Positions 1-64,000 of a stretch of 64,000 nucleotides of DNA are shown here, one piece after another (positions within the stretch are counted from its first letter, which is position 1; every line of letters starts with the position of its first letter). The notes under the pieces were generated by a model. That model searched no databases. It saw nothing but the letters and a program-made list of their open reading frames with translations, and had not been told where the DNA came from. This stretch comes from Paenibacillus sp. 1781tsa1. Its GTDB lineage: Bacteria > Bacillota > Bacilli > Paenibacillales > Paenibacillaceae. The position numbers and the translations under genes are program-made. Where the stretch lies: positions 6,758,001 through 6,822,000 of the forward strand of contig NZ_JAMYWY010000001.1 in assembly GCF_024159265.1 (NCBI RefSeq), given 5' to 3'.

Positions 1-2
1 AG

Positions 3-80
3 GTTCCGATTCCGGATACCGATCCGGTCTACGGGCAGGATGGTCCTCTAATGGAAATTTGGAGCGGGAAGAAGTCATAA
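3..80 (+). CDS. C-terminal end of an unidentified gene (partial)
   Basis: An open frame enters from the left edge and stops at TAA 78-80, giving 25 residues that end in WSGKKS. Its codon choice is ordinary for this window. The product cannot be recognised from so short a tail. A second frame (from base 2) stays open to TAG at 152-154, so the frame assignment is uncertain. The inverted repeat that follows at 151-201 is compatible with the end of a transcription unit. Confidence 0.35.
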   Translation, partial: VPIPDTDPVYGQDGPLMEIWSGKKS

Positions 81-150
81 CCGATATGAAGAAAAGAATA
101 CTATTGGACCATGCACAGTTGAAGTTGGTTCAGTTTTTAACGAGAAACAA

Positions 151-201
151 ATAGACTGTTCCCCGGACATGTAGGAGTTATCCACCGGTGGAACAGTCTA
201 T
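151..201. terminator. Long inverted repeat, possible terminator
   Basis: Perfect 12-bp arms (ATAGACTGTTCC at 151-162 and its complement at 190-201) enclose a 27-nt loop that itself holds the palindrome CCACCGGTGG (182-191). There is no long T-run on the plus side, so it could be a weak terminator or a protein-binding site. Confidence 0.35.
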
Positions 202-355
202 TTAAGTGGAAATTATGAACATCTGGTATCGGAGACACTTCGTGATAATCTTCCTGATTGTGGAAGTGAAGTAAATGCTCAGATCTTCCGTTTTATTTCA
301 AACTTTTCGATCACGTATCTTGTTTTCTATCTGTACGTTTCAGCCTTAGTCCCTT

Positions 356-1435
356 TCAGCGTTCGGCAAGCCGAACACTGTAATACCTCATTGCAAGTGG
401 CTTTCCATCCATCTCAAGTTGGCCTTGCAGCACCAGTTGTCTTAGACGGTACTCCACGAACGCATCACCTATATGCTGGCTGCTCGTCCCAATCACTTCG
501 CCCACAATACGAGCTGCTCGGATATACTTGCCTGGCTCCCAGTTCGGTGTCAGTTCCCTTACCTTCTGCATAATGTACTCGTCCAACGCATCTTCAGGTA
601 GACTTCGAATCTCACCATTCTCCATCATACGCAATAGTCCGGGCTGTACCGAAAGTTCCAGCCAATCCTGTTCCAGTTGGAGGCGTTCTTGCTTGGACAG
701 CGGCTTTTGCTCAGAGCAGACTTGCCACATCGCCAGAAGCTTTTCCGGAAGAATCTCGCCTGTGTGGAACACATCATATTGAACATCAGGTCTATTGAAT
801 AATTGCTGATATAAGCCGCTCGTTTCGATCAGATATATACGACTCTTACTGCTGCGCAATAGATGCATCGCATAGAGCAGTCCCGTCTTCTCACGTGCAT
901 TATTCGAATACCAGATGATGATTGACGTCTTGGAATCAATAGAATGCATTGTGGAGCTAAGCTCAAATATTGATTCAAGTTCATGCATGGCATAAGCCTC
1001 GCGGTCACTGAGACACATTCGTTCGGTCAGCCAAAGATACCTGCGCTGCAAATCTGCACGATGGGTCAGATCACCTAAAGGACCCACAGCATAATCATCA
1101 TCCATAGAGAAAAAGCTCCGCTTTTCCTGATTAGGTAATGTGCTCATTCCCATTTTCAGACTACTCAGAGGTGATTCTCCAAACGTAATATGAATTTCAT
1201 TTGGTTTGTCGGTCTCAGCCAGAGCTTGTTGTTCCAGCAATTCCAGATCAAAAGAGGTATCCATATTCCGAAACAGAGACTGTACCGCATCCGCAAAATC
1301 CACCTTTTCGCCCTGCTCTTCCTGCCGCTTGACCACGTGTGCTGATTTCATATAAAGTACACGCAGGGCTGAACGAAGTTCATTCTCATTCATGCGATTC
1401 AACAATCGACTGAAAGCAAAGATATCATCAATCAT
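356..1435 (-). CDS. DUF1835 domain-containing protein
   Basis: 359 residues. After a helical N-terminal extension, a DUF1835-like core starts near residue 80 (HITFGES) and includes the IIWYSNNA segment near residue 175. The last ~70 residues (VGEVIGTSSQHIGDAFVEYR and onward) fit the DUF3658-type winged tail often paired with DUF1835. The biochemical role of this family is not established. The start has a strong GGAGGAGG ribosome binding site 6 nt upstream. It lies about 70 bp downstream of the TVP38-type gene on the same strand and may be cotranscribed with it. The family call is by sequence pattern only. Confidence 0.75.
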   Translation of the reverse strand: MIDDIFAFSRLLNRMNENELRSALRVLYMKSAHVVKRQEEQGEKVDFADAVQSLFRNMDTSFDLELLEQQALAETDKPNEIHITFGESPLSSLKMGMSTLPNQEKRSFFSMDDDYAVGPLGDLTHRADLQRRYLWLTERMCLSDREAYAMHELESIFELSSTMHSIDSKTSIIIWYSNNAREKTGLLYAMHLLRSSKSRIYLIETSGLYQQLFNRPDVQYDVFHTGEILPEKLLAMWQVCSEQKPLSKQERLQLEQDWLELSVQPGLLRMMENGEIRSLPEDALDEYIMQKVRELTPNWEPGKYIRAARIVGEVIGTSSQHIGDAFVEYRLRQLVLQGQLEMDGKPLAMRYYSVRLAER

Positions 1436-1505
1436 GCTGATCCTCCTCCTTCAAGCTATCGTCAATATTGACAGAAAATATATCTGAACACTGATATTCC
1501 TTTGT

Positions 1506-2171
1506 TTATGAGGAGATTGATTTTCCATCTGGTTGATTCAGATCTTGTAGATTCTCGCGTTCTGAAGATGACCGGGTAAAGTGTCGCTCCAGTTTGCGGC
1601 TTGCCCACAGGGATACCGCGATGAAGAGCAATACGCCCACCCATCGTACAGGGTGCTCCAAAAATTGTTCCACATTGGAACCGATATACGTAACAGAGAA
1701 GATCATGATCGCTTTACCACAGCCCACCGCAAGCAGGAAGGATAACAATCGCATTCGCGCGATACCTGCCGCCACATTAATAATGACAAACGGACCTACC
1801 GGGAAGATACTCAGCAGAAAAACATAACTGAATGCATTCCTTCGAATCCATACCATGCTGCGTTGCACACGAGGTTTGCGTGCCCATCGCTCTACAAAGG
1901 CGGATTTCCCAATCTCCCGCACAATCAGGAACGTAACGGTACAACCGAGCACCATGCCGATCCATGAATATAAAAACCCTGCCCACAGACCATATACCGC
2001 ACCGTTCACGCCCACAATCAACAGCGTTGGAAGCGGTGGTACAAATGATTTCATAAACGTAAGCAAAATTCCCGGTAACGGGCCGAAAGAACGAAACTTC
2101 TCCAGCCAGAAACGAATATTTTCTTCCGTAATATATGACATAATATCCAATGCTGCTGGGGTCATTTGCAT
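1506..2171 (-). CDS. TVP38/TMEM64 (VTT-domain) membrane protein
   Basis: 221 residues, several hydrophobic helices. The VTT/DedA-like signature is visible: a KSFVPPLPTLLI stretch near residue 41, a re-entrant-type segment ending FPVGPFVIINVAAGI, and a GCGKAIMIF helix. Proteins of this fold sit in the plasma membrane; DedA relatives move lipids such as undecaprenyl phosphate, but the substrate of this protein is unknown. Several Met codons lie close together (2171, 2165, 2141) and none has a clear ribosome binding site, so the start is uncertain. A 24-nt palindrome lies about 55 bp upstream. Confidence 0.8.
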   Translation of the reverse strand: MQMTPAALDIMSYITEENIRFWLEKFRSFGPLPGILLTFMKSFVPPLPTLLIVGVNGAVYGLWAGFLYSWIGMVLGCTVTFLIVREIGKSAFVERWARKPRVQRSMVWIRRNAFSYVFLLSIFPVGPFVIINVAAGIARMRLLSFLLAVGCGKAIMIFSVTYIGSNVEQFLEHPVRWVGVLLFIAVSLWASRKLERHFTRSSSERENLQDLNQPDGKSISS

Positions 2172-2226
2172 CCATCCAATCTATACAATCTAAATTCTTA
2201 GGTTTGATGTTCACTATACAATACAT

Positions 2227-2250
2227 TTCATCATTCAACTGAATGATGAA
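2227..2250. repeat. Near-perfect 24-nt palindrome upstream of the VTT gene
   Basis: TTCATCATTCA and TGAATGATGAA are exact complements separated by 2 nt. The site lies about 55 bp upstream of the VTT gene start and could be an operator or cruciform. No T-run follows on either strand, so it is probably not a terminator. Confidence 0.5.
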
Positions 2251-2412
2251 GCTTCTTTCGCAACTCCCTCCCAGTATAACGTACATCTTCGATGAACACC
2301 GTTGTCAATTTGAAGAAATTATTGCACAGTGAACTGAATTCCCATCAAAATCTAAATGAAATCCAAAAAGCACACCTCGACCCTCTTGTGGTCTTGGAGT
2401 GCTCTTCATATC

Positions 2413-2436
2413 AAAACCCCGATTCCATGTTCGGGG
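2413..2436 (-). terminator. Rho-independent terminator of the HNH gene
   Basis: On the minus strand CCCCGA and TCGGGG pair around a short loop and are followed by TTTTGA. It starts only a few bases after the HNH stop codon. Confidence 0.75.
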
Positions 2437-2440
2437 GCAT

Positions 2441-4081
2441 TTATCCTTCTTCCAGCTGCGCTTCCTGCATGGCCAGTTCAATCAATTCTGCCTGATGGGC
2501 AGCATTCCATTCGGGAATCCCGGAACGCATGAACTCTTCGGCATCCATTGCCGCTTTGGACTGGTTGCAGAGATTGCAGGCGCAGACACAGTTAAGTGGG
2601 GTGGTATGTCCACCTTTGGCACGCGGCAGCAGATGGTCGATTGTATCCCCATACGATCCACAGAAGTAACAGGTGTAGTGATCCCGCGTCAGAATATATC
2701 GCTTAAAATCCTTGTTGCTGAACAATCGGCGAATCGTGTATCGATTGACCACCACAGCAGCTTTTTCCTTCACCAGCGTGACCGCAAGCTCCATGTCCAC
2801 TTCCTGATGCCAGCGTCTGCCCTTGTCGGTCTTGCCTCGCATCCGTACCATGCCTTGCCGGTTGGTCCGGAGCGAAGCCGGATCTTCCGGGTCGATAGCG
2901 ACCGGGGCCGCCGGCGTCTGGCGGCGGGGACGGCCGTCCATGCCAGCCCCGTGACTACGGCTGGCATGCGCGGGTCGCTGCCCGGATGCACCGCGGGCAG
3001 CGTCTTCGCCGTTCGCCTTGGGCGCACGCTCCTTGCGCGCCTGGCGCGGCTTGGCCCCTGGCGAGCCAGGCTGGCGCACGGGCGCAGGAGGCCCTGCCTC
3101 CGCAGCAGCCCCCAGCGCTTGCCCCGGCTCGCGCCTGGTGGCGGCAGGCTGTGCCTCCGCCGCCGTAGGTGCAACGACCGTGGTGGCATCGCCACGGTCG
3201 CTCAGTGCCGGCGCATGGGCCTCAGCAGCTACGCTGCGGGTCTGCCCTGCGCCGGGCGCGAGCGCGCCAACACGCTTGCGGCGCCGCTTACGCTTGCTTT
3301 TGGCTGCGGTCGGTTGATCCGCAGCCATGGGCTCTGCTGCCGGGCCTTGCGGCTCAGCAGGCAGCAGAGCTTGGTGGGCCGCCGCAGCTTGTTCGGCGGC
3401 CTGCCCTGCAGCGGCAGCTCGCGCGCCAGCCCGCTGTGCAGTGCCCTTATCATTCGCAGCAGCATGACCCTCCTGCGAATGCCCTTCTTCCCCATGCCAG
3501 CGCTCACCTGGCTGTGGCTTATCTCCTACCTCACCCGCCAAACCATCCTGCTCCAGACTAGCCTCTTTCTGCTCATTACCTTTCATTCCCTCTATACGCT
3601 TGCTCTTCCTCCGTCTTCTCCGCTTCTTCCGAATTCCCGAAGAATAGGGAGAAGAAATCACCAAGTCAGCATGTTCATCGCCATCCGAAGATGTCGAATC
3701 CAATGTAGGTTGAAGCACCCGACTTCGATCTGGCGCAGCTGCCATAGCAGATCCCTGCTCCATACCATGAGCGATCTGACCTGCTTCATTTTTCGCAGAG
3801 ACAGACGGTCTGGCAGTAACCGCACGGGTCACCATGCCATCCCGTTGACGCTCTATCTGTTCACCTGTGTCCTCGATTGAACGAGTACCGTGATCAGCCT
3901 GTCCACCATGCTGACGACAGCTGCGGCAGGCTCCCCGCCTGGCTCCGGGACCTGCCCGCTTTCCGGTTCTGCGCCGGAATTCGGACATCGGCCGCTGTTG
4001 TCCGCAATACATACATGTTTTGCTCAGTCGCGCTTCTTGTTCCGTCTTTCCTTGCCGGAAAGGGGCTGGACCCGTCTCCAT
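2441..4081 (-). CDS. HNH endonuclease with zinc-finger head and long low-complexity middle
   Basis: 546 residues. The N-terminus carries CxxC at 23-26 and CxxC at 52-55, a four-cysteine zinc finger. Residues of roughly 130-400 are a low-complexity Ala/Arg/Gln/Pro/Gly-rich stretch coded by very GC-rich DNA (about 2880-3460). The C-terminal ~80 residues are a typical HNH nuclease: CYFCG (C471, C474), IDHLLPRAKGG, N497, and a CNLCN knuckle. Such domains cut or nick DNA with a divalent metal. The substrate here is unknown and no phage or restriction genes are adjacent. The start has GAGGTG 6-7 nt upstream. A 49-residue CxxC gene ends 44 bp upstream on the same strand, suggesting an operon. Confidence 0.85.
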   Translation of the reverse strand: METGPAPFRQGKTEQEARLSKTCMYCGQQRPMSEFRRRTGKRAGPGARRGACRSCRQHGGQADHGTRSIEDTGEQIERQRDGMVTRAVTARPSVSAKNEAGQIAHGMEQGSAMAAAPDRSRVLQPTLDSTSSDGDEHADLVISSPYSSGIRKKRRRRRKSKRIEGMKGNEQKEASLEQDGLAGEVGDKPQPGERWHGEEGHSQEGHAAANDKGTAQRAGARAAAAGQAAEQAAAAHQALLPAEPQGPAAEPMAADQPTAAKSKRKRRRKRVGALAPGAGQTRSVAAEAHAPALSDRGDATTVVAPTAAEAQPAATRREPGQALGAAAEAGPPAPVRQPGSPGAKPRQARKERAPKANGEDAARGASGQRPAHASRSHGAGMDGRPRRQTPAAPVAIDPEDPASLRTNRQGMVRMRGKTDKGRRWHQEVDMELAVTLVKEKAAVVVNRYTIRRLFSNKDFKRYILTRDHYTCYFCGSYGDTIDHLLPRAKGGHTTPLNCVCACNLCNQSKAAMDAEEFMRSGIPEWNAAHQAELIELAMQEAQLEEG

Positions 4082-4125
4082 GTTGTCACCTCGGTTCCGT
4101 ATGAATCCGGTTTCTTTCTATTGTA

Positions 4126-4275
4126 TCACATCTGCTCGTGAACACCCTCATGGCCATAGGCCTGATAATCTTTCGAGTTGTACTCCTGTGTCTGTTCATT
4201 ACATTCGTGAAGAATGTGTTCCACATATTCCAATATATCCTGCATCGGTCTCCCGCATTTTTCGCATGTTGTCAT
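4126..4275 (-). CDS. Small CxxC/His protein, 49 residues, upstream of the HNH gene
   Basis: Short frame read directly from the sequence: ATG at 4275, TGA at 4128-4126, AAGGTG placed 6 nt before the start. The product begins MTTCEKCGRPM (C4-x2-C7) and has H20, H23 and C25 in a helix-like segment, so it could bind one zinc. The rest is acidic and hydrophilic. It is on the same strand and 44 bp upstream of the HNH gene, so the two are likely cotranscribed. No family is recognised. The ribosome binding site and cysteine pattern argue for a real gene. Confidence 0.6.
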   Translation of the reverse strand: MTTCEKCGRPMQDILEYVEHILHECNEQTQEYNSKDYQAYGHEGVHEQM

Positions 4276-4387
4276 GTTATTCACCTTAACCCTGTTATCT
4301 ATAATGTATTATCGTTCCGCCTTATGATTACCCTTCAACCAGGAAAAAGAAACACTCGTTCCCCATATCTAGCATATCCGTATAGAT

Positions 4388-4431
4388 AAAAAAAACGCTT
4401 CTTGTTCTCCCCTAAGGTCGACCAAGAAACG
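4388..4431 (-). terminator. Terminator of the acyltransferase gene
   Basis: On the minus strand a 9-bp stem (CGTTTCTTG with CAAGAAGCG, one G-U) is followed by eight T residues (4395-4388). Confidence 0.8.
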
Positions 4432-4459
4432 GTTTATTATTCCTGTATTGGAAAAGATC

Positions 4460-5635
4460 TTATCGAACGTCCAGTTGTCCCGATTTCTGTTGAGGTACCA
4501 GTCGCGGTTTCGGTTTCGGCAGATTGCCAAAGATGACCCATGCATATGGAACGAACCTTGCCGTCAATCCAACGACAATCCACGAAGCGATCAGAGCTAC
4601 ACCGAATCCTCCGGCATACCAAAGATGCACTAACCAGGAGACTCCTGTTTGCGGTGGAAATTCACGATACACCAGCAGGAAGAAGGGATGGATCAGATAG
4701 ATCCCAAACGACAGAGCCCCAAGCCGGTTTAACGGCTTCACGATCAGTGATGGCCCTTTGCGATAGAGCAGATAAGCGACCTGGATCAGTACAAGCGCAC
4801 AGGCGAAAGTATGAACATTCCAGAAGAATTCATACCACAGTGTGTTATACGTTGCGATCTTCAGACGCAGCAGATAATAGATATACACATGTCCAAGTCC
4901 GGCAATGATCCACACCGCCCAGAGCAGAATCCATGAAGCTACGCGCCCTTTGGTTGCATTGGCCCGGCTGATGACGAACCATTGCTTGATTTTAGGGAAA
5001 TACACCCCAATAAAAGCACCCAGCATAAAATAGGAAAAATACGAGAACGCCCAGCTTCCCTTGTTGGGTACCTGGAATCCATATTTATTACTTACGATGA
5101 ATGCCCATTGAATCAATAATCCAATCGGTACAGACCATTTCACCACAGAAGGATATTTCTTAAGCAGCCATAATACCAATGGGAATAACAGATAGAATTG
5201 CATATTAATGAATACAAAGTACAGATGAGTATATGCTTTCCCCGTAAACAACTTCGTTATGAAGCTTACAGTCGATTCGCCGAACGGTCGACCCTGATAG
5301 TGCGTAAAGTGCAGGATAACAAAATACATCAATGAGAACAGGAAATATGGAAGCAAAATATACACGAATCTTTTCTTGTAAAAGTTACTCACGAGTTTCT
5401 TGTCCAGCGGACGGGAATAATAGTTATAGAACAGCACGAAACTACTCATAAAAATAAAGGTTGGCGTACCATATTTCATAAATATATTGATAAAGTTGTA
5501 CAGCCAGTAGTAGCCTGAGCCCGTCATGTCCACCGTCGCATAAGACGTGGAATGCACGCACAGTACGCCGATAATTGCCATGGCACGTACCAGATTCAGC
5601 TCTGGAATTCGCTCTCTTTTCAGTGTTTCACTCAT
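4460..5635 (-). CDS. Acyltransferase family 3 membrane protein
   Basis: 391 residues with about ten hydrophobic helices. The N-terminus RIPELNLVRAMAIIGVLCVH has the R-A-x-A-I-x-x-V-x-x-H pattern of acyltransferase-3 enzymes (OafA/YrhL/WecH type), in which the His after the first helix is essential. These enzymes move acyl groups, commonly acetyl, onto cell-surface glycans. The acceptor here cannot be told. The C-terminal tail (PKPKPRLVPQQ) is short, so there is no SGNH partner domain. It appears monocistronic, with its own terminator and a ~280-bp upstream region. Confidence 0.85.
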   Translation of the reverse strand: MSETLKRERIPELNLVRAMAIIGVLCVHSTSYATVDMTGSGYYWLYNFINIFMKYGTPTFIFMSSFVLFYNYYSRPLDKKLVSNFYKKRFVYILLPYFLFSLMYFVILHFTHYQGRPFGESTVSFITKLFTGKAYTHLYFVFINMQFYLLFPLVLWLLKKYPSVVKWSVPIGLLIQWAFIVSNKYGFQVPNKGSWAFSYFSYFMLGAFIGVYFPKIKQWFVISRANATKGRVASWILLWAVWIIAGLGHVYIYYLLRLKIATYNTLWYEFFWNVHTFACALVLIQVAYLLYRKGPSLIVKPLNRLGALSFGIYLIHPFFLLVYREFPPQTGVSWLVHLWYAGGFGVALIASWIVVGLTARFVPYAWVIFGNLPKPKPRLVPQQKSGQLDVR

Positions 5636-5798
5636 GTTCAGGTTTCTCCTTCATGTGTTCGTCAATATGTCAGATATGACTTAATACATTAAAGCTCTCT
5701 ATCTATTAAAAGCCATATTGCTTAAGAAGGGTAGTCCAATTTCTTAATAATTCCTAAATTTTCAACACATTTCACACTATTTTCATGTCTATATATGT

Positions 5799-5825
5799 AA
5801 AAAAGACCGCGAGTACGCGGTCTTT
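5799..5825 (-). terminator. Terminator downstream of photolyase
   Basis: Perfect 10-bp stem AAAGACCGCG / CGCGGTCTTT with a 4-nt loop. On the minus strand a run of T follows. It could work in both directions. Confidence 0.8.
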
Positions 5826-5916
5826 CCAACATCCTGCTTACAACCAAATAATTGTTGGTTCAACCGGATGAGAATGGTAAATTTGGGTTAGAGGCATAAA
5901 CCTGCCCTGCCTGAGT

Positions 5917-7263
5917 CTACTTCCCACGACTCGCCAGAATCTGTTTGTACACCTCAATTGCTGCCTGTCTCGATGCCTTCAGATCCACAATGGCATCTTT
6001 GCGCGGCTGATGGATGTCTTTGCAGTGCAAGTCTTTCAATTCAGGCAACCACTTGCGAATATAATCGCCTTGCGGATCATATTTCTCGGATTGCGTTACC
6101 GGGTTGTTCACCCGAAAATACGGAGCCGCATTCTCCCCAAGCGAGGCACACCATAGCCAGTTACCACGGTTCTGAATGTTATCATAGTCACTCAGCTTGC
6201 GCCTGAAATAGGCTTCACCCAATGTAAACGGGCATTGCAGGTTTTTGGTGAGAAACATCGCCGTGAGAATCCGCAACCGGTTCGGCATATGTCCGGTTTC
6301 ATTCAGTTCCGTCATGGCTGCATCAATAATCGGAATGCCCGTCTCCGCCCTGCACCACCGTTCAAAATGATCGTCATGGAGAGACGAGAGATCGTACACC
6401 TTTTCATATGTAAAATAGTGACTCTCATAGACCGCCCGATACAGATAGAAGTCGCGGAAACACAGCTGCCTGATCCACTCTCCAGCTTCCGCCGTGCGAT
6501 TCGCGGCATCGTACATTTTGCGGATAGACACGGCTCCAACCGCTACATACGAGCTGAGATGACTCGGCTCGTAAGCCTCATACTCATCTCGATGATCCCC
6601 ATATTCAGCAATTCGATCCGATAAGAATTGATCCAGTAGCAGATGCGGGTCCTCGTCATTCGAACCACTGTCCTCCAGCAACTCTGAAGGTACCCTCATC
6701 ACATCCGGCCATTCAATCGGACGATCGCTCACCCTCAACTCGGCAACCGTTGTTGCCGAAGGAGGATTGGGATGTTCATTCATGAATTCCACCCACCGCC
6801 GATGAAAAGCCGCAAATACCTTATAAGGCTCCGACTTGCCCGTGAAATTCGCGAATCCATTCAGATCCATCAGCAGATGATCCGTCAGTTGCGTGAAGGA
6901 AACCTCGTGTGCCTCGCTGACTTTGCGTATGGCCCTATCCCGCTCAATTGCATATGGCGTCATGTCCCGATGGACGACAATCTCATCGATCTCGCCTTTG
7001 AATTCGTTCAGGATAAAATCAACCACTTCAGCCGGTTTGCCATAAACAACATGCAGTTTTCGTTTGGCTTCAAGATACTGCCTGCCTAATGCCGCTGCAT
7101 GCTGTCTAAAATTCACACCGCTGTGTTCCTTCTCTCGACCTTGCCGCAGGAGAAATGAATCATAGATGAGAACATGCACACTCTCTTCTTCGTGTTCCCG
7201 CAAATAATCGAATGCCGCCAGATCATCCGTACGCAAATCTTTACGGTGTATGAATAGCTTCAT
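5917..7263 (-). CDS. phrB: Deoxyribodipyrimidine photolyase (cryptochrome/photolyase family)
   Basis: 448 residues, near the usual length for class I CPD photolyases. The N-terminal Rossmann-type antenna domain begins MKLFIHRKDLRTDDLAA. The C-terminal FAD-binding domain shows TGIPIIDAAMTELNETGHM, RLRILTAMFLTKNLQ, NRGNWLWCASLGENAAPYF and NPVTQSEKYDPQGDYIRKW, which are core flavin and DNA-contact motifs. The enzyme repairs UV pyrimidine dimers using light. The common GTDAAPYFR-type segment reads GENAAPYFR here, a minor variation. It lies 27 bp downstream of the response-regulator gene on the same strand. Confidence 0.93.
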   Translation of the reverse strand: MKLFIHRKDLRTDDLAAFDYLREHEEESVHVLIYDSFLLRQGREKEHSGVNFRQHAAALGRQYLEAKRKLHVVYGKPAEVVDFILNEFKGEIDEIVVHRDMTPYAIERDRAIRKVSEAHEVSFTQLTDHLLMDLNGFANFTGKSEPYKVFAAFHRRWVEFMNEHPNPPSATTVAELRVSDRPIEWPDVMRVPSELLEDSGSNDEDPHLLLDQFLSDRIAEYGDHRDEYEAYEPSHLSSYVAVGAVSIRKMYDAANRTAEAGEWIRQLCFRDFYLYRAVYESHYFTYEKVYDLSSLHDDHFERWCRAETGIPIIDAAMTELNETGHMPNRLRILTAMFLTKNLQCPFTLGEAYFRRKLSDYDNIQNRGNWLWCASLGENAAPYFRVNNPVTQSEKYDPQGDYIRKWLPELKDLHCKDIHQPRKDAIVDLKASRQAAIEVYKQILASRGK

Positions 7264-7290
7264 GCCTCACCCTCCTGTCTGAATTCATGT

Positions 7291-8454
7291 TTATTTATCC
7301 GTTAAATTCTGATATAACCTGCTTGTCTCCGGCTCTGGCTGATGTCCCAGATCCTCATTCAGGGTCAATGTAAATGAATGATATAAACGAAGTATGCCTT
7401 GCTGATCATCCATGGATGCATACACTTCCATCATGAGTCGGCAAATTTCTTCCGAATAAGGCTCCCGTTCCTGCAATAACGTTAATTGCTCAATCGCTTC
7501 CTTGCCACGACCATGCTCCATATCCCATCTCGCGATATCCATAACCAGCCCTGTATACTTGCGTCTGAGTTCTCTTGCTTTGGCCTGTGCCCAACGATAA
7601 TCATGCTCTTCCAGATAATCGGCACGATAGAGTGGAATCATATGCCTCAAATCATCGACATTGTCTGATGTGATGGCGTTGTAGACCATGGCTTTTTCAA
7701 ATTGATCCACATCACTTACCAGATTGCCTGATAACAGACGATAGCGGTTCATATTGTACTCCAGCTTGCCTGTCATGTTCCATTCCTTAAAAAGCTTTCG
7801 AATCTGGTACACGGAGGTATGTAGATGGGTTAGACCTTTTTCCTGGGAAACATCACCCCATAGCTGATCAAGCAGAATCTCCTTGCTTACCCACTCTTCC
7901 CTGTGATGAAACAAAAAAGCAAATAGTTCCTGCGCTTTGGTTGTGCGCCACTTATGTTTCTCGGCACCCTGATCAAGACTTCTATAGATATCCAGATGTT
8001 TGAACGTCAGCAGCCCTGGAACTTCCGTATCCAGTTCCACAGAGGCAGGTTCCGATGCCTGTAGCTCGGCGGTGGCTGCAACCTGGGAATTATACGACAT
8101 TATACCCGCGATCCGATCAATGGTTTTGGCCAATCGTGCGGAGCTTACCGGTTTAAGCACATAATCCAGTGCATGCAGTTCGAATGCTTCCACTGCATGG
8201 TCCGCATAAGCCGTCACAAAGATGATGCGAATACTCTGATCCAATTGCTGTATATATTCAGCCGCTTCCAGGCCATTCATTTCCGGCATTCCAATGTCCA
8301 AAAATACAACATCTACACGTTCCTTTGCCAGAAAATGCAGACCATCACGAGCCGTTGAAAAACATTGCACGGGTGTAATTCGTCCGTCCGTTCGTAGTAG
8401 GCGCTCCAGATGAAGCTGCGCTGGCTTCTCATCATCGATCACAATGGCTCTCAC
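7291..8454 (-). CDS. Response regulator with BTAD (SARP-like) output
   Basis: 387 residues from the chosen GTG at 8454. The receiver starts MRAIVIDDE with D53 as phosphoacceptor (VVFLDIGMPEMNG), T in FVTAYAD and K in YVLKPVS. A winged-helix segment follows (about residues 170-250), then a tetratricopeptide-like BTAD domain to the end. The frame stays open to 8535, but that start has no ribosome binding site, whereas GTG 8454 is preceded by AGGAGG 11 nt upstream and puts the receiver at residue 1. The gene lies directly downstream of the hybrid kinase and is probably its partner. Targets are unknown. Confidence 0.88.
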   Translation of the reverse strand: MRAIVIDDEKPAQLHLERLLRTDGRITPVQCFSTARDGLHFLAKERVDVVFLDIGMPEMNGLEAAEYIQQLDQSIRIIFVTAYADHAVEAFELHALDYVLKPVSSARLAKTIDRIAGIMSYNSQVAATAELQASEPASVELDTEVPGLLTFKHLDIYRSLDQGAEKHKWRTTKAQELFAFLFHHREEWVSKEILLDQLWGDVSQEKGLTHLHTSVYQIRKLFKEWNMTGKLEYNMNRYRLLSGNLVSDVDQFEKAMVYNAITSDNVDDLRHMIPLYRADYLEEHDYRWAQAKARELRRKYTGLVMDIARWDMEHGRGKEAIEQLTLLQEREPYSEEICRLMMEVYASMDDQQGILRLYHSFTLTLNEDLGHQPEPETSRLYQNLTDK

Positions 8455-8554
8455 CGTTCTTTCAGCCTCCTGCCATGAAAGATTCAATAGGAATACCGAT
8501 TTTATCGGCATCCGCTTTATTAGTCTGTTAACCATAATTGCTTAACTCGGCACA

Positions 8555-11500
8555 TTATTTGGCATAATCCACCTTTTGCACAGGGATGCGGAATCGGATC
8601 TGCGTGCCTTTACCCACATGGCTATGAATCTCCAGTCCCTGACCATAGAGAGACGTCAGGCGACGGTTTATATTTTGCAGCCCGACACCTCCAGGACCTT
8701 CGGTGTTCCCAGACTTGACCTGAGCCATACGCTCAGGAGGGATACCCACACCATCATCCTGAACCTGTACGACCACATGCTCACTTTCTTTGAAAATCCT
8801 AAGATGAACTGTCCCGCCGGCTGCCCGCTCCATCACGCCGTGTCGAATGGCATTCTCCACAAGCGGCTGGATGCTGAGAGGTGGCAGATAGAGCTGCACG
8901 TCCGGTTCCACCTCATATTCAACCACCAGTCTTTCCTCAAATCTGGCCTGTTCCAGATGCACGTAAGACTCTACCAATTCCAACTCTTTGGTCAAAGGAA
9001 CAAGCTGCTCCCTGTTCTGGAAGTCAAAGCTTCCACGCAGGTAATGACTCAATTCAATCAGCAGATCGGTTGCTTTGTCCGGATTCACTGCACAGGTCGC
9101 GATAATGACATTGAGTGCATTATATAGAAAGTGCGGCTTGATCTGGGCCTGCAAAAAGGCCATTTCAGTGCGAATAGCTTCCTGTACCGAACTCCGCATT
9201 TCAATTAACGTCCGAACTCTAGCTCGCAATTCACCAGCATCCACCGGTTTGCTCAGGAAGTCATTGGCCCCCGCCTGAAATCCATGTTTGATATCCTCAG
9301 GCAATCCTCGGGCGGTCAGCATCAGAATCGGCAACTCAGACAAAGAACTGTGCTCGCGCAGCTTGCGACATAACTCAAGCCCGGACATTTTGGGCATCAT
9401 CCAGTCCGTAATAACAAGATCAATGGACGGGAATTCTTCTCGGAGTTTCAATGCAGTGGACCCGCTGTCCGCTGCAATCACACGATACCGTTCCGTCGAT
9501 AACAGGTTAAGCAAGACCTGTCGATTGACGGGATCATCGTCTACAATCAGAATCGTGTGCTCCGCTTCTGCAAGATCTTCCTGCTCATCTGACTCTCTTA
9601 TCACAAGCTCCTTTGCCTCCGCCCCTTGTGCAGCAACATATCGTGCCTCAGTTGGTTTCGACTGAGATTGCAGCAGCGGCAACTTCATAACAGGCAGGGT
9701 GAAATGAAAGGTCGAACCTTGCCCCGGCTCCGATTCAACCCAGATCTCACCTCCGCCAAGCTCGACAAGTTTTCGTGTAATACTCAGACCGAGTCCAGTT
9801 CCATCATTCACCCGCTCCACTGTACCGTTACTCTGCTCATACGCCTGGAAAATATCTTCTTGTTTGTCCAGGGCGATGCCCACCCCCGTATCAGCAACCG
9901 ATACCTTCACCCAGTCCCCTTCGACACTGGCGTACAATCGAATCTCACCCTGCTCAGTATACTTATAGGCGTTACCCAGCAGGTTATACAAAACCTGTCG
10001 GAGACGGTCTTCATCTGCCTCAACAAGCGGCAACGACTGGGGCCATTGCTGAATCAATATAACTGGCTTGTCCTCAAACGTGAAACCCGAGACTTCAACT
10101 ACAGTACGAGCAACGGATTCCAGATCAACAGCTACCCGTTTCAACTCAATCTCACTATTTTTTAATTTGGAAAAATCTAAAATGTCGTTAACCAGCAGTG
10201 AAAGGCGCTTGCCGGTTGAAGTAATCATGGACAGATTTTTGGCTTGCTTGGGTGTGACTGCTCCGGCCGCCCCTTCCAGCATCGATTGCGCAATATTAAT
10301 GATGCCATGCAGGGGAGTTCGCAGCTCATGAGACGTATTCGCCATGAACTCGTCCTTGAGGCTGTCAATGGCAAGCAAACGCTCCGACAGGGCTTCCACG
10401 TCGCGGAATGATTGTGCGAAGCGGATTGCGGTCACAATCATCTGGGCAAATACAAATAATAAAAGTTCAATCAGCGCAAAGAACGCTGTGTCTAGGGTAG
10501 TGAACGCACCAAGCGTATGCAACACAACAACCATGAGTATGCTCATCATGCTCACCAATGCAACGTGGCTATCATTCAGCTGCCCTTTTAACCAATAGAA
10601 CATGGCTCGCAGCGCATAGAACATGACAACAAGCGAGATCAGCAACATAGGGAGCTCGAGCATCGAGAATATAGCCGGAGGGAGCGTAAGACCCACAATG
10701 GTCTGGGTAACGATTAGCACGACAGCCAGACGTACAAACCACTGATGAACTGCTCCTGGCACACGGGCATCCATATACCGAAGCAAAAAGTAATAGGCAA
10801 AGGCTGAGCTAAGGAGCTGAATTCGAAGCATCTCATTATTGGTCAGAAACGGTACAAACGTTCCAAGTAACTTCTCCCCATGTGTCAGAGCGTATAACGC
10901 ACCGGAAAGGCTGAATAATCCGAGGAAACGTAGCTCCTTCTCCGTACGCCGTAATCTGAACAGAAGTAGAAAAAAGGCGGCAGGCAAGATAAAGCCGAAT
11001 AAGGTCATCAGATCCTTGAGCCAATCTTGTTGCTGGCTTTTCAGAATACTATGCTCGTCTCCAAACAAAATCGGCGCTACAATGCCCCCAGAGGAATAAC
11101 TATAGTTCGATACCTGAATGATAATGTCAGCCGTGTTGCCTTCAATGGACGTGAACCCTGTAAAGGGCAGGTTTAATTGTACATCTATGTCCGGGGTCTT
11201 TCCTGGCAGGCCTTTGCCGCCAATCTCTTTACCATCGATAAATACCCGGTGAGCCATGCGTATATTCTTCGTGCGTATGCCATAATCATTTTTCGTCGTT
11301 CGGGGGGGAAGCTGGACTTGCATATGATAGGTTCCATAACCATGTGCTTGCCCGAGAGATTTGTTCCATCGGGCCGGGACCTGAGTGCCAGACGAAGCCG
11401 GCAATGGCTTGCGACCAGATACACTCGCTTCAATATCTGCCGGGCTCAGTAACTGCCCAGGGTAGAAATCCCAGACTCCCTTTAAAGACGCTGCACCCTT

Positions 11501-11650
11501 GCGATCAAAGTCCCATTGGGTCAGGTCAATTTTTCCATCCGTAGCCTGGGGGTTACCCCGCTCGCTAATTAACGTCTGGGCAATCCAGCCCAGCGGAAAA
11601 ATGACAATGCATATGAAACTTATGGTCAGCATAATCCAGTGTTTTCTCAT
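8555..11650 (-). CDS. Hybrid sensor kinase: 7TM-DISM, HisKA-HATPase, receiver, and a second LytS-type kinase
   Basis: 1031 residues. Order: one N-terminal membrane segment; an extracellular jelly-roll-like domain (about 40-195); a seven-helix 7TMR-DISM block (about 205-405); HisKA with SHELRTPLHG (about 440) and HATPase with DTGVGIA and GTGLGLSI; a receiver with ILIVDDD and D in LVITDWMMP (about 690-810); then a second kinase of LytS type with QIKPHFLYNALN and HATPase (LVENAIRHG, DDGVGIP). It thus has two phosphorylatable His sites and an internal receiver in one chain. The downstream BTAD regulator is the likely final acceptor. The ligand is unknown; DISM extracellular domains often bind carbohydrates. 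Confidence 0.92.
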   Translation of the reverse strand: MRKHWIMLTISFICIVIFPLGWIAQTLISERGNPQATDGKIDLTQWDFDRKGAASLKGVWDFYPGQLLSPADIEASVSGRKPLPASSGTQVPARWNKSLGQAHGYGTYHMQVQLPPRTTKNDYGIRTKNIRMAHRVFIDGKEIGGKGLPGKTPDIDVQLNLPFTGFTSIEGNTADIIIQVSNYSYSSGGIVAPILFGDEHSILKSQQQDWLKDLMTLFGFILPAAFFLLLFRLRRTEKELRFLGLFSLSGALYALTHGEKLLGTFVPFLTNNEMLRIQLLSSAFAYYFLLRYMDARVPGAVHQWFVRLAVVLIVTQTIVGLTLPPAIFSMLELPMLLISLVVMFYALRAMFYWLKGQLNDSHVALVSMMSILMVVVLHTLGAFTTLDTAFFALIELLLFVFAQMIVTAIRFAQSFRDVEALSERLLAIDSLKDEFMANTSHELRTPLHGIINIAQSMLEGAAGAVTPKQAKNLSMITSTGKRLSLLVNDILDFSKLKNSEIELKRVAVDLESVARTVVEVSGFTFEDKPVILIQQWPQSLPLVEADEDRLRQVLYNLLGNAYKYTEQGEIRLYASVEGDWVKVSVADTGVGIALDKQEDIFQAYEQSNGTVERVNDGTGLGLSITRKLVELGGGEIWVESEPGQGSTFHFTLPVMKLPLLQSQSKPTEARYVAAQGAEAKELVIRESDEQEDLAEAEHTILIVDDDPVNRQVLLNLLSTERYRVIAADSGSTALKLREEFPSIDLVITDWMMPKMSGLELCRKLREHSSLSELPILMLTARGLPEDIKHGFQAGANDFLSKPVDAGELRARVRTLIEMRSSVQEAIRTEMAFLQAQIKPHFLYNALNVIIATCAVNPDKATDLLIELSHYLRGSFDFQNREQLVPLTKELELVESYVHLEQARFEERLVVEYEVEPDVQLYLPPLSIQPLVENAIRHGVMERAAGGTVHLRIFKESEHVVVQVQDDGVGIPPERMAQVKSGNTEGPGGVGLQNINRRLTSLYGQGLEIHSHVGKGTQIRFRIPVQKVDYAK

Positions 11651-11826
11651 CTATGTATTCCTTCCATCCACAAGGGCGAGAGACGTCTAATTTTGTCGTT
11701 TTATTCCTATAAATCATTTTAAACGTTTCCAGTGCTCACTGAAATAGTTTCCGTATCATAATCGGTTAACTTCCTTATAATTTGAAGGTTTTCTGTCTCT
11801 TTCCGTTGAATCTTAGTACATCAAAG

Positions 11827-11876
11827 AACCCCAGGCCGATGTTCACCCGAATAAACGGGCGAGATGTCCTGAGGTT
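11827..11876 (-). terminator. Imperfect long hairpin downstream of the SRPBCC gene
   Basis: Arms beginning AACCYCAGG and ending CCCG / CGGG enclose AATAAA; the outer stem has several mismatches. On the minus strand CTTTG follows, a weak T tract. It probably ends the SRPBCC transcript. Confidence 0.4.
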
Positions 11877-11943
11877 GATTGAATGAATAAGCTTAGATGA
11901 TGATCTTTTTTTGAATCTGATTCTGGAATCTGAATCTCACTGA

Positions 11944-12363
11944 TTATTTAACAACTTGGGCAAGCTTCTGAACAATTCCGGCCCATCCTTGTTCCATACG
12001 TTCCCGCACCATGGCATGTGCTTGTCCAAACTCGGTTAGTTTATCCGCATCCCAGCCGCTGTGAATCAGTGTGAAATCCGTACCTTCCGGCTGTTCATTC
12101 AGTTGGAACGTCAACGTCCAGTCCTTACCCCAGCGGAATGACAGCTTGTGCAACGGTAGAACTTCCGTCACCTGACATGGTGATTGACCGAAGGGGCCTG
12201 CTTCCAATATAAACTCGTGCCCTTCCACGGGTTCCAAATTGCCTGGCATGAACCAAGCCTCCAGTCCTTGCGCGGTCGAGACCATCTCCCACACCTTCTC
12301 TACAGGTGCATGGAGCACAAGTTCCTCCCGGATATCCGGTAATGCGCTTGATGATGATTCCAC
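11944..12363 (-). CDS. SRPBCC/AHSA1-like START-fold protein
   Basis: 139 residues. The pattern EELVLHAPVEKVWEMVSTAQGLEAWFMP at the start, RWGKDWTLTFQL in the middle and the C-terminal amphipathic helix GWAGIVQKLAQVV match the AHSA1 (SRPBCC) superfamily, a helix-grip fold with a hydrophobic ligand cavity. The function of most bacterial members is unknown. The gene stands alone, divergent from the following methyltransferase, about 265 bp apart. Confidence 0.85.
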   Translation of the reverse strand: MESSSSALPDIREELVLHAPVEKVWEMVSTAQGLEAWFMPGNLEPVEGHEFILEAGPFGQSPCQVTEVLPLHKLSFRWGKDWTLTFQLNEQPEGTDFTLIHSGWDADKLTEFGQAHAMVRERMEQGWAGIVQKLAQVVK

Positions 12364-12627
12364 TCGTATCGCCTCCTTGGATATATTTATTCATTGTTTG
12401 GGATTTTAAGATTCATGTCAAATGGGTTCATATAACGGACAAAAAAGGTGTTGACCTCTATTGTGATCTCACCCCATAATTGGAATATACTACATATAAG
12501 GTGCGTGATTTCCTATGATAGTCTGCTCTGAAAAATCCAATTCCAACCGTTGCCGGAAGGGATAATCTTAACAAGTTCCTTCCACGTTTGCAATTCATTA
12601 TATCAAAATGTGGGGGACACCTATACT

Positions 12628-13395
12628 ATGTCATTCAGTTATTACGGTCCATTATGCACCGCCGTTTATGATCTAACCAAACCCGTGGGACACTCCTTGG
12701 GAGGAGACATTGAATTCTATCGCCATTATCTTCAAGGCTGCAAAGGACGGATCCTTGAAGCCATGTCGGGATCAGGCCGAGTGCTCATTCCTTTGCTTGA
12801 AGCAGGCTTGAAGGTGGATGGAATTGATTATTCAACCGATATGATTGAATCTTGCCGTTCTCGTTGCACCGAGCGGGCATTACCTATGCCTGAGCTGTTT
12901 GTTGCCAATCTGGAGAAGCTCGACCTTCCGCACCGATACGAAACCATTATTATTCCTGGAGGTTCCTTGCTCCTCATTCAAGACAGAGAGGCTTCGATTA
13001 ACGCATTGCGTAATCTATTTCAACATTTGGTACCTGGCGGCAGGCTCGTGTTTGATCTGTTTCTACCCGATGTGACACAGCCCTCTTCGATAGAAACATC
13101 AACCGTTCCATTACCCGATGGTGATACGATCACAGTAGAAGTCAGAACCATTGAAGTGAACCTTCTAAACCAATATAAAACAAATCTGATTCGCTACGAA
13201 CAATGGCATCAGGGTCAACTTGTCGCTACAGAGATGCAACAACTCACGCTGCGTTGGTACGGCATAGAAGAGTTACGCCTGATTCTCGAACACATTGGTT
13301 TCTCTGATATTAAAGTGTACGCCGACTTTAACCCGGATCAGCCACCTACACAGTCGAATCAAAAATTCGTCTATGAAGCAACTCGAAGAGCATAA
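12628..13395 (+). CDS. Class I SAM-dependent methyltransferase
   Basis: 255 residues from ATG 12628, which has GGGGGA 11 nt upstream. The frame is open from 12550 but the extra 26 residues have no ribosome binding site. SAM motif I is ILEAMSGSGRVLIPLLEAG; the acidic motif II is VDGIDYSTDMIE; ETIIIPGGSLLLI and LVPGGRLVFDLF follow as motifs III-IV. The substrate is unknown. It is followed by a strong terminator and is probably monocistronic. Confidence 0.88.
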   Translation: MSFSYYGPLCTAVYDLTKPVGHSLGGDIEFYRHYLQGCKGRILEAMSGSGRVLIPLLEAGLKVDGIDYSTDMIESCRSRCTERALPMPELFVANLEKLDLPHRYETIIIPGGSLLLIQDREASINALRNLFQHLVPGGRLVFDLFLPDVTQPSSIETSTVPLPDGDTITVEVRTIEVNLLNQYKTNLIRYEQWHQGQLVATEMQQLTLRWYGIEELRLILEHIGFSDIKVYADFNPDQPPTQSNQKFVYEATRRA

Positions 13396-13437
13396 TCATC
13401 CGTAATTGAGTGTACTTGCTTCTCATCATACAGATAA

Positions 13438-13478
13438 GGCCACAGCATAAGGTTTAACCCATGCTGTGGCCTTTTTTA
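13438..13478 (+). terminator. Terminator of the methyltransferase gene
   Basis: Perfect 11-bp stem GGCCACAGCAT / ATGCTGTGGCC with a 12-nt loop, then CTTTTTTAC-type T-run. Confidence 0.9.
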
Positions 13479-13501
13479 CTATATAAGATTTGCAATAACA
13501 T

Positions 13502-13650
13502 TTACACGAGAACGCAGAGGGCAGAAATAGCCTGAAGAAGCAACGCGTTCGCCTTTATCCTCAGATTTCCACCTTTGGAAAAGTGAATCAAAAAATCTGA
13601 GGATAACAGCGATCGGAAGGCTGTTCTGTCATCGGAGTGGCAAGTTTAAA
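13502..13650. repeat. Structured intergenic repeat, copy 1
   Basis: About 150 bp that aligns at both ends with 15155-15283: shared ACACGANAACG...CAGAAATA on the left and AAGG-TGTTCTG...AGTGG on the right, with an unrelated middle. The middle here is a perfect 12-bp stem ATCCTCAGATTT / AAATCTGAGGAT. The outer arms CAGAAATAGCCT and AGGCTGTTCTG pair. It contains no gene. Confidence 0.6.
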
Positions 13651-13666
13651 TAGGATTCATAGCAAA

Positions 13667-14701
13667 TTAGTATCCACGAGAATATTGCTCTGCAATGGCA
13701 GCTTGATCCTTGCTGACACCCAGTTCTAGAGCGGCATGGTTCGCCCAGTACGGATCACGCAGCATGCCTCTGCCCACGGCAACCAGATCCGCGTCGCCGT
13801 TTCCAATCACCGCCTGAGCCAATGCTGCATCCTCCAGCATACCCACTGCGATGACAGGAACGTTAAGTTCTTCACGGAAGCGACGGGCAAATGGTACCTG
13901 ATACCCCGGATAGTTCCCCGGTTTCCGCTGTCCGGAAGGTCCTTCGCCACCTGAACTGATATGGAACATGTCCACGCCTGCATCTTGGTAGGCACGAGCA
14001 ATACTGATCGTATGGTCGATGTCATACCCGCCATCCGCGTATTCGACAGCTGAAACCCGCATAATCAGCGGCATGTCTGCTGGCATTTCTTTTTTCACTG
14101 CCCGAATGACTTCAACGCCGAAACGGGACAGATCCTGCCCATATACATCCTCACGATGATTCATCAGCGGGGAATGGAACTGGTGGATCAGGTATCCGTG
14201 TGCGCCATGCAGCTCAATGGTATCCACTCCAGCCTGTACTGCGCGGCGAACACCGTCTGCGAACTTCTGCACCATAGCTTCTACCTCTTCCGTACTTAAC
14301 GCACGCGGCTCCTTGTACTTTTCTCCCGGGAATGTGACTACCGAAGGAGCAACCGGCTGCGCTGCATCCTCTGCTTTTCGTCCCGCATGTGCGATCTGAA
14401 TGGCTACTTTGGAGCCGTAGGCATGGATTCCGTCTACAAGTTTGGTGAAGGCAGGTACATGCTCATCTGACCATATCCCCAAGTCATTATCGGTAATACG
14501 TCCATCCGGGTCGACATCGGTCATCTCGATCACGATGAGTCCTGTACCTCCAACCGCACGGCTTACATAGTGAACCTGATGCCAATCGTTTGGAATACCA
14601 TCCTTCGCAGTGACAGAATATTGGCACATCGGTGCCATAACGACACGGTTATTTAATTGCAGGCTCTTGAATTGATAAGGCGAAAATAATTGCTCAGTCA
14701 T
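13667..14701 (-). CDS. namA: NADPH dehydrogenase NamA-like (old yellow enzyme family)
   Basis: 344 residues, the usual length for YqjM/NamA. Motifs: MAPMCQYSV (flavin-contacting Cys), QIAHAGRKA, the substrate-binding ELHGAHGYLIHQF with the two His, SPLMNHREDVYG, and VGRGMLRDPYWAN at the phosphate-binding end. The enzyme uses FMN and NADPH to reduce activated C=C bonds of enones and quinone-like electrophiles in the cytoplasm. A tautomerase gene lies about 45 bp upstream on the same strand and the two are probably cotranscribed. Confidence 0.93.
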   Translation of the reverse strand: MTEQLFSPYQFKSLQLNNRVVMAPMCQYSVTAKDGIPNDWHQVHYVSRAVGGTGLIVIEMTDVDPDGRITDNDLGIWSDEHVPAFTKLVDGIHAYGSKVAIQIAHAGRKAEDAAQPVAPSVVTFPGEKYKEPRALSTEEVEAMVQKFADGVRRAVQAGVDTIELHGAHGYLIHQFHSPLMNHREDVYGQDLSRFGVEVIRAVKKEMPADMPLIMRVSAVEYADGGYDIDHTISIARAYQDAGVDMFHISSGGEGPSGQRKPGNYPGYQVPFARRFREELNVPVIAVGMLEDAALAQAVIGNGDADLVAVGRGMLRDPYWANHAALELGVSKDQAAIAEQYSRGY

Positions 14702-14745
14702 CGTTGCTGCATCTCCTGTTCCTTGATCATGATATATATGAAGCC

Positions 14746-14940
14746 TTACTTATTGTCCAAATCCGAAAACAGTTTTCCATTCTTGCCGTAATTGTCTTTC
14801 TCCAAATCCTCAATGAAGATAAAGACTTTGCTCGGATCAACATCCAGTGTCTCACAAGCCACCTGAGTCATACGTTCAATCAACTGACGTTTCTGCTCAA
14901 CCGACTTGCCTTCCAGTACCTTAACCGTGATAAATGGCAT
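14746..14940 (-). CDS. 4-oxalocrotonate tautomerase family protein
   Basis: 64 residues from ATG 14940. The start is fixed by MPFITVKVLEG: Pro after the initiator Met is the catalytic base of this family once Met is removed. The frame is open for eight more codons but that would bury the Pro. EQKRQLIERMTQVACETL is the usual helix. Members tautomerise or dehalogenate small acids as oligomers; the substrate here is unknown. It sits upstream of the ene-reductase on the same strand. Confidence 0.9.
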   Translation of the reverse strand: MPFITVKVLEGKSVEQKRQLIERMTQVACETLDVDPSKVFIFIEDLEKDNYGKNGKLFSDLDNK

Positions 14941-15154
14941 GTCTAGAACCCATCCTTTCTTCACAATTTATTATGAACCTTAGTTATAGAAATACAAGTA
15001 CGTACATTTTTGTGACCTAGTACCCTTTTTGATACCTAGTCATGCTCATATTTCGGCTCTGCCCCATTCTGGAAATGACTGCAAAACATGATATGATAAC
15101 TATAGAGAGCCACAATAATTAATATACCCAATTTACATAAGTTGTGACGAACGG

Positions 15155-15283
15155 ATACACGATAACGGAGAGGACAGAAATAATCTGTAGAAGCAGAGCT
15201 AATAGCTTTCTGCAAGAAAGCTACTTCGAAAGCATACACTTCGCCCAAAAGGTTGTTCTGGACTCGTAGTGGATCAGTGTAAA
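15155..15283. repeat. Structured intergenic repeat, copy 2
   Basis: Second copy of the element at 13502-13650. The ends TACACG and GTGTA are complementary. The middle differs: TAGCTTTC/GAAAGCTA forms its own hairpin. The outer arm reads CAGAAATAATCT with AGGTTGTTCTG, so the GCCT/AGGC pairing of copy 1 is replaced by ATCT/AGGT, which still pairs with a G-U. It lies upstream of pepT. A minus-strand frame running through it (15036-15296) is not a gene. Confidence 0.6.
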
Positions 15284-15330
15284 ACAAGTAGCTCAACTTA
15301 TATACTACTCAAGCTAGGGAGAGAAAATAG

Positions 15331-16569
15331 ATGAAAGATATATTAATTCAAAGACTAAGTACTTATGTTCAGATGGATACCCAATCCGATGAGAATAGTG
15401 AGACCTGCCCCTCCACACCCGGCCAACTGGCCTTGGGCAAACTGCTCGTTGAAGAATGCACCTTCATTGGTCTACAAGATGTGACGATGGATGAGAATGG
15501 TTATGTCATGGCTACCCTGCCATCCAATACCGACAAGGATGTTCCCGTCATTGGTTTCCTGGCTCACCTCGATACAGCGACCGACTTTACTGGCAAAAAT
15601 GTTAAACCACAGGTTATCGATAACTACGACGGTGCTGACATTGTGCTGAACTCGGAACTGGATGTAGTGCTGTCCAACAAGGATTTCCCGGAACTGCACG
15701 AGTATAAAGGCCACACCTTGATCACAACCGACGGGACAACGTTGCTTGGTGCAGATAATAAGGCAGGCATTGCCGAGATTATGACCGCGATGGCCTATCT
15801 GATTGAGCACCCGGAAGTGAAACACGGTAAGATTCGGGTTGCTTTTACCCCGGATGAAGAGATTGGCCGTGGACCGCACAAATTCGACGTAGCTACTTTT
15901 GGAGCCAAATATGCGTACACGGTTGATGGTGGACCGCTTGGCGAGCTGGAATACGAGAGCTTTAATGCAGCAGCAGCCAAAATTACCGTACGAGGCACCA
16001 ATGTACATCCCGGAACAGCGAAGGATAAGATGGTGAACTCTCTGAAAATTGCGATGGAATTGAATCGACGCCTGCCTGTGGAGGAAGCTCCTGAATTCAC
16101 GGACGGTTATGATGGTTTCTACCATCTGTTGTCTCTGGAGGGTGACGTTGAACTGACTAAGATGAGTTACATCATCCGTGATTTCAACCGGGAGAAGTTT
16201 GAAGAGCGCAAAACAAATCTGGTCCATATCGCGAACGAACTGAAGACCAAGTATGGAGAGAGAAGCATTACGGTTGAATTGAATGACCAGTACTATAACA
16301 TGCGCGAGAAAATTGAACCTGTACGCCAGATCGTCGACATTGCTCATGAAGCCATGACCCGACTGGATATCGAACCTGTTATTCGTCCCATCCGGGGAGG
16401 GACAGATGGTTCCCAGCTATCCTATATGGGCATGCCAACACCAAATATCTTTACTGGCGGTGAGAACTACCATGGCAAATTCGAATATGTATCGGTAGAC
16501 AATATGGTGAAGGCAACTCATGTCATTGTAGAGATCGCTCAATTGTTCGAGCAACGCGGAGATATCTAA
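15331..16569 (+). CDS. pepT: Peptidase T (tripeptide aminopeptidase)
   Basis: 412 residues, the typical PepT length. Zinc-site motifs of the M20B family are present: [12 protein letters not shown] (His and Asp), [14 protein letters not shown] (bridging Asp), [11 protein letters not shown] (general base Glu and metal ligand), [12 protein letters not shown] and the C-terminal [12 protein letters not shown] His. It removes the N-terminal residue from tripeptides in the cytoplasm. AGGGAGAG lies 8 nt before the ATG. It is monocistronic, followed by a terminator. Confidence 0.96.
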
Positions 16570-16590
16570 TTCACTTGAATTGCAGCGCAA

Positions 16591-16634
16591 AAAGAGCGCC
16601 CCTTGGTATATTTCGGGAGGGTGCCTCTTTGTTG
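16591..16634 (+). terminator. Terminator downstream of pepT
   Basis: AAAGAGCGCCCC and GGGAGGGTGCCTCTTT form an imperfect GC-rich stem followed by TTTGTTG. It may also serve the convergent Crp/Fnr gene. Confidence 0.55.
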
Positions 16635-16707
16635 TGCCGTATTGTATTTTATTGCGTCACGTCATGTCGCATAGATATGCAGGCTTAGTCTTTATTTTAA
16701 AATGCCA

Positions 16708-17400
16708 TCACTCATATATATTGCCTCCTGCGATGACACGCAACTGTTCCAGATCACAGATCACGAGCTTTCGCTGCACTTTGCAAATAATGTTTCGATT
16801 ACACAGATCTTGAACGACTCTATTAAGATGTCTATAGCTGGTACCCAGCATATCGGCCAGTTCGGTGAGCTTGGAGGTCTGGATCTCTTCCGAAGAGGAC
16901 TCGCCCTGGCCCATTGTGGACAACAGATAGCTGGCAAATCTGCTCTCGACTGGATATAACATATTCAGACTCGACAAGTTGGAAAAGGTATACAATTTGT
17001 GCGTAACTTGACTCAGCATAAAGTGAAGAAACTTAGGGTTCTCTGCATACGTATTCTGGAGAGCGCGATAACTGATACCCAGCAGCAGGCTTTTGCTCAC
17101 AGACTCAACCGTATTCATAGCCTCCTTGCCATTCACCAGTTCCAAATCTCCCACGAGCGAAAGTGGTGTACTGAAACGAAGCAACAGAGACTTTCCGTTA
17201 GGCAGAGTGGTATAGATCTTGAGCTTGCCCTGCACGAGAAAATACAATCGCTCAGGTCGCTCACCTTTGGCACAGATCATCTCGCCCTTCGTAGCCTCAA
17301 GTAGTCGCAACTCAGCGAGTGCAGACTCATCCAGCACCTGATCCAACCCATTCTCACGGGCGAGTTGCCGTACAAGTCCAAAGTCCATGATTTCTTTCAT
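16708..17400 (-). CDS. Crp/Fnr-family regulator, YeiL-like
   Basis: 230 residues. A cyclic-nucleotide-binding-type barrel occupies residues of about 20-130 (GEMICAKGERPERLYFLVQGKLKIY) and the C-terminal winged helix reads KLTELADMLGTSYRHLNRVVQDL. The organisation and the segment TLPNGKSLLLRF...GDLELVNGKEA resemble E. coli YeiL. The effector pocket residues of true Crp are not evident, so the signal is unknown. A 12-bp palindrome lies about 40 bp upstream and could be its own operator. The gene is convergent with pepT. Confidence 0.85.
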   Translation of the reverse strand: MKEIMDFGLVRQLARENGLDQVLDESALAELRLLEATKGEMICAKGERPERLYFLVQGKLKIYTTLPNGKSLLLRFSTPLSLVGDLELVNGKEAMNTVESVSKSLLLGISYRALQNTYAENPKFLHFMLSQVTHKLYTFSNLSSLNMLYPVESRFASYLLSTMGQGESSSEEIQTSKLTELADMLGTSYRHLNRVVQDLCNRNIICKVQRKLVICDLEQLRVIAGGNIYE

Positions 17401-17440
17401 TCCGACTTCCCCTCCGTTGTCGTATATACCGTATGTAAAA

Positions 17441-17452
17441 GGACATATGTCC
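17441..17452. promoter_or_regulatory. Perfect 12-bp palindrome upstream of the Crp/Fnr gene
   Basis: GGACATATGTCC, 41 bp before the start codon. It is a candidate autoregulatory site. It is short, so chance occurrence is possible. Confidence 0.3.
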
Positions 17453-17683
17453 CATAATTGATATACATTCGTACAAATATCTTGATATAAAAATAGTTAC
17501 AACTAACACTTATATCCAGTAAAACAGTTCAACTGGGAAATATTTTAAAATTTAATCATAAAATGTTCATTCTTTCATGCAAAATGCCGTTCACGAAAAG
17601 CCATTTCCGACCGATGAAAGATAGAGCATTCCATAGATCGTTAAATATATTACATTCAAATATTGAAAGGATGGTCCTCTTCC

Positions 17684-18523
17684 ATGAACGTTGTAGATGC
17701 CCTGCTTAAAGTAATGCCTTATATCAGCAAGATCCTTAGAGAACCAGCCAGTTTAACTGTATATGATCACGAAAAGGTGTTGGAGGTTATTACTACCGAC
17801 AAGTTTGACCTTGGTTTTGAAAAAGGAATGGCGCTCTTGGACTCATTCCAGAACTTTTCCGTCTTGAAAAACGGAAGAGAAGCCAGTCTTTCCACGATTC
17901 CCAAGGAGGTTTACGGTATTGAACTCGATACCCTGAACATTCCGATCTTTGATGATAAGCAAAATGTTGTTGCTGTTTTCTGTGTATCTTACGACCAATC
18001 CAATCAGAACCAGCTTGAAGACATTATACAAGAAAATCAAACCATCAATGGAAACCTCGTTGATATGGTGCAGCATGTCGCCGCTCATGCCGAAGAATTG
18101 CAAGCAACCAGTGAACAGATCTTGCAGAACACAAGACTTGCTGTTCAGAACTCTTCCCAAATCAACAAGGTAGCCGGATTCATTCGTGAAATCTCCGAAC
18201 AAACCAATTTGCTTGGCCTGAATGCCGCTATTGAAGCTGCTCGTGTTGGTGAAGCTGGTGCCGGCTTCGGCGTGGTGGCTTCGGAAGTACGCAAACTCTC
18301 TGTGGATGCCAAACAGGCTACAAGTGATATCGATACCAGCCTGAGAGATGTACAACAGGTTATCAAACAGATGGAAGTTGAAGTCTCCCAGATTGCTGCC
18401 TCTTCACAGGAACAAGCAACGCTTGTCGCATCCTTTACGGATGTGATTGAGCAGCTTAATGAAACAGGCGAGCGAATGAAAGTTCTGTCAGAGCAACTGA
18501 TCAGCTATTCGGTTAATAAATAA
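17684..18523 (+). CDS. Soluble methyl-accepting chemotaxis-type protein
   Basis: 279 residues from ATG 17684 (AAAGGATGG about 10 nt upstream). No membrane segment is present. Residues 1-115 form a small ligand domain; the C-terminal half is the conserved chemoreceptor signalling hairpin with [20 protein letters not shown] and [13 protein letters not shown]. The length fits short cytoplasmic transducers such as B. subtilis YfmS. It would signal to CheA/CheW; no chemotaxis genes are nearby. The sensed ligand is unknown. Confidence 0.88.
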
Positions 18524-18581
18524 ATTATATGTATATCCAGATGGACTTCAACTCGTGTGAAGATACATCTTATATGCAACA

Positions 18582-18629
18582 AACAGGACTCGGGTTGCCC
18601 ATGATGGATAATCCAAGTCCTGTTTTTTT
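18582..18629 (+). terminator. Terminator of the chemoreceptor gene
   Basis: AACAGGACT and AGTCCTGTT form a 9-bp stem followed by seven T. It lies between two convergent genes. Confidence 0.85.
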
Positions 18630-18672
18630 GTTATGTCCATTTGTATATAACCAACGATATTCAGATGAAATC

Positions 18673-20109
18673 TTAATTGGCTACATGTATTGATTTATCT
18701 CCAATAACTTCTTCTTCCGACTGCCAGCACTCCACTTCACCCGGAATATGAATCCGGTCACGCGTAAAGACGGGATCACGTCCTTCAGCCTTCTGTTTCT
18801 TGTAGTCCTTCAATGCTTCAAAGGTGACCTTGGACAGCAGCAAGATGGCAATCAGGTTAACCACCACCATCAGCCCCATGAACAGGTCAGCCAAATCCCA
18901 CACTAGCTGAACTTTGGCAACTGCACCAAACACCACCATCGCGATGACGCAAATGCGGTATACCCACAGCCAAACTTTGTTGGATTTGATAAACTCAATG
19001 TTGGTTTCCCCGTAGTAATAATTTCCGATTAGTGTACTGAAGGCAAACAGGAACACCATAACCGCCAGGAATCCCGATGCCCATGAACCAATATGGACAC
19101 TTAATGCAGCCTGAGTTAACTCAATGCCACCCAGACTGGAGCCTTTGTACACTCCTGATAGCAAAATAATCATGGCTGTGCTTGTACATATCACCAACGT
19201 ATCTGTCAGCACGCCAAACGCCTGAATAAGTCCCTGTTTCACCGGATGTGTTGTATCCGCCGTTGCAGCAGCATTCGGGGCACTACCCATGCCCGCCTCA
19301 TTGGAGAACAATCCGCGTTTTACACCGTTCATCAGTGCAGCGCCCAACGTTCCACCAGCTACCTGTTCAATGCCGAAGGCATTTTTGACGATCAACGCAA
19401 TCATGGCCGGAAGCTGGGTAATGTTCGCCAGCACCACAAAAGCCGCCACCCCAATGTACAATACGGCCAGTACAACCACGATGTATTCCGATGCTTTTGC
19501 GATACGTTTGACACCGCCCATAATAATTCCTGCAAATACCACGGCCATAATGATCCCTACCGTTAACCGATCCGTACCAAATGAGTTTTGGAATGCAACG
19601 GTAATCGTGTTCGATTGCACCGCATTAAAGACCAAACCGAATGAAAGCGTAATGAGAATGGCGAATAAAATTCCCATCCAGCGCTTGCCTAGCCCACGCT
19701 CCATATAATACGCCGGACCCCCGCGGAATCCGCCCTTATCCTTCACTTTATAGATCTGAGCCAGCGTGCTCTCCACAAAACTGGAGGCAGAACCAATAAT
19801 CGCAATAACCCACATCCAGAATACAGCTCCTGGTCCTCCCAGTGCGATGGCCAGTGCAATACCCGTAATATTCCCTGTACCTACACGGGCCGCCATACTG
19901 ATACAGAACGCCTGAAAAGGTGAAATTTTGCCTGGTTCCTTGCTTTTCGGCTCTAGAAGCACCTTCACCATATCTCCAATCATGCGGAATTGCATGAATC
20001 GGGTCTTGGTGGTGAAGTATATCCCACATACTACCAATAGTATAATTAACACTTTGGACCATAGAAAATCATTGAAAATGACGACAATATCTTGTATTGT
20101 TTGCTCCAT
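18673..20109 (-). CDS. Alanine/glycine:cation symporter (AGCS) family, possibly glutamine transporter
   Basis: 478 residues from ATG 20109, which has AAGGGG 8 nt upstream; the frame is open to 20181 but lacks a start signal. About ten or eleven hydrophobic helices; family motifs include AARVGTGNITGIALAIALGGPGA in the sodium-site region, GGPAYYMERGLGKRW, and GLFSNEAGMGSAPNAAATA. AGCS transporters take up alanine, glycine or glutamine with Na+ at the plasma membrane. It is divergent from a GlnL-type regulator. In B. subtilis GlnK-GlnL controls glnT, which is of this same family, so glutamine is a plausible substrate. Confidence 0.9.
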   Translation of the reverse strand: MEQTIQDIVVIFNDFLWSKVLIILLVVCGIYFTTKTRFMQFRMIGDMVKVLLEPKSKEPGKISPFQAFCISMAARVGTGNITGIALAIALGGPGAVFWMWVIAIIGSASSFVESTLAQIYKVKDKGGFRGGPAYYMERGLGKRWMGILFAILITLSFGLVFNAVQSNTITVAFQNSFGTDRLTVGIIMAVVFAGIIMGGVKRIAKASEYIVVVLAVLYIGVAAFVVLANITQLPAMIALIVKNAFGIEQVAGGTLGAALMNGVKRGLFSNEAGMGSAPNAAATADTTHPVKQGLIQAFGVLTDTLVICTSTAMIILLSGVYKGSSLGGIELTQAALSVHIGSWASGFLAVMVFLFAFSTLIGNYYYGETNIEFIKSNKVWLWVYRICVIAMVVFGAVAKVQLVWDLADLFMGLMVVVNLIAILLLSKVTFEALKDYKKQKAEGRDPVFTRDRIHIPGEVECWQSEEEVIGDKSIHVAN

Positions 20110-20299
20110 TGGTATGCCCCTTTTTATGGTGTATTTCAAGTACAGAGATGGGTCACGTGAAAAGTTTGTACCATTCTGCACAACACTTGCCCAGACTTCG
20201 GGATGTTACTTATACTACAAGGGCATCTACGAAAATCGACAAATACCTACATGCAATTTCTAGATTTATTTTAAAAATGGGCTTTGATCGCCCAATCAT

Positions 20300-20325
20300 T
20301 GTCATTTAACCTGACATGTCAGGTT
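20300..20325. promoter_or_regulatory. GlnR/TnrA-like box overlapping a perfect 18-bp palindrome
   Basis: TGTCATTTAACCTGACA (20300-20316) matches the TGTNA-N7-TNACA pattern bound by GlnR/TnrA. The perfect palindrome AACCTGACATGTCAGGTT (20308-20325) overlaps it. Both lie between the symporter and glnL divergent starts. The box pattern has eight fixed bases, so about one chance match is expected in a window this size; position is the main support. Confidence 0.5.
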
Positions 20326-20438
20326 CTATGCAAGAAGGAAAAGAACGATTACACTGGAACGAGAGTTCATGGCGGAGTTAACCGCCTTTACCATAGATTT
20401 ATCAATCACACCATTCACAGAGAAAGGGAATGACTGAC

Positions 20439-21368
20439 ATGCGTTATTTTATCGTGGATGATGATCCTGGCGTTCGTTCCATGTTGATGGATATTATTGA
20501 AGATGAAGGGCTTGGCGATATTGCCGGGGAAGCTGAGGACGGAGCACATATTCACGCGGAACTGTTGGAACTGCATAAGGTGGATGTTCTTCTGATTGAT
20601 CTGTTGATGCCACAACGAGACGGGATTCAGACCGTACGGGCGCTTGAAGGAAGGTTCGAGGGTAAGATCGTCATGATCTCCCAGATCGAGTCGAAAAATA
20701 TGATCGGAGAAGCCTATTCGCTAGGCGTTGAATATTATATTACGAAGCCCATTAACCGATTGGAGATTCTATCTGTTCTGCGTCTGGTCAGCGAAAGGCT
20801 TCGGATGCAGCAATCCATCGCAGATATTCAGCGGACATTGCAGGGACTGTCCGGTTTGCACCCTAACGAGCGAACTGCGGCTCCGGTTCCCGACAAAACA
20901 ATTACGACAGCAGGACATTTCCTGCTGTCCGAGATGGGCATGATCGGCGAAGCGGGCAGCAGGGATCTGCTGGACATGCTGGAATATCTGGAGCAGGTAG
21001 AGACCGATGAGCATAAGTTGTCTCCCTATACGTTCCCGTCCCTCAAAGACATCTTTCAGAACGTAGCGATACGCAAGCTGGGAGAGAACGCCTCACTCGC
21101 AGAGATTAACAAGGAGATCAAGGCATCGGAACAACGTGTTCGCAGAGCCATCTTCCAGACACTGAGCCATGTGGTGTCTCTGGGATTAACGGATTATACA
21201 CATCCCAAGTTCGAGAACTATGCATCCAAATTTTTTGATTTCACCGAAATCCGCAAAAAAATGCTGGAACTGCAAAACAATGTGGAGCCTTCCTTGTCCC
21301 AGACACGCATTAATACGAAAAAGTTCGTACAGGTCCTATATCTGGAAGCCAAACGGTTGCTGCATTAG
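20439..21368 (+). CDS. glnL: GlnL-type (YcbB) response regulator
   Basis: 309 residues. The receiver begins MRYFIVDDD with D54 (LLIDLLMPQRDG), S in MISQIES and K in YITKPIN. After a linker, residues of about 165-305 form the YcbB output domain (LREDIFQNVA-like helices, KASEQRVRRAIFQTLSHVV, FFDFTEIRKKM). ATG 20439 is chosen over 20430 because AAAGGG ends 10 nt before it, while it abuts 20430. In B. subtilis GlnL is activated by GlnK and drives glutaminase and glutamine transport. No kinase gene is adjacent here. Confidence 0.88.
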   Translation: MRYFIVDDDPGVRSMLMDIIEDEGLGDIAGEAEDGAHIHAELLELHKVDVLLIDLLMPQRDGIQTVRALEGRFEGKIVMISQIESKNMIGEAYSLGVEYYITKPINRLEILSVLRLVSERLRMQQSIADIQRTLQGLSGLHPNERTAAPVPDKTITTAGHFLLSEMGMIGEAGSRDLLDMLEYLEQVETDEHKLSPYTFPSLKDIFQNVAIRKLGENASLAEINKEIKASEQRVRRAIFQTLSHVVSLGLTDYTHPKFENYASKFFDFTEIRKKMLELQNNVEPSLSQTRINTKKFVQVLYLEAKRLLH

Positions 21369-21402
21369 ACAGATAGCTGATTGATATTTGGCAAAAACAA
21401 AC

Positions 21403-21474
21403 GGGCATGAATTCGATGCCGGTAGGGTACCGCCTATTCAACTGAGGCAGTCCATTCCGGCATTATTCATGCCC
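21403..21474. repeat. Large hairpin downstream of glnL
   Basis: GGGCATGAAT pairs with ATTCATGCCC, then ATGCCGG with CCGGCAT, around a ~35-nt loop. There is no T-run, so it could stabilise the 3' end of glnL mRNA or act as a weak terminator. Confidence 0.55.
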
Positions 21475-21542
21475 ATCTGTACGTTCAAGTGTTACTTATC
21501 TATGTGATTCGTACTGTATATAAATTTAAAATCCCTTCGGGT

Positions 21543-21719
21543 TCAAGCCCGTGAATGGTTTCGGCTAATTCGGTTATACTCATTAATCAATTCGTCCAAT
21601 GCCATAGACTGCCGAATCACATCAGGATGCCCGAGCCCACCCTTGTTATGCTCTACCAGCACATAAAGGTTACGTCTAGCCTTCTCTATTTTATTTTTCA
21701 AATCCAAACTCATAACCAT
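21543..21719 (-). CDS. Spo0E-family aspartyl-phosphate phosphatase
   Basis: 58 residues, a short gene read directly from the sequence: ATG 21719, TGA 21545-21543, AAGGAGGT 10 nt upstream. A second ATG two codons later is less well placed. The product is a two-helix hairpin: LKNKIEKARRNLYVLVEH, a turn with GGLGHPDV, then RQSMALDELINEYNRI. The S-x2-L-D-x2-I-x-x-Y pattern is the Spo0E signature. Members remove phosphate from Spo0A~P and delay sporulation. The gene stands alone between glnL and the acetate transporter, on the opposite strand to both. Confidence 0.88.
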   Translation of the reverse strand: MVMSLDLKNKIEKARRNLYVLVEHNKGGLGHPDVIRQSMALDELINEYNRISRNHSRA

Positions 21720-22017
21720 AACCCCTGATACCTCCTTATTCTGTGAACCATTTTAGTTTTTCCTGTCAATCTATAGGTGGATTAACATATGGCATAGGAG
21801 ACAAGGATGTTTTGTATTCTTCTCCATTTTTTGATAAAGATTATTTTATCATACAAGAGCTTATCCGAAAATGGCTGATATGACGCAATTTTAGAGGTAA
21901 TAACGAGGGCTGGATTTTAACGTCTGACCTCATCATTCACGCCCAGAATGGATTGTGTCGTAAATGTGTATATTGAAAAAACAAAAAGTCTATTGGTTCA
22001 AAAGGTAATAAAATCCC
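21720..22017. other. Intergenic region without a gene
   Basis: Upstream region shared by the Spo0E-family gene and the acetate transporter. It holds an AT-rich inverted repeat, TGATAAA (21832-21838) with TTTTATCA (21844-21851), vaguely like a Fur-type site but not a convincing match. No frame with a ribosome binding site was found. Confidence 0.4.
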
Positions 22018-22046
22018 TTTCCATAATGGGGTCATTCAGGTACAAT
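22018..22046 (+). promoter_or_regulatory. Possible sigma-A promoter of the acetate transporter
   Basis: TTTCCA, a 17-nt spacer, and TACAAT, about 110 bp before the start codon. The -35 is a weak match. Confidence 0.35.
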
Positions 22047-22154
22047 AGGGCGATGTGTGTGTCCGGACCCGGCGGATACAAATGATGTAATTTAGAGGAC
22101 GGCTAACGACGGCCATTGATCCTGATTTGATATTATTGGAGGCTTATCATCAAC

Positions 22155-22778
22155 ATGCAGACCGATTCACAGACTAAAGTCAAAATTGTTAACGCCGATC
22201 CCAGCGCAATGGGATTATTTGGGTTGGCTATCGTAACCCTGGTCGCTTCTTCCCAAAAGCTTGGCATTACGGATGGACTTAGCTACGCTATTCCGTGGGC
22301 GATCTTCCTGGGCGCCTTTGCCCAGTTATTTGCATGCATCCAAGATTCCAAACGTAACAATACCTTCGGCACAACAGCTTTTGGTGCGTACGCATTCTTC
22401 TGGTTCGCCATGGCGGCCAACTGGATGATCAAAATGGGCGTATTTGGCTCCACGCTTGCGGAACAGACCGATGGCAAGCAGCTCGGATTTGCTTTTGCCG
22501 GATACCTTGTATTTACCCTGTTCATGACAATTGGTGCGATTGAAGCCAATAAAGTATTGCTGATCATCTTCATTCTGATCGACTTTCTGTTCCTTGGCTT
22601 GACGTTTGACGCCTTCGGCGTAGCACCTCACATCTTCCACACCATTGCAGCATACGCTGAAATGGCGATCGGAATTGTGTCCCTGTATGGTACAGGTGCT
22701 TCAGTACTGAACGCTCACTTCGGGTATGCGTTCTTGCCGATCGGCAAACCGTCCGGCATTTTCAAGCCCAAGGCTTAA
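22155..22778 (+). CDS. GPR1/FUN34/YaaH-family acetate/succinate transporter
   Basis: 207 residues with six hydrophobic helices. The N-terminal NADPSAMGLFGLA corresponds to the family NPAPLGL signature, followed by conserved GAFAQLFACIQDSKRNNTFGTTAFGAYAFFW. SatP of E. coli belongs here and imports acetate and succinate with protons. GGAGG lies 12 nt before the ATG and a strong terminator follows, so it is monocistronic. The exact substrate is inferred from the family. Confidence 0.9.
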   Translation: MQTDSQTKVKIVNADPSAMGLFGLAIVTLVASSQKLGITDGLSYAIPWAIFLGAFAQLFACIQDSKRNNTFGTTAFGAYAFFWFAMAANWMIKMGVFGSTLAEQTDGKQLGFAFAGYLVFTLFMTIGAIEANKVLLIIFILIDFLFLGLTFDAFGVAPHIFHTIAAYAEMAIGIVSLYGTGASVLNAHFGYAFLPIGKPSGIFKPKA

Positions 22779-22790
22779 TATACAGCAGTA

Positions 22791-22828
22791 AACCGCCAGC
22801 GCGCCGGTCCGCGCCTGGCGGTTTTTTT
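22791..22828 (+). terminator. Terminator of the acetate transporter gene
   Basis: AACCGCCAG-GCGCG pairs with CGCGC-CTGGCGGTT, then seven T. Confidence 0.9.
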
Positions 22829-23362
22829 GCAGTACAACTTCATTTGAATATGTATCTGACCGACACCTATACTAGGGATAATAGATCAAAAAAAGCCATT
22901 TAAAATAGTTCAAAGCACCTTAATGTTCATAAAGATAACAATATTCAAAAAGTCATACAACTTCTTAACTATAAATAGCTACTTATGCATTTTGCATAGA
23001 AAAAATTATTTTTATCTTTATATACATTACCACTTGTATTTTTTTAGAAATCCTCTATTAACCCCGTTCCCTCGACAAACTCACTACTAGTCAAATGTGT
23101 GATTTAATATAGCTCTACTTGCGTTTTTCTTTAACAACTCATTGAACAATCACGATATTTGGGTTTGTGTTTGGCTTTAATCGAATCTTAGCCTAAACAA
23201 TTTCATATATTTTTATTAAGCAGTGACTTTTTCTCGAAACTCAACATAGATTAAACATCGCCTGGGTTGTTTTATTAAAAGTTTCTCGTTGTACAAAAAT
23301 CCATAATATGATTTTAAATTTGATACATATCCTACATTTTTTAATATACAACTTTTCCAGCC
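22829..23362. other. AT-rich intergenic stretch
   Basis: Over 500 bp of clearly AT-rich DNA between the acetate transporter terminator and the small genes of the islet. It contains the short palindrome ATGCATTTTGCAT and many A/T runs. No frame with a ribosome binding site or recognisable product was found on either strand. The composition change begins just after 22830. Confidence 0.5.
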
Positions 23363-23449
23363 TCACATAAGTGAAGAACTACTCGGCATAGGCGTTATCA
23401 TTGCAGTTCCACCAGCAGGATTGGCTCCTTTTTCTTCTTTGGAACTCAT
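23363..23449 (-). CDS. Possible 28-residue peptide gene
   Basis: Short frame read from the sequence: ATG 23449, TGA 23365-23363, GGAG 7 nt before the start. The product begins MSSKEEKGANPAGG and ends PSSSSLM. It has no hydrophobic segment and only small and polar residues in its second half. It lies downstream of two other small genes on the same strand. It could be a precursor or signalling peptide, or chance. No family is recognised. Confidence 0.35.
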   Translation of the reverse strand: MSSKEEKGANPAGGTAMITPMPSSSSLM

Positions 23450-23504
23450 ATAATGCTCCTATATCCAGCGTCCCCAACGATCCTCAATTCCCCACATTTC
23501 GGCT

Positions 23505-23741
23505 TTAATGTACAAATTTTATAATCTGGCCACCTTTATTGATCCCAAAACTATTGACAAACTGATGAAATGCCAAACCATCTTCCACCCACAGACGATT
23601 CCTTTTACTACGTTTATTTGATTGCATAAAAAAATCCTCTCCGATTTCCAGTGTTAAGTTCATAGTAACATGAACTCTTTTTTCACTATCTACCTTGAGA
23701 GGATAACACCACGTTGTTGTCTCACTAGTCTTCCAGAACAA
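23505..23741 (-). CDS. Hypothetical protein, 78 residues
   Basis: The frame starts at TTG 23741, directly after an in-frame stop and overlapping the end of the upstream membrane-protein gene by 17 nt, so translation may be coupled. No good ribosome binding site precedes it. The middle (VHVTMNLTLEIGEDFFMQSN) and end (LWVEDGLAFHQFVNSFGI) look like folded protein, with a basic KRSKRNR stretch. An internal ATG at residue 27 is an alternative start. It may instead be a fragment of a larger gene. Not recognised. Confidence 0.4.
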   Translation of the reverse strand: MFWKTSETTTWCYPLKVDSEKRVHVTMNLTLEIGEDFFMQSNKRSKRNRLWVEDGLAFHQFVNSFGINKGGQIIKFVH

Positions 23742-24009
23742 TCACAGGAAAGTCATATACATAGGAGAAGATTGTAAAGATTATTAGGCAAAGTAAAATA
23801 AGTCTCCAGCTTAATCTATTAATACGATATGGTATTAAATAAAAATATAGAAGTATAATTGCCCAAACAAGCAACACGCCAAATGTTTGGGTAATTATTG
23901 AAGGTCCAAACAAATTTCCCGAAATTAAAATGAGTGCAAAACTACCAATCTGAAACCCAACTAACAAAAATAAAACGGTTATTATAGCGAAAAGAGTATG
24001 CTTATTCAT
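23725..24009 (-). CDS. Small membrane protein, 94 residues
   Basis: Three hydrophobic segments (about residues 5-28, 38-57 and 68-88) with the basic loop PYRINRLSWR between the last two. AAAGGAGGG is 6 nt before the ATG, so this is a well-supported start. The gene is divergent from the secreted DUF6973 gene (95 bp apart) and overlaps the following 78-residue frame. The function is unknown. Small membrane proteins next to secreted effectors can act as immunity proteins, but nothing here proves that. Confidence 0.65.
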   Translation of the reverse strand: MNKHTLFAIITVLFLLVGFQIGSFALILISGNLFGPSIITQTFGVLLVWAIILLYFYLIPYRINRLSWRLILLCLIIFTIFSYVYDFPVIVLED

Positions 24010-24036
24010 AATATCCCTCCTTTTTACAAAAATTCA

Positions 24037-24065
24037 TTGTTTAAACTGTATAGTAATGATATTAT
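24037..24065 (+). promoter_or_regulatory. Promoter of the DUF6973 gene
   Basis: TTGTTT, 17-nt spacer, TATTAT, with the start codon about 40 bp downstream. It lies in the divergent region and fits sigma-A. Confidence 0.55.
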
Positions 24066-24104
24066 AATCTTGTTTCTATTACAATATCTGGAGGATTATC
24101 TATT

Positions 24105-25043
24105 ATGAAAAAAGTTTCACTAGCCCTTCTTTCTAGTTTTACAGCTTATTCAATTTTTGCTTCTGCTGTTGGAGCATCATCAATTTCCGATGCTAATATC
24201 AGTGCCGAAATGTTAGAAACTAGAGTGGAGCAATTAGCTCAAACAGATTTTAATAACTATGTTTCTATTAATGAATTTGAAAGCGAATTGTCTTCATTTC
24301 TAAACAATGTTGTCCTGGTGAAAGAGTACCAGTACTTTACTCCTGAAGAAGTAGAGAAATGGGAAATTCTATCTTCCAACTTTCAAGCCATTCAATCTTC
24401 AATTGCGCCTGCTCAAACTGCTTCGACTGCATCTCTTAATGCAGCAGTAAATAATACATATCCAAATTTACAGAGAGATATTGAGGGAGCAATTGTGACT
24501 AGCAAGTATGGTGCAGTAGTCCTTGCAGGAGTATATGTTGCAACTGACCGAGCTAACGAGGAACAACAAGTATACAAAAACAGATATGGCTTTACAACCA
24601 CACAGGAAAATGAAGTTGACGCCTTTAGACACTTCTCATGGAACTATCATTTAACGGATACAATTACGATTACTAGAGGTGCTGCTACCTTTATAGCTGA
24701 TAATCATGAATTCTCTGCTTTTGGTGTTAGATATGCAGAAAACAATTTTCCCACTGCTACTGCAGCTACAAAACTCGCACAGGGGATCTACTATACAAAT
24801 AAAGTAAAAGGCGAAACCAATACAGCAAGTAAATTCAAATCTTTATTTGTTAACTCAAATTTTATGGATTTCAATAACAATGAAGCTGGCCGGGCTTATG
24901 AAAGCAAGGGATATAAAGACAATTACGAAGCGTTTGCAGCAGCAAAATCAAATGGACATGTAACTACTAGTCCAAGCCAGTGGACGTCTAGTAAATTATC
25001 AAGTAGAGCATATGATATTTACTCCGGAGCATTCAAATACTAG
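24105..25043 (+). CDS. Secreted DUF6973-like protein
   Basis: 312 residues. An N-terminal signal peptide (MKKVSLALLSSFTAYSIFASA, likely cut after residue ~24) indicates export. The C-terminal half has the pattern NEVDAFRHFSWNYHLT, later DNHEFSAFG and MDFNNNEAGR, which I associate with DUF6973: conserved D, R-H, H-E and D-x2-N-N-x2-G-R suggest a metal- or acid/base-dependent active site, but no activity is established. The codons are AT-rich, unlike the neighbours outside 22.8-25.6 kb. The start has GGAGG 10 nt upstream and a strong terminator follows. The family name is from memory of the motif. Confidence 0.65.
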   Translation: MKKVSLALLSSFTAYSIFASAVGASSISDANISAEMLETRVEQLAQTDFNNYVSINEFESELSSFLNNVVLVKEYQYFTPEEVEKWEILSSNFQAIQSSIAPAQTASTASLNAAVNNTYPNLQRDIEGAIVTSKYGAVVLAGVYVATDRANEEQQVYKNRYGFTTTQENEVDAFRHFSWNYHLTDTITITRGAATFIADNHEFSAFGVRYAENNFPTATAATKLAQGIYYTNKVKGETNTASKFKSLFVNSNFMDFNNNEAGRAYESKGYKDNYEAFAAAKSNGHVTTSPSQWTSSKLSSRAYDIYSGAFKY

Positions 25044-25158
25044 AAATAAAAATCGTGAAACTTGCCTGTAATTAATCAAATAGTTTTCATCACTAATCCA
25101 TTCCTGATTTTTTTCACCATCTTGGTTATAATTAGTTTAAAAACTCTCAAATAATTCC

Positions 25159-25195
25159 GACCGTTTCCCGACACTCTAATGGGAAACGGTCTTTT
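25159..25195 (+). terminator. Terminator of the DUF6973 gene
   Basis: Perfect 11-bp stem GACCGTTTCCC / GGGAAACGGTC followed by TTTTAG. Confidence 0.85.
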
Positions 25196-25334
25196 AGTTG
25201 AAATGAAGTGTAGTTTAAATGTATGAATTATATTAAAAATACTACTTCATCACAACCTTTACTCCTCCCACATAAGCTTTCAAGCTATTCGGATGATTAT
25301 ACCGTTTAAGAAAATCTGAACATTTTGAGCTTTA

Positions 25335-25505
25335 GTTCGAGCACTCTAACTTTTATTAGGCTTACGGGTTTCCAAACCCTCTACAAACACTTTATTACAT
25401 GCTTCTATTTCCATAAGTCACTGTACCACTCTGTGCTTTCTGCATACAGAATTATATTTGATGTCACCTCGCTCAATTTCTTCAAGGATAGCCACTTTAC
25501 CCGAG
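25335..25505 (-). pseudogene. Decayed IS3-type transposase (OrfA-like) remnant
   Basis: Minus-strand translation gives KVAILEEIERGDIKYNSVC followed by RKHRV, then a stop, then a continuing segment with GLETRKPNKS. This resembles the helix-turn-helix start of IS3-family OrfA proteins. Stops interrupt it and no partner OrfB or terminal repeats were seen. The resemblance is weak but would explain the composition shift here. Confidence 0.3.
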
Positions 25506-25670
25506 ACAGTATATGATTATCTAACAGTAAACCACCCTCTCAAAATCAGGCTTTAATTATTTCCCTCTTTACCGTTAGAGGAGTAACCTAGGGATAATTG
25601 ATCATAAATAGACCCCTGAAACACCTGAAATGAAATGTCACAGCAGCCATACTGTAAGGAGGAAAAAAAC

Positions 25671-26219
25671 ATGAGAGAGATACCGAAACCTACGGAGATG
25701 GATCAGGTGGAGAAAAAGTATGTACGCGAAACGCGTTGTTTCAAGACGGCACGGGTGTTCCCAACCGATGTCAACAATCATAATACACTGTTTGGCGGGA
25801 AACTGATGTCCTACATCGATGATATTGCATCCATTGCCGCATCCAAGTTATGTCGGGTCAATACCGTAACAGCCTCAACCGACTCGGTCGATTTCCTGTA
25901 CCCGATTAACCCAACGGATTCGGTTACGCTGGAATCGTTCGCTTCCTGGACCGGACGCAGTTCCATGGAGATTTTTGTGAAGGTGATTCGTGAGGATCTG
26001 AAGACCGGAGAGAAAAAAATTGCAGCGACGGCATTTCTGACCTTTGTGGCCTTGGACGAAAATAATCGCAAACTGATCGTACCCCGCATTATCCCGGAGA
26101 CGGAAGAAGAGAAGAAACTATACGAGACCGCTCCGGATCGGGCGGCCATGCGGAAAAGGCGGCGGGAAGAGAGCAAGAAATTCGCTGACTTCCTGACCGT
26201 TACTTATCCTTGGGAATAA
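25671..26219 (+). CDS. Acyl-CoA thioesterase (hotdog fold, YkhA-like)
   Basis: 182 residues from ATG 25671, with AAGGAGGA 9 nt upstream; the frame is open to 25635 but lacks a start signal. The motif HNTLFGGKLMSYIDDIASIAAS contains the N, G and D/E residues of the hotdog acyl-CoA thioesterase active site, and DSVDFLYPI follows. The C-terminal tail is charged (RKRRREESKK). It hydrolyses acyl-CoA to free acid and CoA in the cytoplasm. It is convergent with the TrpD2-like gene. Confidence 0.9.
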   Translation: MREIPKPTEMDQVEKKYVRETRCFKTARVFPTDVNNHNTLFGGKLMSYIDDIASIAASKLCRVNTVTASTDSVDFLYPINPTDSVTLESFASWTGRSSMEIFVKVIREDLKTGEKKIAATAFLTFVALDENNRKLIVPRIIPETEEEKKLYETAPDRAAMRKRRREESKKFADFLTVTYPWE

Positions 26220-26254
26220 GAAGTCGCTAAACAAGCACAAGCTTGAACCAAGGG

Positions 26255-27331
26255 CTACCTGGACGATGCCGGATAGATGGACACCGCTCTGTTATCCGGC
26301 AGTTCGCCACCCATGGAGACACACCACTGTTGATAGATGCGATACGCTGCACCACTCTCCAGCAACCCCTGACAAGTGTATATGCCCTCTTCGATGGAAT
26401 TGACACGCCCCGCTGCGTACAAGCGGAATCCCCCATTTAACAAAACCTGATTCACAAAAGCGATATGACCATCACCACTTAGAACACTTTCCGCCACTTC
26501 AAGCTGCTTCGCAGCCGTCCAGACCAGTTCCGGCACAGGCATATCCAGTTCATAGGCTGCAGGATCAACCAGTTCCAGCTTCATATCACCGTCTTCCACG
26601 GTGTATACGCGGGTTGGCCGATCAATATACAGATCCTCAGAACCTTCCATCCCCTGTACCACATAAGCACGGCGATAGTTAAACCGGGTGAGCAGCTTCG
26701 CAATCCGATCCAAAAAGGTATTATGAAACACACCGAACACCAGATACGGTGAATGGTTATAATCAATGAGTTTCTCTGCTGTGTTAAACACCGTGCGGAA
26801 TCCTAGCTCTTCCCGTAAAGGACGAAGCTTGCGAAGAGGCTCACACCACTCCTCGGAGGATACGTACATGACACCTGAACGGAGCGCAGCGCCTCGGGCA
26901 TCTTCTCGATCCATCTTACCGGTATCTATTCCTGCTTCCTTCAACAGTACCGACAGCGTAACGCCCCACTTGGGCGGTAAAGGATCACTCCCGTGCAACG
27001 TCACCGGCAACCCGGCTGCCGCGAGTAGAAACGCAACCGGAAACGTGGCCATGAACGACTTCGTCCGCCCGTCATAAGGACCAGCACAGTCCAATCCGTC
27101 CTGAAATACGGAGAAACGTTCCGCACTGTTACGGCATGCATGAACAAAGGCTTCCAGTTCCTCGACGTTTTCCATTTTCATTCGTTCAGCCATGAGAAAG
27201 GCAGCCGTCTGGGCAGGGGAAACCTCCTGTTTCAGGATTTTCTCTGCAACGGTCAGTGCCTCTGTATAATTCAGATCACGCGAGCCTCGTTTCCCACGTC
27301 CGACCTCTCGGAGTATCTGAGACATATCCAT
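26255..27331 (-). CDS. Anthranilate phosphoribosyltransferase-like (TrpD2/YbiB-type) protein
   Basis: 358 residues from ATG 27331, preceded by GAAGGAGG. The N-terminal helical GT3_N domain (residues of about 5-70) is followed by an alpha/beta class III phosphoribosyltransferase fold. The usual TrpD PRPP loop GTGGD is replaced by GPYDGR, and KHGNR by LHGSDPLPPKWG, as in TrpD2/YbiB proteins that are not tryptophan enzymes. No trp genes are nearby. The gene follows the ANTAR regulator by 18 bp on the same strand, so a role in nitrite/nitrate control or nucleic-acid binding is possible but unproven. Confidence 0.8.
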   Translation of the reverse strand: MDMSQILREVGRGKRGSRDLNYTEALTVAEKILKQEVSPAQTAAFLMAERMKMENVEELEAFVHACRNSAERFSVFQDGLDCAGPYDGRTKSFMATFPVAFLLAAAGLPVTLHGSDPLPPKWGVTLSVLLKEAGIDTGKMDREDARGAALRSGVMYVSSEEWCEPLRKLRPLREELGFRTVFNTAEKLIDYNHSPYLVFGVFHNTFLDRIAKLLTRFNYRRAYVVQGMEGSEDLYIDRPTRVYTVEDGDMKLELVDPAAYELDMPVPELVWTAAKQLEVAESVLSGDGHIAFVNQVLLNGGFRLYAAGRVNSIEEGIYTCQGLLESGAAYRIYQQWCVSMGGELPDNRAVSIYPASSR

Positions 27332-27349
27332 GGAGAATCCTCCTTCCAA

Positions 27350-27943
27350 TTAAGACTGGAGCAGTTGATGCGCCTTCACAATCGCTGTGGCTACATCGAC
27401 CATCCGTTTGCGTTCATCCATCGCTCTCTTGCGTAACAGGTCATAGGCTTCAGCCTCGGAGATCTGCTTCAGATCACTAAGGATGGCCTTCGCCATATCA
27501 ATCCACTTCCGATCCTCAAGCCTGGATTGCAACTGCTTCCGTTCCTGCTCCCACTGTTTGCGTTCCATGTAGCGCCGTGCTGCAAAGTGAAGCGTCCAGT
27601 GGATCTCGGGCCCGGTCATGGAAGGTGTAAGTATGCCATCAAATGAAGTTTCGACCTCGCAGGATTCTGCAGAGGAAGAGGCCGTATCTGGCGCGCACCA
27701 CCAGAGCAGCGGGGAATCCGACTTCCCCTTTCCCAGGCAGTTCACCCAGTACTCCACATCAGCCAGCGACAGATGCAAGATGGACGCTTCCGCAGCACGA
27801 GCCAGCTTCACCGCTTCCATTTCACTGCCTGCCACCTGTACATGGTACCCGTTCGCTCCCAGCAGCCTCTCCGGTGTCAGAGGGATTGCATCGAACGAAT
27901 CAGCTATCGTTGATTGTATACGGATGACCAATAAAGATCGCAT
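27350..27943 (-). CDS. ANTAR-domain RNA-binding antiterminator
   Basis: 197 residues. Residues 1-115 resemble a receiver in outline but lack the acidic pair and the phosphoacceptor Asp (LHLSLADVEYWV), so it is a pseudo-receiver. A coiled-coil linker (MERKQWEQERKQLQSRLEDR) leads to the ANTAR domain at about 135-190 (WIDMAKAILSDLKQISEAEA, then AYDLLRKRAMDERKRM), which binds twin hairpins in leader RNA. It is divergent from nirBDC-cobA, whose leader carries such hairpins. NasT is the closest known role. Since phosphorylation seems impossible, another signal must control it. Confidence 0.9.
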   Translation of the reverse strand: MRSLLVIRIQSTIADSFDAIPLTPERLLGANGYHVQVAGSEMEAVKLARAAEASILHLSLADVEYWVNCLGKGKSDSPLLWWCAPDTASSSAESCEVETSFDGILTPSMTGPEIHWTLHFAARRYMERKQWEQERKQLQSRLEDRKWIDMAKAILSDLKQISEAEAYDLLRKRAMDERKRMVDVATAIVKAHQLLQS

Positions 27944-28253
27944 GATGGAGCAATCCCTCCCTAATTACGTATAATTAGAATCGCATTATTTAATACATCA
28001 ATACATGAAAGCGCTACATATGTTATATTACCTGACAAAAAAACAGATCAATCTGATTTTATAACTGATTTCGAGATAATAAATACAAAAATCATGACGG
28101 AGTGTCCTAGTAGCCAAAAAGAGTGAAACACTAATCATGACACATTTTCTATGCTTTTTGTAGTTCCCGGCACACTATTTCCCACTAAAACATTCATTTT
28201 CATGAATATATACCCTTAAAACCTCTTCGATCATTCGTGTTCCAATAAACTCA

Positions 28254-28270
28254 TGTAAACATAATTAACT
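28254..28270. promoter_or_regulatory. Second, weaker GlnR/TnrA-like site
   Basis: TGTAA-N7-TAACT, one base off the TGTNA-N7-TNACA pattern, 39 bp upstream of the perfect site. Confidence 0.3.
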
Positions 28271-28292
28271 TTAAATTTCAAATACTTTTTTA

Positions 28293-28309
28293 TGTTAACT
28301 ATATTGACA
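28293..28309. promoter_or_regulatory. GlnR/TnrA-type box at the nir promoter
   Basis: TGTTAACTATATTGACA fits TGTNA-N7-TNACA exactly. Its right half is the -35 hexamer of the nir promoter, so binding would compete with RNA polymerase, as for a repressor such as GlnR. Confidence 0.55.
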
Positions 28310-28332
28310 TGGTTAGATCGATATTTTATAGT
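28304..28332 (+). promoter_or_regulatory. nirB promoter (sigma-A type)
   Basis: TTGACA (28304-28309), 17-nt spacer, TATAGT (28327-28332). Transcription would start near 28339, giving a leader of about 195 nt that contains the ANTAR hairpins and terminator. Confidence 0.8.
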
Positions 28333-28365
28333 TAAGCCATAACAACTCCATATTTGAATCGCTCA

Positions 28366-28410
28366 CAGTTACAACGGCGTAGCTGGTTGAAACGGCAATG
28401 AAGCCTGTTT
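28366..28410 (+). ncRNA. ANTAR twin-hairpin leader element
   Basis: P1: 28366-28385, a 7-bp stem (CAGTTAC / GTAGCTG, one G-U) with hexaloop AACGGC. After 4 nt, P2: 28390-28410, a 7-bp stem (AAACGGC / GCC-GTTT with one bulged U) with hexaloop AATGAA. Both loops have A at position 1 and G at position 4, the rule for ANTAR targets. The 3' arm of P2 is also the 5' arm of the terminator at 28402-28474, so the two structures exclude each other. Confidence 0.85.
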
Positions 28411-28474
28411 TGCAATCTCGGAGCAAGGGATGCGTATGTATTTGCGCAGTCCTCCGAGGCATAACAGGCTTTTT
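28402..28474 (+). terminator. Conditional terminator in the nirB leader
   Basis: AGCCTGTT (28402-28409) pairs with AACAGGCT (28463-28470), an inner CTCGGAG / CTCCGAG stem adds stability, and TTTTT follows. It lies between the promoter and nirB and is expected to stop transcription unless P2 is held by the ANTAR protein. Confidence 0.85.
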
Positions 28475-28534
28475 CGATTTTAGAGACAAGATTTCGAGGC
28501 AGTTTGCAAAATGGACCTAAGGGGGCTAATCATA

Positions 28535-30976
28535 ATGAGTACAACGAAAAAGCTGGTATTGGTCGGTAATGGCATGGCGGGAATTCGCACAATCGAACAT
28601 ATCCTCAAGCTTGCTCCGCACGCTTATGAAATTACAGTTTTCGGTGCAGAGCCGCATCCCAACTACAACCGGATCATGCTCTCCTCTGTATTGGCTGGCG
28701 GAACATCCATCGAAGATATCGTCATCAACGAGTGGAGCTGGTACGAAGAAAACGGCATTCAGGTATACCCGGGTGACCCGGTCGTTCAGATCAATACCGA
28801 GCGCAAGGAAGTTGTATCTCAAAATGGCGTACGCGCAAGTTATGATGAGCTGATTATGGCAACCGGATCACAAGCGTTCATCCTGCCACTTCCCGGCGCA
28901 AACAAGAAAGGTGTTATCGGTTTCCGTGATATCAAAGATTGTGAGACCATGATGGAAGCATCACAAAAGTATCGCAAAGCCGCCGTCATTGGAGGTGGAT
29001 TGCTAGGACTTGAAGCAGCACGTGGGCTGCTCAATCTGGGCATGGACGTCACAGTCATCCATATTAATGGCCATCTGATGGACCGGAATCTGGATCTCCC
29101 GGCAGGCCTGATGCTTCAGCGGGAGCTTGAAGAGCAAGGCATGAAGTTCCTTTTGAATAAACATACCGAAGAAATCACAGGTAAGCATCGAGTGAAAGCC
29201 ATTCGTTTCACCGATCAAACGGTACTTGAAGCCGATCTGGTTGTCATGGCTGTCGGAATTCGTCCTCAGGTTGAACTTGCTCGCAATACCGGCCTCGATG
29301 TGAATCGTGGTGTCATCATAGATGATTATATGCATACCAGCATTCCTGGCATCTCTGCCGTCGGCGAATGTGCTGAACACCGCGGTATTGCCTACGGACT
29401 GGTTGCTCCATTATATGAACAAGGTATGGTGCTCGCGAAACGCCTGGCTGGTGCAGCCACCGAAGGATATGCAGGATCGGTAACTTCCACCAAACTGAAG
29501 GTATCCAGTGTTGACGTATTCTCTGCCGGACAATTCAAAGACGCTGCAGATACGCGCAGCATTCGCATTCAGGATGATGTCGATGGTGTGTACAAAAAGA
29601 TGGTGATTAAGGATGGGCAGCTCATTGGCGCTGTATTGTTCGGGGATACCACAGATGGCGCATCGCTGTTTTCTCTCATTAAGAGTGGCGAGAACATCCG
29701 CGGTCGGGAGAAAGAAATTTTGCTCGGCGTACCTTCCGGTAGTTCAGGCTCTGGTCCATCTGTCGCAGAACGTATGGCGAGTATGACGGATGACGAGATC
29801 GTCTGTGGTTGTAACGGTGTTACCAAAGCCTCCATCGGAGATGCCGTTCTGAATAAAGGCTGTAACACTCTCGGTGCAATCAAGTCCTGCACCAAAGCTT
29901 CCGCTTCTTGTGGTGGATGCAAACCGATTATCGAAAACCTGCTCACGTATTATGCCGGTGATAATGTAGGTGAACAGACCAAAGAAGGCATCTGTGGCTG
30001 CACATCCTATGATCGGGATGAGATTGTTGCACAAATCAAGGAAATGGGACTCAAAAGCGTGAAGGAAGTGATGAACGTTCTCGGTTGGAATGAGTCGGAA
30101 GGTTGCTCCAAGTGTCGTCCGTCCCTGAATTATTATCTCGGTATGATCTGGCCGGCTGAATACAGAGATGAGCGTGTATCCAAATTCACCAATGAACGTT
30201 ATCACGCCAACATCCAGAAGGACGGTACCTATTCCGTTATTCCACGGATCTATGGTGGTGTCACTTCCCCGGCGGAATTGATCAAGATTGCAACAGTCGC
30301 GGAGAAATATGATGTACCGATGGTGAAGTTTACAGGCGGACAACGGCTCGATCTGCTCGGAGTACAGAAAGAGAACCTTCCGAAGATCTGGGAAGAGCTC
30401 GATATGCCTTCCGGTTTCGGTTATGGCAAGGCGCTGCGTACGGTGAAGACTTGTGTAGGTAACACATTCTGCCGATTCGGAACACAGGACTCCATCGAGA
30501 TGGGGATTCGACTGGAGAAAAAACTCGACAAAATGGTTGCTCCGGCAAAAGTGAAACTTGCTGTATCTGGATGTCCGCGGAACTGTGCTGAAGCAACCAT
30601 CAAGGATCTGGGTGTTGTCGCCATCGATGGTGCATGGGAGATTCATGTTGGTGGTAATGCCGGAGTTAAAGTTCGCACAGCCGAGTTGCTCTGTACGGTG
30701 AAAACCGATGCGGAAGTGGAAGAGTGGACCTACGCTTACCTGCAATATTATAGAGAGAACGCAAAATGGAATGAGAGAACAGCGGCATGGATTGAACGGG
30801 TAGGTCTGGATCATGTGAAGGAAGCATTGGCGGATCGGGATGTACGTCTCGCTCTAATTGAACGCCTGGAAGTTACGCTGGGTCACACGGTTGATCCTTG
30901 GAAAGAAATCATTGAAGACGAGAAATTGCGTAAAAACTTCACCCCACTGTCCGGTGCCGAGCCGGTAACTCACTAG
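28535..30976 (+). CDS. nirB: Assimilatory nitrite reductase [NAD(P)H] large subunit
   Basis: 813 residues, normal length. FAD site VLVGNGMAG at the N-terminus; NAD(P) site VIGGGLLGLEAARGL near 155; two BFD-like [2Fe-2S] regions (CGCNGVTKASIG near 422 with SCGGC, and a second CGC near 485 with CSKCRP); sulfite/nitrite reductase half-domains; siroheme-[4Fe-4S] ligands in CVGNTFC near 638 and CPRNC near 677. It reduces nitrite to ammonium with NirD in the cytoplasm. ATG 28535 has AAGGGGG 10 nt upstream; the frame is open 8 codons further. First gene of nirB-nirD-nirC-cobA, under ANTAR leader control. Confidence 0.97.
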   Translation: MSTTKKLVLVGNGMAGIRTIEHILKLAPHAYEITVFGAEPHPNYNRIMLSSVLAGGTSIEDIVINEWSWYEENGIQVYPGDPVVQINTERKEVVSQNGVRASYDELIMATGSQAFILPLPGANKKGVIGFRDIKDCETMMEASQKYRKAAVIGGGLLGLEAARGLLNLGMDVTVIHINGHLMDRNLDLPAGLMLQRELEEQGMKFLLNKHTEEITGKHRVKAIRFTDQTVLEADLVVMAVGIRPQVELARNTGLDVNRGVIIDDYMHTSIPGISAVGECAEHRGIAYGLVAPLYEQGMVLAKRLAGAATEGYAGSVTSTKLKVSSVDVFSAGQFKDAADTRSIRIQDDVDGVYKKMVIKDGQLIGAVLFGDTTDGASLFSLIKSGENIRGREKEILLGVPSGSSGSGPSVAERMASMTDDEIVCGCNGVTKASIGDAVLNKGCNTLGAIKSCTKASASCGGCKPIIENLLTYYAGDNVGEQTKEGICGCTSYDRDEIVAQIKEMGLKSVKEVMNVLGWNESEGCSKCRPSLNYYLGMIWPAEYRDERVSKFTNERYHANIQKDGTYSVIPRIYGGVTSPAELIKIATVAEKYDVPMVKFTGGQRLDLLGVQKENLPKIWEELDMPSGFGYGKALRTVKTCVGNTFCRFGTQDSIEMGIRLEKKLDKMVAPAKVKLAVSGCPRNCAEATIKDLGVVAIDGAWEIHVGGNAGVKVRTAELLCTVKTDAEVEEWTYAYLQYYRENAKWNERTAAWIERVGLDHVKEALADRDVRLALIERLEVTLGHTVDPWKEIIEDEKLRKNFTPLSGAEPVTH

Positions 30977-30992
30977 AAGCGGAGGAACAGCG

Positions 30993-31310
30993 ATGAACAA
31001 ATTCCGGATTGGACACCTGGCAGATATTGATGAAAAGGGTGCACGGACCTTCCTGATACAGGATACCGAAATTGCAGTCTTCAAACTGAGCGACGGGAGT
31101 CTGCACGCCGTCGAGAATCGCTGCCCTCACAAGGGCGGCAAGCTGTCGGAAGGCATGGTATGCGGGACAGCCGTTCATTGTCCTTTGCATGATTGGAAGA
31201 TCGATCTGCGCAACGGTAAGGTACATGAGCCGGATAAGGGCTGCCTGAACACCTACAAAACAGAAGTAGACGGCAAAAGTGGAGAAATCTATATCACAAT
31301 TGCGGGTTAA
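30993..31310 (+). CDS. nirD: Nitrite reductase small subunit (Rieske-type)
   Basis: 105 residues. The Rieske [2Fe-2S] ligands are visible as CPHKGG (C-x-H) and CPLHDW (C-x2-H). It passes electrons within the NirBD complex. It follows nirB by 16 bp with GGAGG before its ATG and is in the same operon. Confidence 0.95.
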   Translation: MNKFRIGHLADIDEKGARTFLIQDTEIAVFKLSDGSLHAVENRCPHKGGKLSEGMVCGTAVHCPLHDWKIDLRNGKVHEPDKGCLNTYKTEVDGKSGEIYITIAG

Positions 31311-31347
31311 AGGCTAGAGATACCCTGACATCAAGGAGGCGTGCGCT

Positions 31348-32229
31348 ATGGATTTTGTTAAACCTGCAGAAGTGCTGCAATCGATGGTCGAAGCTGGTGA
31401 GAGCAAAGCCAGAATGAATCGGGTACAGATGCTAATTCGCGGTTTTCTGGCAGGGGCTATCCTTGCTTTTGCAACCACAATGGCATATACCGCTGTAACT
31501 CAAACTTCCGTTGGTTTGGCAGGTGCACTGATATTCCCGGCGGGATTCGTCATTATTATTCTGTTGGGCCTTGAATTGGTGACAGGAAACTTTGCGATGC
31601 TTCCACTCGCAATGATGAAACGCAGAATCACACTGATGGATATGCTCCGAAATTATTTTTGGGTGATCACAGGTCATCTGCTTGGATGTGCATTCTATGC
31701 TCTGTTATACGGCCTGACCCTTACGAAGATGGGTACGGATATGAGCAACCCACTCATTCAAACGCTGATTCAGACCAGTGAAGCTAAAACATTAGGATAT
31801 CAGCATTTGGGCGGAGCAGGCATGGTTCTGGTGATCATCAAGGCCATTCTATGTAACTGGATGGTCACACTCGGGGCAGTGTTGGCGATGACATCCACAT
31901 CAACCCTGGGTAAAATCGTAGCGATGTGGCTGCCTATTATGATATTTTTCGCCCAAGGTTTTGAACACGCTGTGGTGAACATGTTTGTCATTCCGGCAGG
32001 CATGATGCTCGGTGCACAGGTCAGTGTCGCTGATTGGTGGCTGTGGAATCAGATCCCTGTGTTGGTGGGTAACCTCATTGGCGGAGCTGTATTTACAGGC
32101 CTTGGTCTATATGCTGCCCATCACTGGGGAAATCCTGTCCAACGCTCATCCAAACTGGCAACCATTCAGGGTGGTCGTTCAGGATTGGCAAGTTCCGATG
32201 TGGCATCGAAATTGGGGACACGATCATGA
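31348..32229 (+). CDS. nirC: Formate/nitrite transporter family, probable nitrite channel
   Basis: 293 residues with six hydrophobic helices of the FNT fold. Visible signatures are GALIFPAGFVIIILLGLELVTGNFA near residue 50-75 and FAQGFEHAVVNMFVIPAGM, which carries the central pore His (EHAVVNM). FNT pentamers pass formate, nitrite or hydrosulfide. Here the operon context points to nitrite. It lies 37 bp after nirD (AAGGAGG upstream) and overlaps cobA by 4 nt (ATGA). Confidence 0.93.
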   Translation: MDFVKPAEVLQSMVEAGESKARMNRVQMLIRGFLAGAILAFATTMAYTAVTQTSVGLAGALIFPAGFVIIILLGLELVTGNFAMLPLAMMKRRITLMDMLRNYFWVITGHLLGCAFYALLYGLTLTKMGTDMSNPLIQTLIQTSEAKTLGYQHLGGAGMVLVIIKAILCNWMVTLGAVLAMTSTSTLGKIVAMWLPIMIFFAQGFEHAVVNMFVIPAGMMLGAQVSVADWWLWNQIPVLVGNLIGGAVFTGLGLYAAHHWGNPVQRSSKLATIQGGRSGLASSDVASKLGTRS

Positions 32230-32996
32230 GTCGGGGCTTGGTTAGTATCGTTGGTGCTGGTCCTGGAGATCCGGATCTGATTACGGTAAAAGCCCTGAAA
32301 CGTATTCAGTCCGCAGATGTCATTATGTATGATCGGCTTGTGAATGATCAATTGCTCGCTGAGGCTCGCGTCGGAGCACTCCGCATCTATTGCGGCAAGG
32401 CTCCAGGCCTTCACTCCATGAGTCAGGAGATGATCGGACGGATGCTGGCTGCACATGCAGCGGAAGGCAAACAAGTCGTACGACTCAAGGGTGGCGATCC
32501 GTTTATCTTTGGCCGTGGTGGTGAAGAAGCGCTTGTGCTGGCGGAAGCAGGCATTCCATATGAAATCATTCCTGGTATCACTTCGGCTGTAGGCACATCC
32601 GCTTCCTCCCTTATTCCGTTAACTCATCGCGGGATTGCTTCATCCTTCGCATGTGTCACTGGAACCGGTAGCGACGGAAATGTTTCATACGTTCGCTGGG
32701 ACCTGCTTGCCCATAGCGTGGATACACTGGTCATCTATATGGGCATTAGCCAACTCCCCCAGATTCAACATGAATTGCTTCACCATGGGAAAAGTGGACA
32801 CACCCCTGCGGCTTTAATCGAAAGGGGAACCACTTCGGAGGAACGAATTATTACCGGCACACTTGCCGAACTCCATTCCCTCGCCTTGTCACATCAAGTG
32901 AATAATCCCGCATTAATCATGATCGGAGAGTCGGTCCTGATCCGCGAACAGCTGCTTCAGATGCAACAGGCCGCGAACGCATCTATGACGGGTTAA
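32226..32996 (+). CDS. cobA: Uroporphyrinogen-III C-methyltransferase
   Basis: 256 residues, one-domain SUMT. Motifs: VGAGPGDPDLITVKAL at the N-terminus, VRLKGGDPFIFGRGGEE, and PGITSAVGTSASSLIPLTHRG. It methylates uroporphyrinogen III at C-2 and C-7 to make precorrin-2, which leads to siroheme, the cofactor of NirB. It is the last operon gene, translationally coupled to nirC. In B. subtilis the equivalent is nasF. No dehydrogenase/ferrochelatase gene follows here. Confidence 0.95.
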   Translation: MSRGLVSIVGAGPGDPDLITVKALKRIQSADVIMYDRLVNDQLLAEARVGALRIYCGKAPGLHSMSQEMIGRMLAAHAAEGKQVVRLKGGDPFIFGRGGEEALVLAEAGIPYEIIPGITSAVGTSASSLIPLTHRGIASSFACVTGTGSDGNVSYVRWDLLAHSVDTLVIYMGISQLPQIQHELLHHGKSGHTPAALIERGTTSEERIITGTLAELHSLALSHQVNNPALIMIGESVLIREQLLQMQQAANASMTG

Positions 32997-33004
32997 TATG
33001 GAAT

Positions 33005-33643
33005 TTAGTCCAACAGCATACGTTCGTGAATCGTCCGACCCTTCTGCCCTGGTTCAATCAGCAGACGGGTCGGTTTGATGTTGATCAGTGCCGTAAGCTG
33101 CTCTCCCATATAATGCGCAGAATATTTGAACCCAATCTCCGCCCAGTGCATAATCACGCCCACCGTAGCGGATACCAGATAACTTAACATGATGTCGTAA
33201 TTAATCGTCTGCTCGCTATCTTCGGTCACCAGCACAAAATCCTCGGTTAAATACGTTCTAAACATATTGCACAGCCGGGAATTCATATCTGAATGCATTG
33301 TCATTAATGCACGGAAAATATCCTGATGGGCTTCTATATATTCAAATACTGGCATCGTGGATGGCAGCAATGCAGTCATGTCCACTTCTTTGAGCTGTGC
33401 GTATGGTGCTGCATAAGCCTGTCCTATCCCCTGCATGAAATCATCCAGAATGAACTGCAGCAACTCCGGTTTGCCGGGAAAATGTAAATAGAAGGTTCCG
33501 CGGTTATAATCCGCCCGCTCCGTAATATCCCGGATTGTGAGGGCATCCGCTCCCTTCTCCAATATCAAAGAAACCGCCGCAGCGATGATGGCATCCTGCG
33601 TTCTTCGTGCTCTCCGGTCCTGAGGATGTTCAATAATCAACAT
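33005..33643 (-). CDS. TetR/AcrR-family regulator
   Basis: 212 residues. The N-terminal HTH reads AIIAAAVSLILEKGADALTI then RDITERADYNRGTFYLHF, the TetR DNA-binding helix pair. The C-terminal ligand domain has no recognised specificity. AAAGGAGGCG precedes the ATG. It is convergent with cobA (8 bp apart) and divergent from the SDR gene, which it may control. Confidence 0.9.
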   Translation of the reverse strand: MLIIEHPQDRRARRTQDAIIAAAVSLILEKGADALTIRDITERADYNRGTFYLHFPGKPELLQFILDDFMQGIGQAYAAPYAQLKEVDMTALLPSTMPVFEYIEAHQDIFRALMTMHSDMNSRLCNMFRTYLTEDFVLVTEDSEQTINYDIMLSYLVSATVGVIMHWAEIGFKYSAHYMGEQLTALINIKPTRLLIEPGQKGRTIHERMLLD

Positions 33644-33706
33644 TTTCGCCTCCTTTGTTCATTATTGTAGTATAAATGAACACCGCTTACATCACTGTCC
33701 AATAGC

Positions 33707-33723
33707 TGACATATGCGCTGTCA
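33707..33723. promoter_or_regulatory. Candidate TetR operator
   Basis: TGACA-N7-TGTCA palindrome between the TetR gene and the SDR gene, 64 bp from the regulator start and 116 bp from the SDR start. Confidence 0.4.
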
Positions 33724-33838
33724 ATGATTATTGTCACATGGCTATGTATATCTTAACATTGAGACAGGAAAGATAGACGACAGGTTGAAACTTTTTTTGA
33801 GAAATACCTGCCAATAATGAATAAGGAGCGAATCATTC

Positions 33839-34606
33839 ATGAGTACATCGTATACACATACAGCCGTTATTACAGGAGCAGCCGGAGGCATTGGTAAAGA
33901 ATTGGCACGCCGCCTTGCAGAGCGCAAAATCAACTTGGTTCTGGTCGACCTGAATGAAGAAGCCATTCAACAGACGATTACCGATTTGAACCTCGACAAA
34001 GAGCATGTCATCGCCGTAAAAGCGAACGTATCCCAGGAAGCAGACGTGAAAAACTATGTGCAAAAAGCACTGGATGCGTTTGGACGAATCGATTATTTTG
34101 CCAATAATGCCGGCATTGAAGGCCCAACAGGACTGATCGAAGACCTGAGTGTTGAAGCACTCGACACCGTGTATAACGTCAACATTCGTGGCGTATTCCT
34201 GGGTCTGCAAAACGTCATTCCCGTTATGAAAAAACAAAAATCCGGTGCGATTCTAAATACCTCTTCCCTTGCGGGTCTGATGGGCGCACCTGCCGTATCT
34301 CCATATATTATGTCCAAACATGCCGTAGTTGGCCTCACACGTACCGCTGCCAATGAACTGGCACCTTACAATATCCGCGTTAACGCTGTATTACCAGGCA
34401 CAATCAACACACGTATGATGCGCCAGATCGAAGCTAATTCCGGTAACGTGGAAGATTATCAATCTGCAACGGTATCTGCCATTCCAATGGGCCGTTACGG
34501 TGAACCGGAAGAAGTTGCTGCGGTGATGAACTTCCTGTTGTCCGAAGAAGCATCCTATGTAACAGCTTCCCTCTACACCGTAGATGGCGGCATGATGGGT
34601 CAATAA
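33839..34606 (+). CDS. SDR family oxidoreductase
   Basis: 255 residues, classical short-chain dehydrogenase. TGAAGGIGKELA binds the NAD(P) phosphate; Asp in LVLVDLN after beta-2 suggests NAD preference; NNAGIEG, catalytic Ser in NTSSLAG and Tyr-x3-Lys in SPYIMSKHA are intact; VNAVLPGTINTRM and the C-terminal TVDGGMMGQ are typical. The substrate is unknown. AAGGAGCG lies upstream, and the divergent TetR gene is a probable regulator. Confidence 0.92.
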   Translation: MSTSYTHTAVITGAAGGIGKELARRLAERKINLVLVDLNEEAIQQTITDLNLDKEHVIAVKANVSQEADVKNYVQKALDAFGRIDYFANNAGIEGPTGLIEDLSVEALDTVYNVNIRGVFLGLQNVIPVMKKQKSGAILNTSSLAGLMGAPAVSPYIMSKHAVVGLTRTAANELAPYNIRVNAVLPGTINTRMMRQIEANSGNVEDYQSATVSAIPMGRYGEPEEVAAVMNFLLSEEASYVTASLYTVDGGMMGQ

Positions 34607-34715
34607 GAAACTGTAAACTGTGGGATCCGGTCCGATAGAGTTTCAATTCCATCCTTAGAAAAGTTATACCGACAGGTGTTCCCGAAGGAATGCCTGGTCA
34701 CTACAATCTAAAAAA

Positions 34716-34755
34716 GGCCTCAACACCACAGTATTGTGGAGTTGAGGTCTTTTTT
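34716..34755 (+). terminator. Terminator of the SDR gene
   Basis: GCCTCAACACCACA pairs with TGTGGAGTTGAGGT, 4-nt loop, then CTTTTTT; an A-run on the left makes it bidirectional. Confidence 0.88.
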
Positions 34756-34902
34756 ATAGTACAACACTTGCCATGCATTAGGCTGCATCTGTGAGATTTC
34801 ACTTTTGAAACGCCATTTAACGCCTCGCCGTTGCTCTTGTGATCACTCACGCTAACGAACCCAGAACACCTTATTTCGGCTAAAAGTGCTTATTTCCCGA
34901 AC

Positions 34903-35044
34903 TAACGAATCTCAGACACGCTAATTCCGCACAAATGCTGAAATTGCACCGAAAAGCCCTGAAATCCAGAGAATAACGTGTCTCAGATTCGTTAAATTCT
35001 CGACCGAGCGAGAAATACCCAAATAGCGCGTGTGAGATTCGTTA
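34903..35044. repeat. Three-copy intergenic repeat (CGAATCTCA-type)
   Basis: TAACGAATCTCAGACACG (34903-34920) recurs inverted at 34977-34994 with one mismatch and again in shorter form (lacking two bases) at 35028-35044. The gap of more than 500 bp between the SDR gene and the 95-residue gene holds this repeat and no gene. Confidence 0.65.
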
Positions 35045-35186
35045 GATTTTGCCCGGATCGCAGAAAGGCTTAATCGCTGGACTGAACACCTTTGCACACC
35101 AATAATCTAGCCCCTCATGCGCCGATTATCGATACAAATCTCATTAAAACTCACGCAACAGTCTAAGCTCCAGATCTACGCTGAAC

Positions 35187-35474
35187 TTAATCGATGTATC
35201 CCGCGTGACCCTTGTCCATTAAGTAGTCCATTTCAGCATCCAGGATGCTTTCCACAGTCAACTCATCCAGCTTCACATCTTTACGACTAAGGATGTAGTC
35301 AGCCAGATCATCGCCGTCAATATCCACATCGTTGCCTTTGGCATTTTCGTGTGCCTTATTGATGTACGCTTGCTCATGCTTCAGCACAAGGGCGATATTC
35401 GCCTGGCTTGCCTTCGTTTTATCTGCAATATACTGCATCATTTCTTGTTCATTAATTTTGTTTGCTTCTGCCAC
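35187..35474 (-). CDS. Hypothetical protein, 95 residues, acidic
   Basis: The start is taken as GTG 35474, giving MAEANKINEQEMMQYIADKT, because AAGGAGATG lies 11 nt before it; the frame is open to 35513. The first 40 residues look like a helical, HU-like or HTH-like segment (MMQYIADKTKASQANIALVL). The rest is acidic (DVDIDGDDLADYIL, ESILDAEMDYLMDKG). No membrane segment is present. It is not recognised; a small cytoplasmic protein, perhaps nucleic-acid associated. Confidence 0.65.
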   Translation of the reverse strand: MAEANKINEQEMMQYIADKTKASQANIALVLKHEQAYINKAHENAKGNDVDIDGDDLADYILSRKDVKLDELTVESILDAEMDYLMDKGHAGYID

Positions 35475-35644
35475 GTTCCATTCATCTCCTTGATTCATAC
35501 ATACTGTTGCCATTGTAGCATAGGTTAACCCATTAAAGGCAGATCTTATGCCTGATAAACGATTATAGGTGGAAGGCGAAGGCCCCCACTCACGCTCTAT
35601 GCTCTAAACCTCCATCCGACTCTACGCCAGCGCATCACACGCCC

Positions 35645-37003
35645 CTACGACAACCGTACGTAAAATGTTGCGCCCTCTCCGACCACACTTCGGGCGTAAA
35701 TCTCTCCTTTGTGCTGATCCACAATGGACCGAGCAATCGCCAGCCCCAGACCGTGCCCGCCATGTGTGCGGGCTCTGGACGAATCCGTACGATAGAATCG
35801 ATCGAAGATCCGATCCAGATGTTCCGGTGCAATGCCTTCACCTGTGTTGGATACGGCCAGCATGACATCATTATTCTGTTTCTGGAGCGTAACGTTCACC
35901 GACCCTTTGGGACCGGAATACTTCACCGCATTATCGAGCAGGATCAGAATGACCTGTTTGATCTGTTCACTGTTTCCATGAACCGTAAGATTCGGCTCAA
36001 TGTTGTAATCAAGGGAGATGTTTTTCTCAAAAATAACGGCTTCCATTGGCAAAATAATACTTTCTACCGCATCGCTCATATTAAACTTCGCATGAATCAT
36101 CGTTGAGCGTGAGTCGTCCATCTGTGTCAGATAGAGCAGATCATTCGTAAGTCCGGTCATGCGCTCGGTTTCCGACTTGATATAGTGAAGCCACTTCGCC
36201 TGGTTCGCTATGGTATCCTCCTGATTCGCCAGCAGCACGTCCGCATTGGTATTAATGATCGCCAGCGGTGTCTTCAACTCATGTGAAGCATCTCCAATGA
36301 ATTGTTTTTGCTTCTCAAACGCTTCTCTAACAGGTGCAATAGAGCGATTCGCAAAATAACGGCTCAGGAAGTAGATCACAATCAACATAACCAGTCCGAC
36401 AACAGCAAAGGTATAGATCAGATTCGTTAGAATGCCCTGTTGTGCGGTCACATCAATAAATACGATCATATGCCCATCACCGCTCGGATCGACCACATAG
36501 GCCCAGTCCGTTCCATCCAGCGCAAATTGTCCAGTCTGCCGTTCCGAATCACCAACTTTATTCTGGTCAACCTTTTGCAACGCCTCGGTGTAGAAGGTTT
36601 CGTCCATATCAAAACGGGAATGGGTATCCGTGATTTTCCACTGGCTATCCGTCTTGATCATGAACGAAATGGAACGTGCCGGTGGGGAGTTGGGATCACC
36701 TCCCGGGCCTCCATTATCACCACCCATGGCATCGGAGGGAAACGAATCTGAACCGGAACCTGAAACACCTGTACTAGAACCTGATCCAGAGCCCGTCCCC
36801 ATCCCCCCACCTTCCACGCGCGGCATCTTGGATGAATTATAAGGACTATGATAGAAATCAGACACCTTGTACAGCTCCATATTTGTCTCACGTTGCACAT
36901 TCTGATACGTAATTGTATAGATCGTCGCAAATGCCACCAGCATCATAACGGAGATGGACACCAGATTCACGATCAGGAATCGATTCCGGAGTTTCTTGAA
37001 CAT
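35645..37003 (-). CDS. Sensor histidine kinase of the VTC-locus two-component system
   Basis: 452 residues. Two membrane helices (about 10-30 and 192-215) enclose an extracellular domain containing a Gly/Ser-rich low-complexity run (GGGMGTGSGSGSSTGVSGSG). HisKA has DASHELKTPLAII; HATPase has LDNAVKYS, NTGEGIAPEHL and GHGLGLAIA. It overlaps the response-regulator stop by 1 nt, so the pair is cotranslated. No clear HAMP domain. The signal is unknown. Confidence 0.92.
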   Translation of the reverse strand: MFKKLRNRFLIVNLVSISVMMLVAFATIYTITYQNVQRETNMELYKVSDFYHSPYNSSKMPRVEGGGMGTGSGSGSSTGVSGSGSDSFPSDAMGGDNGGPGGDPNSPPARSISFMIKTDSQWKITDTHSRFDMDETFYTEALQKVDQNKVGDSERQTGQFALDGTDWAYVVDPSGDGHMIVFIDVTAQQGILTNLIYTFAVVGLVMLIVIYFLSRYFANRSIAPVREAFEKQKQFIGDASHELKTPLAIINTNADVLLANQEDTIANQAKWLHYIKSETERMTGLTNDLLYLTQMDDSRSTMIHAKFNMSDAVESIILPMEAVIFEKNISLDYNIEPNLTVHGNSEQIKQVILILLDNAVKYSGPKGSVNVTLQKQNNDVMLAVSNTGEGIAPEHLDRIFDRFYRTDSSRARTHGGHGLGLAIARSIVDQHKGEIYARSVVGEGATFYVRLS

Positions 37004-37683
37004 CAGGATGTCACCTCAAGTACATAGCCCACACCTCGAATCGTGTTAATGCGGACAGCCGAGTTCAGGAACGTTAATTTTTTGCGCAAAAACGAGATGT
37101 ACACCTCCACATTGTTATACTCCACTTCCGAATCGAATCCCCATAACTTCTCAATAATCTGCTCTTTGGAGGTAATCGCCTGTTTGCGCGTAATCAAGAG
37201 CTCCAGTAGTTCATTCTCCTTCAGATTCAACTTGATTTCCTTCCCCTGTACGCTCAGCTTCAACTGAGTTGTGTTCAGCTCCATGTCACCGAATTTCAGT
37301 CCGTCCTCCGGAACAACTTCGCCCTTCCGCCTTAAGGCTGCTCGAATCCGGGCCAGCAATTCCTCTGTGGCGAAGGGCTTGGCGATATAATCATCGGCAC
37401 CATAATCGAGGCCTGTGACTTTGTCCGATAGTTCACCTTTCGCAGTAAGCAGAATGACTGGCGTATGATTGCCTTCACTGCGAAGTTTCTTCAGGACGGT
37501 GATCCCGTCCATCTCCGGCATCATGATGTCGAGCAGTAACAGGTCGTAGATGCCGCTCTGCGCATAATCGAGGCCTGATCTGCCGTCGTGGACCATGTCC
37601 ACGGAGTAGTTGTTTTTTTTCAAAATCTGCGATACTGCCTCTGCCAAATGAACCTCATCTTCCGCAATTAATATTCTCATCAT
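37003..37683 (-). CDS. OmpR/PhoB-family response regulator
   Basis: 226 residues. Receiver: MRILIAEDE, phosphoacceptor D52 in LLLLDIMMPEMDG, T in LLTAKG, K in YIAKPF. The C-terminal winged helix (about 130-224) includes NLKENELLELLI, VEVYISFLRKKL and IRGVGYVL. AGAGG is 9 nt before the first ATG. Its gene is divergent from the VTC operon, and twin 19-bp sites lie symmetrically between them. Confidence 0.93.
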   Translation of the reverse strand: MMRILIAEDEVHLAEAVSQILKKNNYSVDMVHDGRSGLDYAQSGIYDLLLLDIMMPEMDGITVLKKLRSEGNHTPVILLTAKGELSDKVTGLDYGADDYIAKPFATEELLARIRAALRRKGEVVPEDGLKFGDMELNTTQLKLSVQGKEIKLNLKENELLELLITRKQAITSKEQIIEKLWGFDSEVEYNNVEVYISFLRKKLTFLNSAVRINTIRGVGYVLEVTS

Positions 37684-37752
37684 CTATTCATTCCTCTGCT
37701 TGAATTATTCGTCTTCATGAACGCTGTATGGTATCACCCATTCTATCAATTA

Positions 37753-37853
37753 AACCTTGAATCAATCTTAATTCATTTTGCGGATGCGAACTATTATAGG
37801 AAGGTAAAAAAATGTTAACGCAATGTAAAACCATTTAAGATTCATTCAAGGTT
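37753..37853. promoter_or_regulatory. Twin inverted sites between the two-component and VTC operons
   Basis: TTAAGATTCATTCAAGGTT at 37835-37853 reads toward the VTC gene; the same sequence with one change lies on the minus strand at 37771-37753 and reads toward the regulator gene. The sites end about 80 and 70 bp before the respective starts. A possible -10 (TAAGAT) lies just downstream of the right site, which would cover the -35 region. Confidence 0.6.
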
Positions 37854-37933
37854 GGCCCTCTAAGATACAGACATGGAAGCAATACACGATGCAACAAAAC
37901 ATACAACCCACCAACGAAAGGACTGAATCCCAC

Positions 37934-38758
37934 ATGGCAATTGAAGTATTCAACCGATACGAGAGCAAATACCTCCTGACGGATGAACAGTACGCCCATT
38001 TCTACAACGACCTGCTGAAATACATGGAACTGGATGCCTACAACAAGAAACATGAGTACTATTCCATCAGTAACCTGTACTTCGACACTCCACAGGATTC
38101 CCTGATCCGCGCCAGTCTCTCCAAACCAAAATATAAGGAGAAGCTGAGACTGCGGGCGTATGGAGTACCTGAAGAGAATGCCAAAGTGTATCTGGAGATC
38201 AAAAAGAAAGTCTTTGGCCTGGTGAACAAGCGCAGAACCGCCTTGAAGCTGGATGAAGCGTACGAATTCGTTCGTTCAGGACAGGCACCGGAGCTGGCGG
38301 ATTACATGAACAAACAGGTTGTGGAAGAGATCAAATACTTCCTTCGCCTCTACGATCTTGAACCGAAAGTGTATCTGGCGTATGAACGCAAAGCACTCTT
38401 CGACAAGAAAAGCCGGGATCTCCGCATTACCTTTGACACCAACATTCGCAGCCGCAGATATGATCTGAAGCTGGAACAGGGAGATTACGGTGAGCCGCTG
38501 GTGAAGGACGGAAGGTGGCTGATGGAAGTAAAAGCCGAGAAAACCGTTCCGCTGTGGCTGTCGCAGCTGCTCTGTGAGCATGGTCTCTACCGCACCGGCT
38601 TCTCCAAATACGGCAACGAGTTCAGACATCTGGTAAGAACAACCAACCTGAATTACCAGTCGGAGCGCATTCTTGTACCAGGCACCGATTTCAACCCATC
38701 CATAGAACAAGAACAAGATAAACCGATTATAGAAAGAGAGCGTGTCCTATATGCTTGA
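37934..38758 (+). CDS. VTC-domain (polyphosphate polymerase-like) protein
   Basis: 274 residues from ATG 37934 (AAAGGA 11 nt upstream); the earlier ATG 37889 has no ribosome binding site. The N-terminus FNRYESKYLLT and later SISNLYFDTPQ, KLRLRAYG, VYLEIKKKV and WLMEVKAEKTVPLWL give the basic and acidic residues that line the VTC/CYTH tunnel where polyphosphate is made from ATP in yeast Vtc4. Bacterial members often sit with DUF4956 and CotH or Cthe_2159 proteins, as here. Whether it makes polyphosphate is not shown. Confidence 0.88.
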   Translation: MAIEVFNRYESKYLLTDEQYAHFYNDLLKYMELDAYNKKHEYYSISNLYFDTPQDSLIRASLSKPKYKEKLRLRAYGVPEENAKVYLEIKKKVFGLVNKRRTALKLDEAYEFVRSGQAPELADYMNKQVVEEIKYFLRLYDLEPKVYLAYERKALFDKKSRDLRITFDTNIRSRRYDLKLEQGDYGEPLVKDGRWLMEVKAEKTVPLWLSQLLCEHGLYRTGFSKYGNEFRHLVRTTNLNYQSERILVPGTDFNPSIEQEQDKPIIERERVLYA

Positions 38759-39431
38759 TTCCCTGTTCAGTTCAGCCCTAACCGATACCGATTTAACATT
38801 CAGTAATGCAGTCATTACCATTGGTCTTGCCATCATTCTGGGATTAATCATCAGCCTTACCTACATGAAGACTAACCAAAGCACATACTCCCAGAGCTTC
38901 ACCTTAACGATGGTCGTCCTGCCCGTCATTGTCGCCATCATCATCCTGCTCATCGGCAGCAACATTGCTCGAGCATTCAGCTTGGCAGGTGCCTTCTCGA
39001 TCATTCGTTTCCGTAGTGCACCTGGTGATCCAAAGGATATTGCTTATGTATTGTTCACGATGGCTTCCGGTCTTGCCTGCGGTGTAGGCGCTTTTGGATA
39101 CGCGGTGCTGTTCACCATTATCCTGTGTGTACTGATGTTTGTTCTGAGTCGCTTCAACTTCGGCGGCAAGAAAAGTCAGCTGAAAACGCTGAAAGTCACC
39201 ATCCCTGAGAACTTGAGCTATGAAGAAGCACTTAATGAAGTGTTCCATACTTTCAACGTACCTTTTGATCTGAAAAAAATCAGAACCACCGAACTCGGCA
39301 GTCTGTATGAGCTGGTCTACAGTGTAACCATTCACGAAAGTGTTAGCCAAAAGGAATTCCTCGACGCCATCCGCACACGGAACGGCAACCTGGATATCTC
39401 GTTAACCATGAGTCCAACAACGGAATATTAA
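38751..39431 (+). CDS. DUF4956 membrane protein
   Basis: 226 residues from ATG 38751, overlapping the VTC gene by 8 nt; a GTG three codons earlier is possible. Four hydrophobic helices in the first 145 residues, with the family-typical RAFSLAGAFSIIRFRSAPGD between helices, then a cytoplasmic domain of about 80 residues. The function is unknown. It is translationally coupled to the VTC gene, suggesting that the two products act together at the membrane. Confidence 0.9.
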   Translation: MLDSLFSSALTDTDLTFSNAVITIGLAIILGLIISLTYMKTNQSTYSQSFTLTMVVLPVIVAIIILLIGSNIARAFSLAGAFSIIRFRSAPGDPKDIAYVLFTMASGLACGVGAFGYAVLFTIILCVLMFVLSRFNFGGKKSQLKTLKVTIPENLSYEEALNEVFHTFNVPFDLKKIRTTELGSLYELVYSVTIHESVSQKEFLDAIRTRNGNLDISLTMSPTTEY

Positions 39432-39457
39432 TTCTTAATTCGAAGGGAACGATCTAT

Positions 39458-41764
39458 ATGAAGAAAAACATGATAACAGGCAGCAAACTTTGGTCTATCG
39501 CCATGATTACCAGCCTACTTGCCGCATGCAGTTCACCAGCAACCACAAGCACAACCGCCAATGCCGCAACGTCAACGACAGGAACAACCAAAACGGTATC
39601 GGTCAGTGAGCAAACTTCTGTGAAGTACGCAGATCTGGTCTCTCTGGATGCTGACGATACCAACATTAGCTGGAGCGAGGCAGATTCCACAGCGATTAAG
39701 CTGAACGGCACAACTGCAACGGTGACCGGTTCGGGAGCCAAAGCAGCGAATGGTTCGGTAACCATCACTGAAGCGGGCACTTATGTATTTAGCGGTGAGC
39801 TAACTGACGGACAGATCGTGGTCAATGTTGCCGATAAGGGCACCGTACATCTCGTATTAAACGGAGCTACGATCCATGATAATGACAGTGCAGCGATCTA
39901 TATTCAAAAGGCCGGTAAAGCGGTGATTACACTCGAAAAAGGAACCAAGAATACCGTTTCCGATGGTAAAACGTATGTGTACGCTGACGCTACAACAGAC
40001 GAGCCGGATGCTGCAATCTTCAGCAAAGCGGATCTTACGTTCAACGGTGCAGGTCAATTGACCGTCACAGGTAACTATAATGAAGGGATTACGAGCAAGG
40101 ATGATCTGAAGATCATTAGCGGTAACATCAGTGTCAAAGCGGCCGATGACGGTATTAAAGGTAAGGATATGGTCGCAATTCAAGCGGGTACCATTACGAT
40201 TCAGGCCGAAGGCGACGGTATTAAATCAACCAATGACACGGATACCACCAAAGGTTTCGTTGCCATCGCAGGAGGTACCTTCGATATTCAAAGTGGTAAC
40301 GACGGTATTCAAGCCGAAACCGCACTTGTTACGGATGGCGGCACATACAACATTGTGACTGCTGGCGGTAGCGCCAATGCACCAGCCAAAGTCGAAGAAG
40401 GTCCATTTGGCGGCGGTGGCGGTGGATGGGGTGGCGGAACACCTCCAACCGATATGGGCACACCACCAGATGGCGAACCTCCTGCAGATATGCCGGAAAT
40501 GCCTAATAACAGCGGTACGAATGCAGGTGCTAATACGAACGGCGCAGCGGCATCCAACTCTGCCAACACAACAGCAACAACGGATACCGATACCAATGCC
40601 GATGCAGACACTGCTGCAACAGCAACCGAGTCCACAAGTGCCAAAGCGCTCAAAGCAGGTACAGACCTTACGGTGAATGGTGGTACGTATACCATTGATT
40701 CCATGGATGATTCCCTGCACAGCAACAATAACGTGACAGTCAACGACGGAACATTCAACATTGAATCCGGTGATGACGGCATTCATGCCGATCAGGAACT
40801 GACGATTAACGGTGGAGCCATCACAATCGCGAAGAGCTATGAAGGACTTGAAGGAGCAATCATCACCCTGAACGATGGGGATGTGGATGTAACGGCATCC
40901 GATGATGGCGTAAATGCTGCAGGTGGCGAGACGGAAACAGCTGCGAACACAGCGGCTAGTACAGATAGCGCTACTACAGCAACCGATGCAACAACCACAT
41001 CGAACATCTCTGTAACTGAAACGACAGGTACAACATCGACTACCGATCAGGCATCCCAAGGTACAGCTGCTAATCAGCAAGGACGTGGACCGGGCGGAAT
41101 GGGAGCAGCGAGTAATAACGAGTTCCACATTAACGGCGGTACACTTACCGTGAACGCAGGTGGTGACGGACTGGATTCCAATGGTTCCATTAATATGACT
41201 GGTGGTACGGTTATTGTGAATGGACCAACGGATAACGGTAACGGAGCATTGGATTATGACGGTACATTTGTAATCAGCGGTGGATACCTCGTGGCTGCCG
41301 GAAGCTCTGGTATGGCACAAGGAACATCCGATGCGTCTACGCAAAATACCATTGTAATGCCGTTCCCTGAAACGCAAAAAGCTGGAACACTTGTACATGT
41401 ACAAGACAGCGAAGGCAATAACATCCTGACCTTTGCTCCGGCAAAAGATTATCAGACTGTAGTTGTCAGCTCCCCGGATCTGAAAAAAGATGGCTCCTAT
41501 GTGATCTACTCCGGTGGTACGTCTACAGGTAAATCGGTGGATGGACTCTACACAGACGTTACTTACAGTGGCGGAACCAAAGTGGTTGCATTCCAATCTA
41601 CAAGCAATGTAACTTGGGTGAATGAATCTGGTGTAACGACAGCCAATACAGGTATGGGCGGTCCTGGTGGCGGCGGTCGACAAGGCGGCTTCGGAGGCGG
41701 CAGAAACAGATCCCAATCCGGTACAACATCCGACAACACAAGCTCTACCGATTCTGCAAAATAA
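39458..41764 (+). CDS. Carbohydrate-binding (Cthe_2159-like) repeat lipoprotein
   Basis: 768 residues. Lipoprotein signal with lipobox LLAAC (Cys 24). The body has many short beta-helix-type repeats with N-G-G-T, D-D-G-I and G-D-G-I turns (DDGIKGKD, GDGIKSTND, GNDGIQAE, DDGIHADQE, DDGVNAAGG), as in the Cthe_2159 family, whose founding member binds acidic and cellulosic polysaccharide. Thr/Ala/Asn-rich linkers (about 360-400 and 490-540) and Gly-rich runs interrupt it. It ends in a Gly/Arg/Ser tail. Third gene of the VTC operon, 26 bp after DUF4956; ends with a terminator. Confidence 0.82.
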   Translation: MKKNMITGSKLWSIAMITSLLAACSSPATTSTTANAATSTTGTTKTVSVSEQTSVKYADLVSLDADDTNISWSEADSTAIKLNGTTATVTGSGAKAANGSVTITEAGTYVFSGELTDGQIVVNVADKGTVHLVLNGATIHDNDSAAIYIQKAGKAVITLEKGTKNTVSDGKTYVYADATTDEPDAAIFSKADLTFNGAGQLTVTGNYNEGITSKDDLKIISGNISVKAADDGIKGKDMVAIQAGTITIQAEGDGIKSTNDTDTTKGFVAIAGGTFDIQSGNDGIQAETALVTDGGTYNIVTAGGSANAPAKVEEGPFGGGGGGWGGGTPPTDMGTPPDGEPPADMPEMPNNSGTNAGANTNGAAASNSANTTATTDTDTNADADTAATATESTSAKALKAGTDLTVNGGTYTIDSMDDSLHSNNNVTVNDGTFNIESGDDGIHADQELTINGGAITIAKSYEGLEGAIITLNDGDVDVTASDDGVNAAGGETETAANTAASTDSATTATDATTTSNISVTETTGTTSTTDQASQGTAANQQGRGPGGMGAASNNEFHINGGTLTVNAGGDGLDSNGSINMTGGTVIVNGPTDNGNGALDYDGTFVISGGYLVAAGSSGMAQGTSDASTQNTIVMPFPETQKAGTLVHVQDSEGNNILTFAPAKDYQTVVVSSPDLKKDGSYVIYSGGTSTGKSVDGLYTDVTYSGGTKVVAFQSTSNVTWVNESGVTTANTGMGGPGGGGRQGGFGGGRNRSQSGTTSDNTSSTDSAK

Positions 41765-41816
41765 TCATGATATCCTGAGCCATAGCGCATAACTCGCTTC
41801 TCAAGCGCAGGCGAAA

Positions 41817-41865
41817 CAAAAAAAGGCTCCGAATTCACGTTATGTGAGTTCGGAGCTTTCTTTCG
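41817..41865 (+). terminator. Terminator of the VTC operon
   Basis: GGCTCCGAATTCAC and GTGAGTTCGGAGCT pair (with a near-perfect stem), then TTTCTTTCG; an A-run precedes it. Confidence 0.8.
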
Positions 41866-41937
41866 TTATTCTTCTAGAACCAGAATTACAGGGAATTACA
41901 GCCCTCCGCTCAAGGTGCAGCGAAGGTACTCCTTTTC

Positions 41938-42516
41938 TCAGAACGAGTATACATACACCTTGGTACGCAGGGCATCTCGACATGTTATTGTGCGTAGTGG
42001 TTCCTTGCCCGGGAGCGCAAAACAGACGCTAATCACCTTGGCCCCCGGCGGAAGCTCTCGACTGAACTTGTCCAGCAGTCGGGTCATTGCTCCCGGAAAC
42101 AGATAACAGATCACACAATCCGCATGTTCATAGGAACTGGTGTAGATATCCCCACGCATGAAGCGCAGCCTGCCCTTGAGAGAGTGTTTGTTTCCCTTGG
42201 CTCGACGTAAGCGAACACTAAGATAGGCAATCAGTTGGGAAGACCATAAGGGAATGACTGAATTCTCAATCCCGGTCAGCCTTTTACCAGGACAATGTCT
42301 TACAACATCCAGTCCCAGTGTGCCCCATCCGGAGCCCGCTTCAAGCACATCGCCGTATCCCGGAATACGGTTCACCTCTTGAATGACCACCTGCCTGACG
42401 CGGCCGGATGTGGGCATCGGGGAAATCCCGTTTTTCCAACTGACGAGTACGATGGATATGACACCTATCAATGTCACCACGGCAATCAGCCATGGAATCA
42501 GGTAAATGATGATCAT
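41938..42516 (-). CDS. Membrane-anchored class I methyltransferase-like protein
   Basis: 192 residues. One N-terminal membrane helix (about 4-27) is followed by a SAM-binding fold: motif I VLEAGSGWGTLGLDVVRH, motif II LTGIENS, and DCVICYLFPGAMTRLLDKF. The substrate is unknown; lipid or quinone-type substrates near the membrane are plausible. It follows the FHA-regulator gene by 26 bp and is probably in its operon. Confidence 0.8.
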   Translation of the reverse strand: MIIIYLIPWLIAVVTLIGVISIVLVSWKNGISPMPTSGRVRQVVIQEVNRIPGYGDVLEAGSGWGTLGLDVVRHCPGKRLTGIENSVIPLWSSQLIAYLSVRLRRAKGNKHSLKGRLRFMRGDIYTSSYEHADCVICYLFPGAMTRLLDKFSRELPPGAKVISVCFALPGKEPLRTITCRDALRTKVYVYSF

Positions 42517-42542
42517 GAACTCATCCCTTTGTTATCACTCAT

Positions 42543-43214
42543 TCATTCCGGCACATGAGACTTCATATATACACCCTTTTTATAAACGGACTTGATGGTA
42601 AAGTGTACACCCAGCTTGCGATTCGTCCGATAGATCAGCGAGTTAATCTCGTCGATCCCTACCGCTTCACTCTCCAGCATGCTCCGCTCCGGCCACACCT
42701 GAGTCACAATCTGCTCTCGGGTCACAAAATGGTCCAGTTGACTATACAGCAGCTTGAACAGCTGATATTCCTTCTTGGACAGTGGAATCTCCACTTCACC
42801 GATCTGCACGGTCTGCAAGTGATCCTGCAAGCGTACACCCTCACCCAGCAGATCCGACACCCGATATTCCCTTGTCTCTCCAAGATCCCCTTCAGCGCGA
42901 AGCTGGATCAAGCCGTTGACGAGCGTCAAGCTGTCACCTTCGCCAAACGGATATTTCTCATAGGGAACGAGGCGCTGCCCGTTCAGTTCAGTTCCATTTT
43001 TGCTATCGAGATCCTCGATCCATAGCTGCTGCTGTACATCATAATGAATGCGGCAATGCCGCTTCGATATCATCTGATTATAGACAGACAAGTCCAATTC
43101 ACTACCGCCTGTGTAACGTCCCACCGTAATGGAGCGACCCTGGCTTACATAAGCGAATGAGCCGTCACTTTCCTGTCCTGGCGTACGAATGACGATTTTT
43201 GCCGTCTCCCGCAT
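42543..43214 (-). CDS. FHA domain fused to an OmpR-type winged helix
   Basis: 223 residues. Residues of about 20-105 form an FHA domain: SITVGRY, SKRHCRIHYD, LDSKNGTELNG, the signature that reads phosphothreonine. Residues of about 135-220 form a PhoB-type winged helix (LSKKEYQLFKLL, VTREQIVTQVWPE, INSLIYRTNRKLG, KGVYM). There is no receiver, so DNA binding may be set by a Ser/Thr kinase through phosphothreonine recognition. No kinase gene is in the window. Confidence 0.88.
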   Translation of the reverse strand: MRETAKIVIRTPGQESDGSFAYVSQGRSITVGRYTGGSELDLSVYNQMISKRHCRIHYDVQQQLWIEDLDSKNGTELNGQRLVPYEKYPFGEGDSLTLVNGLIQLRAEGDLGETREYRVSDLLGEGVRLQDHLQTVQIGEVEIPLSKKEYQLFKLLYSQLDHFVTREQIVTQVWPERSMLESEAVGIDEINSLIYRTNRKLGVHFTIKSVYKKGVYMKSHVPE

Positions 43215-43438
43215 GTTATTCTCCCACCTTCAAACTCGATCTCTATATACGTCTCGTTAACAATAATGATAAATTCATCAGATTTGTTCCATTGTTTGCA
43301 CTGCTATAGTTCAATATAGTGATATTCAGGAACGATTTATGTTCGGTTCTACTCACTCTACTATACCAGACGTTGTGCTTTTTTTCTCATGACGGCCGGA
43401 TGCTACTTTAGCTCATTCAACAAGAGAGGTACCTTCTG

Positions 43439-43594
43439 ATGAACAAAAAAAACATTTTCATATACGTATTGCTCGCCTTTGCCCTGTCCATGACATTAAC
43501 CGTGCTCTCCCGTATGAACGATGATGGCGGAGAATCACTGAAAGGCACCTCGGCTGCCGAAACCTCATGGTTACAGATGAAGTTCCAGCCCTGA
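43439..43594 (+). CDS. Small membrane or secreted peptide, 51 residues
   Basis: Short frame read from the sequence: ATG 43439, TGA 43592-43594, GAGAGG 9 nt upstream. A basic start (MNKKN) and one hydrophobic helix (IFIYVLLAFALSMTLTVL) are followed by a hydrophilic tail (RMNDDGGESLKG). It could be a small membrane protein or a signal-peptide-bearing exported peptide. It is divergent from the FHA regulator. Not recognised. Confidence 0.55.
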   Translation: MNKKNIFIYVLLAFALSMTLTVLSRMNDDGGESLKGTSAAETSWLQMKFQP

Positions 43595-43610
43595 GTCTAC
43601 TCTATTATAA

Positions 43611-43751
43611 CGTGATCTCTGCGCAAAACGTTTCACGAATGTCATATTAGGCTATGGCACAGACGATCGTTGTGCCCGACTTCATCAGCATAAAATCAAA
43701 AAGCTCACGCTTGCTGATTTACAGCAGCAGACGGGTAATAGGATAGACTGA
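43611..43751 (+). pseudogene. Unassigned coding remnant before the SMI1 gene
   Basis: A frame without start codon but with protein-like composition (NVILGYGTDDRCARLHQHKI, then KKLTLADLQQQTG) ends at TGA 43749-43751. It looks like the tail of a lost gene. The family is not recognised. Confidence 0.25.
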
Positions 43752-43783
43752 CTTTAAAGAAAATCTGTAAAGTCAGTCTTTAT
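43745..43783 (+). terminator. Hairpin just before the SMI1 gene
   Basis: Perfect 12-bp stem AGACTGACTTTA / TAAAGTCAGTCT followed by TTAT, 4 nt before the GAGGAGG of the SMI1 gene. It may end upstream transcription. Confidence 0.55.
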
Positions 43784-43800
43784 GAGGAGGAGCTATATAG

Positions 43801-44304
43801 ATGTTAATTAAAGCATTTAAGGAATGGTCGGACCAAAATGAAGGTTTCATTGAAATCCTTGCTTCTACTGGGAAAACGACTGCTATGAATAAATTCAAAC
43901 CAGGTGCCTCCGAAGATAAAATTAAAGAGCTTTCGGAGTATTTTTCTACTCCATTACCTCCAGATTACATAAGCTTTTTACGAGTATGTAACGGAGCCTC
44001 CTTGTTCGAAGACCCCAAATATGGTGGGGAGTGCTTCTTATACTCAGCCCAAGATGTTATACATTACAATGAAGCATCAGATAATAAGATTGTAGTCGCC
44101 CATATTCTTGATGATCGAATCCTAATTGATTTAGAGCGTTGGAGTTCAGGTGATGAACAATATCTGTTGCTTTGTGAGAGTTTATATTCTGTTGAGCATA
44201 CAGGTTCTTTTTACAGTAACTTTGAAACATGGTTAGAACGTTTTATAATCTCTCAGGGCGAGAAATTCTGGTACTGGAAGACAGAACGTAGTTTTGAAGA
44301 ATAA
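43801..44304 (+). CDS. SMI1/KNR4-family (immunity-like) protein
   Basis: 167 residues. Typical family elements: a helix EDKIKELSEYFSTPLPPDYI then SFLRVCNGASLF, a middle acidic strand region (ECFLYSAQDVIHYNE), and the C-terminal SFYSNFETWLERFII. Many bacterial members protect against secreted or contact-dependent toxins. GAGGAGGAG lies 10 nt before the ATG. It is AT-richer than its neighbours and sits between two gene fragments, with no toxin gene next to it. Confidence 0.85.
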   Translation: MLIKAFKEWSDQNEGFIEILASTGKTTAMNKFKPGASEDKIKELSEYFSTPLPPDYISFLRVCNGASLFEDPKYGGECFLYSAQDVIHYNEASDNKIVVAHILDDRILIDLERWSSGDEQYLLLCESLYSVEHTGSFYSNFETWLERFIISQGEKFWYWKTERSFEE

Positions 44305-44432
44305 AAAGAAAAGACCCGGAGACAGTTGCAGTGACTATAACCCCTGACGGGATAGACTACTATGAGCAAGGATATCTTAATGGAAAAGCAAACGGCTTTC
44401 AAGTCGTCGAGGAGATTAAGAACACGAAGTAA
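44298..44432 (+). pseudogene. Unassigned C-terminal gene fragment after the SMI1 gene
   Basis: A frame without ATG yields a protein-like tail (VAVTITPDGIDYYEQGYLNG then KANGFQVVEEIKNTK) ending at TAA 44430-44432. It could be the end of a lost toxin or other gene. The family is not recognised. Confidence 0.3.
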
Positions 44433-44440
44433 AGAATTGC

Positions 44441-44486
44441 GGAAGGCCTCTGGATTTGAAACACTTCCAGAGGCCTTCCATTTAGT
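44441..44486. terminator. Bidirectional terminator after the SMI1 region
   Basis: Perfect 13-bp stem GGAAGGCCTCTGG / CCAGAGGCCTTCC, then ATTTAGTT on the plus side. The T tracts are moderate on both sides. Confidence 0.7.
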
Positions 44487-44558
44487 TCAAATGAAAACAT
44501 ACACCAGTAATAACGCAGTCCCCCCAACACATCATGAGCTGGAAGTAGAATCATTACA

Positions 44559-47147
44559 TCAGTCTTGTTCCTCCTCAGGAACAGTCGGTTCGTCTTCAGG
44601 CTTCGCTGTCTCTCTGGACTGTATTTCCTCCATCCGACTCGACACCTTCTGATACAGGTAAGAGATGCCGAGCAGTAATACACCGAAGCTGAAATAGGCA
44701 AAGATTTTGCTGCCCGAGGTAAGCATACCCACATCGTAGAACACCATTTTACCGGTAGCAAACAACGTCAACCCAAGACCCAGACGCCGAATCATCACAT
44801 ATTTTCTACGGAATCCATAGGCAATATAGAGAATCGCGAGCAGCAGATAGATCAGGCTGAACATCAGCCCCACATCACCCCACTGAAACTGGATCGTCAG
44901 GAATACGGTGATGACCCCTAGCAGATATACCCCTGCGATAACCGGGTACCATTCAATGCTCTTAAACTGCCCGCGGATACCTGCAATCAGCAGATCCCTT
45001 CCTGCAAAGAATACCCCTACGTTAAAGATGATTAGCACCAGCAAACCCACAATCTCTGCCGCTGTATGCTGCTGAACATCCGGCTGAAGTGCTGGCATGG
45101 TTAAGGTGACAGCCAGTGCAATACAGCAACCAATGGCATGCAGGAAAGTGGTATACATCTGTACGTATTGATCACGCAACAACTTCACTTTGCTCAGTCC
45201 ATAGGCCAATGCAATGGTGAGTGCTGCGAACATAAGTAACTTGTAGAACATGTATAACAGGAACGTCCCATCGACAGCTCTGGTATACAATTCATTCGAT
45301 TCATACAACACGTATAACCACAGATTGGCGAGTGTCACATACTTGAATCCGTTCAGGAATCCCAGCTCAAGCGGGCTGTAGTTGAATCTCTCCCTGGCAG
45401 ATGAGCTGCTGTGAACTGCCCAGGCATAATACAGTGTAATCAGCAGGGTCCCCAGCGTGATGCTGGAGTATTTTAACATGAAGTAAGAACGTTCCCCGAT
45501 GAATAACAGCGTGAGCAGGTCATAGTACACGAAAGTGATCAGACATAGCAGCACAATACCCCATCCGGCCCGCTCCACCGACTTGAACCGTTTCAGATGT
45601 CCAAGCGTAACCAGCAGAACCCCTTCAATTAACCAGCCCATCGATAACCACTTGGCCCCGAACTGGAATGGAATAATCAGAATGGCAAAGGTCAGGGAAG
45701 TGATATAGAAGAGCAGAATCGTCTGTTTCTCCTGAGCCATATTGCGCTGAACGAATCGTGCGAGACCCAGATATACCAGGCAGAAGATTAATGCCAACAA
45801 GCCCTGAGCATCATTCCAATCCGCCACATCAAATAACACGTATAACATCAGGCAACTGATGGTCGTATTCATAGCGAGCAGAGCGAAATCCCACCAGGTT
45901 AACTTCATCCGATGTTTGAACGGATATGCCAGTGTAATGCCCAGGTATAAAGCAAATGTCACAATGGAATACAACATGCCAATCTTCTCACTTGGCGACA
46001 GCCACAAGAGGATAAGCATGGATGGTGTGTTGAACAGGAAACTGATATAGTGCACTACCGGCCATCGTTTGCCGAATGATATGAACACAATAATGCCGTT
46101 TAAGAGCAGCAGATAGATCATGGCTACATAGACAGCAGTACCCTCAAGCCCGAACGAGAACATATAGGAGAATAGCGGAAGATACCCGCCTACCAGACCC
46201 AATGAACAGATGGTCTTCGACTGATACCTTAGGGACAACAATACAGAGATTGCCGATACCAATACAGACAAGCCAAGTCCCGTATATAACCCGATAATAT
46301 GCAGTAAAAAGTAACTATAGAAGATGGACCCGAATAACACGGAGATCCCGCCACCAAGCAGCCCCATGGCAAACGTCTGCTTTTTGCGGCGGAACAGCCA
46401 CTCTCCTCCAGCGAGCATTAGAGCACCCAGCAGGAAAAAAGCTCCGCTCTTCATCTCGTCATTAAACCAGGTCGAGTACGAGTATTGGAACGCTGCTCCA
46501 ACCCCCAGAATGAGGAGCAGGATGGCTACTTTGTTGATCCAGCTAAGCCCAATCTTCATCTCCATGCGATTCTGCTTGATTCGGCGCTGAATGGTCTCTT
46601 CGCTCAATCCCTCCTCCGCCATCTGCTCATACCCACGTTCCATGTGCCCACGTAGAGCCTCTTCTCGTTCCCATACGGCTCGCTTGTGCGATTCAATGCG
46701 CTCCTTCACCTCTGCCGCAAGGTAAGCAATCCTCTCCTTCATTTCGTGGGAATCCTCTTGTAACTCCTGTGCTGCCTGGTTGTACAGCGCGTTCAGGTTG
46801 GATTTAGTTCGATGTTCATGGAAGGCAACCCGATCATTATGTACCGCCGTTTTTCCTTGAAAATACGTCTCCATCTTCTCCCGCGATACCCGGATCAGAT
46901 TGAGCTTCTCATCCAGCATTTGCTCAGATAACGCCATGCGAAGACGTGCATTCTCTTCTTCCATCTTGCGCGAGCGAAGTTCAAGCTGGCCCAGCTTGAG
47001 CTTCTGGGCTTCATACTGTTCCTGTAACTGTTCATTCTGAACGATCAGGTCATCGGACTGGTATTCCTGGAGCAAGACTTGATACTCCTTCGCCAGCTGT
47101 TTCTGCTGCTCCTGAACCTGTTCAAGCCGATCCTTAAACTCCTTCAT
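44559..47147 (-). CDS. DUF2339 polytopic membrane protein
   Basis: 862 residues. Residues 1-170 are a long coiled coil rich in Gln, Glu and Lys (QVQEQQKQLAKEYQVLLQEY), then more than twenty closely spaced hydrophobic helices to about residue 845, and a charged tail (EDEPTVPEEEQ). The pattern fits DUF2339, whose function is unknown. The gene has about 250 bp of upstream sequence and appears monocistronic. Confidence 0.85.
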   Translation of the reverse strand: MKEFKDRLEQVQEQQKQLAKEYQVLLQEYQSDDLIVQNEQLQEQYEAQKLKLGQLELRSRKMEEENARLRMALSEQMLDEKLNLIRVSREKMETYFQGKTAVHNDRVAFHEHRTKSNLNALYNQAAQELQEDSHEMKERIAYLAAEVKERIESHKRAVWEREEALRGHMERGYEQMAEEGLSEETIQRRIKQNRMEMKIGLSWINKVAILLLILGVGAAFQYSYSTWFNDEMKSGAFFLLGALMLAGGEWLFRRKKQTFAMGLLGGGISVLFGSIFYSYFLLHIIGLYTGLGLSVLVSAISVLLSLRYQSKTICSLGLVGGYLPLFSYMFSFGLEGTAVYVAMIYLLLLNGIIVFISFGKRWPVVHYISFLFNTPSMLILLWLSPSEKIGMLYSIVTFALYLGITLAYPFKHRMKLTWWDFALLAMNTTISCLMLYVLFDVADWNDAQGLLALIFCLVYLGLARFVQRNMAQEKQTILLFYITSLTFAILIIPFQFGAKWLSMGWLIEGVLLVTLGHLKRFKSVERAGWGIVLLCLITFVYYDLLTLLFIGERSYFMLKYSSITLGTLLITLYYAWAVHSSSSARERFNYSPLELGFLNGFKYVTLANLWLYVLYESNELYTRAVDGTFLLYMFYKLLMFAALTIALAYGLSKVKLLRDQYVQMYTTFLHAIGCCIALAVTLTMPALQPDVQQHTAAEIVGLLVLIIFNVGVFFAGRDLLIAGIRGQFKSIEWYPVIAGVYLLGVITVFLTIQFQWGDVGLMFSLIYLLLAILYIAYGFRRKYVMIRRLGLGLTLFATGKMVFYDVGMLTSGSKIFAYFSFGVLLLGISYLYQKVSSRMEEIQSRETAKPEDEPTVPEEEQD

Positions 47148-47267
47148 GTACTTCCTCCATTGGTTGATGTTTAATCTTTTCCCTATATTTTACTATATGT
47201 ATGCCATAAAAAGAGGTTTCAACATTATATATATCTGTGCAATATTTCATCCGAAGGATCGCGAACG

Positions 47268-47312
47268 CAAAAAAGCCGGGAAGCAACTGCTTCGCCGGAC
47301 TTTTATTCATAT
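47268..47312 (-). terminator. Terminator of the LCP gene
   Basis: Minus-strand stem GTCCGG-CGAAGC / GCTTC-CCGGCT (one bulge) followed by six T. Confidence 0.7.
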
Positions 47313-47394
47313 GAGCATTTTGCACACATCTGAGCACTACAGATACAATTGCGCAATCTCTGATCCATTTTCACTGTTGGCGATGTACGCAAGC

Positions 47395-48435
47395 TTATGC
47401 TGCATCTTGTGTATCTGTCTGATCCGCTGACTCCGGTTCGATTATCTCGGTCGCATCCGGGTCCAGCCAACTGGCGATCATGCCACGCACATATTGCAGA
47501 TCGTCCTCTGACAGATCGTAGTACCATGTGCCACTGCGCGTTGCACCTTCTCCCTTCAGCATATAGTTGCTGATCGTGGGTGCACTGTCTTTCATATATA
47601 AGGACTCGGCAAACTTCACGATGAAGTCCGAAGTCATGTTGGTTGTAAAATTCGATCCGGCTATCTGGATGACGTCCGGGATCTTGGTCAGATTTTTGAC
47701 CTCCAGCGCACGATTCATGAAGGCACTTAGGAAAATCCGGTGACGCATCGTCCGATTGAAATCGGAATCTTCCCGGTAACGCACATAACCAAGCGCTTCT
47801 TCGCCGCTATAGATCGGTTTGTTGGCTTCAACGAACAGTTTCTCATGGCTCTTGAGTTTGTTCTCAATGTTTTTCTTGATCGGCAGTTCAACACCGCCCA
47901 CCGCATCAACAATATCCTTGAGACCGTTAAAATTAATCGCGGCATAGAAATCTACTTTGTTCCCCAGCAAATTTTCCACCGTATCCATCGCCATCTTGGC
48001 TTCACCATGGGCATACGCTGAATTGATCTTTGACTTCACATCCCGGCCGACAATCTCGGTATAGGAATCACGTGGAATGGACAGCAGCAGCACTTTATTG
48101 TCCTCTGGACGCACGACGGAGTAGATGATGGTATCCGAACGGCTTGGTTCATTATCGCGTTGGTCAATACCAAGCAGCAACAGTGAGAATGGGTCCGTAT
48201 GTTCCACGACCGGGGCATCCTTATCACCAGCTGGTTTGAAGGAGTCATCCAAGGCTTCCTTCACCGTACCGGAGGCGAACATGTTAAAGGCAAACACGAC
48301 AAGTTGCTTTTGATAAATAAATCCGAGTCCTCCGAGCACAAGCAGCACACTTAGGGTGATGATTAATGGCTTCTTCCATTTCTTCTTCGGTTTCTTCGGT
48401 TTCCGTCTTGTTAAATGTGCGGCACTGTTTTCCAT
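47395..48435 (-). CDS. LytR-CpsA-Psr (LCP) family cell-wall ligase
   Basis: 346 residues from the second ATG (48435), which is 5 nt after AAGGAG; the first ATG is too close to it. A basic cytoplasmic start (RRKPKKPKKKWKK) and one membrane helix (about 24-43) precede the LCP domain: LLLLGIDQRDNEPSRSDTII, LLSIPRDSYTEI, KINSAYAHGE, and RYREDSDFNRTMRHR, the Arg and Asp residues that hold the pyrophosphate. Members transfer undecaprenyl-linked teichoic acids or other glycopolymers to peptidoglycan outside the membrane. Confidence 0.94.
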   Translation of the reverse strand: MENSAAHLTRRKPKKPKKKWKKPLIITLSVLLVLGGLGFIYQKQLVVFAFNMFASGTVKEALDDSFKPAGDKDAPVVEHTDPFSLLLLGIDQRDNEPSRSDTIIYSVVRPEDNKVLLLSIPRDSYTEIVGRDVKSKINSAYAHGEAKMAMDTVENLLGNKVDFYAAINFNGLKDIVDAVGGVELPIKKNIENKLKSHEKLFVEANKPIYSGEEALGYVRYREDSDFNRTMRHRIFLSAFMNRALEVKNLTKIPDVIQIAGSNFTTNMTSDFIVKFAESLYMKDSAPTISNYMLKGEGATRSGTWYYDLSEDDLQYVRGMIASWLDPDATEIIEPESADQTDTQDAA

Positions 48436-48529
48436 CATATCTCCTTTAATAACGGGTTCTTAGAATCATTTAACTATATTAATAACACGTTGACAATAGA
48501 TTACGTTATAATCTGCTATACAAATACGT

Positions 48530-48734
48530 GTTCAAAAAGTTTGGTTTTCAGTACCAAGAAGATGGAATGAAGCTAGAAATGGAGTAGCGGAGCGTAGGGA
48601 AAACTACGTGAGCAACTAAAATGTTTCCGAAGGAAACATACTTCGTAAGCCCCTACTTATTTCGGCTGAATTTCATATTCGATGCTGATGATGCCGCCAG
48701 GCATCATTCGTAATCAAAAGTGGACTTTTTGAAC
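48530..48734. mobile_element. MITE-like element, 205 bp
   Basis: Perfect 11-bp terminal inverted repeats GTTCAAAAAGT (48530-48540) and ACTTTTTGAAC (48724-48734) bound a non-coding 205-bp unit. Inside are at least three hairpins: GCGTAG / CTACGT near 48598, ATGTTTCC / GGAAACAT near 48625 and ATGATGCC / GGCATCAT near 48688. No transposase is present and no clear target duplication was seen. It fills the gap between the LCP and aldo/keto reductase genes. Confidence 0.5.
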
Positions 48735-48772
48735 TACCTCTACATAAATGAACATAAAGGGAGCGATAAAGG

Positions 48773-49747
48773 ATGGAGTATCGACGTTTGGGCAATAGTG
48801 GTTTGCGTGTGTCAGCACTGGGGCTTGGCACCAATGCGTTTGGCAAACGCGCGGATGAAGCAGCTTCTACCCGCATTATTCATGCAGCGATGGATCAGGG
48901 CATCAACTTTATCGATACCGCCAATATCTACGCAGGTACCGAATCAGAACGCATCATTGGACAGGCTCTCACAGGTCGTCGGGAAAACGCGGTGCTTGCG
49001 ACCAAAGCCGGACTTCCCCGGCATGACGGTCCCCATGGTCGCGGTTCGTCCCGCTACCATCTGCAACAAGAGCTGGAACATAGCCTGCGGCGTCTGCAAA
49101 CGGATTATGTGGATCTGTATCAGATCCATACCTTTGATCCGCATACACCGCTGGATGAGACACTCCGTACGCTGGACGATATGGTCACTTCCGGCAAAGT
49201 TCGGTACATCGGAGCTTCCAACTACGCAGCCTGGGAGCTGATGAAAGCTCTCGGGATCAGTGAACAGAAAGGTTATGTGCGCTACATCTCCACCCAAACC
49301 AGCTATTCCCTGGCTGACCGTACGCCTGAACTGGAATTGGTACCGATGTGCCTGGATCAGGGTGTAGGCATTATCCCGTATTTCCCGCTCGCAGGCGGTA
49401 TTCTGACGGGTAAATATAACGGACAGGCCAGCGTACCTTCCGGCTCCAGAGCCGACACCGACCCGTCCTTCAATCGTTTTCTGCTGGAGCATAATCTCCA
49501 ACTGAGTGAACAAGTGAGTGCCAAAGCTGCTTCATACGGGTGTTCCCCAAGTGTGCTGTCTCTCGCATGGCTACTGACACGTCCGGCTGTATCCACAGTC
49601 ATTGTTGGCGCTACAGGCACCGAACAGCTGGAGCATAATCTGGCTAGTCTGGATATGTCACTGCCCGATGAGATGTTGACCGATCTGGATCAGATCAGTG
49701 ACTCTTTCCGTCGCCGCGAGCCATTTGCGTCCTACCGAATCGATTGA
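48773..49747 (+). CDS. Aldo/keto reductase
   Basis: 324 residues. TIM-barrel oxidoreductase with the catalytic set visible: Asp and Tyr in FIDTANIYAGTESE, Lys in LATKAG, His in LYQIHTFD. NADP-binding elements near the end are STVIVGATGTEQLEHNL. It reduces aldehydes and ketones with NADPH; the natural substrate is unknown. GGGAG lies about 10 nt before the ATG. It appears monocistronic with a terminator after it. Confidence 0.93.
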   Translation: MEYRRLGNSGLRVSALGLGTNAFGKRADEAASTRIIHAAMDQGINFIDTANIYAGTESERIIGQALTGRRENAVLATKAGLPRHDGPHGRGSSRYHLQQELEHSLRRLQTDYVDLYQIHTFDPHTPLDETLRTLDDMVTSGKVRYIGASNYAAWELMKALGISEQKGYVRYISTQTSYSLADRTPELELVPMCLDQGVGIIPYFPLAGGILTGKYNGQASVPSGSRADTDPSFNRFLLEHNLQLSEQVSAKAASYGCSPSVLSLAWLLTRPAVSTVIVGATGTEQLEHNLASLDMSLPDEMLTDLDQISDSFRRREPFASYRID

Positions 49748-49759
49748 AGCAACTGAAAT

Positions 49760-49796
49760 AAACCTCCCGACGGATAAAGTCAGGAGGTTTATTTTT
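49760..49796 (+). terminator. Terminator of the aldo/keto reductase gene
   Basis: AAACCTCC / GGAGGTTT with an inner GAC/GTC pair, then ATTTTTG. It may also serve the convergent MarR gene. Confidence 0.8.
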
Positions 49797-49890
49797 GATT
49801 TTGCATAACACTATAATCATTAGTATTCAGAAAATTTCCAATTCCACTACAATCTGTAGTTTAATAAAATAAAAAAAATCTTATTATGGA

Positions 49891-50352
49891 TTAGCCCTCT
49901 GTTTTTTGGCGAAGAAACTCCTGCATGATCTCCATATACTCTTCCTTGCGATCATCCAAAGTTTCAAAAAAAGCCTTGTCCGACTCCTCAACCAAGTGAA
50001 TTCCTTCAATGGCCAATCGGGTTCCTTCTTCCGTTGTTGTAATAATATTGGCACGCGTATCCGTCTGATGACGAGCACGCGTAATCAACCCTCTCTTTTC
50101 AAGAGCACGCAAAACCTGAGAAGTCACATTAACATCTACTTTGGCAAATTGTGCAATTTGAACCTGAGTGACTCCCTTGCCTTCCTCATCACGTTCATTG
50201 AGCCACAAACAGGCGTGCAACAATACAAATTGGGGCTGTGTCAATTCGAGTGGCTCCAGCACCCTGCGTACTTCCCTTTGCCACATCGCTGTAACCTGCC
50301 ATAACAGATATCCCGGGCTTTCTTGTGCGTTTTTATACCGTGAGCTGTTCAT
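49891..50352 (-). CDS. MarR-family regulator
   Basis: 153 residues. Winged helix at about 60-110: VTQVQIAQFAKVDVNVTSQV, LRALEKRGLITRAR, then the wing TDTRANII. Long helices on both sides form the dimer. GGAGG is 6 nt before the ATG. The regulon is unknown; it follows the AIM24-like gene on the same strand after a gap of about 135 bp. Confidence 0.92.
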   Translation of the reverse strand: MNSSRYKNAQESPGYLLWQVTAMWQREVRRVLEPLELTQPQFVLLHACLWLNERDEEGKGVTQVQIAQFAKVDVNVTSQVLRALEKRGLITRARHQTDTRANIITTTEEGTRLAIEGIHLVEESDKAFFETLDDRKEEYMEIMQEFLRQKTEG

Positions 50353-50488
50353 CTCATACCTCCATGATGTGCGACCTTATGCAACAGATTATGTACCTAC
50401 CAGTCAATGAAGTAAATCCATTATTCTTCATAAACGATGATGGAAACACATCCGTTGCAACTCTGTGTGTTCTTTCTCCAAAAATGAA

Positions 50489-51166
50489 TTATCGTGCAGG
50501 GATAAATTGCTTCACCCATTGTCCGAATCCTTGCGGATTGCGGCTCTGTATAAGAATGGTTCCTTCTCCACGGAACCGGCATACCAACCCTTCTCCACTT
50601 GTAACACTGGATAACCAGCCCTGTGAAGCTTTCTCTATCCGGTAATCTACATAATGAGGCCATGCCACCAGATGAGCGTTATCCACGATCATTTCTTCAC
50701 CTGCTGCCAGATTAATCGCATGAATTGCACCATAGGAAGACAGAAATACGGTTCCACGTCCGCTGATCTCAATAATGAAGAAACCTTCTCCCGAAAAGAG
50801 GCCTTTCTTCAGGTTTTGCATTTTGGTATTCACCTGAATGCCCTCGGTCCCCGCCAGAAATCCGTCTTTCTGCACATAGAGTGAATAGGAACCGTCTAAT
50901 TCAACAGCCTCTACATCGCCCATGCTTGAAGGTGAGAGTAGAATCTCTGCCGACCCGCCCGCAGCCGTCAATTCCTGAAAGAAAAACTTCTCTCCGCTCA
51001 GCATCCGACCGAACCCGGCAAACATTCCACCTTCTGCTGAACCCTTCAGTTCAACCGTAGGCGTCATGGATACCATCGCACCACTTTCGGCCTTGAACCG
51101 CTCTCCCCGCTGCAAATGTACCTTGAGCATTGCAAAAGCCCCATCATATAGAATCTCATAGTTCAC
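50489..51166 (-). CDS. AIM24/TIGR00266-family protein
   Basis: 225 residues, a beta-rich protein with family features: FKAESGAMVSMTPTVELKGS, GFFIIEISGRGTVFLSSYGA, and VDNAHLVAWPHYVDYRIEKA. The function of bacterial members is not settled; the fold resembles a tryptophan-RNA-binding attenuator-like repeat. It starts inside the last codons of the HxlR gene (4-nt ATGA overlap), so the two are translationally coupled. Confidence 0.88.
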   Translation of the reverse strand: MNYEILYDGAFAMLKVHLQRGERFKAESGAMVSMTPTVELKGSAEGGMFAGFGRMLSGEKFFFQELTAAGGSAEILLSPSSMGDVEAVELDGSYSLYVQKDGFLAGTEGIQVNTKMQNLKKGLFSGEGFFIIEISGRGTVFLSSYGAIHAINLAAGEEMIVDNAHLVAWPHYVDYRIEKASQGWLSSVTSGEGLVCRFRGEGTILIQSRNPQGFGQWVKQFIPAR

Positions 51167-51558
51167 GGTTGCACCAACTCCCTATTGTCAGAGTTAAAAT
51201 CATTGAGCCCATTGTCTTCCAGAACTGCTGATTTGTCTCCGTATTCCTTCACGATATGTTGATCTCCCCAATTACAGAGCGCATTGAGAATCGGTTCAAG
51301 ACTCCGCCCGTAATCACTCAATTCGTATTCTACTTTGGGAGGGACCTGATTATATACAATTCGGTTTACGATCCCGTCGTTTTCAAGCTCTCTCAGCTGC
51401 TGTGTTAACATTTTCTGTGTAATTGCGGGCATAATACGCTTGAGATCACTGGTTCGTCTTTTTCCATGTGTCAGATGACAGAGAATGACGCATTTCCACT
51501 TGCCACCGATCACCTCTAAGGTAGCTTCAACCGAGATGTTATATTTTTTTCTAACCAT
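51163..51558 (-). CDS. ytcD: HxlR-family regulator (YtcD-like)
   Basis: 131 residues. Winged helix with CNVEATLEVIGGKW-type start (here ISVEATLEVIGGKWKCVILC), ITQKMLTQQLRELENDGIV and YELSDYGRSL. Only one Cys (WKCVILC) lies in the usual redox-sensing region. It is divergent from an MFS transporter and an aldo/keto reductase, the same order as ytcD with ytbD-ytbE in B. subtilis; the symbol rests on that arrangement. A GTAC-rich operator lies in the intergenic region. Confidence 0.85.
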   Translation of the reverse strand: MVRKKYNISVEATLEVIGGKWKCVILCHLTHGKRRTSDLKRIMPAITQKMLTQQLRELENDGIVNRIVYNQVPPKVEYELSDYGRSLEPILNALCNWGDQHIVKEYGDKSAVLEDNGLNDFNSDNRELVQP

Positions 51559-51614
51559 AACTTGTTACCTCCCTGATGAATTGAATTACATCCGTCGCAT
51601 GCTGTACAGGCACC

Positions 51615-51650
51615 AAAAAGTACGTAGGGTACTAAAAAGTACGTACTATT
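51615..51650. promoter_or_regulatory. HxlR-type operator pair
   Basis: AGTAC-N5-GTACT (51620-51633) is followed by AGTACGTACT (51639-51648), each preceded by AAAA. They lie between the divergent regulator and transporter genes. Confidence 0.6.
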
Positions 51651-51722
51651 CAATCTATACTGAATAACTCATAATAGCATTTGCCGGTACGTAAATCTAC
51701 ATTCGGGGGAGTTGAGCAAGAA

Positions 51723-52916
51723 ATGTTACAAGATTCAAAACGCAGCACGTGGGCACTGCTAGCACTGGCCATTAGTGCATTCGCGATCGGTACCACAGAA
51801 TTTATCAGCGTTGGGCTCCTGCCCCTCATTGCCGATGACCTGGGCATTTCCGTAACTACAGCGGGACTGACCGTTACTTTATATGCATTAGGCGTTACCT
51901 TTGGGGCTCCTGTTCTGACCTCACTGACGTCTACCATATCACGCAAAACGCTATTGCTTGCCATCATGATTGTCTTCATTGCGGGTAACACGATGGCTGC
52001 ACTGTCGACGGGCATCACCATGTTACTCATTGCAAGAGTGGTGTCCGCTCTGGCACACGGAGTGTTCATGTCCATAGGCTCCACGATTGCAGCCGATCTG
52101 GTGCCTGCCAACCGCAGGGCGAGTGCCATTGCCATCATGTTCTCTGGTTTAACGATAGCTACTGTAACTGGCGTACCTCTCGGTACACTTATCGGTCAAC
52201 ATTGGGGCTGGCGCGCTGCTTTTATCCTGATTGTTGTGATTGGTATCGTTGCCATGATTGGGAACATGATACTCGTGCCATCCACGCTGAAGCGAGGAAC
52301 ACGAACAGCATTTCGGGATCAGCTGAAGCTGGTTACAGGTGGACGCTTGCTGCTTGCTTTTGTCATCACTGCCGTTGGGTACGGAGGAACATTTGTTGTT
52401 TTTACGTACCTGTCCCCGTTATTGCATGATATCAGCGGATACTCCGAGAAAACAGTTGCGTTCATTCTGTTGTTGTACGGAATCGCCATTGCTGTCGGCA
52501 ATATCATCGGCGGCAGAGCAGCCAATCGTAACCCGCTCAAGGCCCTCTTCTACATGTTCATCATTCAGACCATCATTCTCGGCGTGATGTACTTCACCGT
52601 TCCGTTTAAGTTGGCAGCACTCCTAACCATCATGGGTATGGGACTACTTGCTTTCATGAATGTGCCTGGTCTTCAGATGTATGTAGTAACTCTGGCTGAA
52701 CGATATGCACCACAGGCCAAAGATGTAGCCTCAGCCTTTAACATCGCCGCATTTAATGCAGGGATTGCTATAGGTGCCTATTTGGGTGGCGTGATCAATG
52801 ACTCCATTGGTTTGATTCACACGACATGGGTCGGAGCCTTGATGGTTCTCGTAGCTGTAATCCTGACCGCATGGGCTAAAATGCTGGAAAGCAAAGATCA
52901 ACATGCATCCGTCTAA
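51723..52916 (+). CDS. ytbD: MFS efflux transporter (YtbD-like)
   Basis: 397 residues from ATG 51723; GGGGGAG is about 11 nt upstream. Twelve hydrophobic helices. The start LALAISAFAIGTTEFISVGL, then LPLIADDLGISVTTAGLTVT, is the DHA1-type (AraJ/YdhP) signature; AIMFSGLTIATVTGVPLGTL is the antiporter motif C region. It probably exports a small toxic compound using the proton gradient. Its substrate is unknown. Control by the divergent HxlR protein is likely. Confidence 0.9.
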   Translation: MLQDSKRSTWALLALAISAFAIGTTEFISVGLLPLIADDLGISVTTAGLTVTLYALGVTFGAPVLTSLTSTISRKTLLLAIMIVFIAGNTMAALSTGITMLLIARVVSALAHGVFMSIGSTIAADLVPANRRASAIAIMFSGLTIATVTGVPLGTLIGQHWGWRAAFILIVVIGIVAMIGNMILVPSTLKRGTRTAFRDQLKLVTGGRLLLAFVITAVGYGGTFVVFTYLSPLLHDISGYSEKTVAFILLLYGIAIAVGNIIGGRAANRNPLKALFYMFIIQTIILGVMYFTVPFKLAALLTIMGMGLLAFMNVPGLQMYVVTLAERYAPQAKDVASAFNIAAFNAGIAIGAYLGGVINDSIGLIHTTWVGALMVLVAVILTAWAKMLESKDQHASV

Positions 52917-53133
52917 ATGGAAAAAGCTTCGTTCTAATCTCCATTCCGACCTTGGGTCGCACTCTTATATAAATATCAATTCCAGCCTTCAAGGGGAACC
53001 GGTTTCATATCGTATTTTACTATACTATATACGTTGAACCCAATTTGATCTACTATGATTTAATTTTGTATGATAAAAAACGATAATTCAGCTTGAAATC
53101 ACTGATTTTTACACACTTTAAGGAGGAAATCTC

Positions 53134-53991
53134 ATGACAACAGCTCAAACCGCACAACATTTACAATCCACAGTAACTCTGCATAACGGTGTTCCTATGC
53201 CTTGGTTCGGACTTGGTGTATTTAAGGTAGAAGAAGGATCTGAACTGATCGAAGCTGTGAAAAATGCGATTAAACATGGCTACCGCAGTATCGATACTGC
53301 TGCCATATACGGTAATGAAGCCGGTGTTGGACAAGCGATTGCAGAAGCTTTGCAAGAAAACAACCTGAAACGCGAAGAACTGTTCGTTACATCTAAAGTA
53401 TGGAATGCAGACCTCGGATATGAAGAGACACTTGCGGCTTTTGATACCACATTGAACAAATTGGGACTGGAATACCTGGACCTGTATCTGATTCACTGGC
53501 CTAAGGCAGGCAAATACAAAGCAGCCTGGAAAGCAATCGAGGAGCTGTACGCAGCAGGTCGCATTAAGGCTATTGGGGTAAGCAACTTCCAGATTCATCA
53601 TCTCGAAGACCTGATGCAGGATGCCAAAGTGAAACCGATGATTAATCAGGTGGAATATCACCCTCGCCTGACTCAGGTTGAACTCAAGGCTTTCTGCGAA
53701 AAGCATGGTATCCAGCTCGAAGCATGGTCCCCTCTGATGCAAGGTCAGCTGTTGGACAATCCAGTACTCACGGCGATTGCCTCAGCCAAAGGCAAATCCG
53801 TTGCACAAGTCATCCTGCGTTGGGATCTGCAAAATGGGGTCATTACCATTCCGAAGTCCACCAAGGAACACCGGATTATTGAGAATTCCTCCATCTTCGA
53901 CTTTGAACTTTCCAATGAAGAGATGGATCAGATCAGTGCTCTGAACGAAGATGTACGTGTTGGACCTGACCCGGACAACTTTGATTTCTAA
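53134..53991 (+). CDS. ytbE: Aldo/keto reductase (YtbE-like)
   Basis: 285 residues. Catalytic residues: Asp and Tyr in SIDTAAIYGNE, Lys in VTSKVWN, His in YLIHWP; NADPH-site TIPKSTKEHRI near residue 250. Bacillus relatives (YvgN, YtbE) reduce methylglyoxal and other aldehydes. AAGGAGGA lies 8 nt before the ATG. It is 217 bp after the MFS gene, so it may have its own promoter; the neighbour order is like ytbD-ytbE. Confidence 0.92.
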   Translation: MTTAQTAQHLQSTVTLHNGVPMPWFGLGVFKVEEGSELIEAVKNAIKHGYRSIDTAAIYGNEAGVGQAIAEALQENNLKREELFVTSKVWNADLGYEETLAAFDTTLNKLGLEYLDLYLIHWPKAGKYKAAWKAIEELYAAGRIKAIGVSNFQIHHLEDLMQDAKVKPMINQVEYHPRLTQVELKAFCEKHGIQLEAWSPLMQGQLLDNPVLTAIASAKGKSVAQVILRWDLQNGVITIPKSTKEHRIIENSSIFDFELSNEEMDQISALNEDVRVGPDPDNFDF

Positions 53992-54031
53992 TGAATAACC
54001 TTTTACGAGCCTGCGTTGTTTGATATAGCAT

Positions 54032-54071
54032 AACGAAAAACCACCGGACCAGGAGCCGGTGGTTTTTCGTT
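54032..54071. terminator. Strong bidirectional terminator
   Basis: Perfect 16-bp stem AACGAAAAACCACCGG / CCGGTGGTTTTTCGTT with an 8-nt loop. T-runs inside both arms let it serve the aldo/keto reductase and the convergent chitinase gene. Confidence 0.9.
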
Positions 54072-54145
54072 ATATTCTCTTCCCTGTAGCCAAGACCCGC
54101 TAACACTGCACACTTCAATTCAAAATGAGGTATTGCATATTTTAA

Positions 54146-56245
54146 CTATTGAACCTGCCACAATGCAGGGACATTGGATGGTTCCCATCCAGGCAAGGAG
54201 GTGTGGGCCTGCAAACATTTATACGTCTTGCCACTATACGTGACCAACTGTCCTACAGTATAGGCTGTATTCGCCTGCCAGGCGGAAACGCCCGGGTTCG
54301 TCGTTCCTGCTGCCGTTTTCACAGTCACCGCATTGCTCGCAGCAGAACCATTCCCCGCCGCATCCTTTGCTTTCACCGTAAATGTATACGAGGTGTCCGC
54401 AGCGAGCCCACTGATCGTTGCTGTCGTTCCGGTCACAGATGTTGCCAGAGCCGTTCCATTGTACACATCATAACCCGTTACACCCACGTTATCCGTGGAT
54501 GCCGCCCAGCTCAGCGTTATGCTGGATGCCGTTTGCGCTGTCGATGCCAGGTTCGTCGGTGCAGTTGGCGCTTGCGTATCACCTCCCGGCTGAGTCGTAG
54601 TGCTTACGGTTACAGCATTACTGGCTGCAGACAGATTGCCTGCCGCATCTTTTGCTTTGATCGTAAAGGTATAGGAAGTACCCACGGACAGACCGCTGAT
54701 TGTTGCGGACGTTCCGTTGACGGAGGCAGCAAGATTGGCACCATTGTAGACGTTATACCCAGTAACACCCACATTATCTGTTGAAGCATTCCAAGCCAGC
54801 GTCACCGAGGTAGCCGTCACACCTGTCGAGCGGGCATTTCCCGGTACGCTTGGTGCCGTCGTATCTGCTGGAGGCACCGTACCTCCGGTAGGCAGGTCGG
54901 CTTTCAGTTTATTTTGGAGTGTTTTGTTCCGGTCACCGCTAAGCTCCCAGAACATCGCACCGCCGAGTCCCTTACTCTTGATATAAGCGGTTTTATATCC
55001 AATCGACTCCGCATCATCATAGCTAATAAAACGCTTGTTGGTCGCATTATAGAGATATGGCACCTTGGCCGTATCATTCCAGTAACGTGTGTACCCGTTT
55101 TTGTTAATGTAATTGGTCTCCAGATCATAGAAATCAAAGGAGCCTGCTTCCCATGTTCCAACGGAGGAACCTCCCGTGCAGGTCTGATACTGGCCATTGC
55201 TCGCCTGTGCGCATCCATCCCAGCCGCGGCCATAAAATGGAACACCAAGCACAAGTTTGGCGGCTGGTACCCCGGCATTCAGATGCCCTTGTGCTCCGGC
55301 AGCCACATTAAATGTATTGGCATCCGGCACCCCGGCAGCCGAAGCCGCAGGGTCATAGTTCAACGGCGCGTTATGCGCGCTGACTTTTTGCCAAGCCCCG
55401 TTAAAATCGTATGTCATAATGTTAATCCAATCGACGATGGAAGCTATGTTGGCAAGCTCTGTATTAGCAGCATAGGTCGTCGATGCACCGCTTGCAATCG
55501 TAAGCAGGTACTTCTTACCGTCCGCAGCTCCGGCAGCATCCAGCTTCTCACGGATTTTGCTCAGAAGCAGCGTGTAATTTTGCTTATCCTCCGGACGTTT
55601 GCTGTTACCATCAAGTCCGCCTGATACCGGATACTCCCAGTCCAGATCTACCCCGTCAAAATTGTATTTGCGCAGGAAGTCGACGGCAGAGTTTGCAAAA
55701 ACCTCCCGCGTTGCAGCAGTCGCAGCCACATCAGAGAAGCGGTTGGACCATGTCCATCCTCCGACGGAGATGATCGTCTTCAGATTAGGATTGATTTGTT
55801 TCAGCTTGTTCAGCTGATTGATATTGCCTGCAATGGGTTGATCCCACGTATCCCCTGCAAATGTCTTCCCCGTATCGATCCAAGGATCGCCAAGCACGAT
55901 TGTTCCGTTGGGCACATTAATTGTCTGGCTTTTTTCATTCTGACAAGTCCAAGTTACAGGATTTGGCCCCGAAGGGTCCGGATTTCCATGAATACCGTTC
56001 CAGCAAATATCGGCAAAAGCATAGTTGATATGTGTGACCTTGGTTGGGTCGATATCCGTTACATTATAGTTTCTCCCGTACGCAGCCCAGGACGGGTAAT
56101 AACCAACAATTTTATAAGAATCCGCTGCTGCCGCCGTAGCGGGTTGGAGCACAAAAGAAGGAATAATGACGGATAAGAGCAGGGATAGACCCAGGAGAAA
56201 CTTTGCGGTTTTCTTGAAAGCAGTGTGTTTATTTAAATGTATCAT
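54146..56245 (-). CDS. Secreted GH18 chitinase with two FN3 domains and a C-terminal CBM5/12
   Basis: 699 residues. Signal peptide to about residue 41. The GH18 barrel (about 43-455) has SVGGWTWS and the catalytic [11 protein letters not shown] with Glu 204, and MTYDFNGAW. Two FN3 modules (about 470-560 and 565-650) are each built on TAPSVPGN...[13 protein letters not shown]-type repeats. The last 45 residues are a chitin-binding CBM5/12 ([17 protein letters not shown] ... LPGWEPSN). It digests chitin outside the cell. Its ATG directly follows the TAG of the upstream chitinase, with AAAGGAGG inside that gene, so the two are coupled. Confidence 0.95.
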
Positions 56246-57817
56246 CTAATACACAACCTCCTTTGTCGTTTGCGTACTCAGCCCGTTCAGGAACGGACGA
56301 TGTGCGCTCGAAAACTGGTTATTCGTATATGCGTCCCAGTTGATTGACCAGGTCATAATCCCTTTTATCCCCGCATAGCCCGCAGGCTGGCGCAAAGTAT
56401 AGGAACCGCCGTATGACACACCTTTGATTAGGTAATTAAGCGCCTTCTGCAGATCGGCCGGCGTTGTATACCCACCCCCGGCAGCCTGTTGGGAGGCCGG
56501 TACGCCGATCGCAATCTGGTCCGGTCGCAAGGCACTAAAGAAAGGGCCTGTGCTGCCGCCTACATGAAAGCCTTGAAGCAGCATCTCTGCCATGGCCACA
56601 TGGAAATCAGCTGTTCCTTGGGCATAAGAACGTCCATCCAGACCCACCATGGAGCCCGTATTATAGTGCTGCACATGAAGCAGGGTCAGGTCATTACGCA
56701 ACGCATGGATGACTGGCAAGTATGCTCCCCAAGGGCCGCCGTAGCTCAGATATCCCCCCTGTACATAGGCCGTCTCCGGGGCAGCCGTCAGGATGAAATT
56801 GGCTCCGAAGTGTGACTTAACCGCTTTCACACCTTGGATGAGATTAACAATTTTCGGTGTAGTTGGACTACGGAAATCGGTGTCCCCTGCATTTAGAGAC
56901 AGGGAGCTTCCTTCCAGATCGATATCGAGACCATTGAAACCATAGGTGGAAATGATTGATTTTAACGAATCTTCGAATTGCTGTCTCTTGGTCGCGTCGG
57001 TGAGCTCAATGGTACCGTTGGCTCCCCCCATGGAAAGCAGTACTTTTTTCCCTTGGCTTTGCAGATAGGCAATATCGGATTTGAATTCGGTTACCGTCGC
57101 ATTGTATGGAGTAAAAGCAAGCGTTCCGCTGCCATGTGAAATGGGTTCGGCAAAGGAGACATTAATGACGTCATAGGCTGTTGATACGTTACGAAGTCTG
57201 ATATTCGTTGAACCATTATCGAAGTTGTGCCAGTAGCCGATCAGCCATTTGCTGCCGGTTGGCCCAGGATTAGAAGAACCGTTGGAAGTTGTTACACTGA
57301 GGGAGGTGCTCGCAGCGGATATATTGCCTGCGGCATCTTTGGCTTTTACCGTAAAAGCATAGGTTGTGCTCGCTGTCAGTCCCGTGACTACAGCTGTTGT
57401 AGTTGAGGTACTTGTCACAAGAACGCCGTTCCGGTACACCTCATATCCCGCTACGCCCACATTATCCGTGGATGCATTCCAGGATAGACTAACGGAGGTG
57501 TTCGTTATGGCGTTTGAAGTCAGACCCGCAGGAACAGAAGGGGGTGACGTATCTGGCATTGGTGTTTCGCCTCCCGAACCTTCCCCGACGTATTTCCACA
57601 ACGCGGGTACAACAGAGGGCTCCCATCCGGTCAACGCCGTATGGGCCTGAATACACTCATAATCTTTATTTTGATAAGTGACGAGGTCGCCTTTCTTGTA
57701 TGCGGTGCCTGCCTGCCACTGGGCGGCGGCATCGGCTCTCGGTGCAAACCACAAAAGAAGTAGAAGAAATGCCAAAGCAAATGTAATAACCGGGCGGAAT
57801 CGAATAGCTTGATTCAA
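56246..57817 (-). CDS. Secreted GH18 chitinase with N-terminal CBM5/12 and FN3
   Basis: 523 residues from TTG 57817, which has AGGAGGG upstream and gives a proper signal peptide (about 1-30). The frame is open for 48 more codons, but that would bury the signal. CBM5/12 (about 32-76: WQAGTAYKKGDLVTYQ, TGWEPSVVPALW), one FN3 (about 90-178), then the GH18 barrel (about 190-520) with LLSMGGANG and GFNGLDIDLEG, Glu 302 being the acid. The domain order is the reverse of the downstream chitinase. This resembles ChiD-type enzymes. Confidence 0.93.
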   Translation of the reverse strand: MNQAIRFRPVITFALAFLLLLLWFAPRADAAAQWQAGTAYKKGDLVTYQNKDYECIQAHTALTGWEPSVVPALWKYVGEGSGGETPMPDTSPPSVPAGLTSNAITNTSVSLSWNASTDNVGVAGYEVYRNGVLVTSTSTTTAVVTGLTASTTYAFTVKAKDAAGNISAASTSLSVTTSNGSSNPGPTGSKWLIGYWHNFDNGSTNIRLRNVSTAYDVINVSFAEPISHGSGTLAFTPYNATVTEFKSDIAYLQSQGKKVLLSMGGANGTIELTDATKRQQFEDSLKSIISTYGFNGLDIDLEGSSLSLNAGDTDFRSPTTPKIVNLIQGVKAVKSHFGANFILTAAPETAYVQGGYLSYGGPWGAYLPVIHALRNDLTLLHVQHYNTGSMVGLDGRSYAQGTADFHVAMAEMLLQGFHVGGSTGPFFSALRPDQIAIGVPASQQAAGGGYTTPADLQKALNYLIKGVSYGGSYTLRQPAGYAGIKGIMTWSINWDAYTNNQFSSAHRPFLNGLSTQTTKEVVY

Positions 57818-58114
57818 GCAAAATCCCTCCTGTACTAAGGATACGTTCACCTTGCAAACAAAGATATCCATCGTCCACCTGCATCTGATCTGTGATCGAT
57901 TAGAGCCAGCCTCATTCAGCCATCTGATGTTGCGTGTCGCTTCACTCCCTTCCCTTACCAAAATGGACCTTCCCTCTCGTTTTCTCTTTCAGCAGACATC
58001 ACCAAATTTTACAGGGAATTTACAGATCCTCACCCTGTATTTAATCAGTAAAATGCCTAGGAGATAAGGGATAAAATAGTTCTATTGGGGGCGAAAAATG
58101 TAATATAGCGCACA
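57818..58114. other. Leader and promoter region of the chitinase operon
   Basis: About 300 bp without a gene. A 7-bp inverted repeat TACAGGG / CCCTGTA (58010-58039) could be part of a binding site. I looked for a cyclic di-GMP riboswitch here and did not see its conserved core. Confidence 0.35.
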
Positions 58115-58159
58115 GAAAAGGCTTTCCGCCAAGTCCTCAGGAGACTTGAAAGAAAGCCT
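58115..58159 (-). terminator. Terminator of the pectin operon
   Basis: AGGCTTTC / GAAAGCCT with an inner CAAGTC / GACTTG stem; on the minus strand TTTTCTG follows. It closes the operon after the pectinesterase gene. Confidence 0.8.
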
Positions 58160-58192
58160 GTGTTATATATTGTGTAGAGAATAGGGCGAATC

Positions 58193-59254
58193 TTAACGCT
58201 GCTCCCCTCTCCCTTCAAAAGGCTGCCAACCATCCATGCCGGATAGAATCAGAGGTACAGCGTACTCCGCCGCTTCCTGTTCGGTCAGCATTTTGGCCCA
58301 AGGAACACGATCAGCAGCACATCCGGCACCAGGACCGGCACTGTTATATTCCGCATACTGAACGGTTTGCTCTGCATCTGTCTTGTTCCAGTTATGCCAT
58401 CCCTCTCGCTTCACATGAGCGCCGATCCAGCAGTTCAGAAAACAGACTTTGGCATGATGACGCCACGGTCTGCCCAGATACACCGACTGCGGCGGAGCAT
58501 TGCTCGTCAGATCACAGTCCAGAAACACATAGCCGTATCGTACATCCTCCGGCGTAGATGCTGCGGTAATCCAGCCGTTCACTTGCCCATCCGCAGCCTC
58601 CGCTTCAGTCAGGCGATTCTTCGTAAAAATCTCGCACCCCTTAAATACCACCGTAGCCGAGCCAAAAATAAAATCGATATCGCCTTCGATGTAACAGTCT
58701 TCGAAATACTGCCGCAGTTTGCGCCGCTCGGCACCATCGCGTGGCCCGCCAAAGTAACTGCGGTCCATGGGCTGCTCCGGCAACGGGCCGGTGAAGATTG
58801 TGTCCTGGTGACCGATCAAACGACAGTGGCGAAAGGCCGCCCGGTCTCCATCCACATAAACGGCTAGCGCCTGACCAACCTCCTTGCCCGGTCCGGCAGC
58901 ATTTACGAAGGAAATCCCCTCTGCCGTGAAATCATCGGCACCGATGAAAGCGGTATAGGAATGAAACGTATGATATGGCGACCCGTCCGGGAACTTCTTG
59001 AGTGCATAATCATCATACGTAATGATTGTCTGCTCCGCCCCGTCACCAATCAGATGGATGCCCGGCTTCTCCATATGCAGCTTCTCATAATAAACACCAG
59101 CTTTCACTCGAATCGGGACGTTTCCGATGCCATTCTCCGGCAGCGCATCGACTGCAGCCTGAATCGTCACATAATCCCCCGTCCCGTCTGAAGCAACCGT
59201 CAGACAGGGAGTCGATGATTCCAATGCTGTATTCGGCAACCTCTGCTGTGTCAT
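58193..59254 (-). CDS. Pectinesterase (CE8)
   Basis: 353 residues, no signal peptide, so probably cytoplasmic and acting on imported oligomers. The right-handed beta-helix motifs are present: GQALAVYVDGDRAAF, catalytic Asp in LIGHQDTIF, second Asp in GDIDFIFGSATVVF, and the Arg of YLGRPWRHHA. It removes methyl esters from galacturonate units. Its start overlaps the GH88/105 gene by 4 nt (ATGA), so it is translationally coupled; last gene of the operon. Confidence 0.93.
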   Translation of the reverse strand: MTQQRLPNTALESSTPCLTVASDGTGDYVTIQAAVDALPENGIGNVPIRVKAGVYYEKLHMEKPGIHLIGDGAEQTIITYDDYALKKFPDGSPYHTFHSYTAFIGADDFTAEGISFVNAAGPGKEVGQALAVYVDGDRAAFRHCRLIGHQDTIFTGPLPEQPMDRSYFGGPRDGAERRKLRQYFEDCYIEGDIDFIFGSATVVFKGCEIFTKNRLTEAEAADGQVNGWITAASTPEDVRYGYVFLDCDLTSNAPPQSVYLGRPWRHHAKVCFLNCWIGAHVKREGWHNWNKTDAEQTVQYAEYNSAGPGAGCAADRVPWAKMLTEQEAAEYAVPLILSGMDGWQPFEGRGEQR

Positions 59255-60363
59255 GGCAATCGCTCCATTTCCAGCGCTGCCAGCAGGAGCGGAGCCACCC
59301 CCATAAAGGAATCGCTTACAACTGCTTCGCTTACATAGTAGCTGTACGAGCCATCCCGGTCCAGACTTAGTCCTGCGCCATGACAGATCCCGTTTAACCG
59401 AACGCCGTCAGCCGTTTCCTCCACCAATCTGGAGGAAAGCCCCTGCCATCCTTTCTCCGCCGCTGCTCTGAAATGCGGCTCCAGATACTTTAGCCGTACC
59501 CCCTTCGCAAGTGCATATACAAACATGCTTGACCCGGATGCTTCTAGATAGTTGCCTTTGCGGAACCCCTGATCCAGCACCTGGAACCATAACCCGCTCT
59601 CCTGCTCCTGCACGCGTACCAAAGCGTGGCACATCCGTTCAAAGATACCAATGATGGTTCCGCGCTTTGCATGATTTACGGGAAAATGTTCCACGCTGTC
59701 CACAATCGCCATGGCATACCAGCCCATCGCCCGGCTCCAGAAGTGTGGCGAGCACCCTGTCGATGAATCGGCCCAGACCTGCTCCTTCGATTCATCCCAA
59801 CCATGATAGAGCAGTCCGGTCCGGGGATCACGGGTCTGGCGTTCGATCAGCAGAATCTGGTGTGCCACTTCATCCCATAACTCGGGGTGATGAAATGTCT
59901 TCGCATATTCGGATAGAAAGGGAGATGACATATACAGGCCGTCCAGCCACATCTGGAAAGGATAGATTTTTTTGTGCCAGAAGCCACCCTCCGACGTTCG
60001 AGGTTGCCCTGCAAGCTGTGCGGCCAAGAGATGCGCCGCTTCTGCGAAACGCTGATCTTCAGCACCATCCAGTAATGTAAACAGGTTTTTCCCCTGATTA
60101 ATCTGATCCAGATTATATTCTTCCAAAGTATAGGTGCCAATAGAGCCGTCCGGCTGGATATACAGGTCCATATGTTTTTTCATAAAATCAACATACTCTT
60201 GCCTGCCATAATACTGCCCGGTTCGTGCCATCGCCATCAAGGTCATGCCTTCCACGTATGCCCATCGTCCCGAAGGGAACGCATGATAACCGTCCCCGTC
60301 ACATTGCTGGATGATCGTTGCTGCAATTCGCTCAGACCAGGATAACTGCGTCTGTACCTGCAT
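59251..60363 (-). CDS. GH88/105 unsaturated (rhamno)galacturonyl hydrolase
   Basis: 370 residues from ATG 60363 (AAGGAGG, then 8 nt); the frame is open 10 codons further without a start signal. The alpha6/alpha6-barrel protein has YHAFPSGRWAYVEGMTLMAM, MWLDGLYMSSPFLSEY with the likely catalytic Asp, and SPHFWSRAMGWYAMAIVD. No signal peptide. It cleaves the unsaturated uronic acid from products of pectin lyases inside the cell, like B. subtilis YteR. Coupled to the pectinesterase gene. Confidence 0.9.
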   Translation of the reverse strand: MQVQTQLSWSERIAATIIQQCDGDGYHAFPSGRWAYVEGMTLMAMARTGQYYGRQEYVDFMKKHMDLYIQPDGSIGTYTLEEYNLDQINQGKNLFTLLDGAEDQRFAEAAHLLAAQLAGQPRTSEGGFWHKKIYPFQMWLDGLYMSSPFLSEYAKTFHHPELWDEVAHQILLIERQTRDPRTGLLYHGWDESKEQVWADSSTGCSPHFWSRAMGWYAMAIVDSVEHFPVNHAKRGTIIGIFERMCHALVRVQEQESGLWFQVLDQGFRKGNYLEASGSSMFVYALAKGVRLKYLEPHFRAAAEKGWQGLSSRLVEETADGVRLNGICHGAGLSLDRDGSYSYYVSEAVVSDSFMGVAPLLLAALEMERLP

Positions 60364-60435
60364 AAGCAATTCCTCCTTGAATGTTGTATCCACCTAATAC
60401 ATGTATGACTAACGGATAACCGCTTCACTCTTCAA

Positions 60436-61404
60436 TCATGACCGGCACATTGCCGTTGAATTGCGAAGGTTCAATTTGGGCTGGATGACTACAGGAACGT
60501 CGACCTGTTCATCACGAATCAACGATACAATGAGCTCTGCTGCCTGCACGGCCAGTTCATCCAGAGACGGGCCAATCGTCGTCAAGGCCACTTCGGCATA
60601 CTGCATATCCGGCAGATCATCATACCCGATTAACGAGATATCGCGTGGAACGCTGTACCCAGCCTCAAGCAAAGCCCGGAGCGCACCTCGGGTGACCAGG
60701 TTGTTCAGTCCAATAAAAGCTGTTGGCGACTCCGGCCCAAACGCATGATTACGTATGGCAAAATACCCGTCTTCCCAGGAGGAATACGCTGGCAGCACAT
60801 GGTCTTCATTAAAAGCCAGACCCGTACGCTGCAACGCTTCCCGGTATCCCTCCAGTTTAATATTCTGCGAGTTGCCGATAAAACCGATTCGGCTGTGCCC
60901 CAGCGATTTCAGATGCTCCACCGCTTTGAACAGCCCTTCTTTGCGATCAATCTTGATGTAAGGAGAGTTCGGCGCTTCATCTGTACCCAGCACAAAACAT
61001 GGCATGTTGAGTGTCGAGAACTTTTTCCAGAACATCTCCCGATTGTCCAGTGCATAGTCCCACAGAATACATCCGTCCACGCGCAGCTGGCTGAAGACAT
61101 CCACACCATCATCCGCCACAACCAGGATCATCTGATATCCCCGCTTCTTCAGCTCGGTGTGCAGACGGCCGGAGATGTTCGAGAATAACGGATTGCTCAG
61201 TTCATCCAGCACAAAACCGATGATGTTGCTCCTCCCGGTGGAGAGCTGCCGAGCCAGCATGTTTTTCCGATACTGGTGTTTCTCCGCGACCGCAAGCACC
61301 TTCTGCTTTGTTGCCGGTTTGATTCGGGGATCATCATTCAGCGCCTTCGATACCGTGCTATAGCTCACCCCCGCCAGTTTGGCAATGTCTTTAATGGTTA
61401 TCAA
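60436..61404 (-). CDS. LacI-family regulator of the pectin operon
   Basis: 322 residues from TTG 61404, giving MITIKDIAKLAGVSYSTVSK; AGAGGTG is about 10 nt upstream. A second TTG two codons earlier is possible. The HTH is followed by the hinge ARQLSTGRSN and a periplasmic-binding-like sugar domain ending PKLNLRNST. It probably represses the operon until a pectin-derived sugar binds. It lies between the binding-protein gene and the hydrolase gene, on the same strand. Confidence 0.9.
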   Translation of the reverse strand: MITIKDIAKLAGVSYSTVSKALNDDPRIKPATKQKVLAVAEKHQYRKNMLARQLSTGRSNIIGFVLDELSNPLFSNISGRLHTELKKRGYQMILVVADDGVDVFSQLRVDGCILWDYALDNREMFWKKFSTLNMPCFVLGTDEAPNSPYIKIDRKEGLFKAVEHLKSLGHSRIGFIGNSQNIKLEGYREALQRTGLAFNEDHVLPAYSSWEDGYFAIRNHAFGPESPTAFIGLNNLVTRGALRALLEAGYSVPRDISLIGYDDLPDMQYAEVALTTIGPSLDELAVQAAELIVSLIRDEQVDVPVVIQPKLNLRNSTAMCRS

Positions 61405-61442
61405 AATCAATCAACACCTCTCATACGCCTGAAACCTATTTC

Positions 61443-63038
61443 CTATTTCTGTGCAGCCTTATAACGATCATATTGTGCCTGTCTGCCCGCAATAACCTGC
61501 TCTATATTCATCTTCTTCAACGTCTCAATATAACTGTCAAACTGGTCCAGACTGGCATCACCGCTAATAAACTTGAAATTCATCTCTTCCACATATGTGG
61601 TGATGTCAGGCATTGCCATGCTCTCCACGCTCGCTTCATCCGGCAGGGCATAGACGAACGGGAACGGTTCGCGGACATACGGCTCCAGTTCCTTATCCAT
61701 CTTCGCATGCCAAGGGGCCACGACGGAATCGGCAGAATCGGTGGATTGGATGTTCGGTAGATTCACCGGACCGATGCCGAGCTTCTGAATGTATTCATTG
61801 TCCTTGCCTTTGTCCGTAAATGTCTTCACGCCATTCTCTTCCGTATACGTGTCATCCTTGATGCCCCACGTATAATACGTCTGTGCCTCTTCACTTACCG
61901 CATAATCCAGGAAGCGGAAAGCCAGCTCCGGATTTTTGCTGTCCCGCGTGATGCCGAAGATGCCGCTAACCGGGGTACGACCGATATAGAACTGATCCCC
62001 ATGCGGTCCTTTCAGTGGTAATATGCCTTTGATAATCGGCTCTTCCGGATTGTAATCCTTGAACAGCGGGCTGTAGACCATCGACATGTACCAGCTAAAA
62101 TTAAATGTGGCTCCTGTCACATCCTGAGAGATGCGTGATGTGACCTGATCACTCGTGGTACTCGCATAATCCACCCCAAGCAGACCTTCTTTGTACAGTC
62201 CATTCAGATAGGTCAGGTACTCCTTGTACGCTGGCTCATAATAGCTGAAATGCACCTTGCCCTGATCGTCTGCATAGAACTGATTGGACAGATCAAGTCC
62301 AAATGCCGGGCCAAAGGCCATGGACACAAATTTCGCTTCCATGGACAGCGGAATCTCATCGGCTTTTCCGTTACCGTTCGGGTCGTCTGTCTTAAACTTG
62401 CGCAGCATCGCCGTAAACTCATCCAACGTGGTCGGCTCGCTTAATCCAAGCTTATCAAGCCAGCGCACATTAACCATAAATACCGGCATGTAGTTGCGGG
62501 TTAGCGTCTGCTGCGGGACATAATACATTTTACCATCTGGCGTCGTTAAACTGGCTTTAACCGAAGGGGACTTTTCATATATTTTTTTGAGATTCACGCC
62601 GTACTTCTCTACAAGCTCGTTGATCGGGATAAACAGGCCACTATTGATGTACTTCATCAGTTGATCCTGATCTGGCAGGTACACGATATCGGGCAAGCCG
62701 GTACCGGCAGCCAGCCTCGGATTGACGGCATCCGCATAGTTCTGTGGAGGAATGAGATCCCAATCCACCGTAACACCGGCGTTGCTCTCAATTTTCTTAA
62801 CGATAGCTGCGGTGGAGAGATCCACGTTGGTCGTCCAGGCGTTAGTACCGAGAATAGACAGCTTGGCATCCGGCTGATCCGTCACTGGCCCTGCCCCGGT
62901 ATAATTGAAGGCCGGCTCCGAACTGGACGGAGTGCTCCCCTCATCGGTTCCTGCCCCTGTTCCACCACTACATCCCGCCAGGCTGATTGCCAGTATCGCT
63001 GCCATTACACTTTTTCTTCCTGCCCCTTTAAATCTCAT
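61443..63038 (-). CDS. ABC transporter solute-binding lipoprotein
   Basis: 531 residues. Lipoprotein signal with lipobox SLAGC (Cys 23), then a Gly/Ser-rich linker and a large binding protein of the LplA/YtcQ type (family 1 size class above 500 residues): LPDIVYLPDQDQLMKYI, RWLDKLGLSEPTTLDEF, DPNGNGKADEIPL (a calcium-like loop). It captures oligosaccharides outside the membrane. AAGGAGG lies 9 nt before the ATG. Context points to oligogalacturonides or rhamnogalacturonan fragments. Confidence 0.92.
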   Translation of the reverse strand: MRFKGAGRKSVMAAILAISLAGCSGGTGAGTDEGSTPSSSEPAFNYTGAGPVTDQPDAKLSILGTNAWTTNVDLSTAAIVKKIESNAGVTVDWDLIPPQNYADAVNPRLAAGTGLPDIVYLPDQDQLMKYINSGLFIPINELVEKYGVNLKKIYEKSPSVKASLTTPDGKMYYVPQQTLTRNYMPVFMVNVRWLDKLGLSEPTTLDEFTAMLRKFKTDDPNGNGKADEIPLSMEAKFVSMAFGPAFGLDLSNQFYADDQGKVHFSYYEPAYKEYLTYLNGLYKEGLLGVDYASTTSDQVTSRISQDVTGATFNFSWYMSMVYSPLFKDYNPEEPIIKGILPLKGPHGDQFYIGRTPVSGIFGITRDSKNPELAFRFLDYAVSEEAQTYYTWGIKDDTYTEENGVKTFTDKGKDNEYIQKLGIGPVNLPNIQSTDSADSVVAPWHAKMDKELEPYVREPFPFVYALPDEASVESMAMPDITTYVEEMNFKFISGDASLDQFDSYIETLKKMNIEQVIAGRQAQYDRYKAAQK

Positions 63039-63107
63039 CCATCATTCCTCCTTAGGTATGAACCATTTTGAACTCCCTTGAATGACATGACACTTAAGTA
63101 ATTAAAG

Positions 63108-63989
63108 CTATCCTTTCACGGCTCCGAGGGTAATCCCCTTAACGAAGTACCGTTGGATAAACGGGTAGATCGTAACAATAGGCAGAATGCTGACCACAAT
63201 GGATACATAACGTACTTGCAGGGTCGATACCGCCAGCGCCCCGGATGTCATCGTGCCGCCCATCTTCTGCATCACTTCCGGAGATGCCATGATCAGCACC
63301 CTTCGCAGGAACATCTGTAAGGGCTGCATATCCTGTTTGCCCAGATATAATAGGGCCGAGAAAAAGTTGTTCCAGTGGAATACCGCATAGTACAGCGTGA
63401 GCACAGCCAGTGTCGGCTTGATGATGGGAACCGCCAGACGGTACAGCATTGTCATCTCGTTGGCCCCGTCTATACTGGCACTTTCGAAAATCTCATTCGG
63501 AATGCCTTCAAAGGCCGAGCGGCAGATCATGACGTTAAACGTAATCACCAGCACAGGCAGCACCATGACCCAGCGGGTATTGTACAGCCCAAGCGAGGTA
63601 ATCAGCATGTAAACCGGAATAAGCCCACCCGAGAAATACATGGTAAAAGCGATGAAAAAATTCAGCTTGCGACGCAAGAAAAATTGCTGTCTGGATAATG
63701 GAAACGCGGCAAGACATGTTGCCACAATATTCAACAGTGTACCTACCACGGTGTACCAAAGGGTGTTGTAGAACGATACCCATAACTCCTTGTATTGCAG
63801 TACCATTTGGTAACCTGACAGGGTAAAGCCAACGGGCCACAATACGACTTTTTGTTTGTCGATGGCATCCACCGAGCTGAATGAAATGCTAATGACGTAC
63901 AGAAAGGGATACAACGTGACAACAACCGCCAGTATGGTCAGCAGGTAGACACTTCCGTAGAACAAACGGTCACTTCTCGATTTTTGCAT
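63108..63989 (-). CDS. Carbohydrate ABC transporter permease
   Basis: 293 residues with six hydrophobic helices. The EAA loop that contacts the ATPase is present (EIFESASIDGANEMTMLYRL, then AVPIIKP). The C-terminal KGITLGAVKG is typical of YtcP/LplC permeases. AGGAG precedes the ATG close to the right edge. The partner permease should lie just outside the window. No ATPase gene is visible; such systems usually share MsmX. Confidence 0.93.
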   Translation of the reverse strand: MQKSRSDRLFYGSVYLLTILAVVVTLYPFLYVISISFSSVDAIDKQKVVLWPVGFTLSGYQMVLQYKELWVSFYNTLWYTVVGTLLNIVATCLAAFPLSRQQFFLRRKLNFFIAFTMYFSGGLIPVYMLITSLGLYNTRWVMVLPVLVITFNVMICRSAFEGIPNEIFESASIDGANEMTMLYRLAVPIIKPTLAVLTLYYAVFHWNNFFSALLYLGKQDMQPLQMFLRRVLIMASPEVMQKMGGTMTSGALAVSTLQVRYVSIVVSILPIVTIYPFIQRYFVKGITLGAVKG

Positions 63990-64000
63990 ACAGGTCTCCT

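Follow-up and report, generated by a model that had tools for sequence, protein, structure and literature searches.

A probable ANTAR-type antiterminator in the nirB leader of Paenibacillus, one of three similar leaders with GlnR-type boxes at their promoters

The leader of the nitrite reductase operon in Paenibacillus sp. 1781tsa1 is very probably a canonical ANTAR-type transcription antiterminator, one of three leaders that a single ANTAR protein would serve behind promoters probably gated by GlnR. We analyzed 64,000 nucleotides of this genome (contig NZ_JAMYWY010000001.1, positions 6,758,001 to 6,822,000 of the forward strand; hereafter the window, whose numbering is used throughout). An initial annotation had read the nirB leader as an antitermination switch worked by the product of the divergent gene. 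The predictions of this reading that can be computed hold and support it: A1 and G4 of the loops are conserved, the stems covary, a terminator overlaps the second hairpin, and leader and protein co-occur. The annotation proved incomplete rather than wrong, the additions being three leaders instead of one, a GlnR-type box at the promoter and the question of the sensor. Antiterminators of this kind are known, and the Paenibacillus nirB leader is a well-supported case within a proposed three-operon, GlnR-gated regulon.

The leader precedes four genes on the forward strand. These are nirB, encoding the large subunit of nitrite reductase (28535-30976, ATG at 28535; TIGR02374, 1020 bits), nirD, encoding the small subunit (30993-31310; TIGR02378, 85.1 bits against a cut-off of 74.65), a formate/nitrite transporter gene that we call nirC by its context (31348-32229; PF01226, 1.1e-64) and cobA, encoding the uroporphyrinogen-III C-methyltransferase of siroheme synthesis (32226-32996; TIGR01469, above cut-off). 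The divergent gene on the reverse strand (27350-27943) encodes a protein of 197 residues that does match the Pfam ANTAR family (5e-18), as annotated. Directly 3' of it on the same strand lies a TrpD2/AnPRT-like gene (26255-27349; Glycos_transf_3, 4.6e-26). For comparison, we took the best 80 loci of 150 relatives from an alignment scan of genome contigs with the ANTAR protein, comprising 71 labelled Paenibacillus (metagenome-assembled genomes included), five Cohnella, three Saccharibacillus and one Neobacillus. A divergent nirB match is found at 79 of the 80 loci, and a TrpD2-like match 3' of the ANTAR gene at 78, two of these being fragments. One locus of P. hemerocallicola (L075:9200-9870) has no nirB or nirD match and keeps the ANTAR leader before a truncated nirC-like gene and cobA.

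The consensus promoter proposed ahead of nirB is present as TTGACA-N17-TATAGT (28304-28332, forward strand; -35 at 28304-28309, -10 at 28327-28332), matching the consensus at 11 of 12 positions, with a similar promoter in relatives. Promoter-like sites between 27900 and 28600 are no commoner than expected (3 versus 3.7), so this one is notable solely through its conservation. Downstream on the same strand follow two hairpins, placed as annotated. P1 (28366-28385; CAGTTAC-AACGGC-GTAGCTG) has 7 bp and a hexaloop at 28373-28378 with A1 and G4; after a linker of 4 nt (GTTG, 28386-28389), P2, the antiterminator hairpin (28390-28410; AAACGGC-AATGAA-GCC(T)GTTT), also has 7 bp and a hexaloop, at 28397-28402, again with A1 and G4. 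Its 3' arm contains a bulged U at 28406 that was absent from the initial description. The same arm doubles as the 5' arm of an intrinsic terminator (28403-28474), in which 28403-28409 (GCCTGTT) pairs with 28463-28469 (AACAGGC) around an inner helix CTCGGA/TCCGAG and ahead of a T5 tail at 28470-28474. A simple terminator scan did not return this terminator among its matches because its loop limit is 8 bases. Target RNAs of ANTAR proteins are defined by two stems of at least 3 bp with A1/G4 hexaloops, an intrinsic terminator overlapping the 3' arm of P2 and an ANTAR protein in the same genome; the nirB leader has both RNA features, and one such protein was found.

Predicted folding is consistent with a switch. 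The RNA from 28360 to 28480 has a z score of -4.79, with none of 200 shuffles equally stable. A transcript ending just 3' of P2 is predicted to fold into P1 and P2 (-14.6 kcal/mol), and for the full leader the terminator form is predicted at -47.8 kcal/mol versus -39.6 kcal/mol when P2 is forced. The predicted order fits the expectation that the antiterminator forms first and the terminator is the default. By itself the motif has only moderate rarity: shuffling the dinucleotides of 28333-28534 produced a pair of A1/G4 hairpins with an overlapping terminator in 5 of 2000 cases, and a loose rule applied to both strands of the whole window finds eight combinations, of which the nirB leader has the most stable terminator fold. 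An Rfam search of the region at a permissive threshold gave chance matches only (three, best E 6.1). It is the comparative data, not rarity, that make the leader convincing.

The relatives share this anatomy. A script passes 77 of the 80 loci when it asks for a pair of hairpins with A1/G4 hexaloops plus a terminator that can fold and shares the 3' arm of P2; a rule demanding an exact complement for the terminator took 35, and the folding test was used instead. The three failures are a missing leader (L082), a weak T-run (L105) and a mismatch in P1 (L107). L082 and L031 come from one genome, Paenibacillus phocaensis mt24 (G104), in which the ANTAR gene is open but nothing is left of P1, P2, the terminator or the beginning of nirB, possibly by natural deletion or assembly error. 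An earlier, overlapping set of 30 genomes has the exact P2 GGCAATGRAGCC in 25, variant loops that keep A1 and G4 in four, and this same missing leader in the last.

We aligned 60 distinct leaders from 76 loci (L060, whose P2 the script had misplaced, left out) together with the window (61 sequences). No sequence departs from A1, A2 and G4 in either loop, or from the GGC/GCC pairs of P2. The three outer pairs of P2 and five of the seven pairs of P1 change on both sides, so that 8 of the 14 pairs carry changes on both sides while 93.9% of alignment cells remain paired. Such both-side changes fill 84 cells versus 20.5 in shuffles, and none of 500 shuffles reached as many. When the structure was slid along the alignment, pairing fell to 29-46%; these controls weigh more than the shuffles because shuffles leave relatedness in place.

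The leader pattern also follows the protein. Among 148 genomes of the family, 99 encode an ANTAR homologue of full or nearly full length (best E <= 1.5e-30), 18 have weaker matches (8e-10 to 6e-7) and 31 have none. Pattern sites occur in 98 of the 99 genomes with a homologue, in 0 of the 18 and in 4 of the 31 (G060, G041, G023 and G092; 4/49 for the last two groups combined), with totals of 190, 0 and 5 sites versus 27, 1 and 3 for the reversed pattern. The single exception among the 99 is G104, with its missing nirB leader. By manual reading, 97 of the 99 have a site next to the ANTAR gene; in G033, which has the protein, the sole site lies on another contig and looks like chance, as does the site in G041, a genome without a full-length homologue, where P1 is only 2 bp. 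A covariance model scored separately gives hits in 95 of the 148 genomes at E 0.01. Both pattern and model were built from these very leaders, and the genomes share ancestry, so the counts are partly circular and offer support rather than an independent test. Within the genus of the window, three sites occur in each of the 14 homologue-bearing genomes, two in G060 and none in G107. In G060 no ANTAR domain was found, and both of its nas leaders are kept (L221 on G060:C5, L220 on G060:C1); its nirB is apparently of a different type with another promoter, so that the two leaders look orphaned and would be predicted to be stuck off. Second ANTAR-domain proteins were seen in two relatives (L219, G115:C1:408403-408558; L214, G088:C1:2689112-2689270). 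Genomes of group g6 (for example G098 and G122) have a distant ANTAR protein, matched in its C-terminal domain only, and lack the leader pattern; its RNA targets may obey other rules.

The genome of the window itself contains three such leaders. We built a covariance model, R1, from the nirB-type leaders and scored it on this genome, where it recovers the nirB leader (E 4.8e-13) and two weak places, one of them the leader of a nasA-like gene (E 1.8) and the other L114 (E 2.1); it missed a third leader, before a nasB-like gene. The nasA leader was recognised by reading; the nasB leader emerged when the opposite strand was read and from a pattern search. Over the 7.08 Mb of the genome, this search returns exactly three sites, at nirB, nasA-like and nasB-like genes, and none with the reversed pattern. 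The two nas leaders lie back to back on opposite strands of one intergenic region (C1:1012419-1012789; L170:7420-7790). One precedes a nitrate-transporter-like MFS gene (nasA-like), and the other a nasB-like gene, behind which a nasC-like molybdopterin enzyme is encoded; these names rest on sequence reading and context, and for the large enzyme also on Pfam PF00384. All three leaders have A1 and G4 in both loops, a terminator formed from the 3' arm of P2 and a GlnR-type box across the -35. In the free 5' RNA of the nasB leader, P2 is predicted to have a loop of 4 nt instead of a hexaloop, and P1 of the nasA leader has an internal mismatch, which a base change mends in the relative L196. Across relatives, the elements that we read sit before nirB, nasA-like, nasB/nasC-like and moeA-like genes. 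We propose that one ANTAR protein serving three leaders constitutes a nitrate-assimilation regulon of three operons.

The promoters suggest a second layer of control. TGTNAN7TNACA is the consensus of GlnR and TnrA (PMC9948412), and by sequence match the nirB promoter carries this operator exactly, as TGTTAACTATATTGACA (28293-28309, forward strand), overlapping the -35. The ANTAR gene is preceded by a further exact box, TGTTATATTACCTGACA (28021-28037, forward strand), and the close relatives L032-L050 likewise have an exact box there. A degenerate box with one mismatch, TGTAAACATAATTAACT (28254-28270, forward strand), lies about 50 nt upstream of the nirB -35, with a one-mismatch box at -49 to -51 also in L032-L054. 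At the 77 loci, the box overlapping the -35 is exact in 47, has one mismatch in 28 and has 3 and 5 mismatches in the other two (L081 and L101), where exact boxes stand slightly farther upstream. In the 160 nt upstream of P1, these loci contain 90 exact boxes versus 1.05 in shuffles. Some elements of relatives (for example L144, L146-L149 and L187) have no exact box in the 110 nt upstream. The whole window has four exact matches where 1.05 are expected, two of them between nirB and the ANTAR gene. Another of the window's exact boxes (20300-20316) lies between two divergent genes, which we take to be, from sequence resemblance, an AgcS-like amino-acid:sodium symporter (18673-20181) and a GlnL-like response regulator (20430-21368). 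In B. subtilis, alsT is repressed by GlnR (PMC9948412).

Published work on P. polymyxa WLY78 reports binding of GlnR in vivo under nitrogen limitation at the nasA, nasD1 and nasD2EF promoters, with GCGTAAGGAATGTTGACAT as the nasD2 site (PMC9948412). This site is one base off the -35 box of L088 and L102. The word ANTAR is absent from the main text of that article. With a GlnR/TnrA-type box across the -35 of all three promoters, nir/nas expression probably depends jointly on nitrogen shortage, through GlnR, and on the input to the ANTAR protein, presumably nitrate or nitrite, the direction of GlnR control at these promoters likewise being presumed.

The ANTAR domain of the protein (residues 137-189) scores 65.1 bits against a cut-off of 27.3 and was found once in the genome. 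An AlphaFold2 model from 54 sequences (pLDDT 86, pTM 0.67) has a receiver-like alpha/beta N domain, a long helix and the ANTAR helices. Its best PDB matches are EutV bound to RNA (6ww6), Rv1626 and AmiR, with TM-scores that, taken over the whole chain, are a modest 0.43-0.51. For NasR, the residues required to bind RNA have been identified (PMC7496416), and R340, K347 and R366 of NasR correspond to R145, K152 and R171, invariant in an alignment of 54 proteins hand-chosen from the loci, when numbered with an offset of 27 between chain and NasR numbering that we worked out by hand. W362 becomes Tyr167, K345 Met150 and N373 Arg178, and EutV likewise has Arg at this last position. As judged from the alignment, the RNA-binding residues of NasR thus appear largely kept. 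The N domain appears to lack the usual phosphorylation residues: at the phospho-Asp position, assigned like the Lys position from predicted strands instead of structural superposition, the 54 proteins have His (33), Asp (7), Asn (4), Gln (4) or others (6), so that 47, the protein of the window among them, have no Asp there. In the same domain, the end of the fourth strand has an invariant Trp81 and a Cys83 shared by 53 of the 54 proteins; Cys95 is found in 48, the other six not covering it, and L068, outside this alignment, has Trp in place of Cys95. Among the weaker fold matches (rank 40, E 7e-3) is 5u8m, a redox sensor of streptococci that descends from a response regulator.

Leader anatomy, conservation and covariation, co-occurrence with the protein, the three leaders and the GlnR-type boxes are, at the level of sequence, consistent with the following circuit. 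In the default state, RNA polymerase that initiates at the promoter (28304-28332) would make the P1-P2 RNA, which would refold into the terminator (28403-28474) and halt transcription before nirB. We infer that an active dimer of the ANTAR protein would grip the A1/G4 loops of P1 and P2 and hold P2, keeping 28403-28409 from the terminator, so that transcription would read through into nirB-nirD-nirC-cobA. The same protein would act on the leaders of the nasA-like transporter and the divergent nasB/nasC-like nitrate reductase. GlnR would report the nitrogen state at initiation and the ANTAR protein would report nitrate or nitrite, its presumed signal, at elongation, forming an AND gate.

Two parts of this circuit have rivals, the first concerning the RNA. 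The nirB leader might be a plain attenuator or terminator with incidental hexaloops, something else, such as the speed of transcription or another RNA-binding protein, deciding how much is read through. A similar motif does emerge in a few shuffles (5/2000), the loose rule has seven further hits elsewhere in the window, and G060 keeps two nas leaders in a genome where no ANTAR domain was found. Incidental hexaloops would nevertheless sit poorly with invariant A1, A2 and G4 in both loops of 61 sequences, compensatory changes in the P1 stem, sites that follow the ANTAR gene (98/99 versus 4/49 genomes) and the same rules common to three leaders in one genome. We regard this explanation as very improbable.

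The second concerns how the signal enters the ANTAR protein. A NIT domain is absent from the protein, for which only ANTAR was found among Pfam matches; a genome search for PF08376 gave 0 matches, but so did the controls. The best fold match, EutV with RNA, and the receiver-like N domain would suit a phosphorylation-driven response regulator, and a kinase-regulator gene pair does lie 7-10 kb off (35645-37683), though it has its own regulator. No kinase gene adjoins the ANTAR gene, however, no receiver family is among the Pfam matches listed for the 54 proteins, and besides His at the assigned Asp position in 33 of them, the assigned Lys position holds Thr or Ser in 41. We therefore judged phosphorylation unlikely as the input, to the point of giving it hardly any weight. 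If the TrpD2-like protein were a co-regulator, relaying the signal or binding to the leader RNA, its place beside the ANTAR gene at nearly every locus would be accounted for. Yet L048 and L049 have no match and L057 and L068 only fragments, and none stands beside eight more distant homologues (L156-L163), although element and terminator persist at several of these loci. We set it aside as a required partner, since several loci with an intact switch have lost it or have only a broken copy; it is seemingly a dispensable accessory of the locus, and a role in signalling is improbable. An unlinked NasS-like or AmiC-like binding protein might instead sequester the ANTAR protein as NasS does NasT, a reading favored by the match of the model to AmiR, which was solved in complex with AmiC, and by the known nitrate system NasS-NasT, in which no sensing domain is recognised in the ANTAR protein (PMC3795266). 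Against it, no such gene was seen at the locus, and in the genome, where a NasS-like partner was sought through PF13379 only, all four PF13379 proteins begin like lipoproteins. Of these, L164 has ATPase- and permease-like frames beside it, and L165 and L166 have permease-like frames, the fourth protein being in L167; the four look like transporter lipoproteins, and we consider a binding-protein partner unlikely. We put forward, tentatively and as a possibility we would not yet call probable, that the receiver-derived domain senses nitrate, nitrite or redox/NO directly, with a pocket around Trp81 and Cys83 (with Cys95), and drives the GlnR-gated three-operon regulon without NIT domain, NasS partner or kinase. 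The 5u8m fold match (region of model residues 79-96) and the near-invariant Cys83 give a hint of redox or NO input.

Nitrate assimilation in Paenibacillus thereby gains an explicit, testable circuit with two layers of control, which suggests that studies of GlnR at these promoters may capture just part of it. The sensor question also becomes testable, namely how the signal reaches an ANTAR protein that is receiver-like but has no NIT domain, known NasS or usual phosphorylation residues; direct sensing, if true, would give ANTAR systems a third mode of nitrogen-oxide sensing. The ANTAR mechanism and its link to nitrogen metabolism were published in 2012, in a genome survey whose targets include nitrite reductase and nitrate and nitrite transporters (PMC3369931). 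The word Paenibacillus is absent from the main text of this survey, and, judged by title among the articles listed, we found none on Paenibacillus with ANTAR, NasT or nitrate antitermination.

The proposed regulon resembles several known systems, each in part. The GlnR-controlled nasD2EF and nasA/nasD1 of P. polymyxa WLY78 are the same kind of gene sets (PMC9948412). In NasS-NasT of Paracoccus, Azotobacter and Bradyrhizobium, an ANTAR protein without NIT domain likewise controls nitrate genes; unlike there, no NasS-like cytosolic partner was found in Paenibacillus, at the locus or through PF13379 in the genome. EutV and the eutP leader of Enterococcus, also a Firmicute, provide the best solved fold match and share the RNA rules, but EutV responds to phosphorylation, whereas the Paenibacillus protein has neither the usual residues nor a neighboring kinase. 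AmiR of the AmiR-AmiC pair in Pseudomonas combines a receiver-like domain with an ANTAR domain and is phosphorylation-independent; Paenibacillus differs in having no AmiC-like neighbor and in serving a nitrate/nitrite pathway, not amides. NasR and the nasF leader of Klebsiella share with the Paenibacillus system an ANTAR protein, a dual A1/G4 hexaloop RNA, an overlapping terminator, a nitrate assimilation target and general nitrogen control at the promoter. Compared with NasR, the Paenibacillus protein lacks the NIT domain, and its leaders are spread over three separate operons with a GlnR-type box at the promoter.
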